Shown: positions 1 through 64,000 of the stretch, one piece after another
Numbering within the stretch: the stretch's first letter is position 1
Layout: each line of letters starts with the position of its first letter
Source of the DNA: Candidatus Nitrosocosmicus franklandus
Lineage (GTDB): Archaea > Thermoproteota > Nitrososphaeria > Nitrososphaerales > Nitrososphaeraceae
DNA length: 64,000 nucleotides
Reading direction: 5' to 3'
Assembly: GCF_900696045.1 (NCBI RefSeq)
Contig: NZ_LR216287.1
Location: forward strand, 2,213,854 to 2,277,853
Translations under genes and position numbers: made by a program
Notes under the pieces: model-generated
The model's database searches: none
What the model saw: the letters and a program-made list of their open reading frames with translations, nothing else
What the model was told of the DNA's origin: nothing

Positions 1-1088
1 AATTTGTGATCCAACATTGGTTACTAGAATCATGGCTGGTATCCAATCAAAATACACATTAGGTATTGCTTTCGACTCGATAGCTCATTTCATTAATATT
101 ACTGCTCTTCACATTGTCCAAAATATTTGGTATGGTGGATGCTTTAATTGCCATTTGAAATATCATGATAATTCATATGTTCATGTACCAAGACAATTAG
201 TAGAATCATTTCATTACCAAAACCATAAGTAAGATATCCACGAATAATAGCGAAATAAGAAGTATAACGAAGCCGTACATTTTGTTTGATTTGGGAAAAA
301 ACCGGATCTGTGTTCATTCGTGTTCAGGCTATTATTATATCTTGAAAAACTAAACACTTTCTTTAGATTGTTGACTGAATGTAAGTCTTTTAATTCTTTG
401 AAAACGATAATCAGTTCGAATTGGTTGTTCTAAACCTAACCATTTTACAATATCATCTTCAACATTCATTCGGGCACAAGTGTTTATTCTATTTTAATCA
501 CGAAACATTTTGAATGATGTTGCCTATACTACAGTAGTCATGACACCGTCGATTTTACTTGTCAATAAATATTCATTTGTGACTATAATTTGAAACAAAA
601 ATCTTGTTTTGTATTGATGACCTATACTAGGAGATCGGGTTCACATTATTTGGATTTTAACATCATCTGATGAAATGGTATTATGAAGTACAATGCCTAA
701 AAAAGGGATATTTGTTTTTGTATTTTCAATTTCTGTAAAATCCATTTTTTGCAGATCTTGGGCTTTTTGCAATAATCTGGCGATAGGAAATCTAATACTA
801 ATGAAGGGTGATGCGATAATTAAAACAAGCGAAAAGCGGATGTTACACAATAACCTATAACTTGTACTTCGATGTCGGGGTTGTTAGGTTAGTTAAAATT
901 TATTGTTTTCTTGTCAATAACAGATGCACCATAGAGAATATCATGGCAAATGTGGTATATGAAATAAGATTTGCTTGCTTAGCATACCAGAATAATAAAA
1001 TAAACTTAAGAAAATGACAGGATGTATATGATCATTATTAACCTTGCACTCTAATAGAATTTATTGAAAGAAAAGGAGAATTAAAGAA
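1..1088. other. non-coding stretch
   Basis: I see no convincing gene here. Short open frames at 17-232 (+) and 641-850 (-) have no recognisable domain and irregular composition. The last 20 bases before 1089 carry a good Shine-Dalgarno-like AAGGAG (1073-1078) belonging to the next gene. Confidence 0.5.
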
Positions 1089-1571
1089 ATGGAGTTGGAG
1101 AAGAAACACTACGAAAATAAAGAATTAGGCATATCTTTTGATTATCCGTCAGATTGGTTTGAGATAACGGATGAGAGCATAATGAGCTTTGGGGCCGATG
1201 TACTGATCCACAGCGATTCGGTAATTTTTGGGTTTAAAAGAGTGTATTTAAGAATAACTTCAGACGTTCCGTTTGAAATGATTATAAAAAAAGTATTAAA
1301 GGATACAATTTACCCCGAAGAGACAATACTCGAAGAATCACAGTTAGATAAATATCCTATTAGAAATGGTCGCTCTGGAACGGTGATAGTAAAGCGATCA
1401 TATGGTGACAAGAATATAGTATTACATGAAAGAACGTTTATAATAAATGATAATAGAGATAGTTGTTTTATAACCTTGTTTGAACAAGATCAGGAAAATA
1501 CCAAAAGCTTAGATTCTCTTAATATCCAAAAGCAACTAGAAGAAATTTATGAATCGTTTAAGTTTTTGTAG
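1089..1571 (+). CDS. PsbP-like domain protein, cytosolic form
   Basis: A 160-residue protein resembling the PsbP-like / DUF1795-type fold common in Nitrososphaerales. The start GISFDYPSDWFEI is the family hallmark (a beta strand followed by YPS-x-W), and the end LEEIYESFKFL is the usual closing helix. There is no signal peptide, unlike the secreted relative at 49770-50285. AAGGAG eleven bases before the ATG supports the start. It is closely related in layout to the gene at 28412-28882 (GLAFEYPSEW ... LFNSFKFL) and to the decayed copy at 29132-29438. The molecular role of archaeal members is unknown; calling it PsbP-like describes the fold and does not imply photosynthesis. It stands alone with long flanks. 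Confidence 0.75.
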   Translation: MELEKKHYENKELGISFDYPSDWFEITDESIMSFGADVLIHSDSVIFGFKRVYLRITSDVPFEMIIKKVLKDTIYPEETILEESQLDKYPIRNGRSGTVIVKRSYGDKNIVLHERTFIINDNRDSCFITLFEQDQENTKSLDSLNIQKQLEEIYESFKFL

Positions 1572-2151
1572 CAATTTACTAGATTTGGTTATTTGATGAA
1601 TTCATAATAGCTTAAGATATTATATTATCAAATTACAATTCCTCTGATAACTATACAATAAAACATAGGATTTTGAACTGGACTTGTAAACCTTTGCGTT
1701 CTCTGCGGTAGAATTTGGGGTAACAACCACCCTTGCATAATCTCTTGATCCAGCAGTCTATTAGTAGGTACTTTACACTTAGGGATAATTATGATCCTTT
1801 TAATTTTGGGTTGTCTCCAGTGGAGTGCGTAAATTTGATCTATCTACACGCATAGATAAATGGCAAGACATCAGCCGATAATTTGGCTTTCATACCTTTA
1901 CCAAAGTGAATTGCAATTATCATCGTTATTTATGGTAAAACAACATCATCAAATTTATTTTCATTTCTGGATTTGAATTGGATCTACATGAATGTGCTGA
2001 GGGGAATGAGATGATGAAGTGAGCGTGGTGTTACGATACCTAGGCCAAGAGCAAGAACCTGGCAATCATAGTTGAAATGATCAGAAATATTTGCAGAAAT
2101 AGAGAAGCGATTATTGTTGTTTGTGAATATATATGATTTATCTCTATATTT
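1572..2151. other. non-coding stretch
   Basis: No gene is visible between the PsbP-like gene and the convergent alcohol dehydrogenase. An open frame at 2114-2308 (+) overlaps the dehydrogenase 3' end and is its antisense shadow. Confidence 0.5.
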
Positions 2152-3213
2152 TTATTTCATTTCCCTAAGCGATGACATGTCAATTACGAATCTGTATTTC
2201 ACATCGCTTTTTAACATTCGTTCATATGCTTTGTTTATGTCCTCAATTTTGATCATTTCTATGTCTGCAGTTATGCCATGGTTTCCACAAAAATCGAGAA
2301 GTTCTTGAGTTTCTGCAATTCCGCCGATATCAGAACCAGCAATAGACCTCCGCCCCATTATCAACGGCGTGGTATTTAATGTGGGCTCTAGGTTACCAGG
2401 AAAACCTACAAGCACTAAAGTTCCATTAACGGATAACAAAGGTAGATACGAATTAAGTTCATGCGCATAAGGAACGGTGTCTATAATCAAATCAAACTTA
2501 TTGTTAACAGCACCCATCTGTTTCGTATTTGTTGAGATCACTACATTGTCAGCGCCCAAATCGCGAGCATCCTTCTCCTTACTTGGAGATCGTGTAAACA
2601 GCGTAACATTTGCACCTAGGGCTTTTGCTAGCTTCAATGCCATGTGGCCAAGCCCGCCCAAGCCTATTACTCCAATGTTAGATCCCATACCTATTCTCCA
2701 ATGACGTAGCGGTGACCACGTTGTTATGCCTGCACATAGTAGCGGTGCGGCACCCCGCGGGTCTAGCTTTTCTGGAATCCTTAAAACAAATTTTTCATTG
2801 ACAATGATTTTTTCGGAATATCCACCAAATGTAGTTGTCTTGTCACGTCGATCGATAGAATTATAGGTAAATGTCGGACCCTCTTGACAATACTGTTCCA
2901 TCCCTTGAGTACAAGAAGAACAGTTCTGACACGAATCGACCATACAACCTACCCCGACCATATCGTTGGGTTTGAACCGCCTAACGTCGGAACCTACACT
3001 TATCACTCGTCCAATAATCTCATGTCCTGGAACTAGGGGATAAGAGCTCCTTCCCCAGTCATTCTGAACATAATGTAAATCTGTATGACATATTCCACAA
3101 TAAAGAATTTCAATAACAACATCATCAACACGCGGGTTACGTCGAACGAAATTATACGGGACTAATGGTGCCCTTGCAGAGGTTGATGCATATCCAAGTA
3201 CATTTATTGTCAT
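2152..3213 (-). CDS. zinc-dependent alcohol dehydrogenase, CAD/YahK type
   Basis: A 353-residue medium-chain dehydrogenase, which interconverts an alcohol and an aldehyde with NAD(P). The N-terminal GroES-like domain has the catalytic zinc motif CGICHTD (ligand Cys42) and PGHE (His64, Glu65). The structural zinc site is the Cys95-x2-Cys98-x2-Cys101-x7-Cys109 lobe. A later LLCAGIT motif holds the third catalytic zinc Cys. The Rossmann motif is GLGGLGHMA, followed by LFTRSPSKEKDA, typical of NADP-preferring cinnamyl-alcohol-dehydrogenase-like enzymes such as YahK. The length matches the family (about 350). The substrate cannot be read from sequence; broad aldehyde reduction is likely. It is monocistronic, reading towards 1572. 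Confidence 0.93.
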   Translation of the reverse strand: MTINVLGYASTSARAPLVPYNFVRRNPRVDDVVIEILYCGICHTDLHYVQNDWGRSSYPLVPGHEIIGRVISVGSDVRRFKPNDMVGVGCMVDSCQNCSSCTQGMEQYCQEGPTFTYNSIDRRDKTTTFGGYSEKIIVNEKFVLRIPEKLDPRGAAPLLCAGITTWSPLRHWRIGMGSNIGVIGLGGLGHMALKLAKALGANVTLFTRSPSKEKDARDLGADNVVISTNTKQMGAVNNKFDLIIDTVPYAHELNSYLPLLSVNGTLVLVGFPGNLEPTLNTTPLIMGRRSIAGSDIGGIAETQELLDFCGNHGITADIEMIKIEDINKAYERMLKSDVKYRFVIDMSSLREMK

Positions 3214-3850
3214 TTGTTTATCTTTCCTTTGATATCCGAAAACAAAGTGTTATTTAAGTGATCTCTTTTGTATTTGTCCAGTCAAAGTGAAAGACAAATT
3301 TAAACTTGTTTACACTATTGTAATATTGGCTATCTATAGGAGCTTACAAATAAGATCCCTTTTCTAATGACCTCGAACTTGAATGATATACTAACTTTGT
3401 TCCACTGAATTTATTTGTGGATAAATCATATGTCTCGTCGTGTTTAAACCCTATTATGATACATTAAGCAATAAAAATAAGAATTATTTTGCATTTGAAA
3501 AGAAATTATCTGGCAAGTCTCTACTCTTACCTTGGCAGACAATCAAATGTATTAATGATATTTGGTTGGGAAGCGAAAAGGATCTTTATCTTTTTTGATA
3601 CATCAATAGACCGAATAATTGATGACTAATGAAGGATTTATTAGACTATTTATTTAAATTCCAAACTATTAATTCGCAATATTTTCATTCAATCTATACA
3701 AATAATTATGCGGAGTTATATCGATGGACTCATTTACTTTGACTAAGAATGTTACCCTATTTGAGCGGAAGTAAGTAAGATTTCAAATATCGAAAAAATT
3801 ATAGGCTAATTCTGATATATACTCTTGATACAGGAGAAGAACAAACACAT
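3214..3850. other. divergent intergenic region
   Basis: AT-rich spacer between the alcohol dehydrogenase and the secreted Thr/Pro-rich protein. It presumably holds both promoters. I found no gene, RNA or strong palindrome in it. Confidence 0.5.
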
Positions 3851-5413
3851 TTGAAAAATTATCTAAATGGTTTAAAAATTCAAATGATGTCTTGTGTATT
3901 GGGTACTATCTTAATCAGTATCGCTCTTACAACTTTTCTCTCGAACCCTTTTTCTAATATTGATCAAGATTCTAATTCCTTTGTAAATATGGCCAGTGCG
4001 ACGACAGGAAAAGACGATGGTGGCGATAGTAACGATGAAAGCGAAGGTGCTAGTGGAGGTGATAATGGAGATAATGAGGATAATGGTGATAGTGGAACGA
4101 ATGTCGATGACGGAGAATCAGTTCCTAGTAATCAACCAGAGGGGGAGGTTTTCTATGAAACTGCCGACCAGTTCGAATCAACCAATCCACAAAATGAACA
4201 AGAAACTAAAAGTGAAGTATGTACCAATGGAGTTGATGATGACGGCGATGAATTGATCGATTCTGGTGACTCTGATTGTAATGAAATACAGGGATTTTGG
4301 TTTGACCATTTTGGAGGACCAAAGCAGGGAATTCCTGCCGAATTCCCTGGTCAATCAATTCCGGGTTCTCAAACAGTAAAACATGAAAGTATATGTGATG
4401 ATGGTATAGATAACGACAGCGACGGGTTAGCGGATAAGAAAGACCCAGATTGTGTGGGTGGCCTTCCAACTGGTGTTGAAGTAGTAGGAGAAGAGGACAC
4501 GGGAGCCATTCAACGACTACCTGGTCCGATTTTAACGGATAAAGTTGTAAAACCGCAGGCTGATGACAGCGGTACAACTACGCCAACAACAACTGATGGA
4601 GGCATTGCAGTTCAACGTTTACCTGGTGCTGATAAACTTAGCAAACTACCATCCTCCTCCGCCTCGACTGGTGACAGTAGTGGTACAACTACACCAACTA
4701 CACCTTCCTCTCCTCCATCACCTGATAGCACACCAACTACACCAACTACACCTTCCTCTCCTCCATCACCTGATAGCACACCAACTACACCAACTACACC
4801 TTCCTCTCCTCCATCACCTGATAGCACACCAACTACACCAACTACACCAACAGAAAATAGCGCAAACACACCCCCACTACCAGGATCAACGATTACTACA
4901 AGCCAATCCCCAGCTCGAATACCTCCTCCACAAGTCATCATTAACAGTGGAACATTCACACTTCCGGATCGTAGTGGATCTTCCGTTTCCACATCCTCAC
5001 CTTCATTGTCAAACTGTTCTTCAAGAGCATCTACACTTCCATTGGCTACATCTTTATTACAAGACAGAGGAGCGCGACTTATAGTGGCACTTGGTCCATG
5101 CACTGTTACCGATGGATCCGTACTTTTGAATCTACCTGAAACAGACGGACTAGAATTAATAGTGGCAAACATGCAAGGAAATCAAGTCCTACAATCGGCT
5201 GTGGTCCCGCTGCAAAAAGTGGCATCATTGGCCCCCGGACAAACGCTTTATAACGTTGACCTTAACGAAGTAATGACAGGTAAGGAACCCGTATTAGGAA
5301 ATGAAGTAACATTGAATGGCAATATCAATGCATTATTACTATGGAATAATGCTGGACAAGAAATCATATTTAATCCTCAGAATTCCGTATCTTTCAGTAC
5401 GGCTCTCCGATAA
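3851..5413 (+). CDS. secreted Thr/Pro-rich protein with calcium-loop motifs
   Basis: A 520-residue exported protein starting at TTG. Residues 8-30 form a hydrophobic signal or anchor, followed by an acidic Gly/Asp/Asn stretch (about 50-95). Two motifs of the C-x-DG-x-D-x-D-x-D type occur at about residues 123-143 (CTNGVDDDGDELID ... DC) and 182-201 (CDDGIDNDSDGLAD ... DC). These resemble the paired-Cys, Asp-rich calcium-binding loops found in many surface proteins. A Thr/Pro/Ser linker follows with three tandem 16-residue units (PTTPTTPSSPPSPDST), and then a folded C-terminal domain from about 390 to 520. It is probably a cell-surface or S-layer-associated protein with a glycosylated stalk. 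The function of the C-terminal domain is not recognised. A short upstream poly-purine AGGAGAAG supports translation from 3851. Confidence 0.8.
   Translation: MKNYLNGLKIQMMSCVLGTILISIALTTFLSNPFSNIDQDSNSFVNMASATTGKDDGGDSNDESEGASGGDNGDNEDNGDSGTNVDDGESVPSNQPEGEVFYETADQFESTNPQNEQETKSEVCTNGVDDDGDELIDSGDSDCNEIQGFWFDHFGGPKQGIPAEFPGQSIPGSQTVKHESICDDGIDNDSDGLADKKDPDCVGGLPTGVEVVGEEDTGAIQRLPGPILTDKVVKPQADDSGTTTPTTTDGGIAVQRLPGADKLSKLPSSSASTGDSSGTTTPTTPSSPPSPDSTPTTPTTPSSPPSPDSTPTTPTTPSSPPSPDSTPTTPTTPTENSANTPPLPGSTITTSQSPARIPPPQVIINSGTFTLPDRSGSSVSTSSPSLSNCSSRASTLPLATSLLQDRGARLIVALGPCTVTDGSVLLNLPETDGLELIVANMQGNQVLQSAVVPLQKVASLAPGQTLYNVDLNEVMTGKEPVLGNEVTLNGNINALLLWNNAGQEIIFNPQNSVSFSTALR
4685..4844 (+). repeat. 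48-bp in-frame tandem repeat, about 3.3 copies
   Basis: A 48-base unit repeats from about 4685 (first copy with one imperfect edge), 4733 and 4781, with a partial copy after 4829. The copies are nearly identical at the nucleotide level, so they arose by recent slippage or unequal exchange. The length is a multiple of three, so copy-number change would lengthen or shorten the Thr/Pro stalk without breaking the frame. Confidence 0.9.
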
Positions 5414-6281
5414 ATTAAAGGATCAAACTATGGCGGTATAGATAACTATGGATTAATAATTTCATCATCACTTTTATTCTTAGACATAGATAAGCAGAAT
5501 AATTATCGATAGTAACGCTATAGTGGAAAAGGCTGATATACTATTATTATGCCAAGAAACTATTTTGACTTAGAAGAATCTGTTACCAGAAAGGGGGAGG
5601 AGGATAAACGCTGGATATTTATATCAAAGTGGTGAATTATGACCTGTCTCAAACTTTGATATCCAAACGGCGCTGTTGATGACACTATGCTGATTTGATT
5701 TACTAATTTCTATGTCCCGTCGATTCATGAAGAGACAAGTATCAAGAAAATCAGACATTTGTTGACAGCACTACAATTAATCGAATTTTTTATCATGGGC
5801 AATAGTAAATTACAACCAGCAGCTTTCTCATTGCGTATATGATCTAATATGAAAATATGAAATTCGGCAAGTTTCCGACCTGATGTGCGTTGGATACGGG
5901 TCTACATAGTAGAGCCGTTATTTATCCTACACATCATGGTACTCGTAGTAATGGCTTTCTGATAAAACCTTATTTAACAATGATAAACAGCGACCGAGCT
6001 TACATCATTAATGTATTTGCATATTTGATTGATATGACGTGTTGGGATTTATTTAGTTGTCTGGGGAGAGTGTTACATCACGATAAGGTTGTGTAATAAT
6101 GACACATAAACTGTCAAAAGATAAATTAACTACAATGATTTGTATGGTGTCCTCTGAACAGGCGGATCTCTTAACCTCTACTTTTAGTTTACGGTTAATG
6201 TAAAGGAGGATGAGTCAAAATTTCCATATGGATTAAAGGTATAATGAACAAAATAATATAAGATCATGTTTCAATACTATT
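5414..6281. other. non-coding stretch
   Basis: No supportable gene. An open frame at 5890-6096 (+) has no recognisable features. A GGGGGAGGAGG purine tract lies at about 5594. Confidence 0.45.
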
Positions 6282-6590
6282 ATGGATTATTCACCTGAAG
6301 TTGAAAAAATTATTCAGAGAATAGAAGGAATAATTTTATCTTCACTTTATGATCTATACAAAATAGGTATATCGAAGTTGACATTGGATGAATTAAAGTC
6401 AAAGATATTGACTTTATTAAGTAATGATTTGGCCATTGACAGAGAACGAATAAATGATCTTACACAAGTGGCGATATCTTCTTTAACCGAACGAGATTAT
6501 ATAATGACTCCGGATAATGGAAGGGAATATCATATAACGTTGTACGGTATCAACGAGTATGAAAAGAGAGAATATCAAGGCTTAATCTAG
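6282..6590 (+). CDS. small helical protein of unknown function
   Basis: A 102-residue soluble protein with no signal peptide or Cys cluster. The sequence is alternating amphipathic helices (VEKIIQRIEGIILSSLYDLYKIG, then LTLDELKSKILTLL) ending in a short beta-rich tail (REYHITLYGINEYEKREYQ). The helix-helix-wing impression (ISSLTERDYIMTP-NGREYHIT) resembles a winged-helix DNA-binding fold, but I do not recognise a family. The regular codon structure and a clear ATG after an AT-rich promoter-like stretch favour a real gene. Confidence 0.6.
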   Translation: MDYSPEVEKIIQRIEGIILSSLYDLYKIGISKLTLDELKSKILTLLSNDLAIDRERINDLTQVAISSLTERDYIMTPDNGREYHITLYGINEYEKREYQGLI

Positions 6591-7017
6591 GTCAAATTCT
6601 AAACACGATCAAATCAAAATCGCAACTAATTTCTCATTTTACTTTAAACTCCTCAACTACCGTTATTGAGTTATAATTCCTAATCTGATGTGTAAAACAT
6701 CGTATAGACAACTCAATCCCATAAAACAATCTTGTGGATTAGACATAACTTCTATTAAACGATACAAGCTAGTGGTATATTCTATTCAAATTTGTTAAAT
6801 TTGAATAAATCATGTATTATTATTGTTTGTCCTTCCTGGATTCATTAGCGGACAGACTTCATTACCAGAAAAAGAAAACACTAGACAACCATAATATAGG
6901 AAACTTTATTTTATAGAACTATTACGAGTACTGCTTCTCCTTATTATTTATAGATGTCAAACTATGTTATAAGTTAGTTAAATGACTAATCGTTCCTTGA
7001 AAATCTGATCTGTTTCG
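6591..7017. other. convergent intergenic region with inverted repeat
   Basis: It separates the small helical gene from the convergent uracil-DNA glycosylase gene. The only structure seen is the 11-bp inverted repeat described separately. Confidence 0.5.
6783..6807. repeat. perfect 11-bp inverted repeat, 3-base loop
   Basis: Arms TATTCAAATTT (6783-6793) and AAATTTGAATA (6797-6807) are perfect complements around GTT. It lies between two convergent genes, so a transcription-end hairpin or a protein-binding site are both possible. Confidence 0.6.
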
Positions 7018-7677
7018 TTATGTCTTAACAAGCAATTGTGCAGACTTGAATACATCGATCCACATATCCCATGTCAGGGTTCCTGTATTTGTATTTCTTC
7101 TACTAGGATGATATGAAGATATTAATTTCTTGTTCTCACTTATCGGATAGATTAAATTATGACCAAAGGACAATCCCTTTAATCCTGATATTTTACAGTA
7201 ACCATCAAATGCGATTTTTCCAAGTGTAATAATAACTTTGATGTGGTTTCCTAACAGTTCTATTTCGGTTTTCAAATGTTGACAACAATTCTGTATCTCT
7301 ATTGGGGTGGGGATATTCTTTGGTGGAGCACATTTAACTATCGCTGTAACGTAAGCGTTTGTTAAATTGTACCCGTCATTCCTTGATATACTCGTTTCCT
7401 GATTTGCGAAACCTGTTTCATATAACGCTTTTGCTAACCAATCGCCGGAGCTGTCTCCTGTGAATATTCTGCCGGTTCTATTGCCACCATGAGCTGCGGG
7501 TGCTAATCCGATAATTAAAAGAGCGGCATTCAAATCACCAAATCCTGGTAAGGGTTTTGCCCAATAATTCTCTTTGTTAAATCTCTTGACTTTTGTCTGA
7601 GCAACCTGATCTATATATCTGATCAAACGAGGACATTGCCTACATTCAATTACCTTATCTACAAAATCATCAAACAT
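7018..7677 (-). CDS. uracil-DNA glycosylase, family 5 (UDGb type)
   Basis: A 219-residue base-excision repair enzyme that removes uracil, and in this family also hypoxanthine and related lesions, from DNA. Motif GLAPAAHGGNRTGRIFTGD (about residues 58-76) is diagnostic of the family 5 thermophile/archaeal UDGb group, which has Ala in place of the usual catalytic Asp/Asn of motif A. Iron-sulfur cluster ligands appear as Cys12-x2-Cys15 near the N-terminus, with two later cysteines (KCAPP and NCC). The C-terminal motif is SYHPSRRNTNTG, supplying the catalytic-loop His. The length is normal for the family. There are no operon partners. Confidence 0.92.
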   Translation of the reverse strand: MFDDFVDKVIECRQCPRLIRYIDQVAQTKVKRFNKENYWAKPLPGFGDLNAALLIIGLAPAAHGGNRTGRIFTGDSSGDWLAKALYETGFANQETSISRNDGYNLTNAYVTAIVKCAPPKNIPTPIEIQNCCQHLKTEIELLGNHIKVIITLGKIAFDGYCKISGLKGLSFGHNLIYPISENKKLISSYHPSRRNTNTGTLTWDMWIDVFKSAQLLVKT

Positions 7678-7922
7678 TCTTCATACACTCACTAATTAAA
7701 CTCATCTTAAAAGCATTTACTGCTATTTATGTACTGTATTATCTTGTAACCATTTTTAGTTATGAATGTTGGTATCTATATAGAAATATTTTCCGAAATA
7801 AAAGTAGTAATTTTTACACTAATATCATCCAACCGGTTTATTGCACTTTTTCACAAGGCTAAATAAACATACCTCGATCTGTTTTTACTCTGTGTGATTA
7901 TGGTGAAGGATATAGTATTAGA

Positions 7923-8093
7923 GTGAGGGTGGATGTAGAGGGAAATTTGTTTATAGGTGGATTAAAAGGTGCGCGGATATCAATGAGCAAGACCTTTGAA
8001 GAAATCTTGCAAATATGCAGGCTACTATCTTTTTATAGTCAACAATATGCTAATGTGAATCTATCCTATTTAGAAGTAAAGTTGAGTTTTTAG
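7923..8093 (+). CDS. possible small protein or 5'-truncated gene
   Basis: A 56-residue frame from GTG at 7923 reads as regular protein (RVDVEGNLFIGGLKGARIS, then a Lys/Glu-containing amphipathic helix). The same frame continues upstream with coding-like sequence (VFTLCDYGEGYSIRV) to a stop near 7866 without ATG, GTG or TTG. It is therefore either a short gene using this GTG or a longer gene that lost its start. No family is recognised. Confidence 0.35.
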   Translation: MRVDVEGNLFIGGLKGARISMSKTFEEILQICRLLSFYSQQYANVNLSYLEVKLSF

Positions 8094-8108
8094 GATGATA
8101 TTCTAAAT

Positions 8109-8170
8109 GGTGGTTGGAGGAGAGGGGGGTAGCGGCGGCTGGGAAGAGGAGGACGAGAGAGATGGGTGGA
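8109..8170 (+). other. purine-rich, G-rich tract
   Basis: About 60 bases composed mainly of G and A runs (GGTGG, GGGGGG, GCGGCGG, GGGAAGAGGAGG), in sharp contrast to the AT-rich surroundings. Four or more G runs on one strand give it G-quadruplex potential. It lies 250 bases upstream of the patatin gene. Confidence 0.5.
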
Positions 8171-8429
8171 TAGTTGGTTTGGAACAATTTCTATATTACG
8201 AATTCAAAGAATGACGGTCATGTTCATGTATTTATACACAATATACACGGAGAAAGAATCCATCATTTCACTAGTATTTTGAAGGATGCTTCTTTATCAT
8301 TTTGCTTCATTTTATCAAGAATGTAAAATAAAAAATATAAATTCATCTAAATTGCATAAAACAACTATCAAAATTCTAAATAAGGAATAATAGTGTATAA
8401 TTACTTGTCCAAGGATACAGTATTTGATC

Positions 8430-9677
8430 ATGTCCGATAACGGTCTTGAGAATGTGTTGATACTTCAGGGTGGTGGTTCTTTGGGTGCATTTGGTTGTGG
8501 TGTCTACAAAGCTCTTGCGAAAAATAATATCAACCTAGATGTGATCGCTGGAACCTCCATTGGTGGTGTAAACGCTGCAATTATAGCTGGCAGCAGAAAA
8601 GAGGAACGTGTAGATCAGCTCTTGGAGGATTTTTGGTTGGAACTGTCAGAAGGCTTTATAGATATCGACAAACTATCTCCTTTTTTTGCTTGGAATAGAT
8701 ACATGAAAACATTTCAGATACCTTCAATGTTGGGTAATTATTCGTTTAATTTACCCTTCTTTGCTGCGATAGGGACAGGAATTAAAGAAACCTATCTTGC
8801 AAATGGAATTCAAATGGAGACAAAATTAAAACAAATAAAGTCGTTTTACAGCTCCATTATTTTTGGAAATAGCAAAATGTTTATCCCTAGATGGTCACCG
8901 GAATATGCTTTAACTGATCCCGAATATTTTGCACCTCAAAAATGGACTTTTTTATACGATCATTTTCCTTTGGCAAAAACCTTGGAAAGATATATCGATT
9001 ATGATAAATTGAGGCCTGGGGGTCGTTCTAAGGCTCGATTAATTTTAACAGCGGTTAATGTTTTAAATGCACGTCCATTAACATTTGATAGCCATAAGGA
9101 GCAAATAACTGCTAAGCATGTCTTAGCGACATCTGCCTATCCATCATATAACTTTCCTTGGGTTGAAGTAGAGGATGGAGTCTTTGCTTGGGATGGTAGT
9201 TTGCTTAGTAACACTCCATTAAGGGAGGTTATAACAGCTACACCAGTAAGAGATAAAAGAATATTTATCGTAGAAAATTATCCAAAGAAGATTGATAGTC
9301 TACCAAACAATTTGCCTGAGGTTTATCACAGAGCTCGAGATATTATGTTTTCTGACAAAACGGAACACAATGTGCAAATGTCAAAGGTAATATCAAGGTA
9401 CTTGGACTATATCGAAGAGCTTTATAAGACAATAGAAAATAATATTGACAAATTACAAATAGAAGAAAAACAACTCAAGAGAATACGTCAAAAATATAAA
9501 GTATACAAACAAGAACACGGAGCCGAGATAAAAGAAATTTACTATGTGAAACGTGACGAGCCAAATCCGCATATAACGGAAAATGCTGATTTTTCACCAG
9601 AAACAATCAAAAGCGCAATTAAGGAAGGAGAAGAAAAAACAAACGAAATAATAAAAAATAAAAAGTTCGAGAAATAA
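8430..9677 (+). CDS. patatin-like phospholipase with C-terminal extension
   Basis: About 415 residues. Patatin-family Ser-Asp dyad acyl hydrolases cleave phospholipids or other lipid esters. The oxyanion-hole motif GGGSLGAFGCG is near the N-terminus, the nucleophile elbow is GTSIGG (Ser43 from this start), and the catalytic Asp is in AWDGSLLSN near residue 260. After the core comes FSDKTEHN and a long charged helical region, reminiscent of the DUF3734-type tail of some patatins. ATG at 8430 is preferred; an in-frame TTG lies two codons upstream at 8424. There is no signal peptide, so it is cytosolic or peripheral. A paralogue with the same architecture lies at 26711-28048. Confidence 0.9.
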   Translation: MSDNGLENVLILQGGGSLGAFGCGVYKALAKNNINLDVIAGTSIGGVNAAIIAGSRKEERVDQLLEDFWLELSEGFIDIDKLSPFFAWNRYMKTFQIPSMLGNYSFNLPFFAAIGTGIKETYLANGIQMETKLKQIKSFYSSIIFGNSKMFIPRWSPEYALTDPEYFAPQKWTFLYDHFPLAKTLERYIDYDKLRPGGRSKARLILTAVNVLNARPLTFDSHKEQITAKHVLATSAYPSYNFPWVEVEDGVFAWDGSLLSNTPLREVITATPVRDKRIFIVENYPKKIDSLPNNLPEVYHRARDIMFSDKTEHNVQMSKVISRYLDYIEELYKTIENNIDKLQIEEKQLKRIRQKYKVYKQEHGAEIKEIYYVKRDEPNPHITENADFSPETIKSAIKEGEEKTNEIIKNKKFEK

Positions 9678-10011
9678 TTCAGATCACAATATACAGGGTA
9701 CTTTTGCTGATTTGTTATTACTGTTAACTTGGTTTACATATCTCCCTACATCCCGCATATAAAAGAGGGAAATTAGCGACTAAATAAATATAGGGATTAC
9801 ACCTGAGAATTCTTTTCTTATACCTGTACTTTAATGATACTATTGTATCGACCAGATATAAACTGTCAAAATTTCAAATCTTGTTTGAATATAATTCATC
9901 ATAACAAGTAGATTCAAGAAATTAGAAACGACTTGGATTATAGTAATTATTACATCATTTTTGATTTTCTTGATCGGTTCCAACGGATTAGAATCTTTTA
10001 TTACCAAGCTC
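9678..10011. other. convergent intergenic region
   Basis: No gene with a usable start. A frame from about 9899 encodes a hydrophobic segment (IIVIITSFLIFLIG) but has no start codon and runs into the antisense of the next gene. Confidence 0.45.
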
Positions 10012-11124
10012 TTAATAACCTGTAAATTCTTCTATTTTGATTTTTTCACTCGAAATTTTTAATTCTTCCTGCAATAATAACTTCATAGCCTTCAACATAC
10101 CTGGAGGACCGCAGATGTAGAATATAGCGTTGTTTAATAAGGGATTGTCGAGATACTTTAAGATCATTGATTTGTTTATCCTACCATACTCTCCCTTCCA
10201 ATTGTTGTCGGCATGTGATTGATATTCGCCACGGTTGTCTTCGCTTATAGTATAGATGATCCTTAGATTCTCGTTTAAAGATGACCAATCGTCAAACTCT
10301 TTTTTGAATAGAATGTTGTCTTGATTCTTATTTGAATCAAACATCACTATTTTTAAGGGTAGTTTTTTGTCTATAACATATTTAATCATGCTTCTAAAAG
10401 GAGTAACGCCTATTCCACCAGAGATAAATATAGCTGGTTTTGTATAATCTTCATGCAATACAAATTGTCCCTCAGGACCTTTAACCTTGACGTTAGCGCC
10501 TTCCTCTAATACAGCAAGCCTTTTCTTATAGGGGGACTCCCTTATCCTGGTAGTGAACATTATAAAGTCCTCTGTGGGTGACGATGAAAGGGTAAAATGC
10601 CTAATCGGACCTTTGGGATCGTTGCTGACATCGCCTATGTCAAAAAAGGCGAATTGACCGGCGTTATAATCTGATAGCGGTGTTTGTTGACCCTCTATTA
10701 CTGTTTGGCTTTTTTGTTTGCTAAACTTAAATGACATAACATCGGTTCCCTCAACCTTAACTTTTTCTAATAATTCTAATTCCACTAGGGGAGGTGATTT
10801 ACCTTTACTATGTACCTTAATCAGGATGTTACTGCCTTCTGTTTTTACTTCATAAACCGGTTCGGGTTCGCTTGCTGGGGGACTTGTCACCTCCCCAGTT
10901 CTTACGTCAAATTTAGAATTATGCCAAGGACATTCGATTTCATATTCATCGAGAGTGCCGTCTGCAAGAGGACCTCCCTCATGAGTACAGATGCTACCGA
11001 TGGCATAATATTTACCGTTAACATTAATGATGCATATGCTCTCTCCTTCAACTTGAACCTCTTTCATCTTTGATGAAGGTATGTCTTGAATATCAGCTAC
11101 TCTAACGAATTCTTTGTCCTCCAT
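10012..11124 (-). CDS. Rieske [2Fe-2S] domain fused to FAD/NAD(P) reductase
   Basis: A 370-residue single-chain electron-transfer protein. Residues 1-105 form a Rieske ferredoxin with ligands Cys46-Thr-His48 and Cys65-Pro-Trp-His68. Residues 115-370 form a ferredoxin-NADP-reductase-like module: the flavin-binding strand RHFTLSSSP, the nucleotide-binding GGIGVTPFRSM and a C-terminal YICGPPGMLKAM. The order Rieske then FNR implies NAD(P)H to flavin to [2Fe-2S] electron flow towards an unknown acceptor. Oxygenases and cytochrome P450s are typical acceptors of such chains; a P450 gene lies at 37923-39455 but is not linked. There are no membrane segments. The ATG at 11124 begins MEDKEFVRVADI, the usual Rieske N-terminus. 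Confidence 0.92.
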   Translation of the reverse strand: MEDKEFVRVADIQDIPSSKMKEVQVEGESICIINVNGKYYAIGSICTHEGGPLADGTLDEYEIECPWHNSKFDVRTGEVTSPPASEPEPVYEVKTEGSNILIKVHSKGKSPPLVELELLEKVKVEGTDVMSFKFSKQKSQTVIEGQQTPLSDYNAGQFAFFDIGDVSNDPKGPIRHFTLSSSPTEDFIMFTTRIRESPYKKRLAVLEEGANVKVKGPEGQFVLHEDYTKPAIFISGGIGVTPFRSMIKYVIDKKLPLKIVMFDSNKNQDNILFKKEFDDWSSLNENLRIIYTISEDNRGEYQSHADNNWKGEYGRINKSMILKYLDNPLLNNAIFYICGPPGMLKAMKLLLQEELKISSEKIKIEEFTGY

Positions 11125-11454
11125 TGATCATATCTAGTATATAAAACAATTTGTATAAAAGTTCCTCTTTGTGTTGTAAAATTTGTTGATTTCTATAAAT
11201 TATTATACATTTTGATACCATTCTAATCAAATTTGATTAATTTTATATCAGGATCCCAAATATTGTAATAATGAATAAATGAAATAAATTAACAGCCTTC
11301 TGTTCAGATATCAAATCATATTTTTTTATGTATGAATAAAAATAATTTAATTACATCTGTCTTTTATCTAATTAACAATATGACCTGAAAATCTTGTCAG
11401 TTTCATTTTACTCTGACACGTAATTAAGCGATCTTAAATATATCAATCCACATA

Positions 11455-11829
11455 TTACTTTTTAAAATTTTCAAGATATTCCTTCAATGCAATAGCATTG
11501 TTAAAATTTTCGTCTTTTGCTCCATATAGCAATATAATTGTGCCTTTTTCTCCCTTGCCCAAAATGGCATTCACCAATTTATCACATTTCTCAAGTTCTT
11601 TAAAATACCTTAATTTAAATTCATCCCATTTACTTTTATCGTGGTTAAACCATTTCCTTAATGAAGTACTTGGTGCAATGTCTTTTATCCAAAGATCAAC
11701 ATGTACGTCGTTTTTTCTTAGCCCTCGGGGCCAAAGCCTGTCTACCAAAATTCGGAATCCGCTATTTCCGTCATCACTCTTTCCTTTTGGATTGTTGTAT
11801 ATTCTTTCAATTCTTATCAATACTATCAC
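11455..11829 (-). CDS. DUF488 / YeaO-like protein
   Basis: A 124-residue member of the DUF488 family. The diagnostic stretch is [16 protein letters not shown], followed by the WFNHD and [13 protein letters not shown] motifs. The fold is a small alpha/beta domain of unknown biochemical activity. No cofactor motif is visible. It lies just upstream of an IS element but is not interrupted by it; the IS inserted beyond its promoter side at 11936. Confidence 0.88.
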
Positions 11830-11935
11830 AACGGATTTACAATTATTGCGAGCATAAGGTATTAAAGATTTGTCGTTTTCTAAACAAACAGTGGGACAAA
11901 ATGATCCAGTTAATGTGTATACGTGTATGAAAATA

Positions 11936-12602
11936 GGCTCTGTTCAGTTAACATGTTTTATTTCATTGTTATGATAGTCTACAAAGAGCCGCAGCCAATT
12001 CCGTACATGCTTTAACTTGCAGTTCTTTATTCTACAAGGAAAGTAATCATCGAAACTTTCGGTTCTATCCTTGATATATTGCATCGTTCTTTCGATTACA
12101 CTTTTCTCGTAAGAAGAATGAATATGGTGATCGAGTTTGAGAAACTGACAAGCCATGGGATACCAAGTCCCACCATCTGTAGAAACTGGGTGCTTTCCAT
12201 GAACTTTGATCAAATTAGAAAGATATCTTTCTGCAACAAACATGTTTCTCTCTTTGGATATAGAAAGTGCGAGGATCTGTCTGTTTGCAGGCTCTATCGC
12301 CACCCAAAGCCAGATGTATTCTGACCCTACCTTCAACATTGTCTCGTCTACAATATATTCTAGAATTCTTCTTCTTGATGCTTTCAATTTTTGAGGCCTG
12401 TATTTTTGAATCCAATTCCAGATGGAGACATGGTTTCTTTTATACATCTGAGACAATCTTTCCGAGGCTTTTCTTAAAGATAAACCTGAAAAGTACAAAT
12501 GTAAGCCATAATACACATACCTTGAAGGTGTTCTGTTTCTGCTAATCATAAAAGAAATAGGACATCTTCAAGCTATAGGTTTATCGTTAAATGAACAGAG
12601 CC
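11936..12602 (-). mobile_element. IS6-like insertion sequence, copy 1
   Basis: A 667-bp element bounded by inverted ends that begin GGCTCTGTTCA and extend through TTAAC with one mismatch (17 bp). It is flanked by a perfect 8-bp target duplication, TGAAAATA (11928-11935 and 12603-12610). The 8-bp duplication and single DDE transposase fit the IS6/IS240 group, though the element is shorter than most members. Its transposase is identical in protein sequence to copies 2 and 3. Confidence 0.95.
11944..12549 (-). CDS. IS6-like DDE transposase, copy 1
   Basis: A 201-residue transposase. The N-terminal part (1-60) is a helix-turn-helix-like region (LSLRKASERLSQMYKRNHVSI). The catalytic core follows with probable DDE residues Asp68 (IVDET), Asp125 (STDGG) and Glu153 (SVIER). 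The spacing between the last two is shorter than in IS26, and the protein is about 30 residues shorter than classical IS6 transposases. The frame is intact, so the element is probably mobile. Confidence 0.93.
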   Translation of the reverse strand: MISRNRTPSRYVYYGLHLYFSGLSLRKASERLSQMYKRNHVSIWNWIQKYRPQKLKASRRRILEYIVDETMLKVGSEYIWLWVAIEPANRQILALSISKERNMFVAERYLSNLIKVHGKHPVSTDGGTWYPMACQFLKLDHHIHSSYEKSVIERTMQYIKDRTESFDDYFPCRIKNCKLKHVRNWLRLFVDYHNNEIKHVN

Positions 12603-13021
12603 TGAAAATATTATTTACTTGACTGATTTCTTGTATATCTTGTCAATAGCTTTGGAATTAACCCTGTCTAACATTTTAATGATAGTATTCATTCTACCCC
12701 CTCAATTTCAAAAATTAGTGTATAAATATATTAATTATTCCTCGTTTCTCCAAAAGAGATTTGTAGATATTTTTACTTTCCTAAATAACAGATGAGAATT
12801 TCTTGTATATATAAACACTAGATCTAAGGATTAGTCGATTATGACTAAAGAAACTGTTTGAACTTAAAAATCTAATTCTAAATATAATAATATCTTGAGC
12901 TTTTAAATCTACAGTGTTAAATAATATAGTAAAAACATAGTATCAGAATTTTTTATTACTGCCAGATGCTTTAAAGGAAGGAAACAATATTCTTTATATA
13001 TTTAGACTATGGTAATAGAAT
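12603..13021. other. intergenic, upstream of CDGSH gene
   Basis: AT-rich. The only clear element is a TATA box, TTATATATT, at about 12993-13002, 25 bases before the next ATG. Confidence 0.5.
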
Positions 13022-13195
13022 ATGGCAAAAGTCGAACTCAAATGTACCGAAAATGGGCCCATCTTGGTAATGGTGGATGGTAAGACCACTGCAGCGTTAT
13101 GCAGGTGCGGGGGTTCTAAAAATAAACCGTACTGTGATGGAACACATTCTAAGATAGGTTTTAAGGCAGAAGCCAAAGATATTCAGGTTTTATGA
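13022..13195 (+). CDS. CDGSH iron-sulfur domain protein
   Basis: A 57-residue protein containing the CDGSH-type [2Fe-2S] motif C-x-C-x2-(S)-x3-P-x-C-D-x2-H, seen as CRCGGSKNKPYCDGTH at residues 27-42 (ligands Cys27, Cys29, Cys38 and His42). Such minimal proteins are small electron or cluster carriers. It is complete: ATG at 13022 with a TATA box 25 bases upstream and a natural end FKAEAKDIQVL. It lies just outside IS copy 1 and is otherwise isolated. Confidence 0.93.
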   Translation: MAKVELKCTENGPILVMVDGKTTAALCRCGGSKNKPYCDGTHSKIGFKAEAKDIQVL

Positions 13196-14188
13196 TCCCT
13201 TGAATCATTCAATTTCGCTAAAAATCGAAACAAACCGACAATAAACAAAAAGTTCAGTTTTTTATTAGATGGATATTTCCGCGTATGCTATTATATGGGA
13301 TGTCTGTCGATTACCTATTTTTTATTATAGAAACAGTTTAGGGAAAAACCATTTACAATAACAATGGTTTAAATTTAGTTTTCACCAAGCCGTTAATACT
13401 ACTGATCGTTGCACCCGATAACTGATTGGTTACTGGTATTTTTGGACACTCTCCGAATGAAAAATAGGTTATTGTGTAATGTATTGTCAATGCAAAACTG
13501 ATCTTTTGGTTCCTGATTAAGATACTTGGGCAGCAGTTAGAAAAACACAAAACTCCATATAAATTACGGGAGGATCCTGTTAGACTTGCATTTTGCTCGT
13601 TCGATAGATTTTGTTAATTAAAATTTCTCAAGGGTAGAATTAAACCAAATGGACCACTGGGGACCACATTGAAAATATGAAAGTTAAAATTTAATTTTGT
13701 TAAATAGGCGCTGTAAAAATCAAATAATCTAGCAGGCTTCTTTGCTTTAACAGTGGTTAAAGAATTATACATTCGTAGCGAACTTATTGTAATATAGATA
13801 GTTAGAGTTTGAGGATATTACTGATTAATGGGAAATTCAAAGTGTTTCTATAAGCAAATTATTTTTCTATGACAAAAGAAGTAGGACACATTAAGATAAC
13901 ACTATTATCTCGAATTAATTGAAAATATTCATATATCTAACTGGCTCTAGTAGCTTCTTTATCAATTATAATAATAGTGTAAATCAATCTGTAAGATTCG
14001 GATTGGTAACAGGAACAATTCTTTCAACCACATACGACAAGTTTAACATATTTTGGTAACACACTTTTTTATGGAAATATGCAATCCTCTTTTTTTGGTT
14101 CTAATTCACAGATGACAATTGATAGCTTTGAATCTTTGATGCTGTTCTAATAATTCGTTATTATCATTCTTTATGCCTGCCTACCTAC
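13196..14188. other. non-coding stretch of about 1 kb
   Basis: I find no supportable gene. One 8-bp inverted repeat (AAACCATT 13346-13353, AATGGTTT 13363-13370) is the only visible structure. Confidence 0.5.
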
Positions 14189-14857
14189 CTACCATGTATT
14201 TACATGTATTATTTTATCTACTGGATCTCTTGGTGCAGGCTTAAACGAACTTCCCTTATAATATGCTACGGGAAGCAAAGCCACCTGCATAACTTTTTCA
14301 TATGGGATTTTCAATAATTCGGAGGCGTCTTTTTCAAACCTAAGATGGAAGCTGGTCCAAGTAGTTCCTAATCCATGCAATCTGGCAGCTAACATGAAAT
14401 TCCAAACTGCAGGAGCTATGGATCCCCATATAGCACTTTGGACTACTACGGATACGTTTGATCCATCGGTTCTGCCTTCAACACAAGGAATAACAAATAC
14501 AGGAACATTTTTTAGATTGTCTACCAAATATTTTGCTGATTCGTATATTCTTCTTTGTGTTTTACTTTTCTTTGGGTCATCAGAATTCATAGTCTTGGCA
14601 ACAGAAGTTGGTGAATCTATATATGATTGCCATCCTTTTTGAAAAAGATCTGACAATGAATTCTTCAAGTATTGATCAGTAATAATCAAAAAGTGCCAAT
14701 TCTGTCTATTTGAAGCAGAAGGGGCCTGTTGGGCTATTTCTATACATTTTTTAACCAATTCTATTTCCACGGGTTTTTCAAGATCAAGTCTCTTTCTTAC
14801 TGCTCTTGTAGTTGTAAGTAATTCTTTAGGAGTTAAAGAAGTCATAATTATGACCAT
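14189..14857 (-). CDS. nitroreductase-family flavoprotein
   Basis: A 222-residue FMN-dependent oxidoreductase. Family marks are TRAVRKRLD at the N-terminus (the usual R-S/A-x-R-x-F/L FMN phosphate motif), APSASNRQNWHFLII, and the central GLGTTWTS loop. NAD(P)H-dependent reduction of nitro compounds, quinones or enones is typical; the physiological substrate is unknown. The encoded start could be the ATG at 14857 or the second ATG four codons in (14845), which gives MTSLTPKELL. It is not in an operon. Confidence 0.9.
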   Translation of the reverse strand: MVIIMTSLTPKELLTTTRAVRKRLDLEKPVEIELVKKCIEIAQQAPSASNRQNWHFLIITDQYLKNSLSDLFQKGWQSYIDSPTSVAKTMNSDDPKKSKTQRRIYESAKYLVDNLKNVPVFVIPCVEGRTDGSNVSVVVQSAIWGSIAPAVWNFMLAARLHGLGTTWTSFHLRFEKDASELLKIPYEKVMQVALLPVAYYKGSSFKPAPRDPVDKIIHVNTW

Positions 14858-15549
14858 GGATCTTCATTTATAAGATTAACGAAAGTTATGTTGAATGTAT
14901 GATGATTGATTCTAGTAAAACGAATAATAATAGTTAATTTGCTGTTGGAACTGTGTCAATCACAGAAATGGTAGTTAATCATATCCTGACAACATTGATT
15001 AGATCCTTATTGACTGATTATAAAGAAAAAGATATTTCAAAACAAAGATCCATCTCCCTTCGAATAAATCTTTCTGAGTGTTGATGTCTCGTTTTTATGT
15101 TGTTGCCAAAACCATAATTTTCATCGATTTCCACTTTTTGCAATACAAAACGTGTTACGTCCGATGTTAAATCCATTTCCGCACTTCTTGATTCCCTTTC
15201 TTTCTTGAAAGATGTCGTTGCTCGTTTATGTCAAATAACTGATAACATGAACTGAGCTACGGAAAAGTGTCGATCAATTTAATTAATAAAATTCTAATGG
15301 TAACATACTACTATTGCTATTTCTGATACTTGAATATTGATACGACTCCAAGGTGATAGAAAATTATAATTCGAAACAAGATAAAACAGACGTGTGATAG
15401 ACTTTTTGGATGTTTGCTACTAGTGACAGATTGAAATCACTAGATTATTTATAACCGATAATGGTCCAACCGAAAAACTTTTTTATTTTAAAAAGATTGA
15501 TAGAAAAAAGTTCATTCTTTATTGTTTGACTTTTGGATTAATTAATTAA
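14858..15549. other. non-coding stretch
   Basis: AT-rich spacer with no gene, RNA or strong palindrome seen. Confidence 0.45.
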
Positions 15550-15852
15550 TTAGTTAGTAGTATTGTTAGCATAAGTGGGCCCAATTTCTGATGGCGGTCT
15601 AGCGTTATCTGTCGTTGTCATATTATATGTTGGTTGAACTGGAGCATTGGAAAAACAGTTTGATTGAGATGTATTTATTCCTCTGTCTGGAGTGCAAAGT
15701 TCTTGAAGAGTTTGTGCAAATGCGTTTTGATAGACAAAGTCATAATATAATAGTCCTGCCACCCCTGAAAAAATAATAAACGAGACCAATTTAAGAAATG
15801 ACTTGTCAAAATTTTTAGTATCTAATTCTGGTTTAGTAATTAAATTCCTCAT
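15550..15852 (-). CDS. small membrane-anchored or secreted protein
   Basis: About 100 residues from ATG 15852 (an upstream in-frame ATG at 15885 would add 11). A single hydrophobic segment (LVSFIIFSGVAGLLYYDFVY) ends at NAFAQ, a pattern used repeatedly for exported proteins in this window. The short extracytoplasmic tail has two Cys (ELCTPDRG, SNCFSNAP) and many Asn/Thr. It is not a recognised family. Confidence 0.6.
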   Translation of the reverse strand: MRNLITKPELDTKNFDKSFLKLVSFIIFSGVAGLLYYDFVYQNAFAQTLQELCTPDRGINTSQSNCFSNAPVQPTYNMTTTDNARPPSEIGPTYANNTTN

Positions 15853-15885
15853 ATATATTATTTGTAAAAACATAATATTTAACAT

Positions 15886-16407
15886 TCGATACTATGTGGA
15901 TGCGGTTGTAAGTACAAAGCACTAACTTTTGTAGAATATTATTTAAAAGATTATCTGAGATACTAATCATCTATGAGGTAAATTTGTAACAGTCAAAATA
16001 TGTATATATGGTAATGATTGTACTTTACAAAATTTATTTTTCCTAAATTTCAACCTATTATACCTGTATATCTTCCAGACTCCATTGAGTTTTGAAGTTG
16101 TGGTGCAGCCTATACATTCTAATTGATCAGTCATTAGTGTTATTCATAAGATGTGCACATGACTTATTGAAAGGCAAATTTGCTTTTGATACTGCTCAAT
16201 GAATTACTGTTTATGTAAACGAAAATAATAACTGAAAATCGGAACATGAAATATATTGTAACAAACAACAGAAGAATACAAATCACAAAAAACTCGAGAT
16301 TCTCGACTCATAAGCAATTTGCAAGTCGATAGAGTGCATTAATTATGCTGTTGTGTACAAAAATAAAAATAATGATTTTTGATTAAATACATGGTGATGA
16401 GTTATTC
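15886..16407. other. non-coding stretch
   Basis: No gene seen between the small membrane protein and osmC. Confidence 0.45.
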
Positions 16408-16992
16408 TCACTTTTGAATTGATACATCAATTGGGGTTGGATGTGCTATTATATCAAATACTGGTGATCTTTTTTGCGCCAGATCTACTAGTTCTTTTAT
16501 TTTCTCTTCCGATGCGTCTGCTTTTACCTTGAACGTAACTTTTATTTTCTCGTATCCGTTTCTTACCTTCTCAGACATACCAAGAAGTCCTTGGATATCG
16601 AGGTCTCCTGATAATGTTGATTCTACCTCCTCAATCTTTATGCCTTGGGCAGCAGCATGGTAGATTAATGTCGTAGTGAGACAACCGTTTAATGCAGCTA
16701 GTGCGTATTCTACTGGGTTGGCACCCTGGTCTTTACCCAGTAATACAGGCGGTTCGTCTTTGTCAAATACAAAAGGCTTATCTCGAGCATGGGTTTGACA
16801 TGCACCATCAAAATCGTTTATTACGGTTTGATTATGTCCTCCATTAATCCACTTGCCTTTTGCACGGAAATTGAACTTTGAGATGTTGGGATTATCCTTG
16901 ATGACATTTATTGTACCAAAAAGGTTTGTAACGTTTACCCCATTTACTATTTTTTCATTTTCTATTTTCCTTGATTGACTTGTTTGATTCAT
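16408..16992 (-). CDS. OsmC/Ohr-family protein
   Basis: About 194 residues from the ATG at 16992. OsmC-family proteins are thiol-based peroxidases or organic hydroperoxide reductases. The paired Cys expected for the family are in GACQTHAR and NGCLTTTLIYHAA, and the C-terminal half (VESTLSGDLDIQG ... FKVKADASEEKIKELVDLAQKRSPV) is the typical OsmC dimer domain. The longer frame from 17031 would run through the 22-bp operator and TATA box, so 16992 is preferred: TATA is centred 27 bases upstream, a leaderless promoter. It is divergent from the RHH regulator gene and shares its operators, so regulation by that protein is likely. Confidence 0.92.
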   Translation of the reverse strand: MNQTSQSRKIENEKIVNGVNVTNLFGTINVIKDNPNISKFNFRAKGKWINGGHNQTVINDFDGACQTHARDKPFVFDKDEPPVLLGKDQGANPVEYALAALNGCLTTTLIYHAAAQGIKIEEVESTLSGDLDIQGLLGMSEKVRNGYEKIKVTFKVKADASEEKIKELVDLAQKRSPVFDIIAHPTPIDVSIQK

Positions 16993-16995
16993 ACC

Positions 16996-17017
16996 TAATG
17001 CTAGCATGCTAGCATTA
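16996..17017. promoter_or_regulatory. operator O1, 22-bp perfect palindrome
   Basis: A perfect palindrome whose core half-site is TGCTAGCA (core 16999-17014, centre 17006.5). It lies between the osmC TATA box and ATG, centred 14.5 bases before the start, so bound protein should block RNA polymerase. Confidence 0.85.
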
Positions 17018-17023
17018 TATAAA
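17015..17023 (-). promoter_or_regulatory. TATA box of osmC
   Basis: TTTATATAA on the minus strand, centred 27 bases before the ATG at 16992, as expected for a leaderless archaeal transcript. Confidence 0.7.
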
Positions 17024-17032
17024 TTTATCATT

Positions 17033-17052
17033 AATGCTATCTTGCTAGCAGT
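17033..17052. promoter_or_regulatory. operator O2, imperfect palindrome
   Basis: Core TGCTATCTTGCTAGCA at 17035-17050 (centre 17042.5), 36 bases from O1. It lies immediately upstream of the TATA box of the RHH gene, over the expected BRE, and also upstream of the osmC TATA, so it could serve both promoters. Confidence 0.8.
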
Positions 17053-17054
17053 AT

Positions 17055-17063
17055 CTATAAATA
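17055..17063 (+). promoter_or_regulatory. TATA box of the RHH regulator gene
   Basis: CTATAAATA centred 26 bases before the GTG at 17085, consistent with leaderless transcription from that start. Confidence 0.65.
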
Positions 17064-17084
17064 TTCTGTAACCTTATTCCTATT

Positions 17085-17816
17085 GTGACTCACACCCTTG
17101 TAATAAGAGGTTTTAGCGATAAGGTTCATGAAAAATTAGGTAATTTGGCTACCCAGAAAGGTGTATCTATAAACTCCATAGTAAGAGATGCTGTAGACAA
17201 GTGGTTAGAACAGCATCAATCAGAGACCATTAGAAAACACCATCTGATAATTTATTCAGATGACGAATCTTTGATAAAACTGTTAAAATCGATGGATAAG
17301 TTCGCTAAGGATAGTAACCTGTACAGATGTTTTTGTGGACCTTCGGATATCCAAGCGGCTAAATTGCTTGATAGATTAGGGTGGCGTAACTGTACGTTAG
17401 ACCCTTACTTTTATCTCAATAATCACCATAACCATCCCCACCATCAACACATCAAACAAAGAAACGGTATCTCTCAAACTCAAAATGAGAAAGATATTTA
17501 TGATTACTGTAGCAAGGTAATGGAAAATATTGCGAATAAAGCTGATAATGAACCAGTATGTTGTATGGATTTTCTTATAAATGATATTGGAAAGAATTCC
17601 TTGACAGAGGCATTGGCAATTGAAAAAGCATATGACAATGATAGGATAGGTGGATTCATGTATTGCACATACAAGACGGACGTATTGCTCGAGTCTGGTA
17701 CACAAGACCTCATAGATTTATTTGAAACACATGACCAGGTTTTTATTCTGAAAAAAGATGAAGTGTATAAATTGCATGTTACCAGGGAAAATGTACATAA
17801 ACTATTTTTAAACTAG
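17085..17816 (+). CDS. ribbon-helix-helix regulator with MEDS-like sensory domain
   Basis: A 243-residue protein from a GTG start. Residues 1-45 form an Arc/CopG-type ribbon-helix-helix: the strand HTLVIRGFSD, then helices KVHEKLGNLATQKG and SINSIVRDAVDKWLEQH. The remainder resembles the MEDS sensory domain (first described in the DcmR regulator): HHLIIYSDDESLIKLL at about 52, and near the end FMYCTYKTDVL ... DLIDLFETHDQVFIL, matching the family's Cys-x-Tyr and final L-x2-H strands. Odd features are RCFCGP, an HHNHPHHQH cluster at about 114-122 and a CC pair, which could bind metal or sense redox state. The assignment to MEDS is by eye. Being divergent from osmC and flanked by matching palindromes, it is probably the autoregulated DNA-binding protein of this locus. 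Confidence 0.8.
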   Translation: MTHTLVIRGFSDKVHEKLGNLATQKGVSINSIVRDAVDKWLEQHQSETIRKHHLIIYSDDESLIKLLKSMDKFAKDSNLYRCFCGPSDIQAAKLLDRLGWRNCTLDPYFYLNNHHNHPHHQHIKQRNGISQTQNEKDIYDYCSKVMENIANKADNEPVCCMDFLINDIGKNSLTEALAIEKAYDNDRIGGFMYCTYKTDVLLESGTQDLIDLFETHDQVFILKKDEVYKLHVTRENVHKLFLN

Positions 17817-17871
17817 TGGGATTGTCATAGTTTTTTAGATGTAGTCTGTATTCTTATTAATTATAATTATG

Positions 17872-17889
17872 ATGCTATCATGCTAGCAT
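17872..17889. promoter_or_regulatory. operator O3
   Basis: Core TGCTATCATGCTAGCA at 17873-17888 (centre 17880.5), palindromic with one mismatched pair. It is upstream of the TATA box of the next gene and 37 bases from O4. Confidence 0.8.
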
Positions 17890-17900
17890 AAAAACATATG

Positions 17901-17909
17901 TTTATATAT
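17901..17909 (+). promoter_or_regulatory. TATA box of the 17932 gene
   Basis: TTTATATAT centred 27 bases before the ATG at 17932, the same distance as in the osmC promoter. Confidence 0.7.
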
Positions 17910-17926
17910 CGCTAGCATGATAGCAG
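17910..17926. promoter_or_regulatory. operator O4
   Basis: Core CGCTAGCATGATAGCA at 17910-17925 (centre 17917.5), near-palindromic. It is centred 14.5 bases before the ATG at 17932, exactly as O1 is to osmC. Confidence 0.8.
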
Positions 17927-17931
17927 TATAT

Positions 17932-18393
17932 ATGAACAATCAATACTTAAAAACCTCTGTTATGGAGAACAATAAACAAACTAATTTCCAAAATGCTGAT
18001 AAGATGGCTGATGACCCTTGTGGTTTATCTGAAACTGCAAGGGTTTTTCTTTCAGAAAGCAATATACCCAGGCGATCGGTTATCATAACTCTAGAGAACA
18101 AATTCGAGTATAATCAAATAGTGGAACTATTGGACTCGATAATGTATCAAAAAAAATTGATGGATAGTTATGGATTGGACGGGATAAACAATAAATGGGA
18201 TCTTGATAAGTTTCCTGTTACTAAAACTGATACTCAAATGAATGGGATACAACGTGATATACAAACATACAATGAAACAGTGAAACAATACAATGAATAT
18301 TGTATACACCTTGGGTTAGAATATGGTATAGACATTGCTAGTGAAATGAAAAAAGGTTGTAAGATATTATTTCGACCCCCGGTCACATCGTAG
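17932..18393 (+). CDS. regulon member of unknown function
   Basis: A 153-residue soluble protein from ATG 17932. An in-frame ATG at 17917 lies inside operator O4 and is rejected as start. No known domain is recognised. The middle (SVIITLENKFEYNQIVELLDSIMYQKKLMDSYG) and end (IQTYNETVKQYNEYCIHLGLEYG) are predicted helical, with Cys at about 30, in NEYC and in KKGCKILF. Its promoter carries O3 and O4 in the same arrangement as osmC, so co-regulation by the RHH protein is strongly suggested. Functional ideas beyond that would be guesswork. Confidence 0.75.
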   Translation: MNNQYLKTSVMENNKQTNFQNADKMADDPCGLSETARVFLSESNIPRRSVIITLENKFEYNQIVELLDSIMYQKKLMDSYGLDGINNKWDLDKFPVTKTDTQMNGIQRDIQTYNETVKQYNEYCIHLGLEYGIDIASEMKKGCKILFRPPVTS

Positions 18394-18679
18394 ATTTATT
18401 AAGTGGCCAAAAGTATTGAGAGAATCTTTTGACCTCTTTTTTTAAATATGTTTTTCTGCATGAACGAAGCTATTGAAATTATGAAAGGGTTTGCTGCTTA
18501 CAGATGGTTCAATTATAAGTCCTTTATTATGGTCAAATTTGCCTTACATACCCCGAAATGAAGTTCCTATGTATAGTAACATATTGTCTTTTGTTCTGTA
18601 TGTTTAAATAGTACGTCGCATAGCCAATACTATTGAAGGATAATTTTTGGTTTAAAATAGTAACTATCTGGATAACATA
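18394..18679. other. intergenic
   Basis: Poly-T at about 18438-18445 (CTTTTTTTAAA) could end transcription of the preceding gene. Nothing else is seen. Confidence 0.4.
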
Positions 18680-19261
18680 TTGCTATTATTGTCAAATAAT
18701 ACTTCTTATAAAGATCTATTAAAGAAACGAATTTTATATGTCCTTGGAATGGACGATACTCGAATATTTCTTCTTGATGAACAAAATTCTAGATTGGCGG
18801 TTGGAAATTTGTATGGACAAGAATTTGAATTGTTTAATTAGTCAAACCTTATAGTTCCATGCGGAGGATTTTATCCATCTGCAAGTGACATGTTAAAGTT
18901 TATCTCTGCTAACATCGGGTTTATGAAAACAAAACTAAATGACGCTATGCAACAATCGAATTTGACATGACACACTTCAGATGAGATAATTGAAAACGAA
19001 ATACCGATAACGAATCAAAATAACACGGATTCTGTAAGGTTTTATATCGGATTAGGATGGTTTGTGACAACAAATTTTGGTGCTGAAATTATTCGACATA
19101 ATGAGGTAACAGGAGGAGGGTATAATGCCTTTACGGCTTTTAACCCATATACCGAAAGAAACATCGTAATTATTTGCAGTTCTGACATTGCTAACGTAAA
19201 TATTACGACTGCTGGGCTTTACGAGTATAATCCGCTCATACTTTGCATGGAACTTACATAA
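18680..19261 (+). pseudogene. decayed serine hydrolase (class C beta-lactamase-like), C-terminal part
   Basis: One frame reads as the C-terminal part of a beta-lactamase/PBP-type serine hydrolase: YKDLLKKRILYVLGMDDTRIF (the family's x-LGM-x-DT landmark), GGFYPSASDMLKFISANIG (the S/T-x-DM-x-KF landmark) and, near the end, NEVTGGGYNAFTAFNP, in place of the usual H-x-G-x2-G-F motif. In-frame stops occur at 18838 (TAG) and 18968 (TGA), and the N-terminal half with the SxxK nucleophile is missing. The intact stretch 19064-19261 is the surviving 3' piece. This is clearly a relic. Confidence 0.75.
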
Positions 19262-19557
19262 AGGATGAGTGATGTGTCATATCGGATACCTGAATGTAAA
19301 TGGTATGTAGAAGTCTAATTTCCTCCGAAAGTCTCTAAATAATTTCCCAATAAATGGTAATTATGTTGTATATTTATCGTATAAACTACTAGTTACAGTG
19401 ATAATCAAACGATTGTTCAAAAACTAAATCAACATTGCACTGATATCTCTATTGTGATACCGCACGCGATCCAGGTCTGATGTATTTGCATCAAAAAAAT
19501 ACAAATAAACAAAAAAAACGCTCGTTTGTCGACTTAAAAATTGTTGGAGTGGATATT

Positions 19558-20070
19558 TTATGGTATATCCACTAATTGTCCTCTTATTTCACCTTCTGGA
19601 TTCTGTTCTGTATGAACATTGACATACGTGGTTCCGTTTTGCATGGCTGCTATGAGATCAGATAGTTCTTTTCCTTCCATTGGTCCTTCCAAATTAGTAG
19701 CTGCAAATGTACCATTTTGAAGAACCTCGCTTTGGGGTGATTCAAAGTTAAACAGGGTTACGACAACCGGTCCATTTTCTCCCTGAGCTCCGCTATGTAT
19801 ATGTCCCTGTGTTACTCCCTCTATTCCTGTAACATTAACAAAGTAGTGAATAGTCTGATTTAGAGGTAAATCTTGAACCAATATTGTTTCACCTATTGCT
19901 TGCGTGTCAACAGGTGGAACTTCTTCCTGACCTGTCATGTTAGTTGCAAACTCGTGGTTTGCAAATACTGTATTTGGAGACAAGCTTGTCGAAACTATTG
20001 CAATGCTTGTTAATGCTGCTGCCGTTAGTGCCAAAACCAATGATTTGGTTACGTGGTTGTTAATCTTCAT
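19558..20070 (-). CDS. secreted CHRD-domain protein
   Basis: A 170-residue exported protein. The signal peptide is KSLVLALTAAALTSIAIVSTSL, cleaved near TVFANHEF. The rest is one CHRD domain: the N-terminal NMTGQEEVPPV, the central GHIHSGAQGENGPVVVTLF and the closing TYVNVHTEQNPEGEIRGQL. CHRD domains are beta-rich extracellular modules of unclear activity; the conserved HIH and VHT histidines suggest a metal site, but that is inference. A TATA box (TAGTATATAAC) lies about 25 bases upstream of the ATG. Confidence 0.92.
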   Translation of the reverse strand: MKINNHVTKSLVLALTAAALTSIAIVSTSLSPNTVFANHEFATNMTGQEEVPPVDTQAIGETILVQDLPLNQTIHYFVNVTGIEGVTQGHIHSGAQGENGPVVVTLFNFESPQSEVLQNGTFAATNLEGPMEGKELSDLIAAMQNGTTYVNVHTEQNPEGEIRGQLVDIP

Positions 20071-20223
20071 TATTTAACAATTCAATTAGTAGTATATAAC
20101 ATATTTGATAACTGATATCATAACTAACAAAAAAAATCAATAAAGTAAACCTATGCGAATAATAATTTTAAAAATTTGGAAAAAAATTAAATATTTTTAT
20201 AGAAGTCAAAGTCAACAGTTACA

Positions 20224-20472
20224 ATGGAATTTAACGCCAAATTGTTTGCAATAGCAATCGCAGTAACCTCGATAGCATTAGCACCTTCACTGATAATCTA
20301 TCAACCTGTAGATGCTGCTAAACACTGCACAGATTATTCAGGCAAATCTAACGCATGGATAGATGGATGTAAACAGGGCTGGTGGGATCATGACCATTGT
20401 TACCAATATAGTCCCGGTACCGGACAATATGCCTCTGGATACAAAGTGGGTTGGTCAAAAGGCTCCTGCTAA
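20224..20472 (+). CDS. small secreted Cys/Trp-rich protein
   Basis: An 82-residue exported protein with a signal peptide (LFAIAIAVTSIALAPSLIIY, cleaved near VDAAKHC). The mature part of about 48 residues has four Cys (KHCTDY, DGCKQG, DHCYQY and a terminal SC) and repeated aromatic/Gly motifs (GCKQGWWDHD, GYKVGWSKG). The G-x2-x-GW pattern appears twice. It is probably disulfide-stabilised. No function is recognised. A TATA-like TTTTTATAG lies about 25 bases upstream. Confidence 0.75.
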   Translation: MEFNAKLFAIAIAVTSIALAPSLIIYQPVDAAKHCTDYSGKSNAWIDGCKQGWWDHDHCYQYSPGTGQYASGYKVGWSKGSC

Positions 20473-20507
20473 TAGAGAGCAAACTATTATTCACTATTCT
20501 CTTCCCA

Positions 20508-20514
20508 TTTTTTT
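20508..20514 (+). terminator. poly-T terminator
   Basis: Seven T residues after the small secreted protein, preceded by a weak AGAGA/TCTCT hairpin, fitting a T-rich archaeal termination signal. Confidence 0.45.
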
Positions 20515-20655
20515 CCGCTCAAGTGATTTAAGGTGAACTTTTAAGGTGTCATGGAATTTATTACTTACAAGTACCGCTTCAAAAACAATACCTTTATGAA
20601 CAGGATCAATTTAATATGCCAAAACACTTTATCGTTGATGACTGGCTCTTATGCT

Positions 20656-20877
20656 TTAGTATCTTTTAATCGATTTTTCCCTTCTCTCCCTGCTTGTCCC
20701 CAATCCGCGAAATGATCGAGTCCTTAGCCTGTAACTACAGCAAGGACAATTTGGACTAACACCCCATTTTATAAAAATTTCACAAACACTGCATCTCTTT
20801 TGACCCTGTGAATATCTAGATGAAATAAATGGATCTTTAGTTGCTTTGAATCTCTTGCAGATTCCGTTGCAGGGCAT
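20656..20877 (-). CDS. small zinc-ribbon protein
   Basis: A 73-residue basic protein starting MPCNGICKRFKATK, a pattern I recognise as a widespread small protein of Nitrososphaerales genomes. Potential zinc ligands are Cys3/Cys7, the pair CSVC (29, 32), and the PNCPCC cluster (44, 46, 47). It resembles a rubredoxin-like or treble-clef zinc ribbon, possibly nucleic-acid binding. No enzymatic role can be inferred. Confidence 0.72.
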   Translation of the reverse strand: MPCNGICKRFKATKDPFISSRYSQGQKRCSVCEIFIKWGVSPNCPCCSYRLRTRSFRGLGTSRERREKSIKRY

Positions 20878-21244
20878 ATTTGTTACTTATCACACATCGT
20901 CTTTATAGGAAGTAGTACCATCACCATAGTTTTATTTTTTCTACGCGTTCATACAATTTAGTATTCAGCAATTTTTTGGATAAGACTATGCTTTCTCTTT
21001 TTCATATCGTCGAGGAATATATGGATATACGTGTGTATGTATTGGTGTCTCAAGATCCTATTTGTGTTAAAAAGGTCTCTTGGAGGAATGAATCCAAAAG
21101 TACCTTTGAATTTACATACCAATCCTCCATATAATTGTACATCACTATGGATTATGTGATTATCATTACTAATGATGTAATTCGTTGTAAAATCGTTAAT
21201 TCAGGTAATACTATTCAATATCTTTTGCATTTGTCCTATTGGTT
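20878..21244. other. non-coding stretch before IS copy 2
   Basis: No gene seen. It ends in the 8-bp target duplication TATTGGTT (21237-21244). Confidence 0.5.
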
Positions 21245-21911
21245 GGCTCTGTTCATTTAACGATAAACCTATAGCTTGAAGATGTCCTATTTCTTTTATG
21301 ATTAGCAGAAACAGAACACCTTCAAGGTATGTGTATTATGGCTTACATTTGTACTTTTCAGGTTTATCTTTAAGAAAAGCCTCGGAAAGATTGTCTCAGA
21401 TGTATAAAAGAAACCATGTCTCCATCTGGAATTGGATTCAAAAATACAGGCCTCAAAAATTGAAAGCATCAAGAAGAAGAATTCTAGAATATATTGTAGA
21501 CGAGACAATGTTGAAGGTAGGGTCAGAATACATCTGGCTTTGGGTGGCGATAGAGCCTGCAAACAGACAGATCCTCGCACTTTCTATATCCAAAGAGAGA
21601 AACATGTTTGTTGCAGAAAGATATCTTTCTAATTTGATCAAAGTTCATGGAAAGCACCCAGTTTCTACAGATGGTGGGACTTGGTATCCCATGGCTTGTC
21701 AGTTTCTCAAACTCGATCACCATATTCATTCTTCTTACGAGAAAAGTGTAATCGAAAGAACGATGCAATATATCAAGGATAGAACCGAAAGTTTCGATGA
21801 TTACTTTCCTTGTAGAATAAAGAACTGCAAGTTAAAGCATGTACGGAATTGGCTGCGGCTCTTTGTAGACTATCATAACAATGAAATAAAACATGTTAAC
21901 TGAACAGAGCC
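21245..21911 (+). mobile_element. IS6-like insertion sequence, copy 2
   Basis: Same 667-bp element as copy 1 in the opposite orientation. It is flanked by a perfect 8-bp duplication, TATTGGTT (21237-21244 and 21912-21919). By eye the nucleotide sequence matches copies 1 and 3 throughout. Confidence 0.95.
21298..21903 (+). CDS. IS6-like DDE transposase, copy 2
   Basis: An intact 201-residue transposase identical in sequence to copy 1, including the putative DDE residues Asp68, Asp125 and Glu153. Confidence 0.93.
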   Translation: MISRNRTPSRYVYYGLHLYFSGLSLRKASERLSQMYKRNHVSIWNWIQKYRPQKLKASRRRILEYIVDETMLKVGSEYIWLWVAIEPANRQILALSISKERNMFVAERYLSNLIKVHGKHPVSTDGGTWYPMACQFLKLDHHIHSSYEKSVIERTMQYIKDRTESFDDYFPCRIKNCKLKHVRNWLRLFVDYHNNEIKHVN

Positions 21912-22492
21912 TATTGGTTACCTTGTACAGTTTTTGGAGAATTGGTAAGAACTATTTAATTGGGATTTATTTTTCCGAGTATCCGTCCATATGTTAATTG
22001 GGTTAGACTTTGAATCAGATAAAGATAGAAGTGTGAAGAACCATGGGTTAATCGATCAATATTTCTTTGTAAGAATACTTGTATCCATACATTCCCTAGT
22101 TAATACCAAACGCCGAGACCGTGTAGTGTGTTAGTAGTTCCAGTCTACTATTTATGAATCGAAGCTATGAAATTGACTAAATCATGAACTAGAACGAGGT
22201 AATGGTAGCGAGCCGTATTAAAAAAATCCTTTATCTGTACCCATTTAGCCTTGATGTTTCCAGATATGCAAATTATGTCATTACAACAGAGCGTAGAAAG
22301 AATGTTGCGCTAACATAAAATATCTTTTTGGGTAAATTCTAGTAATCCTGATCAGATATTAGGTCAGTGCAGACCTCGATGTTGAACCGATTACAATGGA
22401 AAAGATTTGTCATGCCATACGATGAGTGTTTACAAAAGGATTGCTCTGTCCCTTAGCTAATTTTTTAAGTTAGTGATTTTTGTAAAAAGTTA
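21912..22492. other. non-coding stretch
   Basis: No gene seen between IS copy 2 and the hydrolase. Confidence 0.45.
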
Positions 22493-23779
22493 TTGAAACT
22501 AGTATTTAATGATCCAACCTTTTCCTTTCAACTGCTACGAGCGATAGGTTCTTCGTATTATGGTGGCGCCGATATTGGTGAATGCTTGGCTACCGCTTAC
22601 AGAATCAAAGAAGGGGATTTTGAAAGCTGGTATAATGAATGGTATCAAACGGCATCTAGGGTCCGAACTTTTGGAGAAAAATGTCTCGCTGAACATCATA
22701 ACATTAGTGCAAGTCAGGCTTTTTTGAGGGCTTCAAACTACTATAGGACAGCTGAATTCTTTTTACATGACAAACCCAATGATCCTCGAATCATTGATTC
22801 ATGGCAAAATAGCGTTGATTGCTTTATTAAGAGTTCAGAACACTTTACACATTCTTTTGAAGTTGTTGAAATCCCTTATGAAGGAAAGACTTTGCCTGGG
22901 TATTTCTATAAACCAAATCTTCTTGATAAGAGTAATAATAAAAATGCTCTTTACACTTCTGCAACAGACTCTTATCCTAATTACACTAACTCTTTAAAAC
23001 TCCGACCGACCATTGTCATTCATACGGGGTTTGATGGTACACAAGAGGAATTGTATTCACAGTGTGTGTTGGCTGCATTACAAAGAGGATATAATTGTCT
23101 TACTTTTGAAGGACCGGGTCAGGGGGCAGTGATCCGTAAACAGAACATTCCTTTCAGATACGATTGGGAGAAGGTTGTATCTCCTGTTATAGATTTTCTT
23201 TTAAAGAGGGAAGAAGTAGATAATGACCGTTTGGGATTAATAGGAATAAGTTTGGGTGGGTATCTAGCTGCCAGAGCTGTTGCCTTTGAAAGAAGAATTT
23301 CGGCTTGCATATTAAATGACGGTGTATTTAATGTATATGATTCGTTTGTAAGAAATATGCCTAAATTCCTTACGGATATTATTGAAAACAATATAGAGTC
23401 CAAAGCAGAGGAGGTAAATTCTGTTATCAAAGAAGCCGTGACACAGAATACCGGGGCTAGATGGGCCATTTCGCATGGAATGTGGGTTTTTGGAGCATCA
23501 TCACCATTTGACCTTTTCAGAAAAGCTAGAGACTATACTCTAAAGGATGTAATAAATGAAATAAAATGCAATACTTTAGTAATGGAGGCTGAAGAAGATC
23601 ATTCTTTTCCACTACAGCCCCAGCAAGTATACAGTCATCTAACCTGTCCTAAGGATTATATGTTATTTACAAAAGATGAGGGCGCAGAAGACCATTGTCA
23701 TGTCGGTGCACTTTCTTTGGCTAATCAAAGGATGTTTGATTGGCTCGATAAAACATTATCACATAATCTGAAAAACTAA
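22493..23779 (+). CDS. FrsA-like alpha/beta hydrolase, paralogue 1
   Basis: A 428-residue cytosolic hydrolase. Residues 1-125 are a helical cap (AYRIKEGDFESWYNEW, then FLRASNYYRTAEFFL), as in the FrsA / 2,6-dihydropseudooxynicotine hydrolase group. Residues 126-428 are the alpha/beta hydrolase core with oxyanion strand HTGFDGTQEELY, FEGPGQGAV, nucleophile elbow GISLGG (Ser253), acid in AEEDHSF and His in EDHCHVGAL. The TTG start at 22493 is preferred because its protein begins KLVFNDPTFSFQLLR, aligned with KFIFDDPTFSLQLLR of the paralogue at 55173-56501. The substrate is unknown; ester or C-C bond hydrolysis is typical of the group. Confidence 0.9.
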   Translation: MKLVFNDPTFSFQLLRAIGSSYYGGADIGECLATAYRIKEGDFESWYNEWYQTASRVRTFGEKCLAEHHNISASQAFLRASNYYRTAEFFLHDKPNDPRIIDSWQNSVDCFIKSSEHFTHSFEVVEIPYEGKTLPGYFYKPNLLDKSNNKNALYTSATDSYPNYTNSLKLRPTIVIHTGFDGTQEELYSQCVLAALQRGYNCLTFEGPGQGAVIRKQNIPFRYDWEKVVSPVIDFLLKREEVDNDRLGLIGISLGGYLAARAVAFERRISACILNDGVFNVYDSFVRNMPKFLTDIIENNIESKAEEVNSVIKEAVTQNTGARWAISHGMWVFGASSPFDLFRKARDYTLKDVINEIKCNTLVMEAEEDHSFPLQPQQVYSHLTCPKDYMLFTKDEGAEDHCHVGALSLANQRMFDWLDKTLSHNLKN

Positions 23780-24354
23780 TTGATCTAATTTTTTTTATCT
23801 TTGTACTTTTCTAAACACAAACAACTTAACAATTACTTTGAGGATACGTTAACTAGTTTCATTCAATTCCTGTCAATATCAATAAAGACATTAATTGATA
23901 CTAACAATCGAATTATGTAAAAATCGGTTTGGCAGTAGTAAGGAGACAAGCTGACATATGGATAAATTATCAAATATTTATCTTGAGAGAAACATATGAG
24001 ATTTCATTGAATCTTTATCTTGTTACTTGACAATATTGTTAGATACAAGCTGTGACTGTGTTGTCGATTAAATTCCTTCCTTACTACTTTATTGGATATT
24101 TTCCTTGTTCTTTTTCTGTTATAATTACTACAAATATACATCATACGAATCAAACTTCCTTACCATTCACAAGATAAGCAATATGAATAGCAATTTTACG
24201 TCATTTATTTTCCCCTGTTGCTGCATATAATCCCAATTATGGTACCTATGGGATATGAATTGCGATTTGTTGTAGAATGATGCAAGTGCTGCCATGTTTT
24301 TTTTTTGAGTCGCAAATAATATCCCTGCTTACATCTTGATAAAATATTTTTGGG
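23780..24354. other. convergent intergenic region
   Basis: Apart from the poly-T after the hydrolase and a poly-T near 24296-24306, nothing is seen. Confidence 0.45.
23789..23797 (+). terminator. poly-T terminator
   Basis: A run of T residues about 10 bases after the stop codon of the FrsA-like hydrolase. Confidence 0.4.
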
Positions 24355-25218
24355 TTAAGGAGAAGAACGGCTTGTTTCCAACATTTCTTCTTCCATTAAA
24401 CTTTCTCTTTCAGAAATTCCAAGTTTTCCGTAACCTTCTGCAAATTTTTCATTGACATGGATTACTGCAGAATTGATATTTTCATAGTCGGTACCTATTC
24501 TTTCTGGGAGGGCATCGGCCTGTTCCTGGGTTGTTATAACACTACCTGGGGGTACAAATTTGTTATCTGCAACTTCTACTGCTCCTGTTATAGTACTTGC
24601 AACTCCTACTGCTACGTTATTCCCAAGTTTTGCATCAAATACCATGCTCTCCATCCCAACAAATGTATTATTTCCTACATATGCAGGTCCATGGATCAAT
24701 ACACCATGTGCTAAGCTTGAGTTTTGACCCACAAAAACAGAATATCCGTTATCGAATCTGCTATCGTTGCCTAATAATCTTTCTCCAGTAATAGAAAAGC
24801 GTCTTTCATCTATATTTTTGCCATTAAATGTAGTTTCTAAACCGTGTAACACAACACCATCTTGCAAGTTAGAAAATGGTCCAATATGAATGGGTGTTCC
24901 TTCATCACCTCTGCATACAGCAGTAGGTGCCACGAAAACTTTTTCTCCTATATAGCAGTTCCCGATCACTATTGCAAATGGATGAATGAATGCAGATTCT
25001 TCCATAAATGGAGAAGATACATTTGCATTAAAATCAGTTACAACGTTTTGATGGATGTTTGGCCAACTGTTATTAGCAACTAATGTGACTTTCTCTTCTA
25101 TTTGTTGTTTTTCTAATGTACTGCCTTGCACATCATTCTGAGTTGATATAGTAATCAGAACAAGCATGCTTACTATGAAAAGTAAACAAATACGTAATTG
25201 ATATTTCTTGGCAAACAT
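24355..25218 (-). CDS. cam: secreted gamma-class carbonic anhydrase (Cam type)
   Basis: A 287-residue protein with an N-terminal signal segment (ICLLFIVSMLVLITIS) and a left-handed beta-helix made of hexapeptide repeats. It hydrates CO2 to bicarbonate outside the cytoplasmic membrane. Residues equivalent to the Methanosarcina Cam active site are all visible: zinc ligands His125 (VLHGLET), His171 and His176 (SLAHGVLIHGP), Arg103-Gly-Asp105-Glu106, Gln119, and the proton-shuttle glutamate Glu128 in the acidic loop after His125. This is the true Cam subclass, not the shorter CamH form lacking these glutamates. The C-terminus keeps the family's VIHVNEKFAEGYGK. It is monocistronic. For an autotroph that fixes bicarbonate, an external carbonic anhydrase would supply inorganic carbon; that link is inference. 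Confidence 0.93.
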   Translation of the reverse strand: MFAKKYQLRICLLFIVSMLVLITISTQNDVQGSTLEKQQIEEKVTLVANNSWPNIHQNVVTDFNANVSSPFMEESAFIHPFAIVIGNCYIGEKVFVAPTAVCRGDEGTPIHIGPFSNLQDGVVLHGLETTFNGKNIDERRFSITGERLLGNDSRFDNGYSVFVGQNSSLAHGVLIHGPAYVGNNTFVGMESMVFDAKLGNNVAVGVASTITGAVEVADNKFVPPGSVITTQEQADALPERIGTDYENINSAVIHVNEKFAEGYGKLGISERESLMEEEMLETSRSSP

Positions 25219-25348
25219 TACTATTAGTTTCGTTTTCCACGTATAATAAATACTGTAAATTAATATTATCTAATTGGTCAAAATTATTCCTTTCAATAAA
25301 TGATTAATTTGTTTTTGTGCTCGAATCATGTGGATATCTGCACAGTTC

Positions 25349-25555
25349 TTATCGAATTAGATACTTATTGCAATAACATTTAGAATTGTATCCATATCCT
25401 TTCTCATAAGGAATCTTTATATCAGATCGTTTACATTCACTAATGTTGTAAACTTTTTCTCTTCTGATTTCATGCGCTTTTGATAATTGATATTCGCCCA
25501 ATACTGTTCTCTCCAATAATGTCAAATATCCATCATCTGTCAAATCATTTGTCAA
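25349..25555 (-). CDS. possible small protein
   Basis: A 68-residue frame from TTG. The first half is hydrophilic and protein-like (LTDDGYLTLLERTVLGEYQLSKAHEIRREK). The tail is irregular with several Cys. The frame stays open upstream for about ten codons without a better start. No family recognised; it may be a relic. Confidence 0.28.
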   Translation of the reverse strand: MTNDLTDDGYLTLLERTVLGEYQLSKAHEIRREKVYNISECKRSDIKIPYEKGYGYNSKCYCNKYLIR

Positions 25556-26143
25556 CCTTACTCTGTGACATCCTAAAAACGTGTTCTTTTATTACAGTAT
25601 TTGTCAAGTCAACAATCGGAATACAGATGTAGATCGTTGACCAATACTACAGATACTTCTTTATATACATCTTTACCAAGAAATACTTTATTCTCTTAAC
25701 TTTGAAATCTGGGAGGGAAATTGTAGATTCGATCGAAAGCCAAATAACTATTTTTAAGGGTGGTTTAGACTTGTTAGATCGTACCTCGTTCATGATCAAA
25801 ATTATTACAAAATATGTTTGACAGAATTCACTCATATTTCTAACCCGTTATTAGAATAATCGTATAAAATTTGAGCTGATATTGATTTATATTGATCATG
25901 TGCTCTGACTGAGGGTTTACCTGAATCTGATCAAAAATCATTTACTGTATCTTTTCTTACCGTTGTATAAAAAATCACTTTGATGATCTTTCTAGTTGAT
26001 ATATGTATATATCACGGCAGTTTTAAAGTAGGCTATTTAATCTCCATTAATGAAAGTGTTCCCTGTCCTTTGTTTGACGTGATTAAAATTAACCAACTCC
26101 AAACTATATATTTATAGTTAAGTTACAGGTATCATATTAATAT
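25556..26143. other. non-coding stretch
   Basis: No gene supported. A short AT-rich inverted repeat (AACTATA 26102-26108, TATAGTT 26113-26119) embraces the probable TATA box of the next gene. Confidence 0.45.
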
Positions 26144-26362
26144 ATGGCAAACTACGATAATATAAAAAACTGTCTAGAACAAAATGGAGAAGCAATGTTA
26201 CGATTGGACAATAATGAAAGTATTGAATTACATAAACACAATGTGAAATTTAATGACGCTTCGCAAGAGATCATTGTTGATGCCGGAACAGAAACTTATT
26301 GGATTGGCGCTGATAAGGTTACCTATTATTGGATACATAAGGAAGGCTTTAGTAAAGATTAG
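26144..26362 (+). CDS. small beta-rich protein of unknown function
   Basis: A 72-residue soluble protein with an even, protein-like composition: a short N-terminal helix (YDNIKNCLEQNG), then alternating polar and apolar residues suggesting a small beta barrel (EAMLRLDNNESIELHKHNVKF, IIVDAGTETYWIGADKVTYYWIHKEG). It starts at ATG with a TATA-like TATATATTTATAG about 35 bases upstream. The pattern could be a small SH3-like or PRC-like fold, but no family is claimed. Confidence 0.62.
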   Translation: MANYDNIKNCLEQNGEAMLRLDNNESIELHKHNVKFNDASQEIIVDAGTETYWIGADKVTYYWIHKEGFSKD

Positions 26363-26710
26363 CTGAATTATTTTGAAGGCTTTCCGCTATTATTCTTTTC
26401 TGTTTTGAATTTTTTTCTCTTTTGCGAATTTAAAAAGTCAAAAGAAGGGAACTGAGAAGACAAACCAGGATTACCAATCAGAGTTTAGGCTATCAAAAAC
26501 AAAAAAAGAGAAACAGAACATCAACGGACTTGTTTGTTAGTTTGTATTGTTGACGCATTCTTACTGTGCTACTCTTGCTGCTGTGTATTTGATACCTCTT
26601 CCTTCATATGATAGACACTATTATTATGAATGAGTCTTCTTTTATGGGTCTTGTTTTATGATGATGTCAATAAGACAAATTCCTTGAGAGGCTAATCAAA
26701 GTTTTAAAGT
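26363..26710. other. intergenic
   Basis: T-rich stretches after 26385 (TTATTCTTTTCTGTTTTG, then TTTTTTTCTCTTTT) may terminate the previous transcript. No gene. Confidence 0.4.
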
Positions 26711-28048
26711 ATGGCGAATAAGAAAAGAGGTAGTAGATGGATGAAATTTAGTTATAAAAGCCGTCAATCTTTTCCAAAATATGGGCGTAAAAGATCGGTT
26801 GAAAATGTGCTAGTTTTGCAGGGGGGAGGATCTTTGGGTGCATTTGCATGCGGTGTGTTTAAGGCATTAATGAAAGAGCAAATTAAGTTGGATATTGTGG
26901 CCGGAACGTCGATAGGTGCAATCAATGCCGCAATTATTACAGCTAGTAAAAGTAACCATCCGGAAATAGATTTGGAGAATTTTTGGCTTGAGTTGGCAGA
27001 AAGCAGTCATGAAATAATTCCCGACTGGTTTGTTCCCTTCGATAATCACTCGAAATATGGTATAAGTAATAATCTTCAGAGAATTTCAATGGCAGCTGTA
27101 AATGCCGCCATTTTCGGCGTCCCGAAAATGTTTCTCCCCAGGTGGAATCCAATCTATATGTTTACTGATAAGGATTATTTTATACCCAAAAACTGGACAT
27201 ATTTGTATGATAATACTCCTTTAGTCCGTACACTAGAAAAATATGTTGATTATAAAAAGCTTAATCTGCATTCGGTGACCAAGAATACCGGACCTAATAA
27301 TCTTGAACATAATATGAGACTTTTAGTAACGGCAGTGAATGTTCTTACGGCAGAACCATTGATTTTCGATAGCGCTCGTATGCCTATTGAATCAAAACAT
27401 TTGCTAGCAAGTTGTGGTTATCCCAATTATGGATTTCCATGGACTAAAATTGAAGAGAATGTTTATGGCTGGGATGGGAGTCTATTAAGTAATACTCCAG
27501 TTAGGGAAGTTATTGCCTCCTCACCACTAAATGATAAGAACATATTCATAGTCGAAAATTACAGTAGGGAAATAGATAGATTACCATCTAATATGGTAGA
27601 GGTTATGGACAGGGCTAAGGATATCATGTTTAGTGACAAGACCAAACATAGTTTAAAGATGACAAAGTTAATGACAAGACAAATACGGTTAATAGAAAAA
27701 CTGTATGAATACTTCGAAGATGCCGAAAAAGAATTCGAGAAAAAAGGTTACAAGACCTTGCAAACCAATAGTGACAATGGGACGAATCGCGGTATCTTTA
27801 TTACTGAAGTTGAGAAAGAACAAATAAGAAAAGAATACAAGAAGCTGGTCTTTAATCGAGGAGCAGAAATACTTTCAGTAACCAGAATATTGCGAAACAG
27901 AATGGAGAGACCACATGTTTCCAAGAATGCCAATTTTTCTGTTAAGGCAGTAAAATTATCTATATTGGAGGGAGAAAAAATAGCATTACAGTACATAAAG
28001 GAATTCAAGGAAAAGAACGAATATAATTATCAATCTAGTTTGCGGTAA
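26711..28048 (+). CDS. patatin-like phospholipase, paralogue 2
   Basis: A 445-residue paralogue of the protein at 8430-9677 with the same architecture. A basic N-terminal extension (KKRGSRWMKFSYKSRQ) precedes the core. Oxyanion motif GGGSLGAFACG, nucleophile GTSIGA (Ser67) and catalytic Asp in GWDGSLLSN are present. A C-terminal region after FSDKTKHS is highly charged and helical. The basic N-terminus may favour membrane association. The product is presumably a cytosolic lipid acyl hydrolase. There are no operon neighbours. Confidence 0.9.
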   Translation: MANKKRGSRWMKFSYKSRQSFPKYGRKRSVENVLVLQGGGSLGAFACGVFKALMKEQIKLDIVAGTSIGAINAAIITASKSNHPEIDLENFWLELAESSHEIIPDWFVPFDNHSKYGISNNLQRISMAAVNAAIFGVPKMFLPRWNPIYMFTDKDYFIPKNWTYLYDNTPLVRTLEKYVDYKKLNLHSVTKNTGPNNLEHNMRLLVTAVNVLTAEPLIFDSARMPIESKHLLASCGYPNYGFPWTKIEENVYGWDGSLLSNTPVREVIASSPLNDKNIFIVENYSREIDRLPSNMVEVMDRAKDIMFSDKTKHSLKMTKLMTRQIRLIEKLYEYFEDAEKEFEKKGYKTLQTNSDNGTNRGIFITEVEKEQIRKEYKKLVFNRGAEILSVTRILRNRMERPHVSKNANFSVKAVKLSILEGEKIALQYIKEFKEKNEYNYQSSLR

Positions 28049-28411
28049 AACAATGGTCGGCAAATATGATGTTGTATGCTTTTGAATACTGTTATTTGAA
28101 TTACCATGACTCGTAGATTGATGAAACCATTCGATTTTGTACAATACAATAATTTTTCATTATTTTTATTGTCCGGGTATAATAATAACAAAAGATAAAT
28201 TTGCAAATCCTATATAAAATCCTTTGATGCTATAAAAAAATTGAACCATATATGGATAATTTGGATGAAACAGGATAATTATTCAGAGTTTTTCGAGGAT
28301 GGTGGAATACTATAAACACATGAAAGTGAAAGCATCAACAAATTTGAAGATAAATTTTTTACTATAAACTGGCAAGTAACATACGCCATATTAAAGAGAA
28401 GGTGACATGAA
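28049..28411. other. intergenic
   Basis: No gene. A GAAGGTGAC Shine-Dalgarno-like element lies just before the ATG of the next gene. Confidence 0.45.
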
Positions 28412-28882
28412 ATGAAGACCTATAAAAATCAGGGTCTAGGATTAGCATTCGAATATCCATCTGAATGGGTTTCAGTAGATAACTGTAAGGTTAGATACGG
28501 AGTAGACGTACTCATGACAAATGGATTTGTGAACTTTGGTATCATGAGGATATCAGACGAAATTAAAAATGGTCTGATAAAAAGAGAAAAGACAATCAAA
28601 GAAATCATGAGAGCCACTATTCAAATAAACGAAACACTATACCAGGATGTTCAATTCAACAAATATGTAGTAAGAGATGCTTACACTGCATCTATCATGG
28701 TTAGTAAAAAAAGTAAAACTACAAGTTGTATTGTAATAGTGGAAAAAACTCTGATAGTATCTGCTGTAATAGATAATCAAATGTTTCTGGTAGTTTTGGA
28801 AGACACGCCGGAAAATTATGAATCTGGAAAGAGTCTGTCGCAGCTTAAACAGTTATTTAATTCCTTTAAATTCTTGTGCTAA
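28412..28882 (+). CDS. PsbP-like domain protein, cytosolic form
   Basis: A 156-residue protein of the same family as 1089-1571. Landmarks are LGLAFEYPSEWVSV near the N-terminus, YGVDVLMTNGFVNFGIMRIS in the middle and QLKQLFNSFKFLC at the end. No signal peptide. It is followed after 250 bases by a decayed copy of itself (29132-29438), so this is a tandem duplication of which one member is degenerating. Function unknown. Confidence 0.75.
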   Translation: MKTYKNQGLGLAFEYPSEWVSVDNCKVRYGVDVLMTNGFVNFGIMRISDEIKNGLIKREKTIKEIMRATIQINETLYQDVQFNKYVVRDAYTASIMVSKKSKTTSCIVIVEKTLIVSAVIDNQMFLVVLEDTPENYESGKSLSQLKQLFNSFKFLC

Positions 28883-29131
28883 TTGAAAGATTATCAACTG
28901 CAATGATGTCATAATAAGTATATTTAAATTGATAATACTAAAAAGCCCTCTGATTCTGTTTCAGAATTGATTTACGATAAGCTATTGTAATAAATCGCCT
29001 AAATTCGGCTGACAAGTCTTTAAACAATGATGAAATCTGTCTAAAATGAATAAAAAGAAACATTAAATAAAATTTTTGTCTGATCTAATATTTAGGAATT
29101 AATAACAAACAAGGTTGTTGATCAAATTGGG

Positions 29132-29438
29132 GTTAAAACATATATCAATTTTGATTTGGGAGTAATATTTGAGTATCCATCAAAATGGTATACAGTAAAT
29201 CACTAAAAAAATCTATGGTGTAGACGCATTATTGTTTAGAGAGTATACAAACTTTGGCATAACTGAAATTTCGGAAAAAGAACTCAAAATTCAAGAAAAA
29301 GACCAGCTAAGAAACAAGAATAAACCCTTTATGCAAAGATGTTTTATGATAGTCTTTGTAGATTTACCAGAAAACTTTGAATCAGGTGAGAGTCAGAAAC
29401 AACTAAAAGATCTCTTTGGATCATACAGATTCATTTAA
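29132..29438 (+). pseudogene. decayed PsbP-like gene
   Basis: A frame beginning KTYINFDLGVIFEYPSKWYTV matches the start KTYKNQGLGLAFEYPSEWVSV of the upstream gene, but the start codon has become GTT. A TAA follows NH within the first 25 codons, with a frame slip. Then YGVDALLFREYTNFGITEIS resumes, the central 60 residues are missing, and the C-terminus (VDLPENFESGESQKQLKDLFGSYRFI) is preserved. Three independent lesions make it a pseudogene; the piece from 29232 is only its 3' part. Confidence 0.8.
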
Positions 29439-29754
29439 GCATCTAGTTTACACGATTTATATGACTAGTATACGACTAGATAAGATTAGCCTAGATTTAA
29501 AAATACAAAATTAAAAGACGCTAAAAAATACCAAATCTTGTTAAAATTACTAATACCAAGATGCCATGCATCTTCTAATTACAATACCAATCGCCATTTT
29601 GGTAACTACATATTGTAACTTCGATAGACATGTGGTCGGTTCTTGTCATAAAAGAGGATGAAAAAACTAAAAAAAGCAGTTAGCTCGAAACAAATTTTTC
29701 GAACCTTATTTGCATAATACAATCCAAAATTAAAAAGCAGTTGTAGGATTCGTT
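29439..29754. other. convergent intergenic region
   Basis: No gene or structure seen. Confidence 0.4.
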
Positions 29755-29979
29755 TTACATTGGTGAGATTAGTATTTTTGGATTCAATGACGTATCATGA
29801 TGACATGGTTTATTACACAAAGGGCAATTCTTCCTATCTAGATTAATACAACCACATATATGATCTGCAATGGAGTCTTTTGAGGTCTTTTTAAATTTCT
29901 TAATGATAGCACAAGATGAACATAATGTATAGGTCGATTTAGGATATATTATACAGCCACAAATTTCACATGTTTGCAT
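29755..29979 (-). CDS. small zinc-ribbon protein
   Basis: A 74-residue Cys-rich protein. Three Cys pairs or knuckles are visible: CEICGC at 4-9, LCSSC at about 19-23 and a C-terminal CPLCNKPC, plus ICGC in the middle. The spacing fits two or three small zinc fingers. A role in nucleic acid or protein binding is usual for such proteins. No specific family recognised. Confidence 0.65.
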   Translation of the reverse strand: MQTCEICGCIIYPKSTYTLCSSCAIIKKFKKTSKDSIADHICGCINLDRKNCPLCNKPCHHDTSLNPKILISPM

Positions 29980-30327
29980 TATACAAATTTATGGATATAT
30001 TATTGATAAACCCTTTGTCAAATTTAAAAACAAGAAAATAATAATAGCCGTATACACTGTTTAAAATTCAATGACTTTATACTTTAGAGACATTATCGCA
30101 TGACCATATTCAGGTTCGCACGGTCTGAAAAGAATCTGTTTTATCTTTTTAATCCGGATGATAGAGCAAGCATTTGCAGCTTCGGTTTTATCACTAATTT
30201 TCCGGATATGTATGATATTATTGATTATTATCTCATTGCCATATTATCATAAGATTCATTTATTCTTAAATGAGGTCGGTTTAATAGGAAATAGCTTTTG
30301 ATGCAAAAAGAGTAAAAATTGACTGGT
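29980..30327. other. intergenic
   Basis: No gene seen. Confidence 0.4.
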
Positions 30328-31650
30328 TTAATCGCTTCGTGGAAACAGCCATTCAAACATGTCTCTAAGGACATACTCCTCCATCGGACCACTCTGGCTT
30401 ATCCATTTACTTGAAATCGAGAGAGAATGTCCAAGGTTAGGATATGTAATTAAAAGGTGGTCTGGATGATTAACTCCTGTCAGTCGTTGTTGCAACAACA
30501 AACCCTGTTCGAGTGGAGTTGCACTATCGTTTTCACCTTGAAGTATTAGGACACCGATATCCGAAGATATATTTCCTATAATACTTAAAGTACTTTGCGA
30601 GTTTGGATGTGACTTCATCCATTTAGGACATCCTTCATATCCACCATTCCATTCGAAGTATCCATAGCGGACTTCACGACAATCGATAGATAAAGCAAAG
30701 TTAGTAGGAATAGTAACATTTTGGTATGCTCCTATAAGAGCCGTTTTCAAGTCACTTCCAACACTTAGAGTATTTTGACTGACATTCTGGAATACGTGAT
30801 CGAGAGGACCCGTGGATGACTCATTGCGATGAATTCCCAGATTATTTGGATAATTAAGGATGTGAGTAACATTACCGCCAACTAAATCCTGTAATATAGG
30901 ATCGTTTGTAATTTCATTTATTGTTAGTGTATCATTATCGCCTTTTTTTAATACATTCTTGACGTAATCCAGAGGGTTATTAACAATCTGGAAAAACAAA
31001 AGGTCCTTAAGGCTACCTGCAACCGCCCCCATTAATACAATATTTTTCACTTTATCTGGGTTTTCAATCGCAATTCTAGGAGCAATCATTGTTCCCTCGC
31101 TATGTCCAATCAATGTTACCTTCTTGGTTGAATTGACTTCTGGTTGTTGTAGAAGCACATTTAGGGCCTTTGAAGCATCCTGTTTTAGGTCATCAAACGT
31201 AGTGTTTCCCCATACATCAAAGTCTATAGTAAAGTTTGAGGTAATCCCCCTCTTATCGTATTTGAGAACGGCAAACCCCCTTTCAGAAAGGTACTGTGAT
31301 ATTTGAAAGAATGTCTGTTTTTCTGGATAAGTTTTCACACCAGTTTTATTATCAATAAGGATTAACCCACCTGTTTCGTTCATATCATTTGCTCCAGACC
31401 CTTGTATCAGCAGGATACCGGGAAATGGCCCTTCACCAATTGCTGGTAAGGATAACTGACCCTTCGTAGTCACTCCATCGCCTAAATCTAATTCTAAATC
31501 TCTATATTTTACAACCTGAAGATCTGATTGAGCAAATGCTTCATAATATCGTAAAGAAAAATCAAATGAGGTGGCCAACACACATAGACCAAAGAATATT
31601 CCAGTTAACACACCTAAACCAAGCAACGATGATTTTAATTTAACTAACAA
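30328..31650 (-). CDS. secreted S33/dienelactone-type hydrolase, tandem copy 1
   Basis: A 440-residue exported alpha/beta hydrolase. The signal peptide or anchor is LLGLGVLTGIFFGLCVLATSF, with a cleavage-like site at EAFAQSD. The core has the oxyanion region LLIQGSGANDMNE, YDKRGI, nucleophile elbow GHSEG (Ser184), acid in LQGENDSATPLEQ and His in NLGHSLS. A cap of about 150 residues separates strand 6 from the acid. Enzymes of this kind cleave esters or peptides; the substrate here is unknown. The gene at 32131-33390 is a diverged tandem duplicate on the same strand. Confidence 0.9.
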   Translation of the reverse strand: MLVKLKSSLLGLGVLTGIFFGLCVLATSFDFSLRYYEAFAQSDLQVVKYRDLELDLGDGVTTKGQLSLPAIGEGPFPGILLIQGSGANDMNETGGLILIDNKTGVKTYPEKQTFFQISQYLSERGFAVLKYDKRGITSNFTIDFDVWGNTTFDDLKQDASKALNVLLQQPEVNSTKKVTLIGHSEGTMIAPRIAIENPDKVKNIVLMGAVAGSLKDLLFFQIVNNPLDYVKNVLKKGDNDTLTINEITNDPILQDLVGGNVTHILNYPNNLGIHRNESSTGPLDHVFQNVSQNTLSVGSDLKTALIGAYQNVTIPTNFALSIDCREVRYGYFEWNGGYEGCPKWMKSHPNSQSTLSIIGNISSDIGVLILQGENDSATPLEQGLLLQQRLTGVNHPDHLLITYPNLGHSLSISSKWISQSGPMEEYVLRDMFEWLFPRSD

Positions 31651-32130
31651 CTATAACAATAACAATCAATGCTATAATATAAAGTACTTATGATCCCAGA
31701 GACAACACTTAGAAATTCCAGCAATATCGATAACACTAGTCCCAAGTTATCTAAATGAATAAACCTCACCATCATATTCTTTCAAGTGAGAATTCATTCG
31801 GAAAAAAACCCAATTACAACTTTCTCTTTGGCGTTTAGAGGAATTGCCTAAACAAGTGAATTATTAAAAAAAGACGATTTTCTATGGATTTGAACTCGAC
31901 CAGGTAACATGTAAACAGATCGATCCTATAAAACATGATTTACTTTATAGTTCTCGAGGGCAACGATCTGTCAAGATATAAAACAAGAACATTTCTAAGT
32001 AGTATCTCTGTCCTTTTGTTGTTATTGTTGTTGTTGTTGAGGAAAATGATGATGTTGTTACATAAAGATCAAATTTAAAGAATGCGATTACACACATTTC
32101 ACAAGAAATATGTGATATTAATACTTGTTA
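31651..32130. other. intergenic between tandem hydrolases
   Basis: It holds a TTG/GTT microsatellite-like run at about 32016-32040. No gene. Confidence 0.5.
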
Positions 32131-33390
32131 TCATAATTTAGAATGAGAATATAACCATGAATATAGATCTGCCAATACCTGTGGTTCAATAGGTCCAAAT
32201 CCATTCTGCCATTCTGATGAAGAATAGAAAAAGTGCCCAAGGTTAGGATATGTTATCAATGTGTGGTTAGAATGATTTACTTCGTCAAGTCTCTGGTGCA
32301 ATAACAAGCTCTGTTCAAGTGGAGTTGCACTATCGTTTTCACCTTGAAGTATAAGAATAGGTATAGCTTTGGATACATTGCCGATTACGCTTAAATTAGG
32401 TTCTAACTCTGTCTCAGACTTAATCCAAAGGGAACATCCAATTATTCTATAGCATTTGGATAAATCGAATGCTATTTTGTTTTCGTAATCTTTTATTAGC
32501 AAAGGTTTGATCTGTGTGTAGATATTAAGGTATGCATTTCCATTACTTTGATTTTCTGTTTCATCTTCTAGCCCATTTTTAGTAACATTGTCGATATTTA
32601 AAAGAGAAGAGTTTAACTCGATAATATCATCTAATAAGGGGTCTGATGCGATTTGATTGATAGAAACAAATCCAGTATTATTTGTATCAAGTATTTGTTT
32701 TGCATATTCAGAACGTAAATCAACAACTTGATAATACAATATATCTTTAATCAAATTTTGGGCTACTGTACCCATCAGTACTATATTCTTCACTTTATCT
32801 GGATTATCGATTGCTATTCGTGGTACAATGATGGTACCTTCGCTATGGCCAACTATGCTGATACTCTCGGGATCGACATCTGGCTGTGCACTCAAAATGC
32901 TAAAGGCCTTCTCTGCATCATTGACGAGATCCGTTACAGTCATGTTTCCCCAAACATTAGGATCCTGGATCGTAAGGTTAGGACCAATACCTCTCTTATC
33001 GTAACGAAGTACTTCAAAACCTCTTTCTGACAAATAATTTGCGATCTGCCAGAATGGCTTTACATCCTCGTTGATAGTTGCATTCATATCTGTTGCTCCT
33101 GAACCAGGTACAAGAAGTACGCCTGGAAAGGGCCCTTTTCCAGTTGCAGGATATGAAATTTGAGCATTTGTAGATACTCCATTACCGAGATCTATTGTTA
33201 AATTACGGAATTTGACAGTTTGAATATCAGATTGGGCAAAAGCTTTAGGAATTGTTAAAAGAGTTGGGTCGAAAGACGCCGATACATAAATTACCACGCT
33301 AAAAGATAGAATTAGTAGGAACAGAAAACCAACTCCAAAGAAAGAAGATGTATTTTCGAAGTTAGGTCTAAACAATAATAATAGCAACAA
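32131..33390 (-). CDS. secreted S33/dienelactone-type hydrolase, tandem copy 2
   Basis: A 419-residue paralogue of the previous gene. The N-terminal hydrophobic segment VGFLFLLILSFSVVIYVSA is followed by KAFAQSD. Motifs are PGSGATDMN, YDKRGIG, GHSEG (Ser183), LQGENDSATPLEQ and NLGHFFY. The cap region (about 205-330) is the most divergent from copy 1, suggesting different substrate preference. Separate promoters are likely because 480 bases lie between the copies. Confidence 0.9.
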   Translation of the reverse strand: MLLLLLFRPNFENTSSFFGVGFLFLLILSFSVVIYVSASFDPTLLTIPKAFAQSDIQTVKFRNLTIDLGNGVSTNAQISYPATGKGPFPGVLLVPGSGATDMNATINEDVKPFWQIANYLSERGFEVLRYDKRGIGPNLTIQDPNVWGNMTVTDLVNDAEKAFSILSAQPDVDPESISIVGHSEGTIIVPRIAIDNPDKVKNIVLMGTVAQNLIKDILYYQVVDLRSEYAKQILDTNNTGFVSINQIASDPLLDDIIELNSSLLNIDNVTKNGLEDETENQSNGNAYLNIYTQIKPLLIKDYENKIAFDLSKCYRIIGCSLWIKSETELEPNLSVIGNVSKAIPILILQGENDSATPLEQSLLLHQRLDEVNHSNHTLITYPNLGHFFYSSSEWQNGFGPIEPQVLADLYSWLYSHSKL

Positions 33391-33624
33391 CGTTTAGTAT
33401 ATAAGATTAACAATCATTTGCAGATCTTTCTCTTCTGTTGATTAGTCTCACAAGATTCTCATACTAATTCTACGAAACCAGATCATTAACTGGATCAGAA
33501 TTGAGAAATTTCATACTCAAATGTTATCACAAATTAAGAGATATGAAAATAGAATACAAAGTTTTTGAAAATAAAGTTCTTTTGATAATGATTCTAAAGG
33601 AAGAAGCCGCTCCTTTTCATTATG

Positions 33625-34342
33625 GGATTGCGGGTAACTATGGACAGGTGGCCTCCGACAATACTATCTGACCTAATTCAATCTAACAATAAAGTTATAG
33701 TGTATAATAATAGGGTATGGAGAATTCAACAGAGGATCTATAGAATATACTACTAACCAACTAGCACACGACGCCGCAGGATTGTTGGGTGTCCTTGATA
33801 TAGACAAGGCCCATATTGTCGGTTGGTCAGTGGGATCATACATTGCGGAAGAATTGACTTTGGTACATTCTGATAAAGTTAAAAGCTTAATCTTGTAGGG
33901 TACAGGTCTTGGTGGTGATAAAGCAATTTCCTCAAGCGCAGAGTTAATGCAAACGTTGGTCGGAGTTTCAGGTACTCCCGAAGATCAAGCAAGACAAATA
34001 CTTTCTTTCTTCTTTACCCGACTATGGCTTACAAAAAATACCGAGTACATAAATCAATTCCCACTGCTTAAAAGTACTATATCTATAGAAACTACGCAAA
34101 AGCAAGCAAAAGCAATAGTTGGTTGGCAAGGAATGTACAATTTACCTTCAGTGATCACTCAACCAACATTGGTCTTGATAGAGATAGATGATACAAATAA
34201 TACACCTAAAGCTGCATCGTCATTAGTTGAAAAGATCCCTTTAGTGTCGCTTGTATAAATTAAAGATGCAGGACACGGATTGATGTATCAGTATCCAGAA
34301 ACCTTTACCAAAATGATAAAAACATTTCTAGAAATTATTTAG
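33625..34342 (+). pseudogene. decayed alpha/beta hydrolase
   Basis: A degenerate gene still readable across frames: MDRWPPTILSDLIQ and KVIVYNNR, then after a frameshift near 33715-33730 LAHDAAGLLGVLDIDKAHIVGWSVGS (nucleophile Ser in GWSVG). A TAG at 33896 and a TAA at 34256 interrupt it. The 3' end KDAGHGLMYQYPE keeps the catalytic His motif. The intact stretch 33947-34258 is only the middle part. The relic is of the small cytosolic hydrolase type (about 280 residues), not the neighbouring secreted type. Confidence 0.8.
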
Positions 34343-34662
34343 ACTATGTATATGACGTATTTCGTTTGTATGCTTGTATAATCATTGAAAACAGCTCTTG
34401 AATAGAAGAATTAATTTCCCTAATATAATATGTCCGTCACCACGAGAAACAAAATTAACTTGATACATGATAAATTAACATTTTATAAACTTAAGAACGC
34501 AGAAATTAATCTGTTCAGAAAGACTATGTTCTGTAATTTAAAAAACGCTTAGATAATCCATGTCTTCTTTTTCTGATATACAAAAAAGAATTTTATTTAC
34601 AGCCAAGTTGATGGGACTAGCAGCCAATCCTTTATTTAATTAACCATTACAAATAACCTCAA
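34343..34662. other. intergenic
   Basis: No gene seen. Confidence 0.4.
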
Positions 34663-35531
34663 ATGGATATGAATATTCAGCAAACAAGTAATGAAAGTGA
34701 TAATATGGCCCCATCGGGCAAGGTTGCCGTAGTCACAGGTTCGAGTAAAGGAATAGGAAGAGCAATAGCCCTATCATTTGCAAAAGCAGAATCATCTGAA
34801 TATTCCGCTATTGTGATAAATTCAAGAAAAATAGAAGAGGCTGAAAAAGTAGTTGAAGAAATAAAAAGTATTTCCAAATGCGAAGCAATAGCGATTTCAG
34901 GAGATGTGGCTAAAGAAGAAGACTGTATAAAACTAATTGAAGAAACAGTAAAAAAATTTAACAGAATTGATGTTCTGGTTAATAATGCTGGGATTCAGAA
35001 GGAGATACCATTTACAGAAACGACTTTACAGGACTGGTATAACATCATATCAGTGGACCTAACAGGTCCATTTGTCTGCAGTAGAGAGGCCGTAAAACAA
35101 ATGAAATTGCAAAAGAATCCTACAGGAGATGTATAATTAATATATCATCAGTACACCAAATAATTCCAAAACCACATTATATTCCCTATGCCACCTCCAA
35201 GGGAGGTATTGATATGATGACAAAAACAATGGCCTTAGAACTTGCTGCAGATAATATTAGGGTAAACATAGTTGCACCAGGAGCGATAGATACAGATATG
35301 AATATCAGTCTTCGAAATGATTTACAGGAACGTGAAAACACCTTGAGAAGAATACCAATGGGCAGAATAGGAAGTGACCAAGAGGTCGCAAATGTAGTAG
35401 AATTTCTAGCATCCAACAAAGCGAGCTACATTACAGGAAGCACTATTGTAGTAGATGGAGGAATGACTCTATATCCATCATTTGGGTTACATTCGGCTGA
35501 CAAAAACTCTAACAGCATTTTTCCAAAATAG
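34663..35531 (+). pseudogene. SDR-family dehydrogenase broken by one frameshift
   Basis: Two adjacent frames make up one classical short-chain dehydrogenase. The first (34663-35136) has the TGSSKGIG cofactor motif, a DV turn and NNAG. The second (in phase from about 35125 to 35531) has INISSVH (catalytic Ser), YATSKGG (catalytic Tyr/Lys), NIVAPGAIDTDM and a proper C-terminus VVDGGMTLYPSFG. The join lies near 35120-35140, where a one-base change in GGAGATGTATAATT breaks the frame; everything else is conserved. It resembles glucose 1-dehydrogenase-like SDRs. It is a recent mutation, a sequencing error or programmed frameshifting; I favour the first two. The gene is 76 bases upstream of the glycosidase and may be co-transcribed. 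Confidence 0.82.
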
Positions 35532-35607
35532 AATTTTGGAGAAGGTATGAATAAGTTTTTTATCCAACTCTGTTCCTTTACAACCAAATAGGAGATAAAA
35601 CGTAATC

Positions 35608-37065
35608 ATGACTACTACCACCACAACTAACAATAATACAACTGATTTGAAAAAGCTATTACAAGATTGTGAAGAGGTATTGAACCATAACTGGAATGGA
35701 TCTTTTACTATACCTTCTGATACACTATACCCTCATCAATGGAGTTGGGATGCGGCTTTTATCGCAATAGGCAACTCTTATGCAAATACTGAAAGAGCAA
35801 TCAAGGAATTAGAGTTTTTGTTCGATGCACAATGGAAAAACGGGATGGTTCCTCACATAGTTTTTAATGAGAAAGAAAAAACCTATTTTCCTGCAGCGGA
35901 TTTTTACGAAATTACTCGCTCTCCAAATGCTCCCACAAATATCGGAACATCGGGAATGACACAGCCCCCAGTTCATGCAATATCATGCTATTACATATAT
36001 AAAAATGCTAAAGATCAAAATAGCAAAACTGCAGCAATGGACTTTCTTGAAAAAATCTTTCCCAAACTAATGAAATTCCACCGATATCTATTAACGGACA
36101 GAGATCCTGAACAATCTGGTCTGGTTACCATTCTTCATCCCTGGGAATCCGGGGAAGACGATTCCCCTATTTGGGACGAACCACTATCGAGAATCTCTTT
36201 TGAGAAAACTGATCTGCCAAAATTTGAACGACTTGACATTATAGCTGTAGAGGGCGCAGCTGACACAATACCTAGTGATGAGGAATACAACAAATTCATT
36301 TACCTGATAGAATTGATGAAAAAATACAATTATGACGAAAAAATCATGAATGAAAAAATGCCGTTTAAAATAAAGGATTTACTATTTAGTAGTATCTTGT
36401 ATGTTGCTAATCATTATTTGCTGAAAATCATAGAAATACTTGCTGAAAATCATAACCAAGATCCAGATAAAAAGAACAAGTCAGACAATTACGAGAACAG
36501 CAAAAAAGAAATATTACAATGGCTTGGGAGAACGGAACGGAATTACTATAGATATTTTTTGCCACCTCATAATCTAAAGGTTGGAGAAAGTGAGTTGAGT
36601 CTCTTTTTAGATTATGATTTGGTCGCAAATCAGTGGATAAAGTCCAAAACAGTTTCATCACTTATTCCAATATTTACAGGACTATTGCTTCCAGAAGAAG
36701 CCGATACAATGGTAAAGTGGTTAAAACACTCGTATCATTGCGGGCCTGGAAAATACTGTCATGAACCGGTGCTTCCCAGTACTGGACCACTGGCAGAATA
36801 CTTTAGCCCCCTTACTTATTGGAGAGGACCAGTATGGATAAACATGAACTGGATGTTTTGGCTAGGACTACTAAGATATGGTTATGACAAGGAAGCCGAA
36901 GTAATACGACAAGCAATATTTGAACTGGTTCAAAAAAATGGCATTAGGGAATACTATGATCCTTATACTGGAAAGGGCCTTGGAGGAAAAAAATTCTCAT
37001 GGACTGCTGCCTTGGTAATAGATATGATACACAATTCTCAACCAATAAACCAAGAAATCTCTTAA
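35608..37065 (+). CDS. GH63-like glycosidase (mannosyl-/glucosylglycerate hydrolase type)
   Basis: A 485-residue cytosolic alpha/alpha-barrel glycosidase of clan GH-G. Landmarks are YPHQWSWDAAF (41-51), HPWESGEDDSPIWD (177-190, with the likely acid Asp/Glu), YWRGPVWINMNW (404-415) and IREYYDPYTGKGLGGKKFSWTA near the C-terminus. This set is characteristic of the bacterial/archaeal mannosylglycerate or glucosylglycerate hydrolase group within GH63, rather than of trehalases. These enzymes release the sugar from a compatible solute, so a role in osmolyte turnover is plausible. The SDR upstream could oxidise the sugar released; that pairing is inference from proximity. There is no signal peptide. 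The Thr/Asn-rich N-terminus is probably disordered. Confidence 0.85.
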   Translation: MTTTTTTNNNTTDLKKLLQDCEEVLNHNWNGSFTIPSDTLYPHQWSWDAAFIAIGNSYANTERAIKELEFLFDAQWKNGMVPHIVFNEKEKTYFPAADFYEITRSPNAPTNIGTSGMTQPPVHAISCYYIYKNAKDQNSKTAAMDFLEKIFPKLMKFHRYLLTDRDPEQSGLVTILHPWESGEDDSPIWDEPLSRISFEKTDLPKFERLDIIAVEGAADTIPSDEEYNKFIYLIELMKKYNYDEKIMNEKMPFKIKDLLFSSILYVANHYLLKIIEILAENHNQDPDKKNKSDNYENSKKEILQWLGRTERNYYRYFLPPHNLKVGESELSLFLDYDLVANQWIKSKTVSSLIPIFTGLLLPEEADTMVKWLKHSYHCGPGKYCHEPVLPSTGPLAEYFSPLTYWRGPVWINMNWMFWLGLLRYGYDKEAEVIRQAIFELVQKNGIREYYDPYTGKGLGGKKFSWTAALVIDMIHNSQPINQEIS

Positions 37066-37260
37066 CAAGATGGAATAGACAAGTAAATATAAATTAGATA
37101 GAAGATCGATGTGTGAAAATAAACACAGTATAAGTAAATAACATAATTTAAGTAAAGATCACACGTCTCCCTACACTATTACCTTTCTTTCCTATTGTGT
37201 GTGTTATAGCAAATCAAAATTCCTTTGATTGTTTGATCGGAAGAAACCTTCACTGACATT

Positions 37261-37779
37261 CTATTTTCCTCTTTTGCGGCTCAAGTGATGTTTGTACTCT
37301 GCAAGCATTCGTCTATGCATACCAACCATTATTCCTTTACTGGATAATAGTAGCAAATCAAATATTATTGTAATCAATATTATCAAGGTAATCTCAGGTT
37401 CTTGGAAAATAATGTATGGCGTATACTCTATTCCTAATAATTGGAGCAATTGAACTCGTAATGCTATCACTATCAAAGATATTATGATCCTGGAAATAGT
37501 AGATATTATATAACTAATATGCGTAACAGATTCGAAATTTGCAATCAGGTTGTCATTTTCATCCTTGCTAAACCGTAATAATTTGTCTGAATATTTTAGT
37601 GAAATGATCAAAAAAAGTACAAAGGCCGTAAGGTAAGGAACAATAAAAAACAATGGTACACCTATCACAACAAATGAGCTAGACAACACCAGAAGTGTAA
37701 GAACTACCTGCATTGAAGAATAAATAAAAATTTTTCGTCTTTCAACTTTTTTATTCTGTCTAATGTAATTAAAAACCAT
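37261..37779 (-). CDS. four-helix membrane protein of unknown function
   Basis: A 172-residue integral membrane protein. Hydrophobic segments lie at about 18-37 (MQVVLTLLVLSSSFVVIGVP), 42-60, 93-112 (IISTISRIIISLIVIALRVQ) and 132-150. The ends are basic (NKKVERRKIF and HRRMLAEYKHHLSRKRGK), suggesting cytosolic termini. No family recognised. It lies 140 bases from the P450 gene, in the same orientation. Confidence 0.7.
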   Translation of the reverse strand: MVFNYIRQNKKVERRKIFIYSSMQVVLTLLVLSSSFVVIGVPLFFIVPYLTAFVLFLIISLKYSDKLLRFSKDENDNLIANFESVTHISYIISTISRIIISLIVIALRVQLLQLLGIEYTPYIIFQEPEITLIILITIIFDLLLLSSKGIMVGMHRRMLAEYKHHLSRKRGK

Positions 37780-37922
37780 TTATATCACCTATACAGCATA
37801 AAAATAAAATGATTTTTTATAGTAGTAAAAAATAGACGCTTTTACAATATAATGTCCTTGTCCGGCTAATATCAAAAATTTATTGTGCAAATTGTTACTT
37901 CATTTCCCTAACAAAAAAATAG

Positions 37923-39455
37923 TTATAGACGGTTACCTGGAATTGGGTTTCTTGCGTGTAGTTGCATTTTGATTCCTTTCTTAGGATTGAGTGTTATACC
38001 AGGGTCCATTTTTATCTTTTGGTTTGGTCTTAGAGTCATCTTCCAATAACTAGAAATTGATGCTATGAGCAATATCCCTTCTTGCCATGCAAATGGTTCT
38101 CCTATACACCCTCTTAATCCACCACCAAATGGAAAATAGCTAAAACGGGGTAGATGTCTTTTAAAATCATCTGTCCATCTTTCTGGAATAAACTGTTCTG
38201 GATTTTCATAATATCGGGGACTTCTATGCATAGTATATTGGCTCATAAATATTGCTGAACCCTTTGGAACAACATACTTATCCACTTGATAATCCTCTTC
38301 CACCATCCTACCTATAGTCCATACCGGAGGGAACAAACGCATTGATTCTCGGAAAACCTTTTCTATGTATTTAAATTGGGAAATATCTTTAGTTGTTGGT
38401 AATCTATATTCCCCGAATTTTATTGCGCCGTTGCCGGTTTTGACTCTTGATGAGGAATTATTCTTCAAAACCGAATCGATTTCATCAAAAACCTTTTGCT
38501 CAACTTCAGGATGTTGAGCCAAAAGATAGTATGTCCAAGTCAAGGCGTTTGCAGTAGTCTCATGCCCAGCAATTAACATAGTTATTACATGATCCCTAAT
38601 TTGCTGGTCGGACATGACTTGATTATCACCAGCATCATCACCTCCTTTGGAATTATTTGGTTTATTTGTTTTATTGTTCTCTCGATCCAAGTTTCCCAAA
38701 AGTAAAAGGCCAGTGAGTAGATCATCTCTAGTATTTTTTGGTTTATCTGATGAACTTGGACTTGACAATTCATCTTGCTGTGAGGATATTTCCTGTCTTC
38801 TTGTTGACATCAATTTATAAACAATAGAATCTAGCGTTTTTGCTGCTTTTCTACTCTCTACTACTTTGGGTAGTATAGGTATACTATCCAAAATATGCCC
38901 CAATGGATGCTGTAATCTTTTTGAATAATTTTTCGAAATGGTAAAGGCTCTACCAAATTCCTCTGATTCATCTGATTGCATATCATAATCCATCATTGAT
39001 TTACAAATAATTGACAGGGTGACTTTTGACATTTCTTTATGTATATCTATAACAGAACCATCCTGCCAGTTATTACACATATCTAATGCATATTTGGTCA
39101 TAATAGGACCAAAGGATGAAATCTTCTTTGGTAGAAAGAAAGGATGGATTATTTTTTTCTGACTATCATGCTTTTCCCCTTCACTGGTAACCAATCCCTC
39201 TCCAAGAAATCTTTTTGCTATTTCCAATCTTTTGCCCTTCTTAAAGTTCTTATGGTCATATATCAGAACTCTCTCGATATAGTCGGGATTATTAAGCATA
39301 TATACGTCTTGACGACCCAATTTAAAATAGGAAATATCACCATATTCTTTGGATATATTCGTAAAAGTTTGTAACGGATCACGTAGGAATTGACTTAAAA
39401 GTCTGACAGGTCTTTTAGAAGGACCCGGTGGAAGTCCTTTTTCGACATTTTCCAT
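37923..39455 (-). CDS. cytochrome P450
   Basis: A 510-residue heme monooxygenase. Landmarks are the N-terminal LPPGPSKRPV hinge, I-helix AGHETTANAL, K-helix EKVFRESMRLFPP (ExxR), PERW, and the heme-ligand loop FPFGGGLRGCIGEPFA with Cys450. There is no N-terminal membrane anchor, so it is soluble or peripheral. It is similar in layout to CYP102/CYP4-like class sequences of soil bacteria, suggesting lateral transfer. A Ser/Asn-rich insertion (about 225-285) precedes the I-helix. No redox partner is adjacent; the Rieske/flavin reductase at 10012-11124 is the only candidate in the window. Substrate unknown. Confidence 0.95.
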   Translation of the reverse strand: MENVEKGLPPGPSKRPVRLLSQFLRDPLQTFTNISKEYGDISYFKLGRQDVYMLNNPDYIERVLIYDHKNFKKGKRLEIAKRFLGEGLVTSEGEKHDSQKKIIHPFFLPKKISSFGPIMTKYALDMCNNWQDGSVIDIHKEMSKVTLSIICKSMMDYDMQSDESEEFGRAFTISKNYSKRLQHPLGHILDSIPILPKVVESRKAAKTLDSIVYKLMSTRRQEISSQQDELSSPSSSDKPKNTRDDLLTGLLLLGNLDRENNKTNKPNNSKGGDDAGDNQVMSDQQIRDHVITMLIAGHETTANALTWTYYLLAQHPEVEQKVFDEIDSVLKNNSSSRVKTGNGAIKFGEYRLPTTKDISQFKYIEKVFRESMRLFPPVWTIGRMVEEDYQVDKYVVPKGSAIFMSQYTMHRSPRYYENPEQFIPERWTDDFKRHLPRFSYFPFGGGLRGCIGEPFAWQEGILLIASISSYWKMTLRPNQKIKMDPGITLNPKKGIKMQLHARNPIPGNRL

Positions 39456-39856
39456 TTGTTATGGTAATAGCAAATGACATTTAAATATTGAGGAATGTTA
39501 ATGCCGTTCATTGAACATTTTTTGGTCGGATCACTATATGACAGTAAACAAATAGCAGCAAATAATTTTGTATATATCTTTTAACTTAATCCGTTACACT
39601 GCAAAAATAGTAATTACTATTAATATGAGGTTCATTCCATCATTGTTGATATGTTATTACGTCCTTTTAGCGACTTTATAGTTTTAAGACGATAAATAAA
39701 CAAGATAATTATTTTACTGCGACTCAAAAAAAGGAGGAGGAGGAGGAGGAGGGAAAAAAGTGAAGAGCTTGATCACTCTTTTTTCGGTATTTATGACTTG
39801 ATGTCAAGTCATCAAATGTACTTTCATAAATGGGATGTATGAGATACAGCAACTAG
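39456..39856. other. divergent intergenic region
   Basis: It contains a GGA microsatellite (39733-39753) and the promoters of the P450 and transporter genes. Confidence 0.5.
39733..39753 (+). repeat. (GGA)n microsatellite
   Basis: Six GGA repeats closing with GGG in an otherwise AT-rich promoter region, 100 bases before the transporter start. It is a possible G-quadruplex or slippage site. Confidence 0.8.
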
Positions 39857-40861
39857 ATGCATATTGTAATCTTTTTGGCCATTGGAATATTATCTTTTTT
39901 GTGGGGATCAAGCTTTATTCCTATAAAAAATATCGTTGACCTAATTAATCCCCTTTCTGCATTTGGGTTAAGATTCATCACAGCAGGCCTATCACTGGTA
40001 CTTGCACATTACATTCTATATTCTATAGACAATCGTAGGTCTAGTAAAAATAGACACGACCTTACTAGAAAAAATAATAAAAATAGAAAAGTGGTAGGAT
40101 ATTGGAAACAATGGACACTGTCAGGTTTATTTTTCATAGTAGGTGGACAAGGATTGCTGGCCTTGGGAGCTCAATATATGTCATCAGGTGCAACCGCACT
40201 TGTTAACTCGACGATACCAATTTGGGTAGCAGTAATAGCGTTATTGATTTTTAAGTCATTACCCACCAAATTTACAATTGTAGGTATACTGGCTGGCTTT
40301 ATCGGATTAATCATATTGATATCACCTACAATTAATGAAGGCGAATCTAGTTGGGTTGGCATCATATTTTTGATACTTAGCTCAATATCCTGGGCTTTTG
40401 GTTCGTTGTATGTCAAACCTATTAGTGAATCTGATTCGAAGAAAACTATCTTGTTATCTACAGGAATGTTCATGTCAATTGGAGGAATATCGCTGATAGT
40501 TATTGCGATATTTACTGGATCTTCAATTATTTCAGATATGTATATAATCATGTTTTCAATAAATGGTCCATTGGATTCGTTTCTATATCTTACTCTTATT
40601 TGCACTGCTACCGGTTACGTAATATTCTATTGGCTTTTGGAAACGACTACTCCTTCTTTAGCAAACACATTTGCCTATATCGTTCCTGTAGTAGCAGTGT
40701 TTCTTGGATGGATGATACTGGACGAACATATTACAAATACCACCATAATAGCCACTGTCATAATATCGGGTGGGGTTGCACTAATGATCTCAAGTCCTTC
40801 TTTTCCCAAAACTACAAATAAATCCAATAACAATAAAGGACGACAACAACAACAAAAGTAA
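39857..40861 (+). CDS. EamA/DMT-family transporter 1
   Basis: A 334-residue membrane protein with ten predicted helices in two EamA repeats. Repeat 1 begins FLAIGILSFLWGSSFIPIKN, and its end has the family signature ALVNSTIPIWVAVIALLIFK. Repeat 2 begins IIFLILSSISWAFGSLYVKPIS and ends LANTFAYIVPVVAVFLGWMILDE. A charged loop at 58-80 separates helices 2 and 3, and the tail is Asn/Gln/Lys-rich. DMT carriers export or import small metabolites such as amino acids or nucleotide precursors; the substrate cannot be read. Confidence 0.9.
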   Translation: MHIVIFLAIGILSFLWGSSFIPIKNIVDLINPLSAFGLRFITAGLSLVLAHYILYSIDNRRSSKNRHDLTRKNNKNRKVVGYWKQWTLSGLFFIVGGQGLLALGAQYMSSGATALVNSTIPIWVAVIALLIFKSLPTKFTIVGILAGFIGLIILISPTINEGESSWVGIIFLILSSISWAFGSLYVKPISESDSKKTILLSTGMFMSIGGISLIVIAIFTGSSIISDMYIIMFSINGPLDSFLYLTLICTATGYVIFYWLLETTTPSLANTFAYIVPVVAVFLGWMILDEHITNTTIIATVIISGGVALMISSPSFPKTTNKSNNNKGRQQQQK

Positions 40862-41136
40862 ATAAAAAGGGTGATTAATTAGCAGATTTCACGATAATCC
40901 CTTCTTTACAATAGTCAATCGTCAGTATATTTCAAGCCATTTTGTTTTTCTCAAAAGAAAAAAAGGCTATTTGTGCAGTTTCCCCCATCATTAAATTTGA
41001 TGTTATTCGTAATTAAATGAACTTTTGAAATGATTTTGGACATCTGGTTGGCAAGTAAAGATCGATGATGAATTACGGCAAACTGGATGCACCTTTTTAT
41101 TAGGTAGTATTACATCTTGAGTAAAAGGAAACCATT

Positions 41137-41364
41137 ATGGAAAGGAAGAAAAATAACAGGATATCCGGCAGCTTTTCCGATACAAAAAAGAAAACCCTAA
41201 TTGTCATAATCTTAATTGCGGTACTAGTATTAATAATAGGATTTGGATTTGACAGGGATTTATTGAGGGATCCATCTACAGTTTCAAATATCTCAAATTT
41301 GGCCGAAGGTTACGAGAACACAACGCTTTCTTATATGACTAACAAGCTTTTGTTACCAGTATAA
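41137..41364 (+). CDS. small single-helix membrane protein
   Basis: A 75-residue protein. A very basic N-terminus (ERKKNNRISGSFSDTKKK) is followed by one hydrophobic helix (TLIVIILIAVLVLIIGFGF) and a 30-residue polar tail, consistent with a type II or anchored signal protein. No family recognised. Confidence 0.5.
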   Translation: MERKKNNRISGSFSDTKKKTLIVIILIAVLVLIIGFGFDRDLLRDPSTVSNISNLAEGYENTTLSYMTNKLLLPV

Positions 41365-41671
41365 TACAATTGAAAAGGATAGTAAATAGTAAATTATAGG
41401 TTCAATTATTTTACCCTCTTACGCTAGTCTCTTTCAGTTTATCTACTCTCTGGACGAATATTTTTTTGATAATTCTGTATCGTATCGTCAGATTCTATTC
41501 TTCGTTCTTATATTACTGAAATTTTTCGAATTTCTTACCTGATTTCTTTCTTCGATTCGACTCTAACTCAGAAATTTACAATAGCATAAGATACCTTGAA
41601 CCGTTAATTGCAGATAAACCTTACAACATGTAATAAAATCAAAGGTGATAGTAGTTTATAAAAAATAATTG
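41365..41671. other. convergent intergenic region
   Basis: No gene or strong structure. Confidence 0.4.
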
Positions 41672-42148
41672 TTACTTTGGCATTTTTGAAAATGCTTCTG
41701 TGGCTGCTTTCTTGATTTCCTCCTCACTGAGATCTTTGATATGCGTTGCTATCGACCATATATGTCCAAATGGATCCTTTATAACACCATGCCTATCTCC
41801 CCAGAATTGATCTGTGACAGGTTCTAAGGATGTTGCACCTTCTGAAACTGCAAGATTAAAAGTCTTATCCACATCATCAACAAAGAGATATAATGAAACG
41901 GGTGACCCTCCAATAGTTGAGGGTGATAAACACTTCATTTCTGGAAATTCGTCTGATAACATGATTATGGAGTTTCCTATTTCCAATTCTGCATGGGCAA
42001 CAGATTTGTTATCCGGCATCATCATAATCCCCTTTTCTACCGCACCAAAAACCCTTTTGTAATATTCTATTGCTTTTAGTGCGTTCTTTACTACCAACAT
42101 AGGAGTAATACTTCGATATCTTTCTGGATTTTTTTTTGCTTCATTCAT
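41672..42148 (-). CDS. VOC-family protein, PhnB-like
   Basis: A 158-residue glyoxalase/bleomycin-resistance-fold protein of the PhnB-like group. N-terminal TPMLVVKNALKAIEYYKRVFGA, central HAELEIGNSIIMLSDEFPE, and second-half SLYLFVDDVDKTFNLAVSEGA ... DQFWGDRHGVIKDPFGHIWSIATH are typical. Possible metal ligands are the His of HAELEIG and those in GDRHG and GHIW. The activity of PhnB-like proteins is not settled. No neighbours in operon. Confidence 0.92.
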   Translation of the reverse strand: MNEAKKNPERYRSITPMLVVKNALKAIEYYKRVFGAVEKGIMMMPDNKSVAHAELEIGNSIIMLSDEFPEMKCLSPSTIGGSPVSLYLFVDDVDKTFNLAVSEGATSLEPVTDQFWGDRHGVIKDPFGHIWSIATHIKDLSEEEIKKAATEAFSKMPK

Positions 42149-43774
42149 GTGCTTGATTAATACAATTGGTACAATTTATTATTAGCTTGTCAATAAGTTT
42201 TGAGCTAAGGTACCCAAAGCACTGATTAGAGTAGTGTACATAGGCAAAATCATGGTATACACTGCGTATTACTATTAATATACTACATGATATGAATAAG
42301 TGAGACAAATTGCTGACCTAGCAAACTAGTAAATGATTTATCATTTCCTTGTCCTCGTTTGCTTAAATTTGAGATTTATTTTAAAATCCGGATCAATTGG
42401 GATTTTTTAATAAAAGCACATGCAATCATGATTATAAAAACCTACCTAAAAAATACAGATAATTTTAATAATGATCCTTAAGCAATAAGTGTTACAAACA
42501 CCTTTAATATCGTTGGGGTATCATATCAGTATGATTATGTTTGTCGGTTTTCTTGACTAATATGTGAAAAAGATAGATCTACAATTCTGCTTACTTTTTG
42601 AAAATAGGATGATTAACTATTACATATTTGTCTACATTCTTCAGTAAAACACGCATATTAAACTGTACAATTCCTAAATTGTTTTATGTATAGTGCATAA
42701 AATTTAGACGTTAAAATGAAAAATTGTTAGATTGTCTCGAATAGAATTAAGATCCTAATGGAAGAGTCTCCTTGGAGTAGATTGTTCATTTGATAGAAAT
42801 CAGTCACAGGTTCACCTTTGGGATATAACCTATCTCTTTTGCATAGATGTTCCGAAATAACAATGATCCAATTCGATCTCAATTCAAAGAATAACAATAA
42901 TATTTAATTAATCCGTAATTGCTTTAGAAGAATACTCACTACTGACTTAATATGTTGTGCAATACGGAGTGGATCTGGTTATTTGCTGCAGAACAAATCA
43001 TTGCAGTTTTAAGTACAGATCCATTCTGTATTTTGTTTTTCTCAAGATTTTCTTTATCACTATCTCACATTCTTCTACTCGAAACAACTCACAAGATGAC
43101 AGAGTGACTAGTTGTTCTTATTTATTCGGACCATTATCTAACTACCTTAGTTTTATCAAGTGATTTGGTCAAAACATTGGATATCTGGTTAAACACCTAA
43201 GAAGAAAGACAGGGATACATATATTTGCACACTAAATAAATACTCTATTACCTAAAAAATTCTTTCCGAGTAAAAAATTCTTTCCGAGAATTGAAGTCAA
43301 CATTCGAATTCATCTCAACTTCTTTTACTGTCTTTCTTTCCAATCAACTTTAGCTTGGAATCTTTTTTACATTGGACGATGTAATTATCACTTTCCACAT
43401 TAATACCAAATTCGAGATTAACAACCTCAGAATGAAAAGTATGAAATTTCTTATATCATGTTAATTTTGCTGTCTACTACATTGTCAAAAATTCTGGGAA
43501 AGCAATTTGATATCTGGATTTTAATATGCAAATTACGCGTATATTTTAGTGCAAATTGATTACATCCCGGGTTTTGAAAATTCATATCTTAAATTCTTAT
43601 CGTTAATAACAGTTCTCTGATTTATCGTCAACAAAAATAATGTTGTGAATTTAGATGTTTCTAAATACTAGATTTATTTCAAAAATTTGTCTATATGCTG
43701 GTCAAGAACATCTCGATTTCATTTCTATAATGTAATGAATTTTTGAGACTATATGGCTTGTCTTTTGGAACATA
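42149..43774. other. long non-coding stretch (1.6 kb)
   Basis: No gene with support. A short perfect tandem repeat (43253-43288) is the only structure seen. Confidence 0.5.
43253..43288 (+). repeat. two tandem 18-bp repeats
   Basis: TAAAAAATTCTTTCCGAG occurs twice head to tail at 43253-43270 and 43271-43288. Confidence 0.9.
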
Positions 43775-44035
43775 TTGATAATTTTTGTATATTTGTTTAT
43801 CATTATTATTCTGGGATTGATTGGTAAAATGATACCTATTGATAATTATTTTAATCGGAATGAACTATTACCTCCCAACACTCACAAGTTTAAGCATAGA
43901 GTGCTAATAAGGGCAGATCCTAAAGATCATACCCAAGTGATCACTGGTATTCCTGTTATACATAATGTATCGAATCAGATAGTGGCCTTTATTGATTTGA
44001 AACGGGAGAAAAGTAAATACTTGCCTTCCTCTTAG
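43775..44035 (+). CDS. small membrane-anchored protein
   Basis: An 86-residue frame from TTG. One N-terminal membrane helix (IIFVYLFIIIILGLIGKMI) is followed by a basic, polar domain (NTHKFKHRVLIRADPKDHTQVITGIPVIHNVSNQIVAFIDLKRE) with protein-like composition. The coding pattern is convincing but no family is recognised and the start is uncertain. Confidence 0.5.
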   Translation: MIIFVYLFIIIILGLIGKMIPIDNYFNRNELLPPNTHKFKHRVLIRADPKDHTQVITGIPVIHNVSNQIVAFIDLKREKSKYLPSS

Positions 44036-45364
44036 TGGAATAAAAATCTTTTGTCTTTTTGTTAGTGTCATAGAGGGATTGATCTTTAGTCTCTGTATCT
44101 GCGATGATAGGTATTGGAATACTGGTTGTTACTTGTATGATGTGGAATTGATGCAAAGTGAGCAAAACAAATATGAGTGATAACTAAACCAATGCCTTCG
44201 TTATGCTGTTGGCTTAAAACTGAGGAATGTAAACAAATAGTAAAAATGGATCTATATTAAAAAAATCATTTTCTTCGAATCCTCGATATCGAAATCTCTT
44301 ATCGTGGGAAAAAATACGATACCAATCATGTGGTTTGATATTCCCACTCATAGGGATTTATTAGAAATCAAAGTTTAAATAACTAATAAAAAGGCTCAAA
44401 ATTATCCTAGATACCTCTGTGTCATTAGGGATAATATTAGATTTAATAAAAGTTCGATCATGAAATTAGAATCAAGTAATTGTGGGGTATTAAACTTTAA
44501 CACTACTAAGGTAATTCTTCTTTCTTTATTCTAATATTGTTCCATTGAGGATCCCATCCTTTACTAGTTATCTTTACACAATTGGTTCATGTCATCTTAA
44601 ATATCATTAAATGCTGTACATACTGGCATACTTAGTTGCCAATATGAAGATATTTGGATACAAAATCATCTATTATGCTTTAAGATATAAATATCAGGTA
44701 GTTATGATATTTAGAATTCTTGGTTCTAACATATCTTAATTGATACTAACGTTATATTTCTCTGAAATTGAGTTATGTATTGCTATGAAAATATATGTAG
44801 ATTTTTTATGATGATTGGAACCACTTAGAACGGTAAGACTACTATAAACATGTGTGTAACAATATTGGTCTTTTATCTGATTCAATTCTTATATCAATAG
44901 TGTATCCAATAACTAAATTCCTTTCGTACAAAAATCCGACGTATCAAACAAATATAGGATATTCTTTGTTTTTAGTTTTGCTATGCGTAATGTGAATAAA
45001 TGTTGATATTACAACTCATGAATTTTTTCTCATAAATGAGTTGTAAATCTTTTGTTTTTATGTTTTTTTGTTAATTGATAGCATGATTCCATCAAACCTT
45101 TTAATATCTCTAAAAATGCACAGATAAGGAAATTGACAGAATCTTACTTTTGATCTGTTGACAAATTTGTTACATGATAAATGATTTTATTCTACTCACT
45201 TTGCAAACAAATCTTTTATGTATCATAAACTTTTATTCTAAACATATTATCATGATATGTAGATTTTGTGATGGAATGCGGAAAATTCTGCCGTCAAGGA
45301 TAGCATTTTGATCTCAAATTGCATGTTAAATAATTATTAAATAGTATCTAATAATATAAAATAA
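44036..45364. other. long non-coding stretch
   Basis: Very AT-rich, with no supportable gene. It holds one strong hairpin (45009-45046). The absence of the upstream 23S rRNA body here is what makes the fragment at 45366 notable. Confidence 0.55.
45009..45046. repeat. perfect 11-bp hairpin
   Basis: Arms TTACAACTCAT (45009-45019) and ATGAGTTGTAA (45036-45046) around a 16-base T-rich loop. No gene is adjacent. Confidence 0.6.
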
Positions 45365-45365
45365 A

Positions 45366-45490
45366 CTCCTGCCAAAGGAAAACACCAATACTGCAAATAA
45401 GGGTCAAGAGAGATGATCTTGAGTAGGCTACACTTACGTCATAAGCACATTAATCATGCCACGGCCAGTACTAATACCTCGCCACGATAG
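45366..45490 (+). pseudogene. isolated 3' end of a 23S rRNA gene
   Basis: About 125 bases, GC-richer than the flanks, carrying the conserved final helices of 23S rRNA. AGAGAGATGATCTTGAGTAGGC corresponds to the AAGACGACGACGTTGATAGGC region of E. coli, and CACGGCCAGTACTAATACC to CTAACCGGTACTAATGAACC just before the mature 3' end. TCAAGA/TCTTGA forms the expected short stem. The preceding 2.8 kb of a 23S gene is absent: upstream is ordinary AT-rich DNA. It is therefore a relic or a duplicated junction, not a functional rRNA gene. Exact edges are approximate. Confidence 0.72.
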
Positions 45491-45494
45491 GTTA

Positions 45495-45520
45495 AGTGTT
45501 AATTTAGCTCCGTTAACACT
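45495..45520 (+). repeat. 8-bp hairpin after the 23S fragment
   Basis: AGTGTTAA (45495-45502) and TTAACACT (45513-45520) are perfect complements directly after the rRNA fragment. It could be the remains of a post-23S processing or termination stem. The next 70 bases (to about 45585) also stay GC-richer than the flanks. Confidence 0.5.
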
Positions 45521-45589
45521 GTTTGTTATAGTATATACCTTGAGGTAGGTGCAAAAGCGTAAGGGGTACGAGACGCCTATTTATGCCTA

Positions 45590-47047
45590 TTCGACTATTA
45601 CTTTGGATTATTCTCTCTTGATCTTATATGATATACAGGCATTTGACGTTTACATCCATATTAACTTTCTATTATGAGAATAGTAAAAGATTAAGAATGA
45701 AATTTGCCTTATCCGAACTTGCTTTCCAGAAAATGTGGCTAAAAAGATGGGAGAGTTATTTACGTTGGCCTATCAAGTAAGTATCACAAATTAACTGCTT
45801 TTCTTCATTTTTTCATTGTATTTTAATTTTCCAAGATATTTTTGGAATTCTTGGTCTGTTTCGAGGTATACTGGTCAATTTAAAACATATAGGTAAACTA
45901 TAAAACACTTAACTTGCTGAAGTATACTCGAACTCTATTTCTAAACTAATAGAGTGGGAAAAAACAATAAAGGCATCAATTGGTAGTTCGTGTGGTAACT
46001 TTCTCATGCTTTTGTATCTATTCTGTATTGGTAAGATAAACACACAGATGATGTGTAGTGTATAATGAGCTTATCCCAAGTTTAGACCACATTAGCTAAT
46101 TCTTCTTATCGCTATCATGGTTTTCAAGATGTGATGTTAGGTCAAGATCAAGAGTTGTTTTAAGCGATAAATATACTTATCACATGAATGTAGCCTTTAA
46201 TGCAATTTCCTGTTTGTTTATATGGATTTTGTTTTTTTGCCAGAACTGTTTTCTAGTGGCATTACCATATATATCAAAATATTATTTATCGATGTTCTAA
46301 ATTTTCTATTGTTGTTACAAACAGGGAGATTAAAAAAGTCTCTAGGGATTTGGTAAATGATCAAAAGCATCAGGACTGTTAAAGATACTTTTTCCGATCC
46401 TTGTTGTAACATAAGGACCTACTTTCATCCATTTTAAATAGTTTGATTTTTTGCTAGCGTTGATAACGATTGGGTATGAGAAAATAGATACATGTTATAT
46501 ATAATAGAACAAGGAAAGACATATCTAAATCATTCTCAAGCTCAGGAAACTCGGATCCTCTTATTAGCACATAAAATAAAGATAGTTTCAATAATAAAGT
46601 TGAGAATATGTCATTCGAGTTGAAACTCACAAAAGTTGGACATTCAAAACTATTGATTTTTAATATACCTGATTTTTTTGGACCTGACTGATTTAACGAT
46701 TATCTATTAGTTTTTTTGAAGCGGTTTTAATAATATATAATCGACAACGATCATTCTATAGGTTAATAGTTCACTCATGTTGCTAAATGTTCTATGATCT
46801 ATTCCTACCCCCTATATTTTAGACCACAAGACAACGCTTGTCGAGCAACTTAGATATGTTATCGATATTATGAGGTTTAGAGATTGGAGCGCATATGGTA
46901 TCCACTATGTGTATGGGGATGTGAACTTTCGTAATCTTTATAAATTATAAATTCCAGAGGAAATAAATGTATGTACCGTGCTTCACAAATAGATAGAATT
47001 GAGTATTTGAGATTTTGATCATTTATAAATGTTTCGTGGTATAGATC
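45590..47047. other. long non-coding stretch
   Basis: No gene supported. It ends in the target duplication TATAGATC (47040-47047) of IS copy 3. Confidence 0.5.
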
Positions 47048-47714
47048 GGCTCTGTTCATTTAACGATAAACCTATAGCTTGAAGATGTCCTATTTCTTTT
47101 ATGATTAGCAGAAACAGAACACCTTCAAGGTATGTGTATTATGGCTTACATTTGTACTTTTCAGGTTTATCTTTAAGAAAAGCCTCGGAAAGATTGTCTC
47201 AGATGTATAAAAGAAACCATGTCTCCATCTGGAATTGGATTCAAAAATACAGGCCTCAAAAATTGAAAGCATCAAGAAGAAGAATTCTAGAATATATTGT
47301 AGACGAGACAATGTTGAAGGTAGGGTCAGAATACATCTGGCTTTGGGTGGCGATAGAGCCTGCAAACAGACAGATCCTCGCACTTTCTATATCCAAAGAG
47401 AGAAACATGTTTGTTGCAGAAAGATATCTTTCTAATTTGATCAAAGTTCATGGAAAGCACCCAGTTTCTACAGATGGTGGGACTTGGTATCCCATGGCTT
47501 GTCAGTTTCTCAAACTCGATCACCATATTCATTCTTCTTACGAGAAAAGTGTAATCGAAAGAACGATGCAATATATCAAGGATAGAACCGAAAGTTTCGA
47601 TGATTACTTTCCTTGTAGAATAAAGAACTGCAAGTTAAAGCATGTACGGAATTGGCTGCGGCTCTTTGTAGACTATCATAACAATGAAATAAAACATGTT
47701 AACTGAACAGAGCC
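47048..47714 (+). mobile_element. IS6-like insertion sequence, copy 3
   Basis: A 667-bp element matching copies 1 and 2 by eye throughout. It is flanked by a perfect 8-bp duplication TATAGATC (47040-47047 and 47715-47722). It is in direct orientation to copy 2. Confidence 0.95.
47101..47706 (+). CDS. IS6-like DDE transposase, copy 3
   Basis: An intact 201-residue transposase, identical in sequence to copies 1 and 2. Confidence 0.93.
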   Translation: MISRNRTPSRYVYYGLHLYFSGLSLRKASERLSQMYKRNHVSIWNWIQKYRPQKLKASRRRILEYIVDETMLKVGSEYIWLWVAIEPANRQILALSISKERNMFVAERYLSNLIKVHGKHPVSTDGGTWYPMACQFLKLDHHIHSSYEKSVIERTMQYIKDRTESFDDYFPCRIKNCKLKHVRNWLRLFVDYHNNEIKHVN

Positions 47715-47747
47715 TATAGATCTATTAAGGATAATTAATTAAACGAT

Positions 47748-47765
47748 TGTGTCGCATGCGACACA
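47748..47765. promoter_or_regulatory. 18-bp perfect palindrome, possible operator
   Basis: A perfect palindrome with half-site TGTGTCGCA, far more GC-rich than the surroundings, 33 bases beyond IS copy 3. A TATA-like AGTATATAAAAAATT follows at about 47779-47793. The same ten-base half TGTGTCGCAT recurs at 51446-51455. The regulated gene, if any, is unknown. Confidence 0.5.
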
Positions 47766-48104
47766 TTTATTTCGTGCTTGAAAAGTATATAAAAAATTAT
47801 TAATTTTCCAGTGAGAAAAGCTTTACAATCTTTTGATTGCTGAAGCATATATTTTTTAATATAATAGTGAGAATATAAATAAAACAAATACTTTGGTTCT
47901 GTCAAATTTATTTGAATAATATGTAATTCAATCGATCTGTTTCTTAAATTGCGATTACCGTGATTATGGATTATCTTTCATTCCAATCAACAAGTATCCG
48001 ATCTAAGCTGAACCTGCTTTTTGCTATTAGTACATCGTTAAAATATCATCTTTTTTCTTCGCATTTTTCGTTGTAGCCAAGGATGAGTTAAGATGAAATG
48101 GGAA
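47766..48104. other. non-coding stretch
   Basis: Apart from the TATA-like sequence noted with the palindrome, nothing is seen. Confidence 0.4.
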
Positions 48105-48293
48105 TTAGCCAGCGAAAGTAGCGATATACTCTATAGCAAATTCCTTTGCGGTTATCTTCTTCTTTTCCTTTAAGAGAAAAATGATATCCTGCTTCTTAAC
48201 TCCATTATTGAGAAAATCATTCTGAAATTGGTAAATTTTCAGAAAGAATTGAATACAGACATTGTCATTTATGCTAAACCGCTTTACTTCAAT
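48105..48293 (-). pseudogene. start-less coding remnant
   Basis: A 62-codon frame with protein-like content (IEVKRFSIND, FFLKIYQFQNDFLNNGVKKQDIIF, LKEKKKITAKEFAIEYIATFAG) ends in a normal stop. It has no ATG, GTG or TTG before an upstream stop at about 48300. It is either a remnant whose 5' part is lost or a gene with a non-standard start (ATT or ATA). No family recognised. Confidence 0.38.
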
Positions 48294-48350
48294 CTGTGAT
48301 TAATATGCATAGCGGTGTACCTATTTAAGGTATTTGAGATAATGTTGTCC

Positions 48351-48591
48351 ATGAGTACAAACAGTATTAATTGGACAAAAGTGGTAAAAAAGGAAACAAG
48401 GGGTCTTGATGATACAGACCTTGGAGAAGTTCAAGAATTAACGACCGACTTTGTGATAACTAAAACGGGTGTGTTGGATAAAAAAAGTGTATTCTATTCC
48501 AAAGGATCTGGCTCAAAGATTTGATGGTCACAATTTATGGTTTAATTTATCTAAAGAAGATGCTGAAAATCTCTATAAAGTAAAGGACTAA
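48351..48591 (+). pseudogene. PRC-barrel-like small protein with frameshift
   Basis: The first frame from ATG 48351 (an in-frame ATG lies at 48342) reads STNSINWTKVVKKETRGLDDTDLG ... DKKSVFY and then hits a stop at 48522. Shifting by one base near 48497 gives PKDLAQRFDGHNLWFNLSKEDAENLYKVKD and a natural stop at 48591. The joined protein (about 80 residues) looks like the small PRC-barrel-like/DUF2171-type proteins of Nitrososphaerales, with the R-G-x-D-x-x-D-L-G-x-V turn. A one-base loss is the simplest explanation. Confidence 0.65.
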
Positions 48592-48899
48592 AGATTCAAA
48601 AATTGTGAGGTGTTATCCTGATCTTTCTGTTAGCAAGCTATTTAATCTATCATTGTGGTGCAGAAAGCTCGGTTAATTCTTTCTTATTTTCCCTATTTTA
48701 CAATTGTATTTTTTGTATGCCTTAACGCTCTTTCTTTGATCTAACATTCTAAGTAATCTTGAACCGCACCTTGATTAGAGAACTGTACCACAAAGATTAA
48801 TAAAAGGAAAATTATTCTATTTGATACTACTGAAATATATTCATATTTTTTTTTAAGATAATTAATATATATTACTTTATTGAAATAAAATATACAGAA
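48592..48899. other. intergenic
   Basis: No gene. A TATA-like TTAATATATATTAC lies about 25-35 bases before the next ATG. Confidence 0.45.
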
Positions 48900-49157
48900 A
48901 TGAATACAAATAAAACAATACTAGTATCAACTGCAGTAGTATTAGCACTAGCATTAGTTTTGGCACCATTGGCCATAGCTGATGATGCACTAGCAAAAAA
49001 GAGTAACAAGGCTAAACAAATAATTAAACAATCACAAAAATCAAAACAAAATAGCCAAGTAATTTCTGGTGGCAGCAGCGTTTTATCTGGAAACAACATC
49101 AACTTCCAATTCCAGTCTAACTCGGGTAATAACGCCTTAGCACAAGCCAACAACTAA
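48900..49157 (+). CDS. small secreted Gln/Ser/Asn-rich protein
   Basis: An 85-residue exported protein. The signal peptide TILVSTAVVLALALVLAPLAIA is cleaved near ADDALAKK. The mature part is a basic Lys/Gln/Ser-rich stretch (KSNKAKQIIKQSQKSKQNSQ) followed by an Asn/Gly/Gln-rich tail (VLSGNNINFQFQSNSGNNALAQ). The low complexity suggests a cell-surface or extracellular structural peptide. An ATG, TATA box and a T-run just after the stop make it a clean single-gene unit. Confidence 0.75.
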   Translation: MNTNKTILVSTAVVLALALVLAPLAIADDALAKKSNKAKQIIKQSQKSKQNSQVISGGSSVLSGNNINFQFQSNSGNNALAQANN

Positions 49158-49158
49158 C

Positions 49159-49170
49159 TTTCTTTTTTTT
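49159..49170 (+). terminator. poly-T terminator
   Basis: TTTCTTTTTTTT directly after the stop codon of the small secreted protein. Confidence 0.55.
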
Positions 49171-49769
49171 GTATGTTTCTATGATTGATATACTGGCTAG
49201 ATTGTGCGAGGATTGTCTTTATAAATTGATATCGCCCGTAATTTAATTAAACAATATTCATTCAAAGCATCGATTTTTCTATATCCTGAATTACCGTTAT
49301 ATCGGTTAACGTTTTAAATTTTATACACGAAATAATATGAGTGGACTATAAAGTGTTAAAAATTGATTCATAAAAGTATTTCTTAGCTATCGATCTTCGG
49401 TCGAATTAAGATAAAAATTTCTAACACTAGAATGCTCGGTTTGATGCTGTTCGTTTTGACTGCGTTAGTGTTAGTAAGGATAATGACAAGCTGAAACAAT
49501 CTCTATAAGAATATCTTTTGGTCAATTTCTCTAGTTTAAAAATTTCTCTTTATGTTTGATAATGGATACGATTACTGCAATTTATTTGAAGATTATTTTT
49601 ATGATGAATTGATAGAGATTTCTTAAGATTGTATCCTCTTTAAATGGTTAATCTCCAAGGGGGTATATTAGTGAGGTGAAAAGTTTCAATTCTTAAAATA
49701 AAAATCTTGAATTGTTCTTCTACAAGTATTTTGGGTAAATTGTCACGTCAAGACTAAAAAATAGAAAAG
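49171..49769. other. convergent intergenic region
   Basis: No gene seen. Confidence 0.4.
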
Positions 49770-50285
49770 TTAGGTATTGAATTTAAAACTCTGAATTATT
49801 TGTTTTACCTTTGGCAATGTTTCTGATGCATATAAAACAGGTGTAGTGAAATGCATTTGATATTGTTTATCGTTGTGAACAACAATAGTTTCCATATCAA
49901 ATGTTCCAAGCTCGTGAATAAGATATGAAAATTGCTTTGCAGGTAATTTATCTACTGTTGTCGAGTTGTTATCAAGGATTTCAACGTTCAGATCGCCGTA
50001 GAATGATTCAGGATCTTGTAAGAATGCAATCTCTTCTGAGACAATTTCATTTAAACTGTTATTATCTCGTGATATTGATTGGGCCGTTGGATTTAACGAT
50101 GTGCCAATAGGAAGGGGAGAAATATTAAGGTAAGTAATATTTAGGGGATTTGTTTCTCCTGTTGGTTTTAAAACTACTATAGTATTTGAACTATAATACG
50201 GGAAAGTCGAATTTCTTGGAGCTATTTCCCAACTTGATGGATAGTCTATCTTAAATTCTGGACTGTCAAATGTCCTTAGCGTCAC
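49770..50285 (-). CDS. PsbP-like domain protein, exported form with disrupted 5' end
   Basis: 171 residues from GTG 50285. FKIDYPSSWEI is the family signature, and VKQIIQSFKFNT the typical end. The in-frame residues just upstream read SIFAQN, the end of a signal peptide, but that frame is closed by a TGA nine codons upstream of the GTG. A signal-peptide-like sequence (KKFSISIFTAVLVSSSS) lies in another frame at about 50300-50365. The simplest reading is that the protein was secreted and its 5' end is frameshifted, with an old IS element inserted at 50378, near the original start. Whether a functional cytosolic form is still made is uncertain. Confidence 0.7.
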   Translation of the reverse strand: MTLRTFDSPEFKIDYPSSWEIAPRNSTFPYYSSNTIVVLKPTGETNPLNITYLNISPLPIGTSLNPTAQSISRDNNSLNEIVSEEIAFLQDPESFYGDLNVEILDNNSTTVDKLPAKQFSYLIHELGTFDMETIVVHNDKQYQMHFTTPVLYASETLPKVKQIIQSFKFNT

Positions 50286-50377
50286 ATTTTGAGCAAATAT
50301 GCTTTCATTTCACTACTAGAACTAACCAATACTGCTGTGAATATACTGATACTAAATTTTTTTAGCTGACTAATTGT

Positions 50378-51050
50378 GGCTCTGTTCACTTAATATGTTT
50401 TATTTCATTGTTATGATAGTCTACAAAGAGCCGCAGCCAATTCCGTACATGCTTTAACTTGTAATTCTTTATTCTACAAGGAAAGTAGTCATCGAAACTT
50501 TCGGTTCTATCCTTTATGTATTGCATCTTTCTTTCAATCAGACTTTTCTCCAGAGAGGAATGAATGTGATGATCGAGATTTAAGAATCTACAGGCCATTG
50601 GATACCAAGTACCTCCATCATCAGTCGAAACTGGATGAATTCCATGAATCTTGACTAAATCTGAAATGAATCTTTCAGCTACAAACATGTTTCTTTCTTT
50701 AGAGATAGACAGTGCGAGAATTTGCCTGTTTTCTGTCTGGTTCAGTTGCAACCCAGAGCCAGACAAACTCTGATCCCACCTTCAACATGGTCTCATCTAT
50801 TATATACTCTAGAACTCTTCTTCTAGTTGACTTAGCTTTTGAGGCTTGTACTTTTGAATCCAATTCCAAATGGAAACGTGATTTCTCTTGTATATCTGAG
50901 ATAATCTTTCCGAGGCTTTCCTTAAGGATAAGCCTGAAAAGTACAAATGCAACCCATAATATACATACTTTGAAGGCGTTCTGTTTCTAGTAAGCATAAA
51001 AGAAATGGAATGCTTTCAAGCTATAGGCTTATCGTTAACTGAACAGAGCC
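50378..51050 (-). mobile_element. decayed IS6-like element, copy 4
   Basis: A 673-bp diverged relative of the three intact copies, still bounded by GGCTCTGTTCA ends and a perfect 8-bp duplication CTAATTGT (50370-50377 and 51051-51058). Differences from the intact copies include a 1-base deletion near 50828, a 4-base insertion near 50735 and a 3-base insertion near 50620. Confidence 0.93.
50386..50997 (-). pseudogene. frameshifted IS6-like transposase
   Basis: It reads MLTRNRTPSKYVYYGLHLYF as in the intact copies, then loses frame after PQKL (one-base deletion). It returns to frame at ENRQILALSISKE after a 4-base insertion, and continues to KHVRNWLRLFVDYHNNEIKH. The catalytic region has an extra Asp (STDDGG). 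Inactive as it stands. Confidence 0.9.
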
Positions 51051-51058
51051 CTAATTGT

Positions 51059-52071
51059 GTTGTTGATGATTAATATCTTATAACAAAGTATAAAATATAT
51101 ATGATTTGATTTAGAAACTTTTTCTTTCTCTTTTTAATGATCTTATATTACAACATATTGAATCATTTATTATGCGGGGAGAGAATTAATTTTCTAATGC
51201 TCTGCCAATTTCTATCCACGGATTCTATTAATTCTTAGAAGCCCTTTGCAATAGTTTTTGAGTTAGAAACCTCCATCTCAGAATCGTTTAATAAATTACT
51301 GGTCAAGAAATCATATACAGTTGAACACTTGCTCTACAGAACTGTGTTTGTTTATTTGACTAATATGAATATCTATCTGATTTTTCCTGATGTTTTTAAC
51401 AAACTGTCAGTAACAATAATTTGATTACCTTCCTTTTTTGAATAATGTGTCGCATTGCAATTAATTACCATTAAGCAGTAATCTTATTTCTAAGTTATTT
51501 CTGTTTTAACAATAGAATTACCCCTTTACACTTTCGGATCATTATACGTCTACTCCTTTTTTCGTCTTCTGTAGGAAGATTGCTAGAATTAGGATTGACT
51601 TGGTTTTGATCGTTTGAGTAGGGATGATATTTGAAAAGCCGTTTTTGTCAATTACTGTCAAATTGACCGCACATTAATAGTCTTTGCTATAAATTTCTGC
51701 TGATTTTGACTAAACGAATCAATCAATTATTGGTGGAACTAGATAACTAACGAATTAACAACTCATAAGATCGATATTTAAACTCTTATCTCATGCCTAA
51801 ATCATGTTTATCCGTAGTAAGAAACAACAATGTGAATAAAAGTCAGTTTGTTATTTTGATTGTATTTTTTGAGTTAGTGAGTAGAGCAAAGACTAAATTT
51901 AAAATAAAAGTTTAACTTTAGGTGTTGACATTAAACGTTTGCGTTAGTTCAACTGGATTCGATATTGCTTTGAGATATGAAGCCTTGTTTGCCAAGAAGA
52001 TATATTTGATATTTACATTTACTTTGATCTATTTCTTATAATCATAGGTGGTCTGTTGGAAGGTAAATGAG
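51059..52071. other. non-coding stretch of 1 kb
   Basis: No gene seen. The half-palindrome TGTGTCGCAT (51446-51455) is the only notable motif. Confidence 0.45.
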
Positions 52072-52872
52072 ATGAGCAATTTTAAGGAACAGTCTTCTGT
52101 TATCTCGGATCGCAGTAGAGATATATTATTTGTAGTTTTAACATCTATATCAGGAACATTAGATGCCCTAGGTTTTTTTGGACTAGGTGGCATTTTCATA
52201 TCTGCTTTATCTGGTAACACTGTAGTATTAGCCGCATCACTGATACAAGGGGAATCTACAACAGCAATATTAGGAATTTCTGTTTTTGGCGGCTACCTGT
52301 GTGGAGCATCTTTAGCCGCATTTCTTTTCAAAAGAAAAGCAAATAACGACAAGGGGTGGGATATTGAGGTAACATATATACTTGGCATAGAGTTAATTGT
52401 GCTGCTACTCCTGTTTACTCAATCTTATTTTCATAGATTTGATTCCTACTTGAATCTCGATTCAATATTAATGGTTATTACAGCGTCGTTTGCAATGGGA
52501 ATTCAATTTATTTGTGCACGCCATGTCAATAGGATTGGAGTTATCACGACTATGATTACTGGCACTCTATCCAATGCAATATATCGGTTGATAAACAAAG
52601 AAGAACATTCTCAATCTATCCCGTCAAAAGATGCTAACAAGTCGTCTAGTTCTAAGGAATCTAATAAATCGCAAACGGATGGGCACAAAAGAACAACTTT
52701 TTATCTTTTTATAGTGTGGATTGGATATTTTATTGGGGCCGCCATTATGACCCTAATCCTTGTTAACTCGACGCTTTTTTTCGCCACATCTTTGCCATTT
52801 GCATTAATGCTCTTTATCTTTTTTTATGCAGTCCTAAGACAAAAAAAGAATTTCCAAAAACTCGGAAATTAA
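52072..52872 (+). CDS. DUF1275 (YoaK-like) membrane protein
   Basis: A 266-residue membrane protein from ATG 52072 (a GTG eight codons upstream is also in frame). Six or so helices. Family signatures are SGTLDALGFFGLGGIFISALSGNT near the N-terminus and MGIQFICARHVNRIGVITTMITGTLS in the middle. A charged, Ser/Lys-rich loop (about 190-220) precedes the last two helices. The family is of unknown function, possibly transport. Single gene. Confidence 0.9.
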   Translation: MSNFKEQSSVISDRSRDILFVVLTSISGTLDALGFFGLGGIFISALSGNTVVLAASLIQGESTTAILGISVFGGYLCGASLAAFLFKRKANNDKGWDIEVTYILGIELIVLLLLFTQSYFHRFDSYLNLDSILMVITASFAMGIQFICARHVNRIGVITTMITGTLSNAIYRLINKEEHSQSIPSKDANKSSSSKESNKSQTDGHKRTTFYLFIVWIGYFIGAAIMTLILVNSTLFFATSLPFALMLFIFFYAVLRQKKNFQKLGN

Positions 52873-53421
52873 AGTATTAGCATGATTACAAGGGTGATTT
52901 CAATACGCATTAATGTGATGGGATCATTTAATATATTTTGCTTATACTGATTGCAAATTCAATCTAATTTGATTAGCATTTATCACTCTATGTTAAAAGC
53001 ATATCAAAAAATAATAATGAAAGATATCTTCTGGTTGCATGCAGTATTGCTTGTTTTCGTTAGATCCTATTTGACAACTAGTTTCTCTCATAAACAGTGT
53101 ATTAAATGAGGAGAGAGCAATGTAAGGTTTAAAAGTAAAGACAAAGTTATTTTTACCTCCATGATATTTTGAAAGGTCGTTAACTACCAAAGTTATAATT
53201 AAACTAACAATCAGTATCACTCTTTAATTGGAGTTGTTTCCAACGGATTTTTTATGTTTCCATATTAAAATTGTATGTAAAATTATTGCACGAATTAATT
53301 ATCAATGAAGACAGCATAAAAAGTCTATTTTGACCCCATGTATCTCGTCTTATCTTAGGGTTTATAAAAACAATAGTAACTTTTCTTGTCGCACTAAAAG
53401 GTTAAGACAAATTCAAAATAA
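52873..53421. other. convergent intergenic region
   Basis: A 75-codon frame at 52993-53220 (-) has weak composition and is not supported. Confidence 0.4.
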
Positions 53422-54195
53422 TTAAGATGGGGCTGTTCCCCCTTGGACCACAAAATTGTTCGTTACATTACATTCGACGGAGTCTCCTGCATCAACCGAG
53501 CCTGTTGCTGAATTCAAAGAGGGGAATTCTGGTGTACAATCTCCTGTAAATTGTGGAATGACTCCTAGCTCATCTGCATTTAATTCATTCTTTATAGTTT
53601 GGATTACTTCATCATCCACATTCTCTACAATCCTGTAATCTCCTGCACCTATTGATACTTCTGTTCCTTCTTCTGACGCTGGAAAATTAGATGGGTTAGG
53701 GTTATTGCCACTAATCACAAAGGAAAATACCGCTGGATATACATTATTTAGGACATAGCTGCATACAGCAAGATCATTAGGGTTACCTCCTTCACTTTCA
53801 CATCCTATTATCTTAGATATCGATACTGTTGCCAATTCATCGTCTCCACCGGGTGAAGGTTGACTTGGTTGGTTACCGTTTCTTAGGCAATTTCCAATGC
53901 TATCCGTTAAACCAATTCCATTTGTCAATTTGTGCCCAACGCTGGAATTACACGAAATCTGATTTCCAGATCCAATCGATCCTTCTCCAGAAATTGTAGA
54001 AGTACCTTGATCGGAAGACGATTCTGTTGTTCTAGATTCCTCTCCGTGGTTGGTATCTGGATTGTTCACTGTCTGAGTCACACTATTTAATTGTGCAAAT
54101 ACAAATCCTGTGCTAAATTTTTCGCTCAAATCAAAAGTCATAACGTAAAATACTAATGATACTGAAATCAAAAAAACCATCCATTGAGGTGCCAT
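53422..54195 (-). CDS. secreted protein of unknown function
   Basis: About 257 residues from the ATG at 54195 (an in-frame ATG 13 codons upstream, at 54234, adds a Cys-rich lead). The signal segment WMVFLISVSLVFYVMTF leads to a cleavage-like site GFVFAQLN. A Ser/Thr/Gly-rich low-complexity linker (about 45-110) follows. The C-terminal domain (from ATVSISKIIGCESEGG) has regularly spaced Cys (IIGCES, AVCSYV, GDCTPE, VECNVT) and a beta-rich pattern (VFSFVISGNNPNPSNFP, VSIGAGDYRIVEN), similar to small SpaA/prealbumin-like surface modules. Function unknown. Confidence 0.72.
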   Translation of the reverse strand: MAPQWMVFLISVSLVFYVMTFDLSEKFSTGFVFAQLNSVTQTVNNPDTNHGEESRTTESSSDQGTSTISGEGSIGSGNQISCNSSVGHKLTNGIGLTDSIGNCLRNGNQPSQPSPGGDDELATVSISKIIGCESEGGNPNDLAVCSYVLNNVYPAVFSFVISGNNPNPSNFPASEEGTEVSIGAGDYRIVENVDDEVIQTIKNELNADELGVIPQFTGDCTPEFPSLNSATGSVDAGDSVECNVTNNFVVQGGTAPS

Positions 54196-54234
54196 ATTAC
54201 AATGTATCTTCTTACAACATATATTGAATTGCAT

Positions 54235-55172
54235 GTATTTTAATTGTTGTTTATAATATGTAGATATCTTGGAAGATTATTCGATGAGAATTCTTAGAAT
54301 AATTTGGCAATCAATCAAAAGAATTCGGTCTACGTAATCCTTCATAATTGGAAAAAACTATAGCAGGTTCATCATCTTGTTATGAGCAAAACAATATATA
54401 GTAACTTTATCTCCAATCAAAAAAAAAGACCATGATCCTGTTTGATATGATAATCTTCATTGCCCTTTTTATTATGTTTAATAATTTCTTAATTTGACTA
54501 TTCTATCTCTCTGTAGTACACCATTAACTTATTTACCTCAACATACACCTGATGGCAATCCATATTTACTATAAGTCCTTAAAATCTGTTGTCATATCAA
54601 GATTATCTGTTAGCGATACAAGTCATTTTTCGTAATTTATTTCTAAACAACAATGCCTTGTTGTAATTTTCTCTTGTAGTGTTTTTACTTCTTGTCGTTT
54701 TGAATAGACCATGTGATTACTAGGAAGAGGGGGATTCCTAACTCAAAGCTATTTAATCTTGAGTAAATAGACAAATCAGTGAGCTTAGTTTAAGGTTTCA
54801 AGGATAAAAATTACTTAATAATGTATTTAATAACTTCGTGGATCTTGATTTATTGTTCAAATCTATTGCAATATGATATTCACCATTGCTTTTGTATGGA
54901 GATGCCATAAGGATATTGTCCTTAATAATTACCATGACAAAGAACTCAAATTGTAAATAGAAAAGGACCGTCATACTTTGTTTTGAGCCCTTGTTCCTTC
55001 ATAATAACCCAAAATATCAAACAAAGGGGACTTTGCAAAGCTTTTTTGGATTTCAATTGATCCAAAATCATACCAATTATGATAACTTTCAGTAATAGAA
55101 TTTTTGATGTGCAGATTTTAATGGATAACACTTCTCTCTTAAATTAAAATAGTAATGTCAAGTTAACAGAGA
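54235..55172. other. non-coding stretch
   Basis: No supportable gene. A frame at 54946-55131 (-) lacks features. Confidence 0.45.
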
Positions 55173-56498
55173 TTAAGAATTATTGTTCTTTAATGCTTCA
55201 TCAAGCCAGTCGAAAACTCTTTGATGTGTTATTGCCAAAGCGCCTGTCTGACAGTGTTCCTCTGCTCCTTCTTCGGTTGTAAATAGTATGTATTTCTTTG
55301 ATTCTGGCGGTAGAGAAATCAGTCCATCATATACCTTTTTTGGCTGCCCTGGAAAGGAATCTTCCTTCTCAGCATCTAGTACAAGTGTTGGAGTCTCGAT
55401 ATTTTTTAATATTCCTTTCACTGAGAAATCTTTTGCCCTTTTTATTAATTCATAAGGAGAAATGGCTCCTGTAGTCCTCATCCCATGCTTTATGTTGAAT
55501 CTTATGTTGGGATCGGTTTCCATTACATTGGTTAATGCAGTATTTACAAATTCCGAATTACCTGCATTTACTGCATCTATCAATTCTTGTGGAAAACCTG
55601 TTTGAATGGCATCATAGCTATCATAAACTCCATTATATAATATACACGCAGATAACCGCGATTCGAATGCGGCTGCACGGGCAGCTAGGTATCCACCCAT
55701 GCTAATACCCATAAGCGCAATCCGTTTAGGATCTACGTTAAATTCATTCTTATTTAATATTACAAAGTCTACAATTGGTGTAACTACCTTTTCCCAATCA
55801 TGCCTGAAGGGGATGTTCTTTTTATGGATGACTTCTCCCTGTCCTGGCCCTTCAAATGTCAAACAATTATATCCTCTTTCAGTCGCAGCGGCTGCAGCAG
55901 AAGCATACAATTCCTCTAACCTAGAATCAAAACCACCAACCACTATCAATGTAGGATATGTACTGGTATCTTCACCAATGTTGTTATCTGCGATTTTTTT
56001 GTCTACTTCTAGTTGTTGTCGCTGTTGTTGCTTTTCGCCGATTTGTTTATTGTTTTGGCTTGTTTCATTTTTTCTACCTGCGTGGTAAAAATAACCCGGT
56101 AATGTTGTTCCTTCATACGGTATCTGTATTGATTTTACAGTGTTGGTAAATAAAGATACGGCTTTTTTGAAACAATACTTGCTAAGATCCAGTGTAGTTA
56201 GAATCCGTGGATCATGTGGTTCAATCAACAAAAACCCTGAAACACGATAGTAATTTGAGGCTCTCAAATATGCCTCTTTGGCACTCACTAAGTGATACTT
56301 GGATTCACAATCTTCTGCATATTGATGAATCCTTGTTGCGGTTTTTAACCATTCTTTATGCCAGCTTTCAAAATCCCCTTCCTTAATGCGATAAGCCGTA
56401 GATACACATTTTCCAATATCTGTGCATTTGTAATATGTTTGACCTATTGTTCTAAGTAACTGTAAAGAGAACGTCGGGTCATCGAAAATAAACTTCAT
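55173..56498 (-). CDS. FrsA-like alpha/beta hydrolase, paralogue 2
   Basis: About 440 residues, a paralogue of 22493-23779. N-terminal cap starts KFIFDDPTFSLQLLR and AYRIKEGDFESWHKEW. The core has VVGGFDSRLEELYA, FEGPGQGEVIHKKN, nucleophile GISMGG, acid in LDAEKEDSFPGQP and His in EEHCQTGAL. A Gln/Lys/Asn-rich insert (about residues 145-170) before the core is absent from paralogue 1. Two ATG codons occur at the start (56501, 56498). Ester or C-C hydrolysis is expected; substrate unknown. Confidence 0.9.
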   Translation of the reverse strand: MKFIFDDPTFSLQLLRTIGQTYYKCTDIGKCVSTAYRIKEGDFESWHKEWLKTATRIHQYAEDCESKYHLVSAKEAYLRASNYYRVSGFLLIEPHDPRILTTLDLSKYCFKKAVSLFTNTVKSIQIPYEGTTLPGYFYHAGRKNETSQNNKQIGEKQQQRQQLEVDKKIADNNIGEDTSTYPTLIVVGGFDSRLEELYASAAAAATERGYNCLTFEGPGQGEVIHKKNIPFRHDWEKVVTPIVDFVILNKNEFNVDPKRIALMGISMGGYLAARAAAFESRLSACILYNGVYDSYDAIQTGFPQELIDAVNAGNSEFVNTALTNVMETDPNIRFNIKHGMRTTGAISPYELIKRAKDFSVKGILKNIETPTLVLDAEKEDSFPGQPKKVYDGLISLPPESKKYILFTTEEGAEEHCQTGALAITHQRVFDWLDEALKNNNS

Positions 56499-56501
56499 CA
56501 T

Positions 56502-56818
56502 TATTACTAGGTGTCTTGTCCAATAAGCATTACTTGAATACTAATCAACTCTAAAATGCTAACAAAATATTTATCATGGTAATTTTGATCCACGGGGCCA
56601 ACATGCGAGAGTATCATTATTGATAGAGGTTGGATACTATGGCGGTTAAGCAAAATGGGCTTTGTTGCAAAGCTGACCAATTCTCCTCCCTAATACTTTT
56701 TAGTACAATGTTGATACCTCTTTTCCTTTCTGTGTTTGATTGAACTGGGTGAAGGACTTGATATACTTGGTTTATGATGCATATCAAATGTATTAAACCA
56801 TCATTTATCAGAATAAAC
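56502..56818. other. divergent intergenic region
   Basis: Promoter region for the hydrolase (-) and the SDR (+). No gene. Confidence 0.45.
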
Positions 56819-57529
56819 ATGAAATCCAAATTCGCTAAAAAGATTGCTCTTGTGACAGGAGCAAATAGGGGAATCGGATTTGAAACATCCAAACAACTTT
56901 CACAATTCGGATTAAAAGTCATACTTACTGCTCGCGATCGGATAAAAGGCGAAAATGCAACGAAGAAATTAAAGGATCAAGGGTTGGATGTTATTTTTTA
57001 TGAACTCGATGTAACAGATAAAGAAAATATAACAAATGTATGCAATACGATTGAAGAAAAATTTTCACGTTTAGATGTACTTGTTAATAATGCAGCGATA
57101 TTATATGACCCATATCAATCAGCCTTAAACGCGGACCTAGAGATTGTAAACCAAGCTCTTAGGACTAATCTATATGGTCCATGGCTACTTTGCCAAGCAT
57201 TCATACCGCTCATGAAAAGAAACAATTACGGTCGTATTGTGAATGTATCCAGCGGTGCAGGTTCGTTACATTATATGAACGGAGGAGCTCCAGCGTATGG
57301 AATTTCTAAAGTGGCACTCAATGCATTAACAAGAAAATTAGCTTCCAAATTAGCCGGAACCAATATACTTGTAAATTCAATTGATCCAGGTTGGGTAGCT
57401 ACGGACATGGGGGGGAAGGGAGGACGACCGGTTGCTGAAGGAGCCAAAGGCATTGTATGGGCATGCTTATTACCAAATAATGGTCCCAGCGGAGGATTCT
57501 TCTATGATGGACAAACTGAACGGTGGTAG
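56819..57529 (+). CDS. SDR-family carbonyl reductase-like oxidoreductase
   Basis: A 236-residue classical short-chain dehydrogenase from ATG 56819. An upstream in-frame ATG at 56774 would add a 15-residue segment with no family match, so 56819 is preferred. Cofactor motif TGANRGIG (residues 12-19), LDVTD, NNAAI, catalytic Ser in NVSSGAG, Tyr/Lys in YGISKVA, and the terminal DPGWVATDMGG are as in eukaryotic-type carbonyl reductases. The Arg after the first strand (TARDR) suggests NADP preference. The substrate is probably a carbonyl compound. Confidence 0.92.
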   Translation: MKSKFAKKIALVTGANRGIGFETSKQLSQFGLKVILTARDRIKGENATKKLKDQGLDVIFYELDVTDKENITNVCNTIEEKFSRLDVLVNNAAILYDPYQSALNADLEIVNQALRTNLYGPWLLCQAFIPLMKRNNYGRIVNVSSGAGSLHYMNGGAPAYGISKVALNALTRKLASKLAGTNILVNSIDPGWVATDMGGKGGRPVAEGAKGIVWACLLPNNGPSGGFFYDGQTERW

Positions 57530-57798
57530 AAATTCATTCCTCAAGTCGCTATCTAGATTATAAAGGGTTCGTAAATTAGTTTCCACAGTAAATATTTTGA
57601 AAACTTGGTTGTTATTCAACTATTGAACAATGGTTGTATCATGTTGTCCACTATTAAGAAGCTGTTTTGACTATATGCTATGCTATCAACTTGGTAGATG
57701 ATTGGTTCGATACACTTTGTTTTATGTAGTAGTTACGAATTAAATTTCTGATTATTGTTAAAGAAATATTTTATAACATTGATTTTTTAGATTCATTG

Positions 57799-58383
57799 AT
57801 GCAAATCACATCGCTTTCTATTTTGGTTTTAGTGACTATATTGACAATGTCTATATCCTTCTCGTCTTTGCAGGAACCTGCTTATTCGCAGAAAGAAACA
57901 AACAGTTCCTTGACTATAACGAATATCCAGAATACTAGCTTGACACTAGGTAAGCCGATTTATGTGGAAAAGTTTAAGGTTCCTTTGTCTTCAGGTGATG
58001 GTACCGGTTATTCAAACATTAATAATACCTCCGATTTTGGTACCTCTATATATTCATTTAAGGGGAATGGTACTTTAGAGGGTATGAAAATATCTGCTTC
58101 AGGTAGTGGCATCATGGTTCCAAGAGATGATGGCACAAGTTCCATAACAGGTAGAGCAATTTTTATTTCTTCGAATGGCAGTGCCAGTTATTCTTTTGAG
58201 GACATTGCAACCACCACGGACAATATCACACAAAGATTGGGCTCTGCTTTCTTTGATGCTAACGCAACTGGAACCTTGGAGTTTCTCAAAAGTTCGGTAG
58301 GGGTATATCAATCTTTTGTGGATAATAGAGATGGGCAAGGTATTTTTGCTATGTGGAACCTAAAAGGTTTTACAGAAAAATGA
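57799..58383 (+). CDS. secreted protein of unknown function
   Basis: A 194-residue exported protein. The signal peptide SLSILVLVTILTMSISFSSL ends near EPAYSQKE. The mature protein is beta-rich with strongly repeated Gly/Ser/Thr patterns (GKPIYVEKF, FKGNGTLEGMKISASGSGIM, GTLEFLKSSVGVYQSF) and many potential N-glycosylation sites (NTS, NGT, NAT). ATG 57799 is preferred over TTG 57796. No family recognised, though the pattern looks like a heme-free beta-barrel such as the allene-oxide-cyclase-like or dirigent fold. Confidence 0.75.
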   Translation: MQITSLSILVLVTILTMSISFSSLQEPAYSQKETNSSLTITNIQNTSLTLGKPIYVEKFKVPLSSGDGTGYSNINNTSDFGTSIYSFKGNGTLEGMKISASGSGIMVPRDDGTSSITGRAIFISSNGSASYSFEDIATTTDNITQRLGSAFFDANATGTLEFLKSSVGVYQSFVDNRDGQGIFAMWNLKGFTEK

Positions 58384-58520
58384 GAACTAATACTCCTACC
58401 TTTTTAATTTTGTAATGTAAAAATATAATACGTTATCAGATCTTTGTTATTGACTCTAACAAAATAGGTCTAATTTGCTTTTCGTCCCATCGAACCCGAC
58501 CCATTGCAATTTGACAATAT

Positions 58521-59576
58521 CTATTGATAATGTTTCTTTGATTTAGAACTGATAAAATCAGTCATATGAATGATGAAAATTCCAAGAAATCCCATTATGC
58601 ATCCGGCAGTTGCTAATAATATGTTTTCAGGTAAATGACTTGGATAACCTAATTCTTTCAGTGCTATTTGGATGATGAATACCATTACAAGGTTTGAAGA
58701 TCCAATAGTTGCTGTAAGAGATGCACCAATTCTACGAAGGCCGATTACATATGATAAAGAACCAATAAATGGAATTAGAGAAAACAAAAACAAGATTAGT
58801 AGATTTTTGTGAGTGGATAATAATTCAATTTGAGATGGCGAGTCATCCAAATATTGGGTTGTTGTGTACATCGAATCAAATAGTAATACAATGACCATAA
58901 ATATCACAAGAATGAGTCCTGAACCTAACATAGATGCACCGGCAACATGAATAGAAGAATGTTTGGTGACCAATTTTCCAAGAAATATTACACCTGCTGC
59001 AAAACCAATTGCCGAAAGGATCGCTTCCAAATCACCGAAACTAACTAAAGAAAGTATTGCAAACAATGGCGAATCACTATCTATCTCTCCAACAGGATCC
59101 GATAAATTTAGGTTGTTAATATCCTCTAAAGATAAGTCACTAGCCAAAGAAAGAAAAAATCCTAAAGACCCTATACAAATACCAATAATTTGAAATCTGT
59201 TTAAACGTTCTTTTAAAAAAATTCGTGCTAAAAAAATTATTAATATGATTTCAATCGGTCCAGCTATCAGAGCTTCTTTTGACGCTCCTATTCTGTTTAT
59301 AGAGTCATACCAGGTAAATATTCCTAATGAAAGTGATAACGATGCCATCAATAAAAATTTCCAACTTTTAGTAAATATCTTGATAATATCTTTATAGGTT
59401 TTAGTAACAATAAAGGCTACAGATAGCAACATCAAGCCAGATAATGTAATACTCAAAGATGAAAGCACAATCGGAGAAATTCTAACGTAATAGATTGTAA
59501 GATATTCTATAATGATTGATTCTAACGAGAGAGCAAGAGCATATACAAAAACTATCCACGTTTTATAAAATAACAA
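58521..59576 (-). CDS. EamA/DMT-family transporter 2
   Basis: A 351-residue membrane protein with ten predicted helices in two EamA repeats. Repeat 1: WYDSINRIGASKEALIAGPIEIILIIFLARIFLKERLN, repeat 2: IGLRRIGASLTATIGSSNLV and the end FLGIFIIH. The internal duplicated RIGAS motif marks the equivalent helix in each half. It is only distantly like transporter 1 at 39857-40861. Substrate unknown. Confidence 0.88.
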   Translation of the reverse strand: MLFYKTWIVFVYALALSLESIIIEYLTIYYVRISPIVLSSLSITLSGLMLLSVAFIVTKTYKDIIKIFTKSWKFLLMASLSLSLGIFTWYDSINRIGASKEALIAGPIEIILIIFLARIFLKERLNRFQIIGICIGSLGFFLSLASDLSLEDINNLNLSDPVGEIDSDSPLFAILSLVSFGDLEAILSAIGFAAGVIFLGKLVTKHSSIHVAGASMLGSGLILVIFMVIVLLFDSMYTTTQYLDDSPSQIELLSTHKNLLILFLFSLIPFIGSLSYVIGLRRIGASLTATIGSSNLVMVFIIQIALKELGYPSHLPENILLATAGCIMGFLGIFIIHMTDFISSKSKKHYQ

Positions 59577-60252
59577 AGAACAATTCTTTATAATTTATTT
59601 CTTATATATTAGGCATTCTTCGTCATACGAATATTATGTCGCAGAATCCCAAATTGGCTAATTAGCATTTTGGGATTCTAATAGAAAATACTTCACATGG
59701 ATATTGTTTAGGTCAAATATTATCTAAATTAAGTAATAATAATCAACGAAATAAAAAAGCAAAGTAATAAGCTTCCTGAGAGAGGAAGTATCGGGTAAAG
59801 GTGATCGCTATCATCATCTGATCTTGAATTATTTGTGAATTTCAAATTCAATCAAGTTTGTTTCACATACCACCTACTACTGTGTCAATACTGTCCTTCT
59901 AAATTGCTCAACATGGTACATTGATAGGACTATCGTCAGAATGGTTTGCCAATTTGCATCTTATATCGAAGATAAAAGGCAAACCTACTTACAAAAGTGT
60001 GATCGATTTCATGATCTGGGGATATGTATATCATCTATGTTATGCAAATTATCTCTATGGTTTCGACCAAATTGCTATGAACAAGCAATACCGGATTGTG
60101 TTTAAAATAACATGTAGTTCATCTTTTGATCAAGTTTCTAGTTTCTATGATATTTTATTGAATATGGAAGTCATCAAGTAGTAATTTATTTTTTATAGAG
60201 GTTTCATTACAGGTAACAAAAGTAAATCGATGTCTACAAAATTATTTTTAAA
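59577..60252. other. non-coding stretch
   Basis: A frame at 59921-60181 (+) has no recognisable features and is not accepted. Nothing else is seen. Confidence 0.4.
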
Positions 60253-60408
60253 TTATTGAGGGTATTTTTTGCGGCGGGACTTTAGACGGAAGAATTCTAA
60301 GATTGATGAGTCTGAGTGATATAGATTTTCCTCCCCTTCTTGTGGTATAGTCCCACCGCCTGAGAGGTAACGATAGCCATCATTCATCAGGATAGATATG
60401 TCTTGCAT
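60253..60408 (-). CDS. possible 51-residue protein (or structured RNA)
   Basis: A short frame from ATG 60408 with good coding character: MQDISILMNDGYRYLSGG, then a polar middle (IPQEGEENLYHSDSS) and a basic end (LKSRRKKYPQ). The same DNA also holds a strong GC-rich stem: GCGG-C-GGGACT (60271-60281) against AGTCCC-A-CCGC (60349-60359), ten pairs around one mismatch. So it may be a small protein, a structured RNA, or coincidence. No family recognised. Confidence 0.42.
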   Translation of the reverse strand: MQDISILMNDGYRYLSGGGTIPQEGEENLYHSDSSILEFFRLKSRRKKYPQ

Positions 60409-61232
60409 TGAGACGATCTTGGATAATAACTAGGCATCCTACAGCCAAGGAGCAAAAATTGAGTGTCCTATGGCATAGTGTGTTGGTGATATTTCACATC
60501 CCAATCATCACCTAATGTCGCATATAGCTACTTTTTTTATTTACATTTTTCTATATCCGTCATCCGGGAAAAAGTATCATAAAATTTTTAAATTTTTTAA
60601 TTTGGCATTTAAAACCGATTAATCCTATTGTCCAATTACAACAATTATGATACAATAAAAACCAGGATATCTCTATATTCTCAAAAAGGAATATCATGGT
60701 ATCTATGGATGATCTCATGAGGTCTTGAGAAGGATCATATTGGGTAAACCAATCCATCACTTTCTATTACACAATAGGTAATGCTCCTCTTTTATCGATA
60801 CAGACATAGGTATTATTACTCATACAAAATTAATCCACTGTCTTTCAAACTGTTGTTACTAATTATTTCAATCTGTCATTTTCATTGACCTGCTATAATG
60901 CTAATAATAGTAACAACAGGTATGTTTTATACCTTATCAAATTTCTGCGATTCTTAAATTCAAAAGCATTTGTCGTTAGTGGCTTGCTGTAGTAATAATT
61001 TGAAAATAAGTATTCACATATCCGAGATTCTGGAATGAGGTGACAAATTGACTTTTTTTTAAATTCATTTGTTGTTAATTTGCAAGTCTTGTTTGAAAAT
61101 ATTGGTCTAGGTTTCAGATAAGACGTAAGCATCCAATAATATAATTTAATTCGAAGGATAACAAATTCATAATTAGGCTAAAAAAATTCTAATTATTTGG
61201 CATATAAGGAAAAAGATCCTTCTTCTTCTTCC
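60409..61232. other. non-coding stretch
   Basis: Frames at 60560-60760 and 60893-61132 (both -) are not convincing. An inverted repeat (GGTGAT 60494-60499, ATCACC near 60516) and moderate GC up to about 60530 are the only structure. Confidence 0.4.
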
Positions 61233-62621
61233 TTATTTGGCTGAAAATAAATTTCTGATTTTCGAATTGGAACTAAAACCGTACTGATGATCACATTCTA
61301 AGTTGTATAGCATTCGACTAACAATCAACTGAAATTGTCTCTTGTAGTTTGTCTCTGAAAAATTCTTGGCAATGTCTCTCATCTTGATACTTTCTTTTAT
61401 CATCTCTTCTTTTGACATATTTGTTAGTAGTTGTGATACTATTTGGCTTGCATCTTCTAACGACTTGTATTGATATTCAACAGGAACGAATTCTGATTGT
61501 CCGCCTACGGTAGGTACAATGGGAATTAATCCAGCACTCATAGCCTCTACAATCGACATTCCAAAATGCTCTCCTTCTCTAGGATGAAAGAAGATTTTGC
61601 TTTTTTTCATCAGCTCAATTAGTTCTTCAAAACTTACATCTGTATGCAATTTCACAGTATCTGATAGATCAAGTTTTGATATTAACTGGAGTAGATCATG
61701 GTAATAATCCTGATAAAAAGGTTCTAAACTCCCTGCTATGTTTAGCTTGGTCTTAATTTTTCTTTCTTTTAATATCTTTGCAAGATAAATGGCGTTCTCA
61801 ATTCTTTTACTTGGTTCGATTCTACAGATGACTAGGATGCCATTTTCATCGCTGTAATTTACTTGTGATGATAATGATGAATCAAAACGCTGTTCTATTT
61901 TTATTTTTGAAATGATTGTGTCTACGTCTACTGGTGGGCTTAGGACAAGAATATCGTTATTTGTACCGTATTCTTTTTGTATGGCAGCTTTGCTGTAATT
62001 AGAGTTTGTCATCAAAAAGGAGTTTCTGATCATAGAATCAAAAGCTTTCTTGACCCAATTTACATACTCCTTTTTACTATTTTCATAATCGAAATTATGT
62101 TTTCCTGGGTCAGTAAACATTGATTCAACCATTTGAGATGCCATTTGAGTCGGATTCTTGTAGACAATTTGAGTTGTTACGCCTATTCTTGGCTCGATGC
62201 GATATTGTAATCTGCCAATCTTGAGGTGGTAGGTCAAATATTCATTATCCTCATTTTCTAACAATAACTTGGCAGATGGATAGTGACAATAGACAATCAT
62301 GTTGTTAGCATTCAATGACGAATGGAAATATGGATCTATATCACCATGAGTATTAATAATCAAGTCATAATTAGTTTGATGCAAGTTACGATGAATACTT
62401 TGCTCATCAAACATATCCAATATATTGATTCTTCTGATTTTCTTTACTACCGAAGCTAAATCCTTCCCAAATGCATTTTCTAATTTAGATAAATTGGGTT
62501 GTTCTAGCGTTGTCAACTCAATATCTATTCCCATTTCATGCAATGCTTTCATGGTAACTAGTGTGAAACGTTCTCCACCGCCACAAGGATTTAAATTGGA
62601 ATAAACAAAGTTTGCCCTCAC
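61233..62621 (-). CDS. GT4 glycosyltransferase (ALG11-like)
   Basis: A 462-residue cytosolic retaining glycosyltransferase of family GT4. N-terminal NLNPCGGGERFTLVTMKAL is the acceptor-domain glycine loop seen in ALG11-like alpha-1,2-mannosyltransferases. The C-terminal nucleotide-sugar domain has CRIEPSKRIENAIYLAKIL, the helix HTDVSFEELIELMKKSKI, and the conserved PREGEHFGMSIVEAMSAGLIPIVPTVGG (EX7E motif). There is no membrane anchor. In archaea such enzymes build N-glycan or exopolysaccharide chains. Not in a visible glycan cluster; the next gene upstream is unrelated. Confidence 0.9.
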   Translation of the reverse strand: MRANFVYSNLNPCGGGERFTLVTMKALHEMGIDIELTTLEQPNLSKLENAFGKDLASVVKKIRRINILDMFDEQSIHRNLHQTNYDLIINTHGDIDPYFHSSLNANNMIVYCHYPSAKLLLENEDNEYLTYHLKIGRLQYRIEPRIGVTTQIVYKNPTQMASQMVESMFTDPGKHNFDYENSKKEYVNWVKKAFDSMIRNSFLMTNSNYSKAAIQKEYGTNNDILVLSPPVDVDTIISKIKIEQRFDSSLSSQVNYSDENGILVICRIEPSKRIENAIYLAKILKERKIKTKLNIAGSLEPFYQDYYHDLLQLISKLDLSDTVKLHTDVSFEELIELMKKSKIFFHPREGEHFGMSIVEAMSAGLIPIVPTVGGQSEFVPVEYQYKSLEDASQIVSQLLTNMSKEEMIKESIKMRDIAKNFSETNYKRQFQLIVSRMLYNLECDHQYGFSSNSKIRNLFSAK

Positions 62622-62724
62622 TTATTTCACTTCCTTTGTCTAATACAATCTAGTCCCTCACATGTCACACCTTTTTTTTCTTGTAGTACATACAAGGAAG
62701 GGACAAAAGTTTGAAAAATCATAT

Positions 62725-63150
62725 TCAGACCACTTGCTCCTTGAATGATTTTTTAGGTGTTTTCTTTTCGTGTACTTGACTGACGACTGCTCTGGCTGCC
62801 ACGTACGTTGATATGCTACCTAATACAGGTACGTGTACTAAGATCACTAGAATACTATTTGTAGCGAGATCATATAACTGGGGAACACCCTTTCCTAATA
62901 CTCCTTGTGTTAGGACAGCATGTACCTTGGAATATACCTCTTCCAATGCGTGATACCAAGAATTAGTGATTTGTAAATGTATTTGTTGTGCCTTTGAGTT
63001 AAGGTCGCTGTTAGTTATAAACATTGAGGGAAGCATTCCCGGAATGGAGATCAATTCTAATGAAAATAAATTATGTAATAATGTTATTTTTTGAGTAATC
63101 TGATTTTTACCCATGTTGATGATTTTAGTTATAAACCCTTTCGTGTTCAT
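62725..63150 (-). CDS. protein of unknown function, possible C-terminal membrane segment
   Basis: A 141-residue protein. A basic start is followed by a helical region (LLHNLFSLELISIPGMLPSMF, QQIHLQITNSWYHALEEVYSKVHAVL), then a hydrophobic segment (SILVILVHVPVLGSISTYVAARAVV) and a basic tail (HEKKTPKKSFKEQ). The composition is protein-like; no family recognised. It lies divergent from Hsp20, 170 bases away. Confidence 0.55.
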   Translation of the reverse strand: MNTKGFITKIINMGKNQITQKITLLHNLFSLELISIPGMLPSMFITNSDLNSKAQQIHLQITNSWYHALEEVYSKVHAVLTQGVLGKGVPQLYDLATNSILVILVHVPVLGSISTYVAARAVVSQVHEKKTPKKSFKEQVV

Positions 63151-63320
63151 AAAGAAACCACCATCAATAATTGTTCGATATTTGAATATATATTTTACTT
63201 CTAGTAATGGGTTTTACAATAAGTTAGAAAAAAATATAAATCTTAATTTACTATACAACTTTGGTGAACTGAAAAACGAGTAGAATACCGTTTGATAACA
63301 GGCGCTGGTTTAGGGGATTT

Positions 63321-63923
63321 TTGGATAGAAATGTTGATAATCTGATGAGAAAGGGTTTTTGGAACTCGTTTGATTTCGATCTCTTTAGGGAGTTTGAATA
63401 TATGCAAAGGGAGATGAATGCAATGTTAGATCAATTTGATAAATTTACTGCTAATCCACCTAAAGAGTTGGTACGGGAATATGAAGGCAATAATGGATCA
63501 AAGGTAAGAGAAGTCGGACCTATAATCTATGGATATTCAATGACCATCGGACCAGATGGTAGACTAAAAATACAAGAATTCGGGAATGTTAAACCAAAGT
63601 ATTCACGCTTTGAAAGCGGGACCTCCCATCCAAGGATATCTGCTGAAAGAGAACCTTTAGTGGATATTAATCTCACAGATAGAGAGGTGAAAGTTGTCTT
63701 GGAAATACCTGGAGTAAAGAAGGATAACATAAAGATAAATGCATATGATGGGATATTAGAAATAACAACTAGTGAATCACATAGAAAATATCATAGGACT
63801 CTGGAGTTGCCTGAAGAGGCAGACATTGATACCGCAAGAGCAACTTATAATAATGGAATTATAGAGATAACTTTTAACAAAAAGACCAACAAAAGTAACG
63901 GAAAGGAGATTAAAATCGACTAG
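63321..63923 (+). CDS. hsp20: Hsp20/alpha-crystallin small heat-shock protein
   Basis: A 200-residue ATP-independent chaperone. Residues 110-195 form the alpha-crystallin domain: PLVDINLTDREVKVVLEIPG, VKKDNIKINAYDGILEITTS, and the closing A-x-Y-x-N-G-I-I-E-I strand. The N-terminal arm is long and aromatic (GFWNSFDFDLFREFEYMQREMNAML), as usual for oligomer control. A Gly-rich middle (GPIIYGYSMTIGPDGRLKI) is typical of archaeal Hsp20s with an extended pre-domain. The start is a TTG, with an AGGGGA element just upstream (63313-63318). There is no I-x-I motif at the extreme C-terminus. Confidence 0.92.
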   Translation: MDRNVDNLMRKGFWNSFDFDLFREFEYMQREMNAMLDQFDKFTANPPKELVREYEGNNGSKVREVGPIIYGYSMTIGPDGRLKIQEFGNVKPKYSRFESGTSHPRISAEREPLVDINLTDREVKVVLEIPGVKKDNIKINAYDGILEITTSESHRKYHRTLELPEEADIDTARATYNNGIIEITFNKKTNKSNGKEIKID

Positions 63924-64000
63924 GATTCACAAAAGCTATTTGACAATATTCGATCCTTTGTAATAGGGTTTGGAAATTACTCTTTTATCCAAGTAACAGG

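Follow-up and report, generated by a model that had tools for sequence, protein, structure and literature searches.

The window analysed here is a stretch of 64,000 nucleotides covering positions 2213854-2277853 of a single-contig genome of 2,836,447 bases (G000). It contains an OsmC-family gene on the minus strand (16408-16992; 194 aa from the ATG at 16992), the gene of a 243-aa regulator with a GTG start on the plus strand (17085-17816), and a gene of unknown function on the plus strand, gene X (17932-18393; 153 aa). A nitroreductase-family gene is located about 1.5 kb beyond osmC (14189-14857). Four putative operators, to which no strand is assigned, accompany the three genes. The core of O1, TGCTAGCATGCTAGCA (16999-17014), lies between the osmC TATA box and the osmC ATG and starts 22 nt from the ATG, and the core of O2, TGCTATCTTGCTAGCA (17035-17050), is found 36 bp from O1 and abuts the upstream side of the TATA box of the regulator gene. 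O3, TGCTATCATGCTAGCA (17873-17888), is the distal operator of gene X, 37 bp away from the proximal O4, CGCTAGCATGATAGCA (17910-17925), which again lies between TATA box and ATG and starts 22 nt from the ATG. The TATA boxes of osmC (TTTATATAA, 17015-17023, minus strand, its position kept in orthologs) and gene X (TTTATATAT, 17901-17909, plus strand) abut O1 and O4, respectively, on the upstream side, and the one of the regulator gene (TATCTATAAATA, 17052-17063, plus strand) abuts O2. The centres of O1 (17006.5) and O4 (17917.5) are both exactly 14.5 nt away from the respective ATG codons at 16992 and 17932.

The first-pass annotation of this DNA had described four copies of one palindrome, restricted to these places within the window, with matched spacing at osmC and gene X and with the regulator gene's own operator adjoining its TATA box. 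All of this holds except for the unit itself: each 16-bp core is not a single palindrome but consists of two abutting 8-bp palindromes (TGNTAN'CA-TGNTAN'CA, e.g. TGCTAGCA-TGCTAGCA). Searching both strands with TGCTANCNTGNTAGCA and allowing at most one mismatch resulted in 8 strand-hits in the window, all of them at O1-O4, while 0.08 were expected and 8 were reached in none of 100 shuffles. In the whole genome of 2.84 Mb no full match to TGCTANCNTGNTAGCA was found elsewhere, and with one mismatch only two further matches appeared, each on one strand and unconvincing; the reversed control pattern gave 0 matches. The sites are confined to this locus; a scatter over the genome without relation to promoters, which the annotation had named as a refutation, was not seen. 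A more degenerate genome-wide pattern, TGNTANCNNGNTANCA, picks up extra sites in G000, among them a repeat at 69.7-70.3 kb, but three inspected sites do not have the promoter geometry and therefore we do not claim further regulon members in G000. In the repeat (G000:C1:69667-70264) TGGTAGCGAGATAACA is present in four identical copies within 600 bp, which suggests a repeat-bearing gene or array.

The regulator consists of a ribbon-helix-helix (RHH) domain (residues 1-45), which weakly resembles FitA, ParG, and CopG, and an alpha/beta domain (residues 50-243). The AlphaFold2 model, built from a 36-sequence alignment, has a mean pLDDT of 84 and contains helices at residues 12-25 and 29-45. The Pfam models FitA-like_RHH, ParG, and RHH_1 match weakly in up to 24 of 38 family members, with all matches of the window protein below the curated cut-offs, and the structural relatives of this part are ParG and CopG structures. 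With an N-terminal strand followed by two helices and an RHH-family sequence match, the protein belongs to the RHH (MetJ/Arc/CopG) superfamily. Dimers of this superfamily insert a beta ribbon into the major groove at palindromic DNA; for the present protein only indirect signs point to this mode, namely the palindromic 8-bp boxes and a co-variation between RHH residues 4 and 6 and box base 3, which a whole-protein scan does not single out. Membership in the MetJ family is not supported, as no MetJ model is among the Pfam matches listed. Provided that it binds the operators as inferred, the regulator works like MetJ without being a member of the MetJ family.

The model of the C-terminal domain retrieved RecA/KaiC/CobU-like folds in a Foldseek search (low sequence identity, best E 4e-5). 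The Pfam MEDS family (PF14417) is not among the families listed for the 38 homologs at E<=0.1, and two other proteins of the same genome score above the Pfam MEDS cut-off. A profile of 19 thaumarchaeal MEDS domains, compared by hhalign, matches residues 51-210 with a probability of 92 and an E-value of 6.7e-7 (one comparison). The invariant or near-invariant MEDS residues His1, Glu124, and Cys139 align with His52, Glu180, and Cys194, which together with Tyr57 and His216 are invariant in the domain studied here. At the profile level, homology, common invariants, and a RecA/KaiC-like fold thus agree, and sequence profiles and the predicted fold support that the domain is a remote relative of MEDS. 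The fold is also consistent with a published census in which MEDS is treated as an inactivated KaiC-like domain (PMC5847659). The sensor had initially been called MEDS-like; this label is fair because profile match, invariants, and fold agree, whereas membership in MEDS proper is not established by the standard Pfam test, whose model no family member reaches. The sensor domain of the Nitrososphaeraceae members also contains a His-rich or Gln-rich loop of low confidence (residues 112-133; 17418-17483 in the window), which is absent from Nitrosopumilus-type members and might be a metal site or a mere linker.

The product of osmC belongs to the OsmC fold family (Pfam OsmC E=1.3e-20); its best NCBIfam model, OsmC_like_Se, stays below the cut-off. 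The OsmC/Ohr thiol peroxidases usually carry their second cysteine in a C-terminal CP motif. Cys104 is invariant (17/17) and Cys65 is present in 13/17 sequences, but at the C-terminal position all 17 have SPV in place of CP, so that the usual cysteine is a serine and two catalytic cysteines are not found at the usual places. The gene had been annotated as an OsmC peroxidase, of which the family part stands. Given that the first cysteine is kept but the usual C-terminal resolving cysteine is missing, the peroxidase part remains an assumption, and the sequence does not settle the reaction. Gene X matches nothing in Pfam and NCBIfam, and only four clear relatives (E<=1e-12) were found in 300 genomes. 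A fold search did not result in a significant match, being based on a single-sequence prediction of which one of five models was confident. The promoter and operator geometry of gene X is identical in the window, in G056, and in G188, where gene X itself is the divergent partner of the RHH gene. In one G056 locus (L075, G056:C4) the RHH frame is shifted near residue 36 and an in-frame TAG breaks gene X, with osmC apparently undamaged, which could be decay or a sequencing error.

Of the 300 genomes of the order, 52 encode homologs of the RHH protein. When about 85,000 prokaryote species were scanned with one conserved motif, relatives turned up in Nitrososphaeria only, including Nitrososphaera, Nitrosocosmicus, Nitrosopolaris, Nitrosopumilus, and Nitrosarchaeum. 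Upstream of the RHH genes, the best pair of tandem-palindrome operators is 36-39 bp apart in 57 of 68 distinct regions, the usual positions being about -85 and -48 relative to the start of the RHH gene. In 51 of the 68 regions the score exceeds that of all 60 first-order Markov resamplings of the same region. The own-promoter operators are kept in orthologs, as expected for autoregulation. The operator pair thus stands out as a phylogenetic footprint, which was out of reach for a reading of the window alone. At 35 of 44 loci 20-22 nt separate the divergent ATG from the start of the proximal operator, and this applies to several unrelated gene families (OsmC, methyltransferase, MGMT, hydrolase, X). 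At those loci a TATA-like stretch abuts the proximal operator and the TATA box of the RHH gene abuts the other one. Some members do not fit: no pair was found at L076, L095, L101, and L119, and L113 and L117 have a single operator, which counts against a general switch.

The divergent neighbour varies by subfamily while the operators stay. Across the Nitrososphaeraceae and Nitrosopumilus-like families the paired operators track the RHH gene and not any one partner gene, and OsmC, which adjoins the RHH gene in 15 loci, is just one of several partners. Other partners are a SAM methyltransferase with an Rv2258c-like winged helix, an ArsR-like regulator, an O6-methylguanine-DNA methyltransferase (MGMT), in some cases with an adjoining Oxygenase-NA (PF09859) gene, and an alpha/beta hydrolase, which among curated models matches haloalkane dehalogenases best, though below cut-off. 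At L077-L079 MGMT and the Oxygenase-NA gene (2OG-Fe oxygenase, DNA damage) stand together under the same RHH regulator family. RHH homologs with AGATATCT boxes are found at L103, L104, L124, and L125, and at the latter two the homolog lies beside the haloalkane dehalogenase-like hydrolase. This is reminiscent of DcmR, which controls dichloromethane dehalogenase.

The osmC orthologs carry the operators at -22 and about -60. None were found at 13 distant OsmC paralogs or at the osmC orthologs of G161 and G069, two genomes (85% and 99% complete, respectively) without an RHH relative even at the profile level. Conversely, operators are present at some genes that no RHH gene adjoins: at osmC in G022:C6 and G152:C42, and, as a 16-bp operator upstream, at two lone MGMT/ogt genes of the same genus (L258, G056:C10; L064, G074:C2). 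This points to control in trans. At one further locus (L115, G149:C239, about 3995-4005) osmC and X stand head to head, and the RHH gene, both intergenic regions, and both start codons are missing. This could be taken as a natural deletion, but the junction lies exactly between the coding parts without the start regions and might be an assembly fault, so that it was not counted as evidence. Since the operators follow the RHH gene, the geometry recurs, and the osmC genes of RHH-less genomes do not have operators, the originally proposed control of osmC and gene X by an autoregulated RHH protein is strongly supported by the comparison of loci, with DNA binding and repression still being inferred.

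The direction of this control could be different. The RHH protein might act as activator, or in a dual manner by activating its own promoter from O2 and repressing osmC and X from O1 and O4. Archaeal activators bind just upstream of TATA/BRE, and exactly this position is taken by O2 and the distal operators, which speaks against a repressor-only function, and the operator pair is conserved as a pair. However, the operator nearest to the target gene is nearly always placed between TATA box and ATG, where a bound protein would block initiation. We therefore regard activation as unlikely, but it is the alternative that keeps some weight.

The boxes themselves differ between subfamilies at base 3, which is C in TGCTAGCA, A in TGATATCA, and G in TGGTACCA, and further subfamilies carry AGATATCT or TGCAAGCA boxes. 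Within the RHH strand, residues 4 (z 5.9) and 6 (z 7.4) share mutual information with base 3 if relatedness is ignored, and residues 3, 5, and 7 do not, a pattern that is expected if alternating residues face the DNA. Tree-independent pairs agree in direction (3.2 same and 0.1 opposite of 5), yet their number is too small, and the residue classes were defined with the data already in view. On the tree, T4/V6 came to be combined with TGCTAGCA at least two times, in the window protein and in L091/L110; L085 is an exception. In a whole-protein scan controlled for relatedness, residue 4 comes only 25th and residue 6 only 14th among 211, and neither is singled out. Because of this the apparent covariation of recognition residues is only suggestive, a support but not a proof. 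The window genome also encodes a second RHH-MEDS-like paralog (G000:C1:1869879-1870532; L113:3998-4654), divergent from a SAM methyltransferase. This paralog at 1870 kb has TGATATCA-type boxes and the strand residues N4/V6, and the two regulons of this genome may therefore be insulated from each other.

It could also be imagined that a different transcription factor binds the palindromes and that the RHH gene is merely one of its targets, given that there are no data for binding by the RHH protein itself and that the whole-protein covariation does not single out DNA-facing residues. This is improbable: the RHH gene is the common denominator of dozens of loci at which the partner genes vary, the RHH-less genomes do not have operators at osmC, abutting 8-bp palindromes fit RHH dimers, and residues 4 and 6 change along with base 3. 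A toxin-antitoxin-like module with the RHH protein as antitoxin and X as toxin, for which the resemblance of the RHH part to the FitA/ParG/CopG antitoxin or partition families and the small size and unknown function of X could be cited, is hardly credible and was rejected because X is rarely present, being absent beside most homologs. Further points against it are the 190-aa sensor-like domain of the RHH protein, the separate promoter and operators of X, and the fact that most partners are enzymes.

Very probably, the locus is an autoregulatory switch with three promoters under a one-component repressor. This repressor belongs to a lineage-wide family of Nitrososphaeria that would sense a small reactive compound and derepress detoxification or repair genes. 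The sites, their geometry and conservation, and the domain content can be read from the sequence, while binding, repression, direction of control, and ligand are inferred. As in MetJ, one RHH dimer would bind per 8-bp palindrome. At osmC and X the bound repressor would block the start site, as the proximal operator lies between TATA box and the (probably leaderless) ATG, and with the second operator upstream of TATA/BRE the pair would bracket the TATA box. At the RHH promoter the operator abutting its own TATA box would provide negative autoregulation. Binding of a small, probably electrophilic or organic compound to the MEDS-like domain would loosen DNA binding, and release of the DNA would induce osmC, X, and the regulator. 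Other detoxification or repair genes (MGMT and Oxygenase-NA, methyltransferase, alpha/beta hydrolase) are supposed to be run in the same way by paralogs whose boxes are altered. From the partner genes we guess that reactive organic or alkylating compounds, or peroxides, are the signal.

Ammonia-oxidizing archaea are among the most abundant archaea on Earth, and to our knowledge their specific gene regulation is largely unexplored. In the open-licence literature, to which the search was limited, we did not find a description of RHH-MEDS regulators, of OsmC with RHH in Thaumarchaeota, or of such operators in ammonia-oxidizing archaea, which is in line with the initial statement that an OsmC protein under a MEDS-like RHH sensor has not been described. 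RHH repressors, tandem 8-bp boxes, and MEDS sensing are known elements; what appears to be new is that they are combined, that this combination is widely conserved in Nitrososphaeria, and that paired operators bracket archaeal TATA boxes. With some reservation we favour the view that RHH-MEDS one-component repressors form an expanding family in Nitrososphaeria that has not been described before, and that its paralogs diverged in their boxes (TGCTAGCA, TGATATCA, TGGTACCA, AGATATCT, TGCAAGCA), resulting in regulons that are insulated from one another and directed against reactive small molecules (OsmC, O6-alkylguanine transferase and Oxygenase-NA, methyltransferase, dehalogenase-like hydrolase). 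The operator pair around the TATA box may represent a distinct repression architecture for TBP/TFB promoters. Throughout the ammonia-oxidizing archaea the same arrangement is met again beside various genes related to damage or stress. The family can be put to the test: for dozens of genomes there are predictions of its binding sites, promoters, and target genes and of the specificity of its paralogs. A named sensor would thereby be tied to the defence against stress and alkylation, and the family would offer a compact archaeal model for the evolution of RHH specificity and for the silencing of TBP/TFB promoters by repressors.

Among the known systems, the methionine repressor MetJ of gammaproteobacteria and its met boxes share the RHH protein and operators of adjacent 8-bp sequences; each MetJ dimer covers 8 bp, and at least two such boxes must lie side by side (PMC3228920). 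In contrast to MetJ, the regulator described here does not have a MetJ sequence match, is fused to a MEDS-like sensor, and would act at archaeal TATA promoters with two operators 36-39 bp apart. With DcmR and other MEDS regulators it shares a C-terminal domain remotely related to MEDS including the invariant His, Glu, and Cys. For MEDS, a role in sensing simple hydrocarbon derivatives has been predicted (Anantharaman and Aravind 2005, as cited in PMC11507031 and PMC5847659). The MEDS examples in those two papers occur in fusion with helix-turn-helix, kinase, or receiver domains and not with RHH, and the Pfam MEDS model is not reached by the domain studied here.

Repressors of the NikR type combine RHH with a C-terminal ACT sensor domain. 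They resemble the present protein as one-component RHH repressors with a ligand-sensing C-terminal domain, ligand binding being inferred here, but the sensor is RecA/KaiC-like and not ACT, the operator architecture is different, and there are no nickel genes nearby. OhrR is a MarR winged-helix protein. The peroxide regulation by OhrR and Ohr/OsmC is similar in having an autoregulated repressor, with repression inferred in our case, beside a gene of the OsmC/Ohr family; it differs in that the regulator here is an RHH and MEDS-like protein and the OsmC lacks the usual second cysteine.
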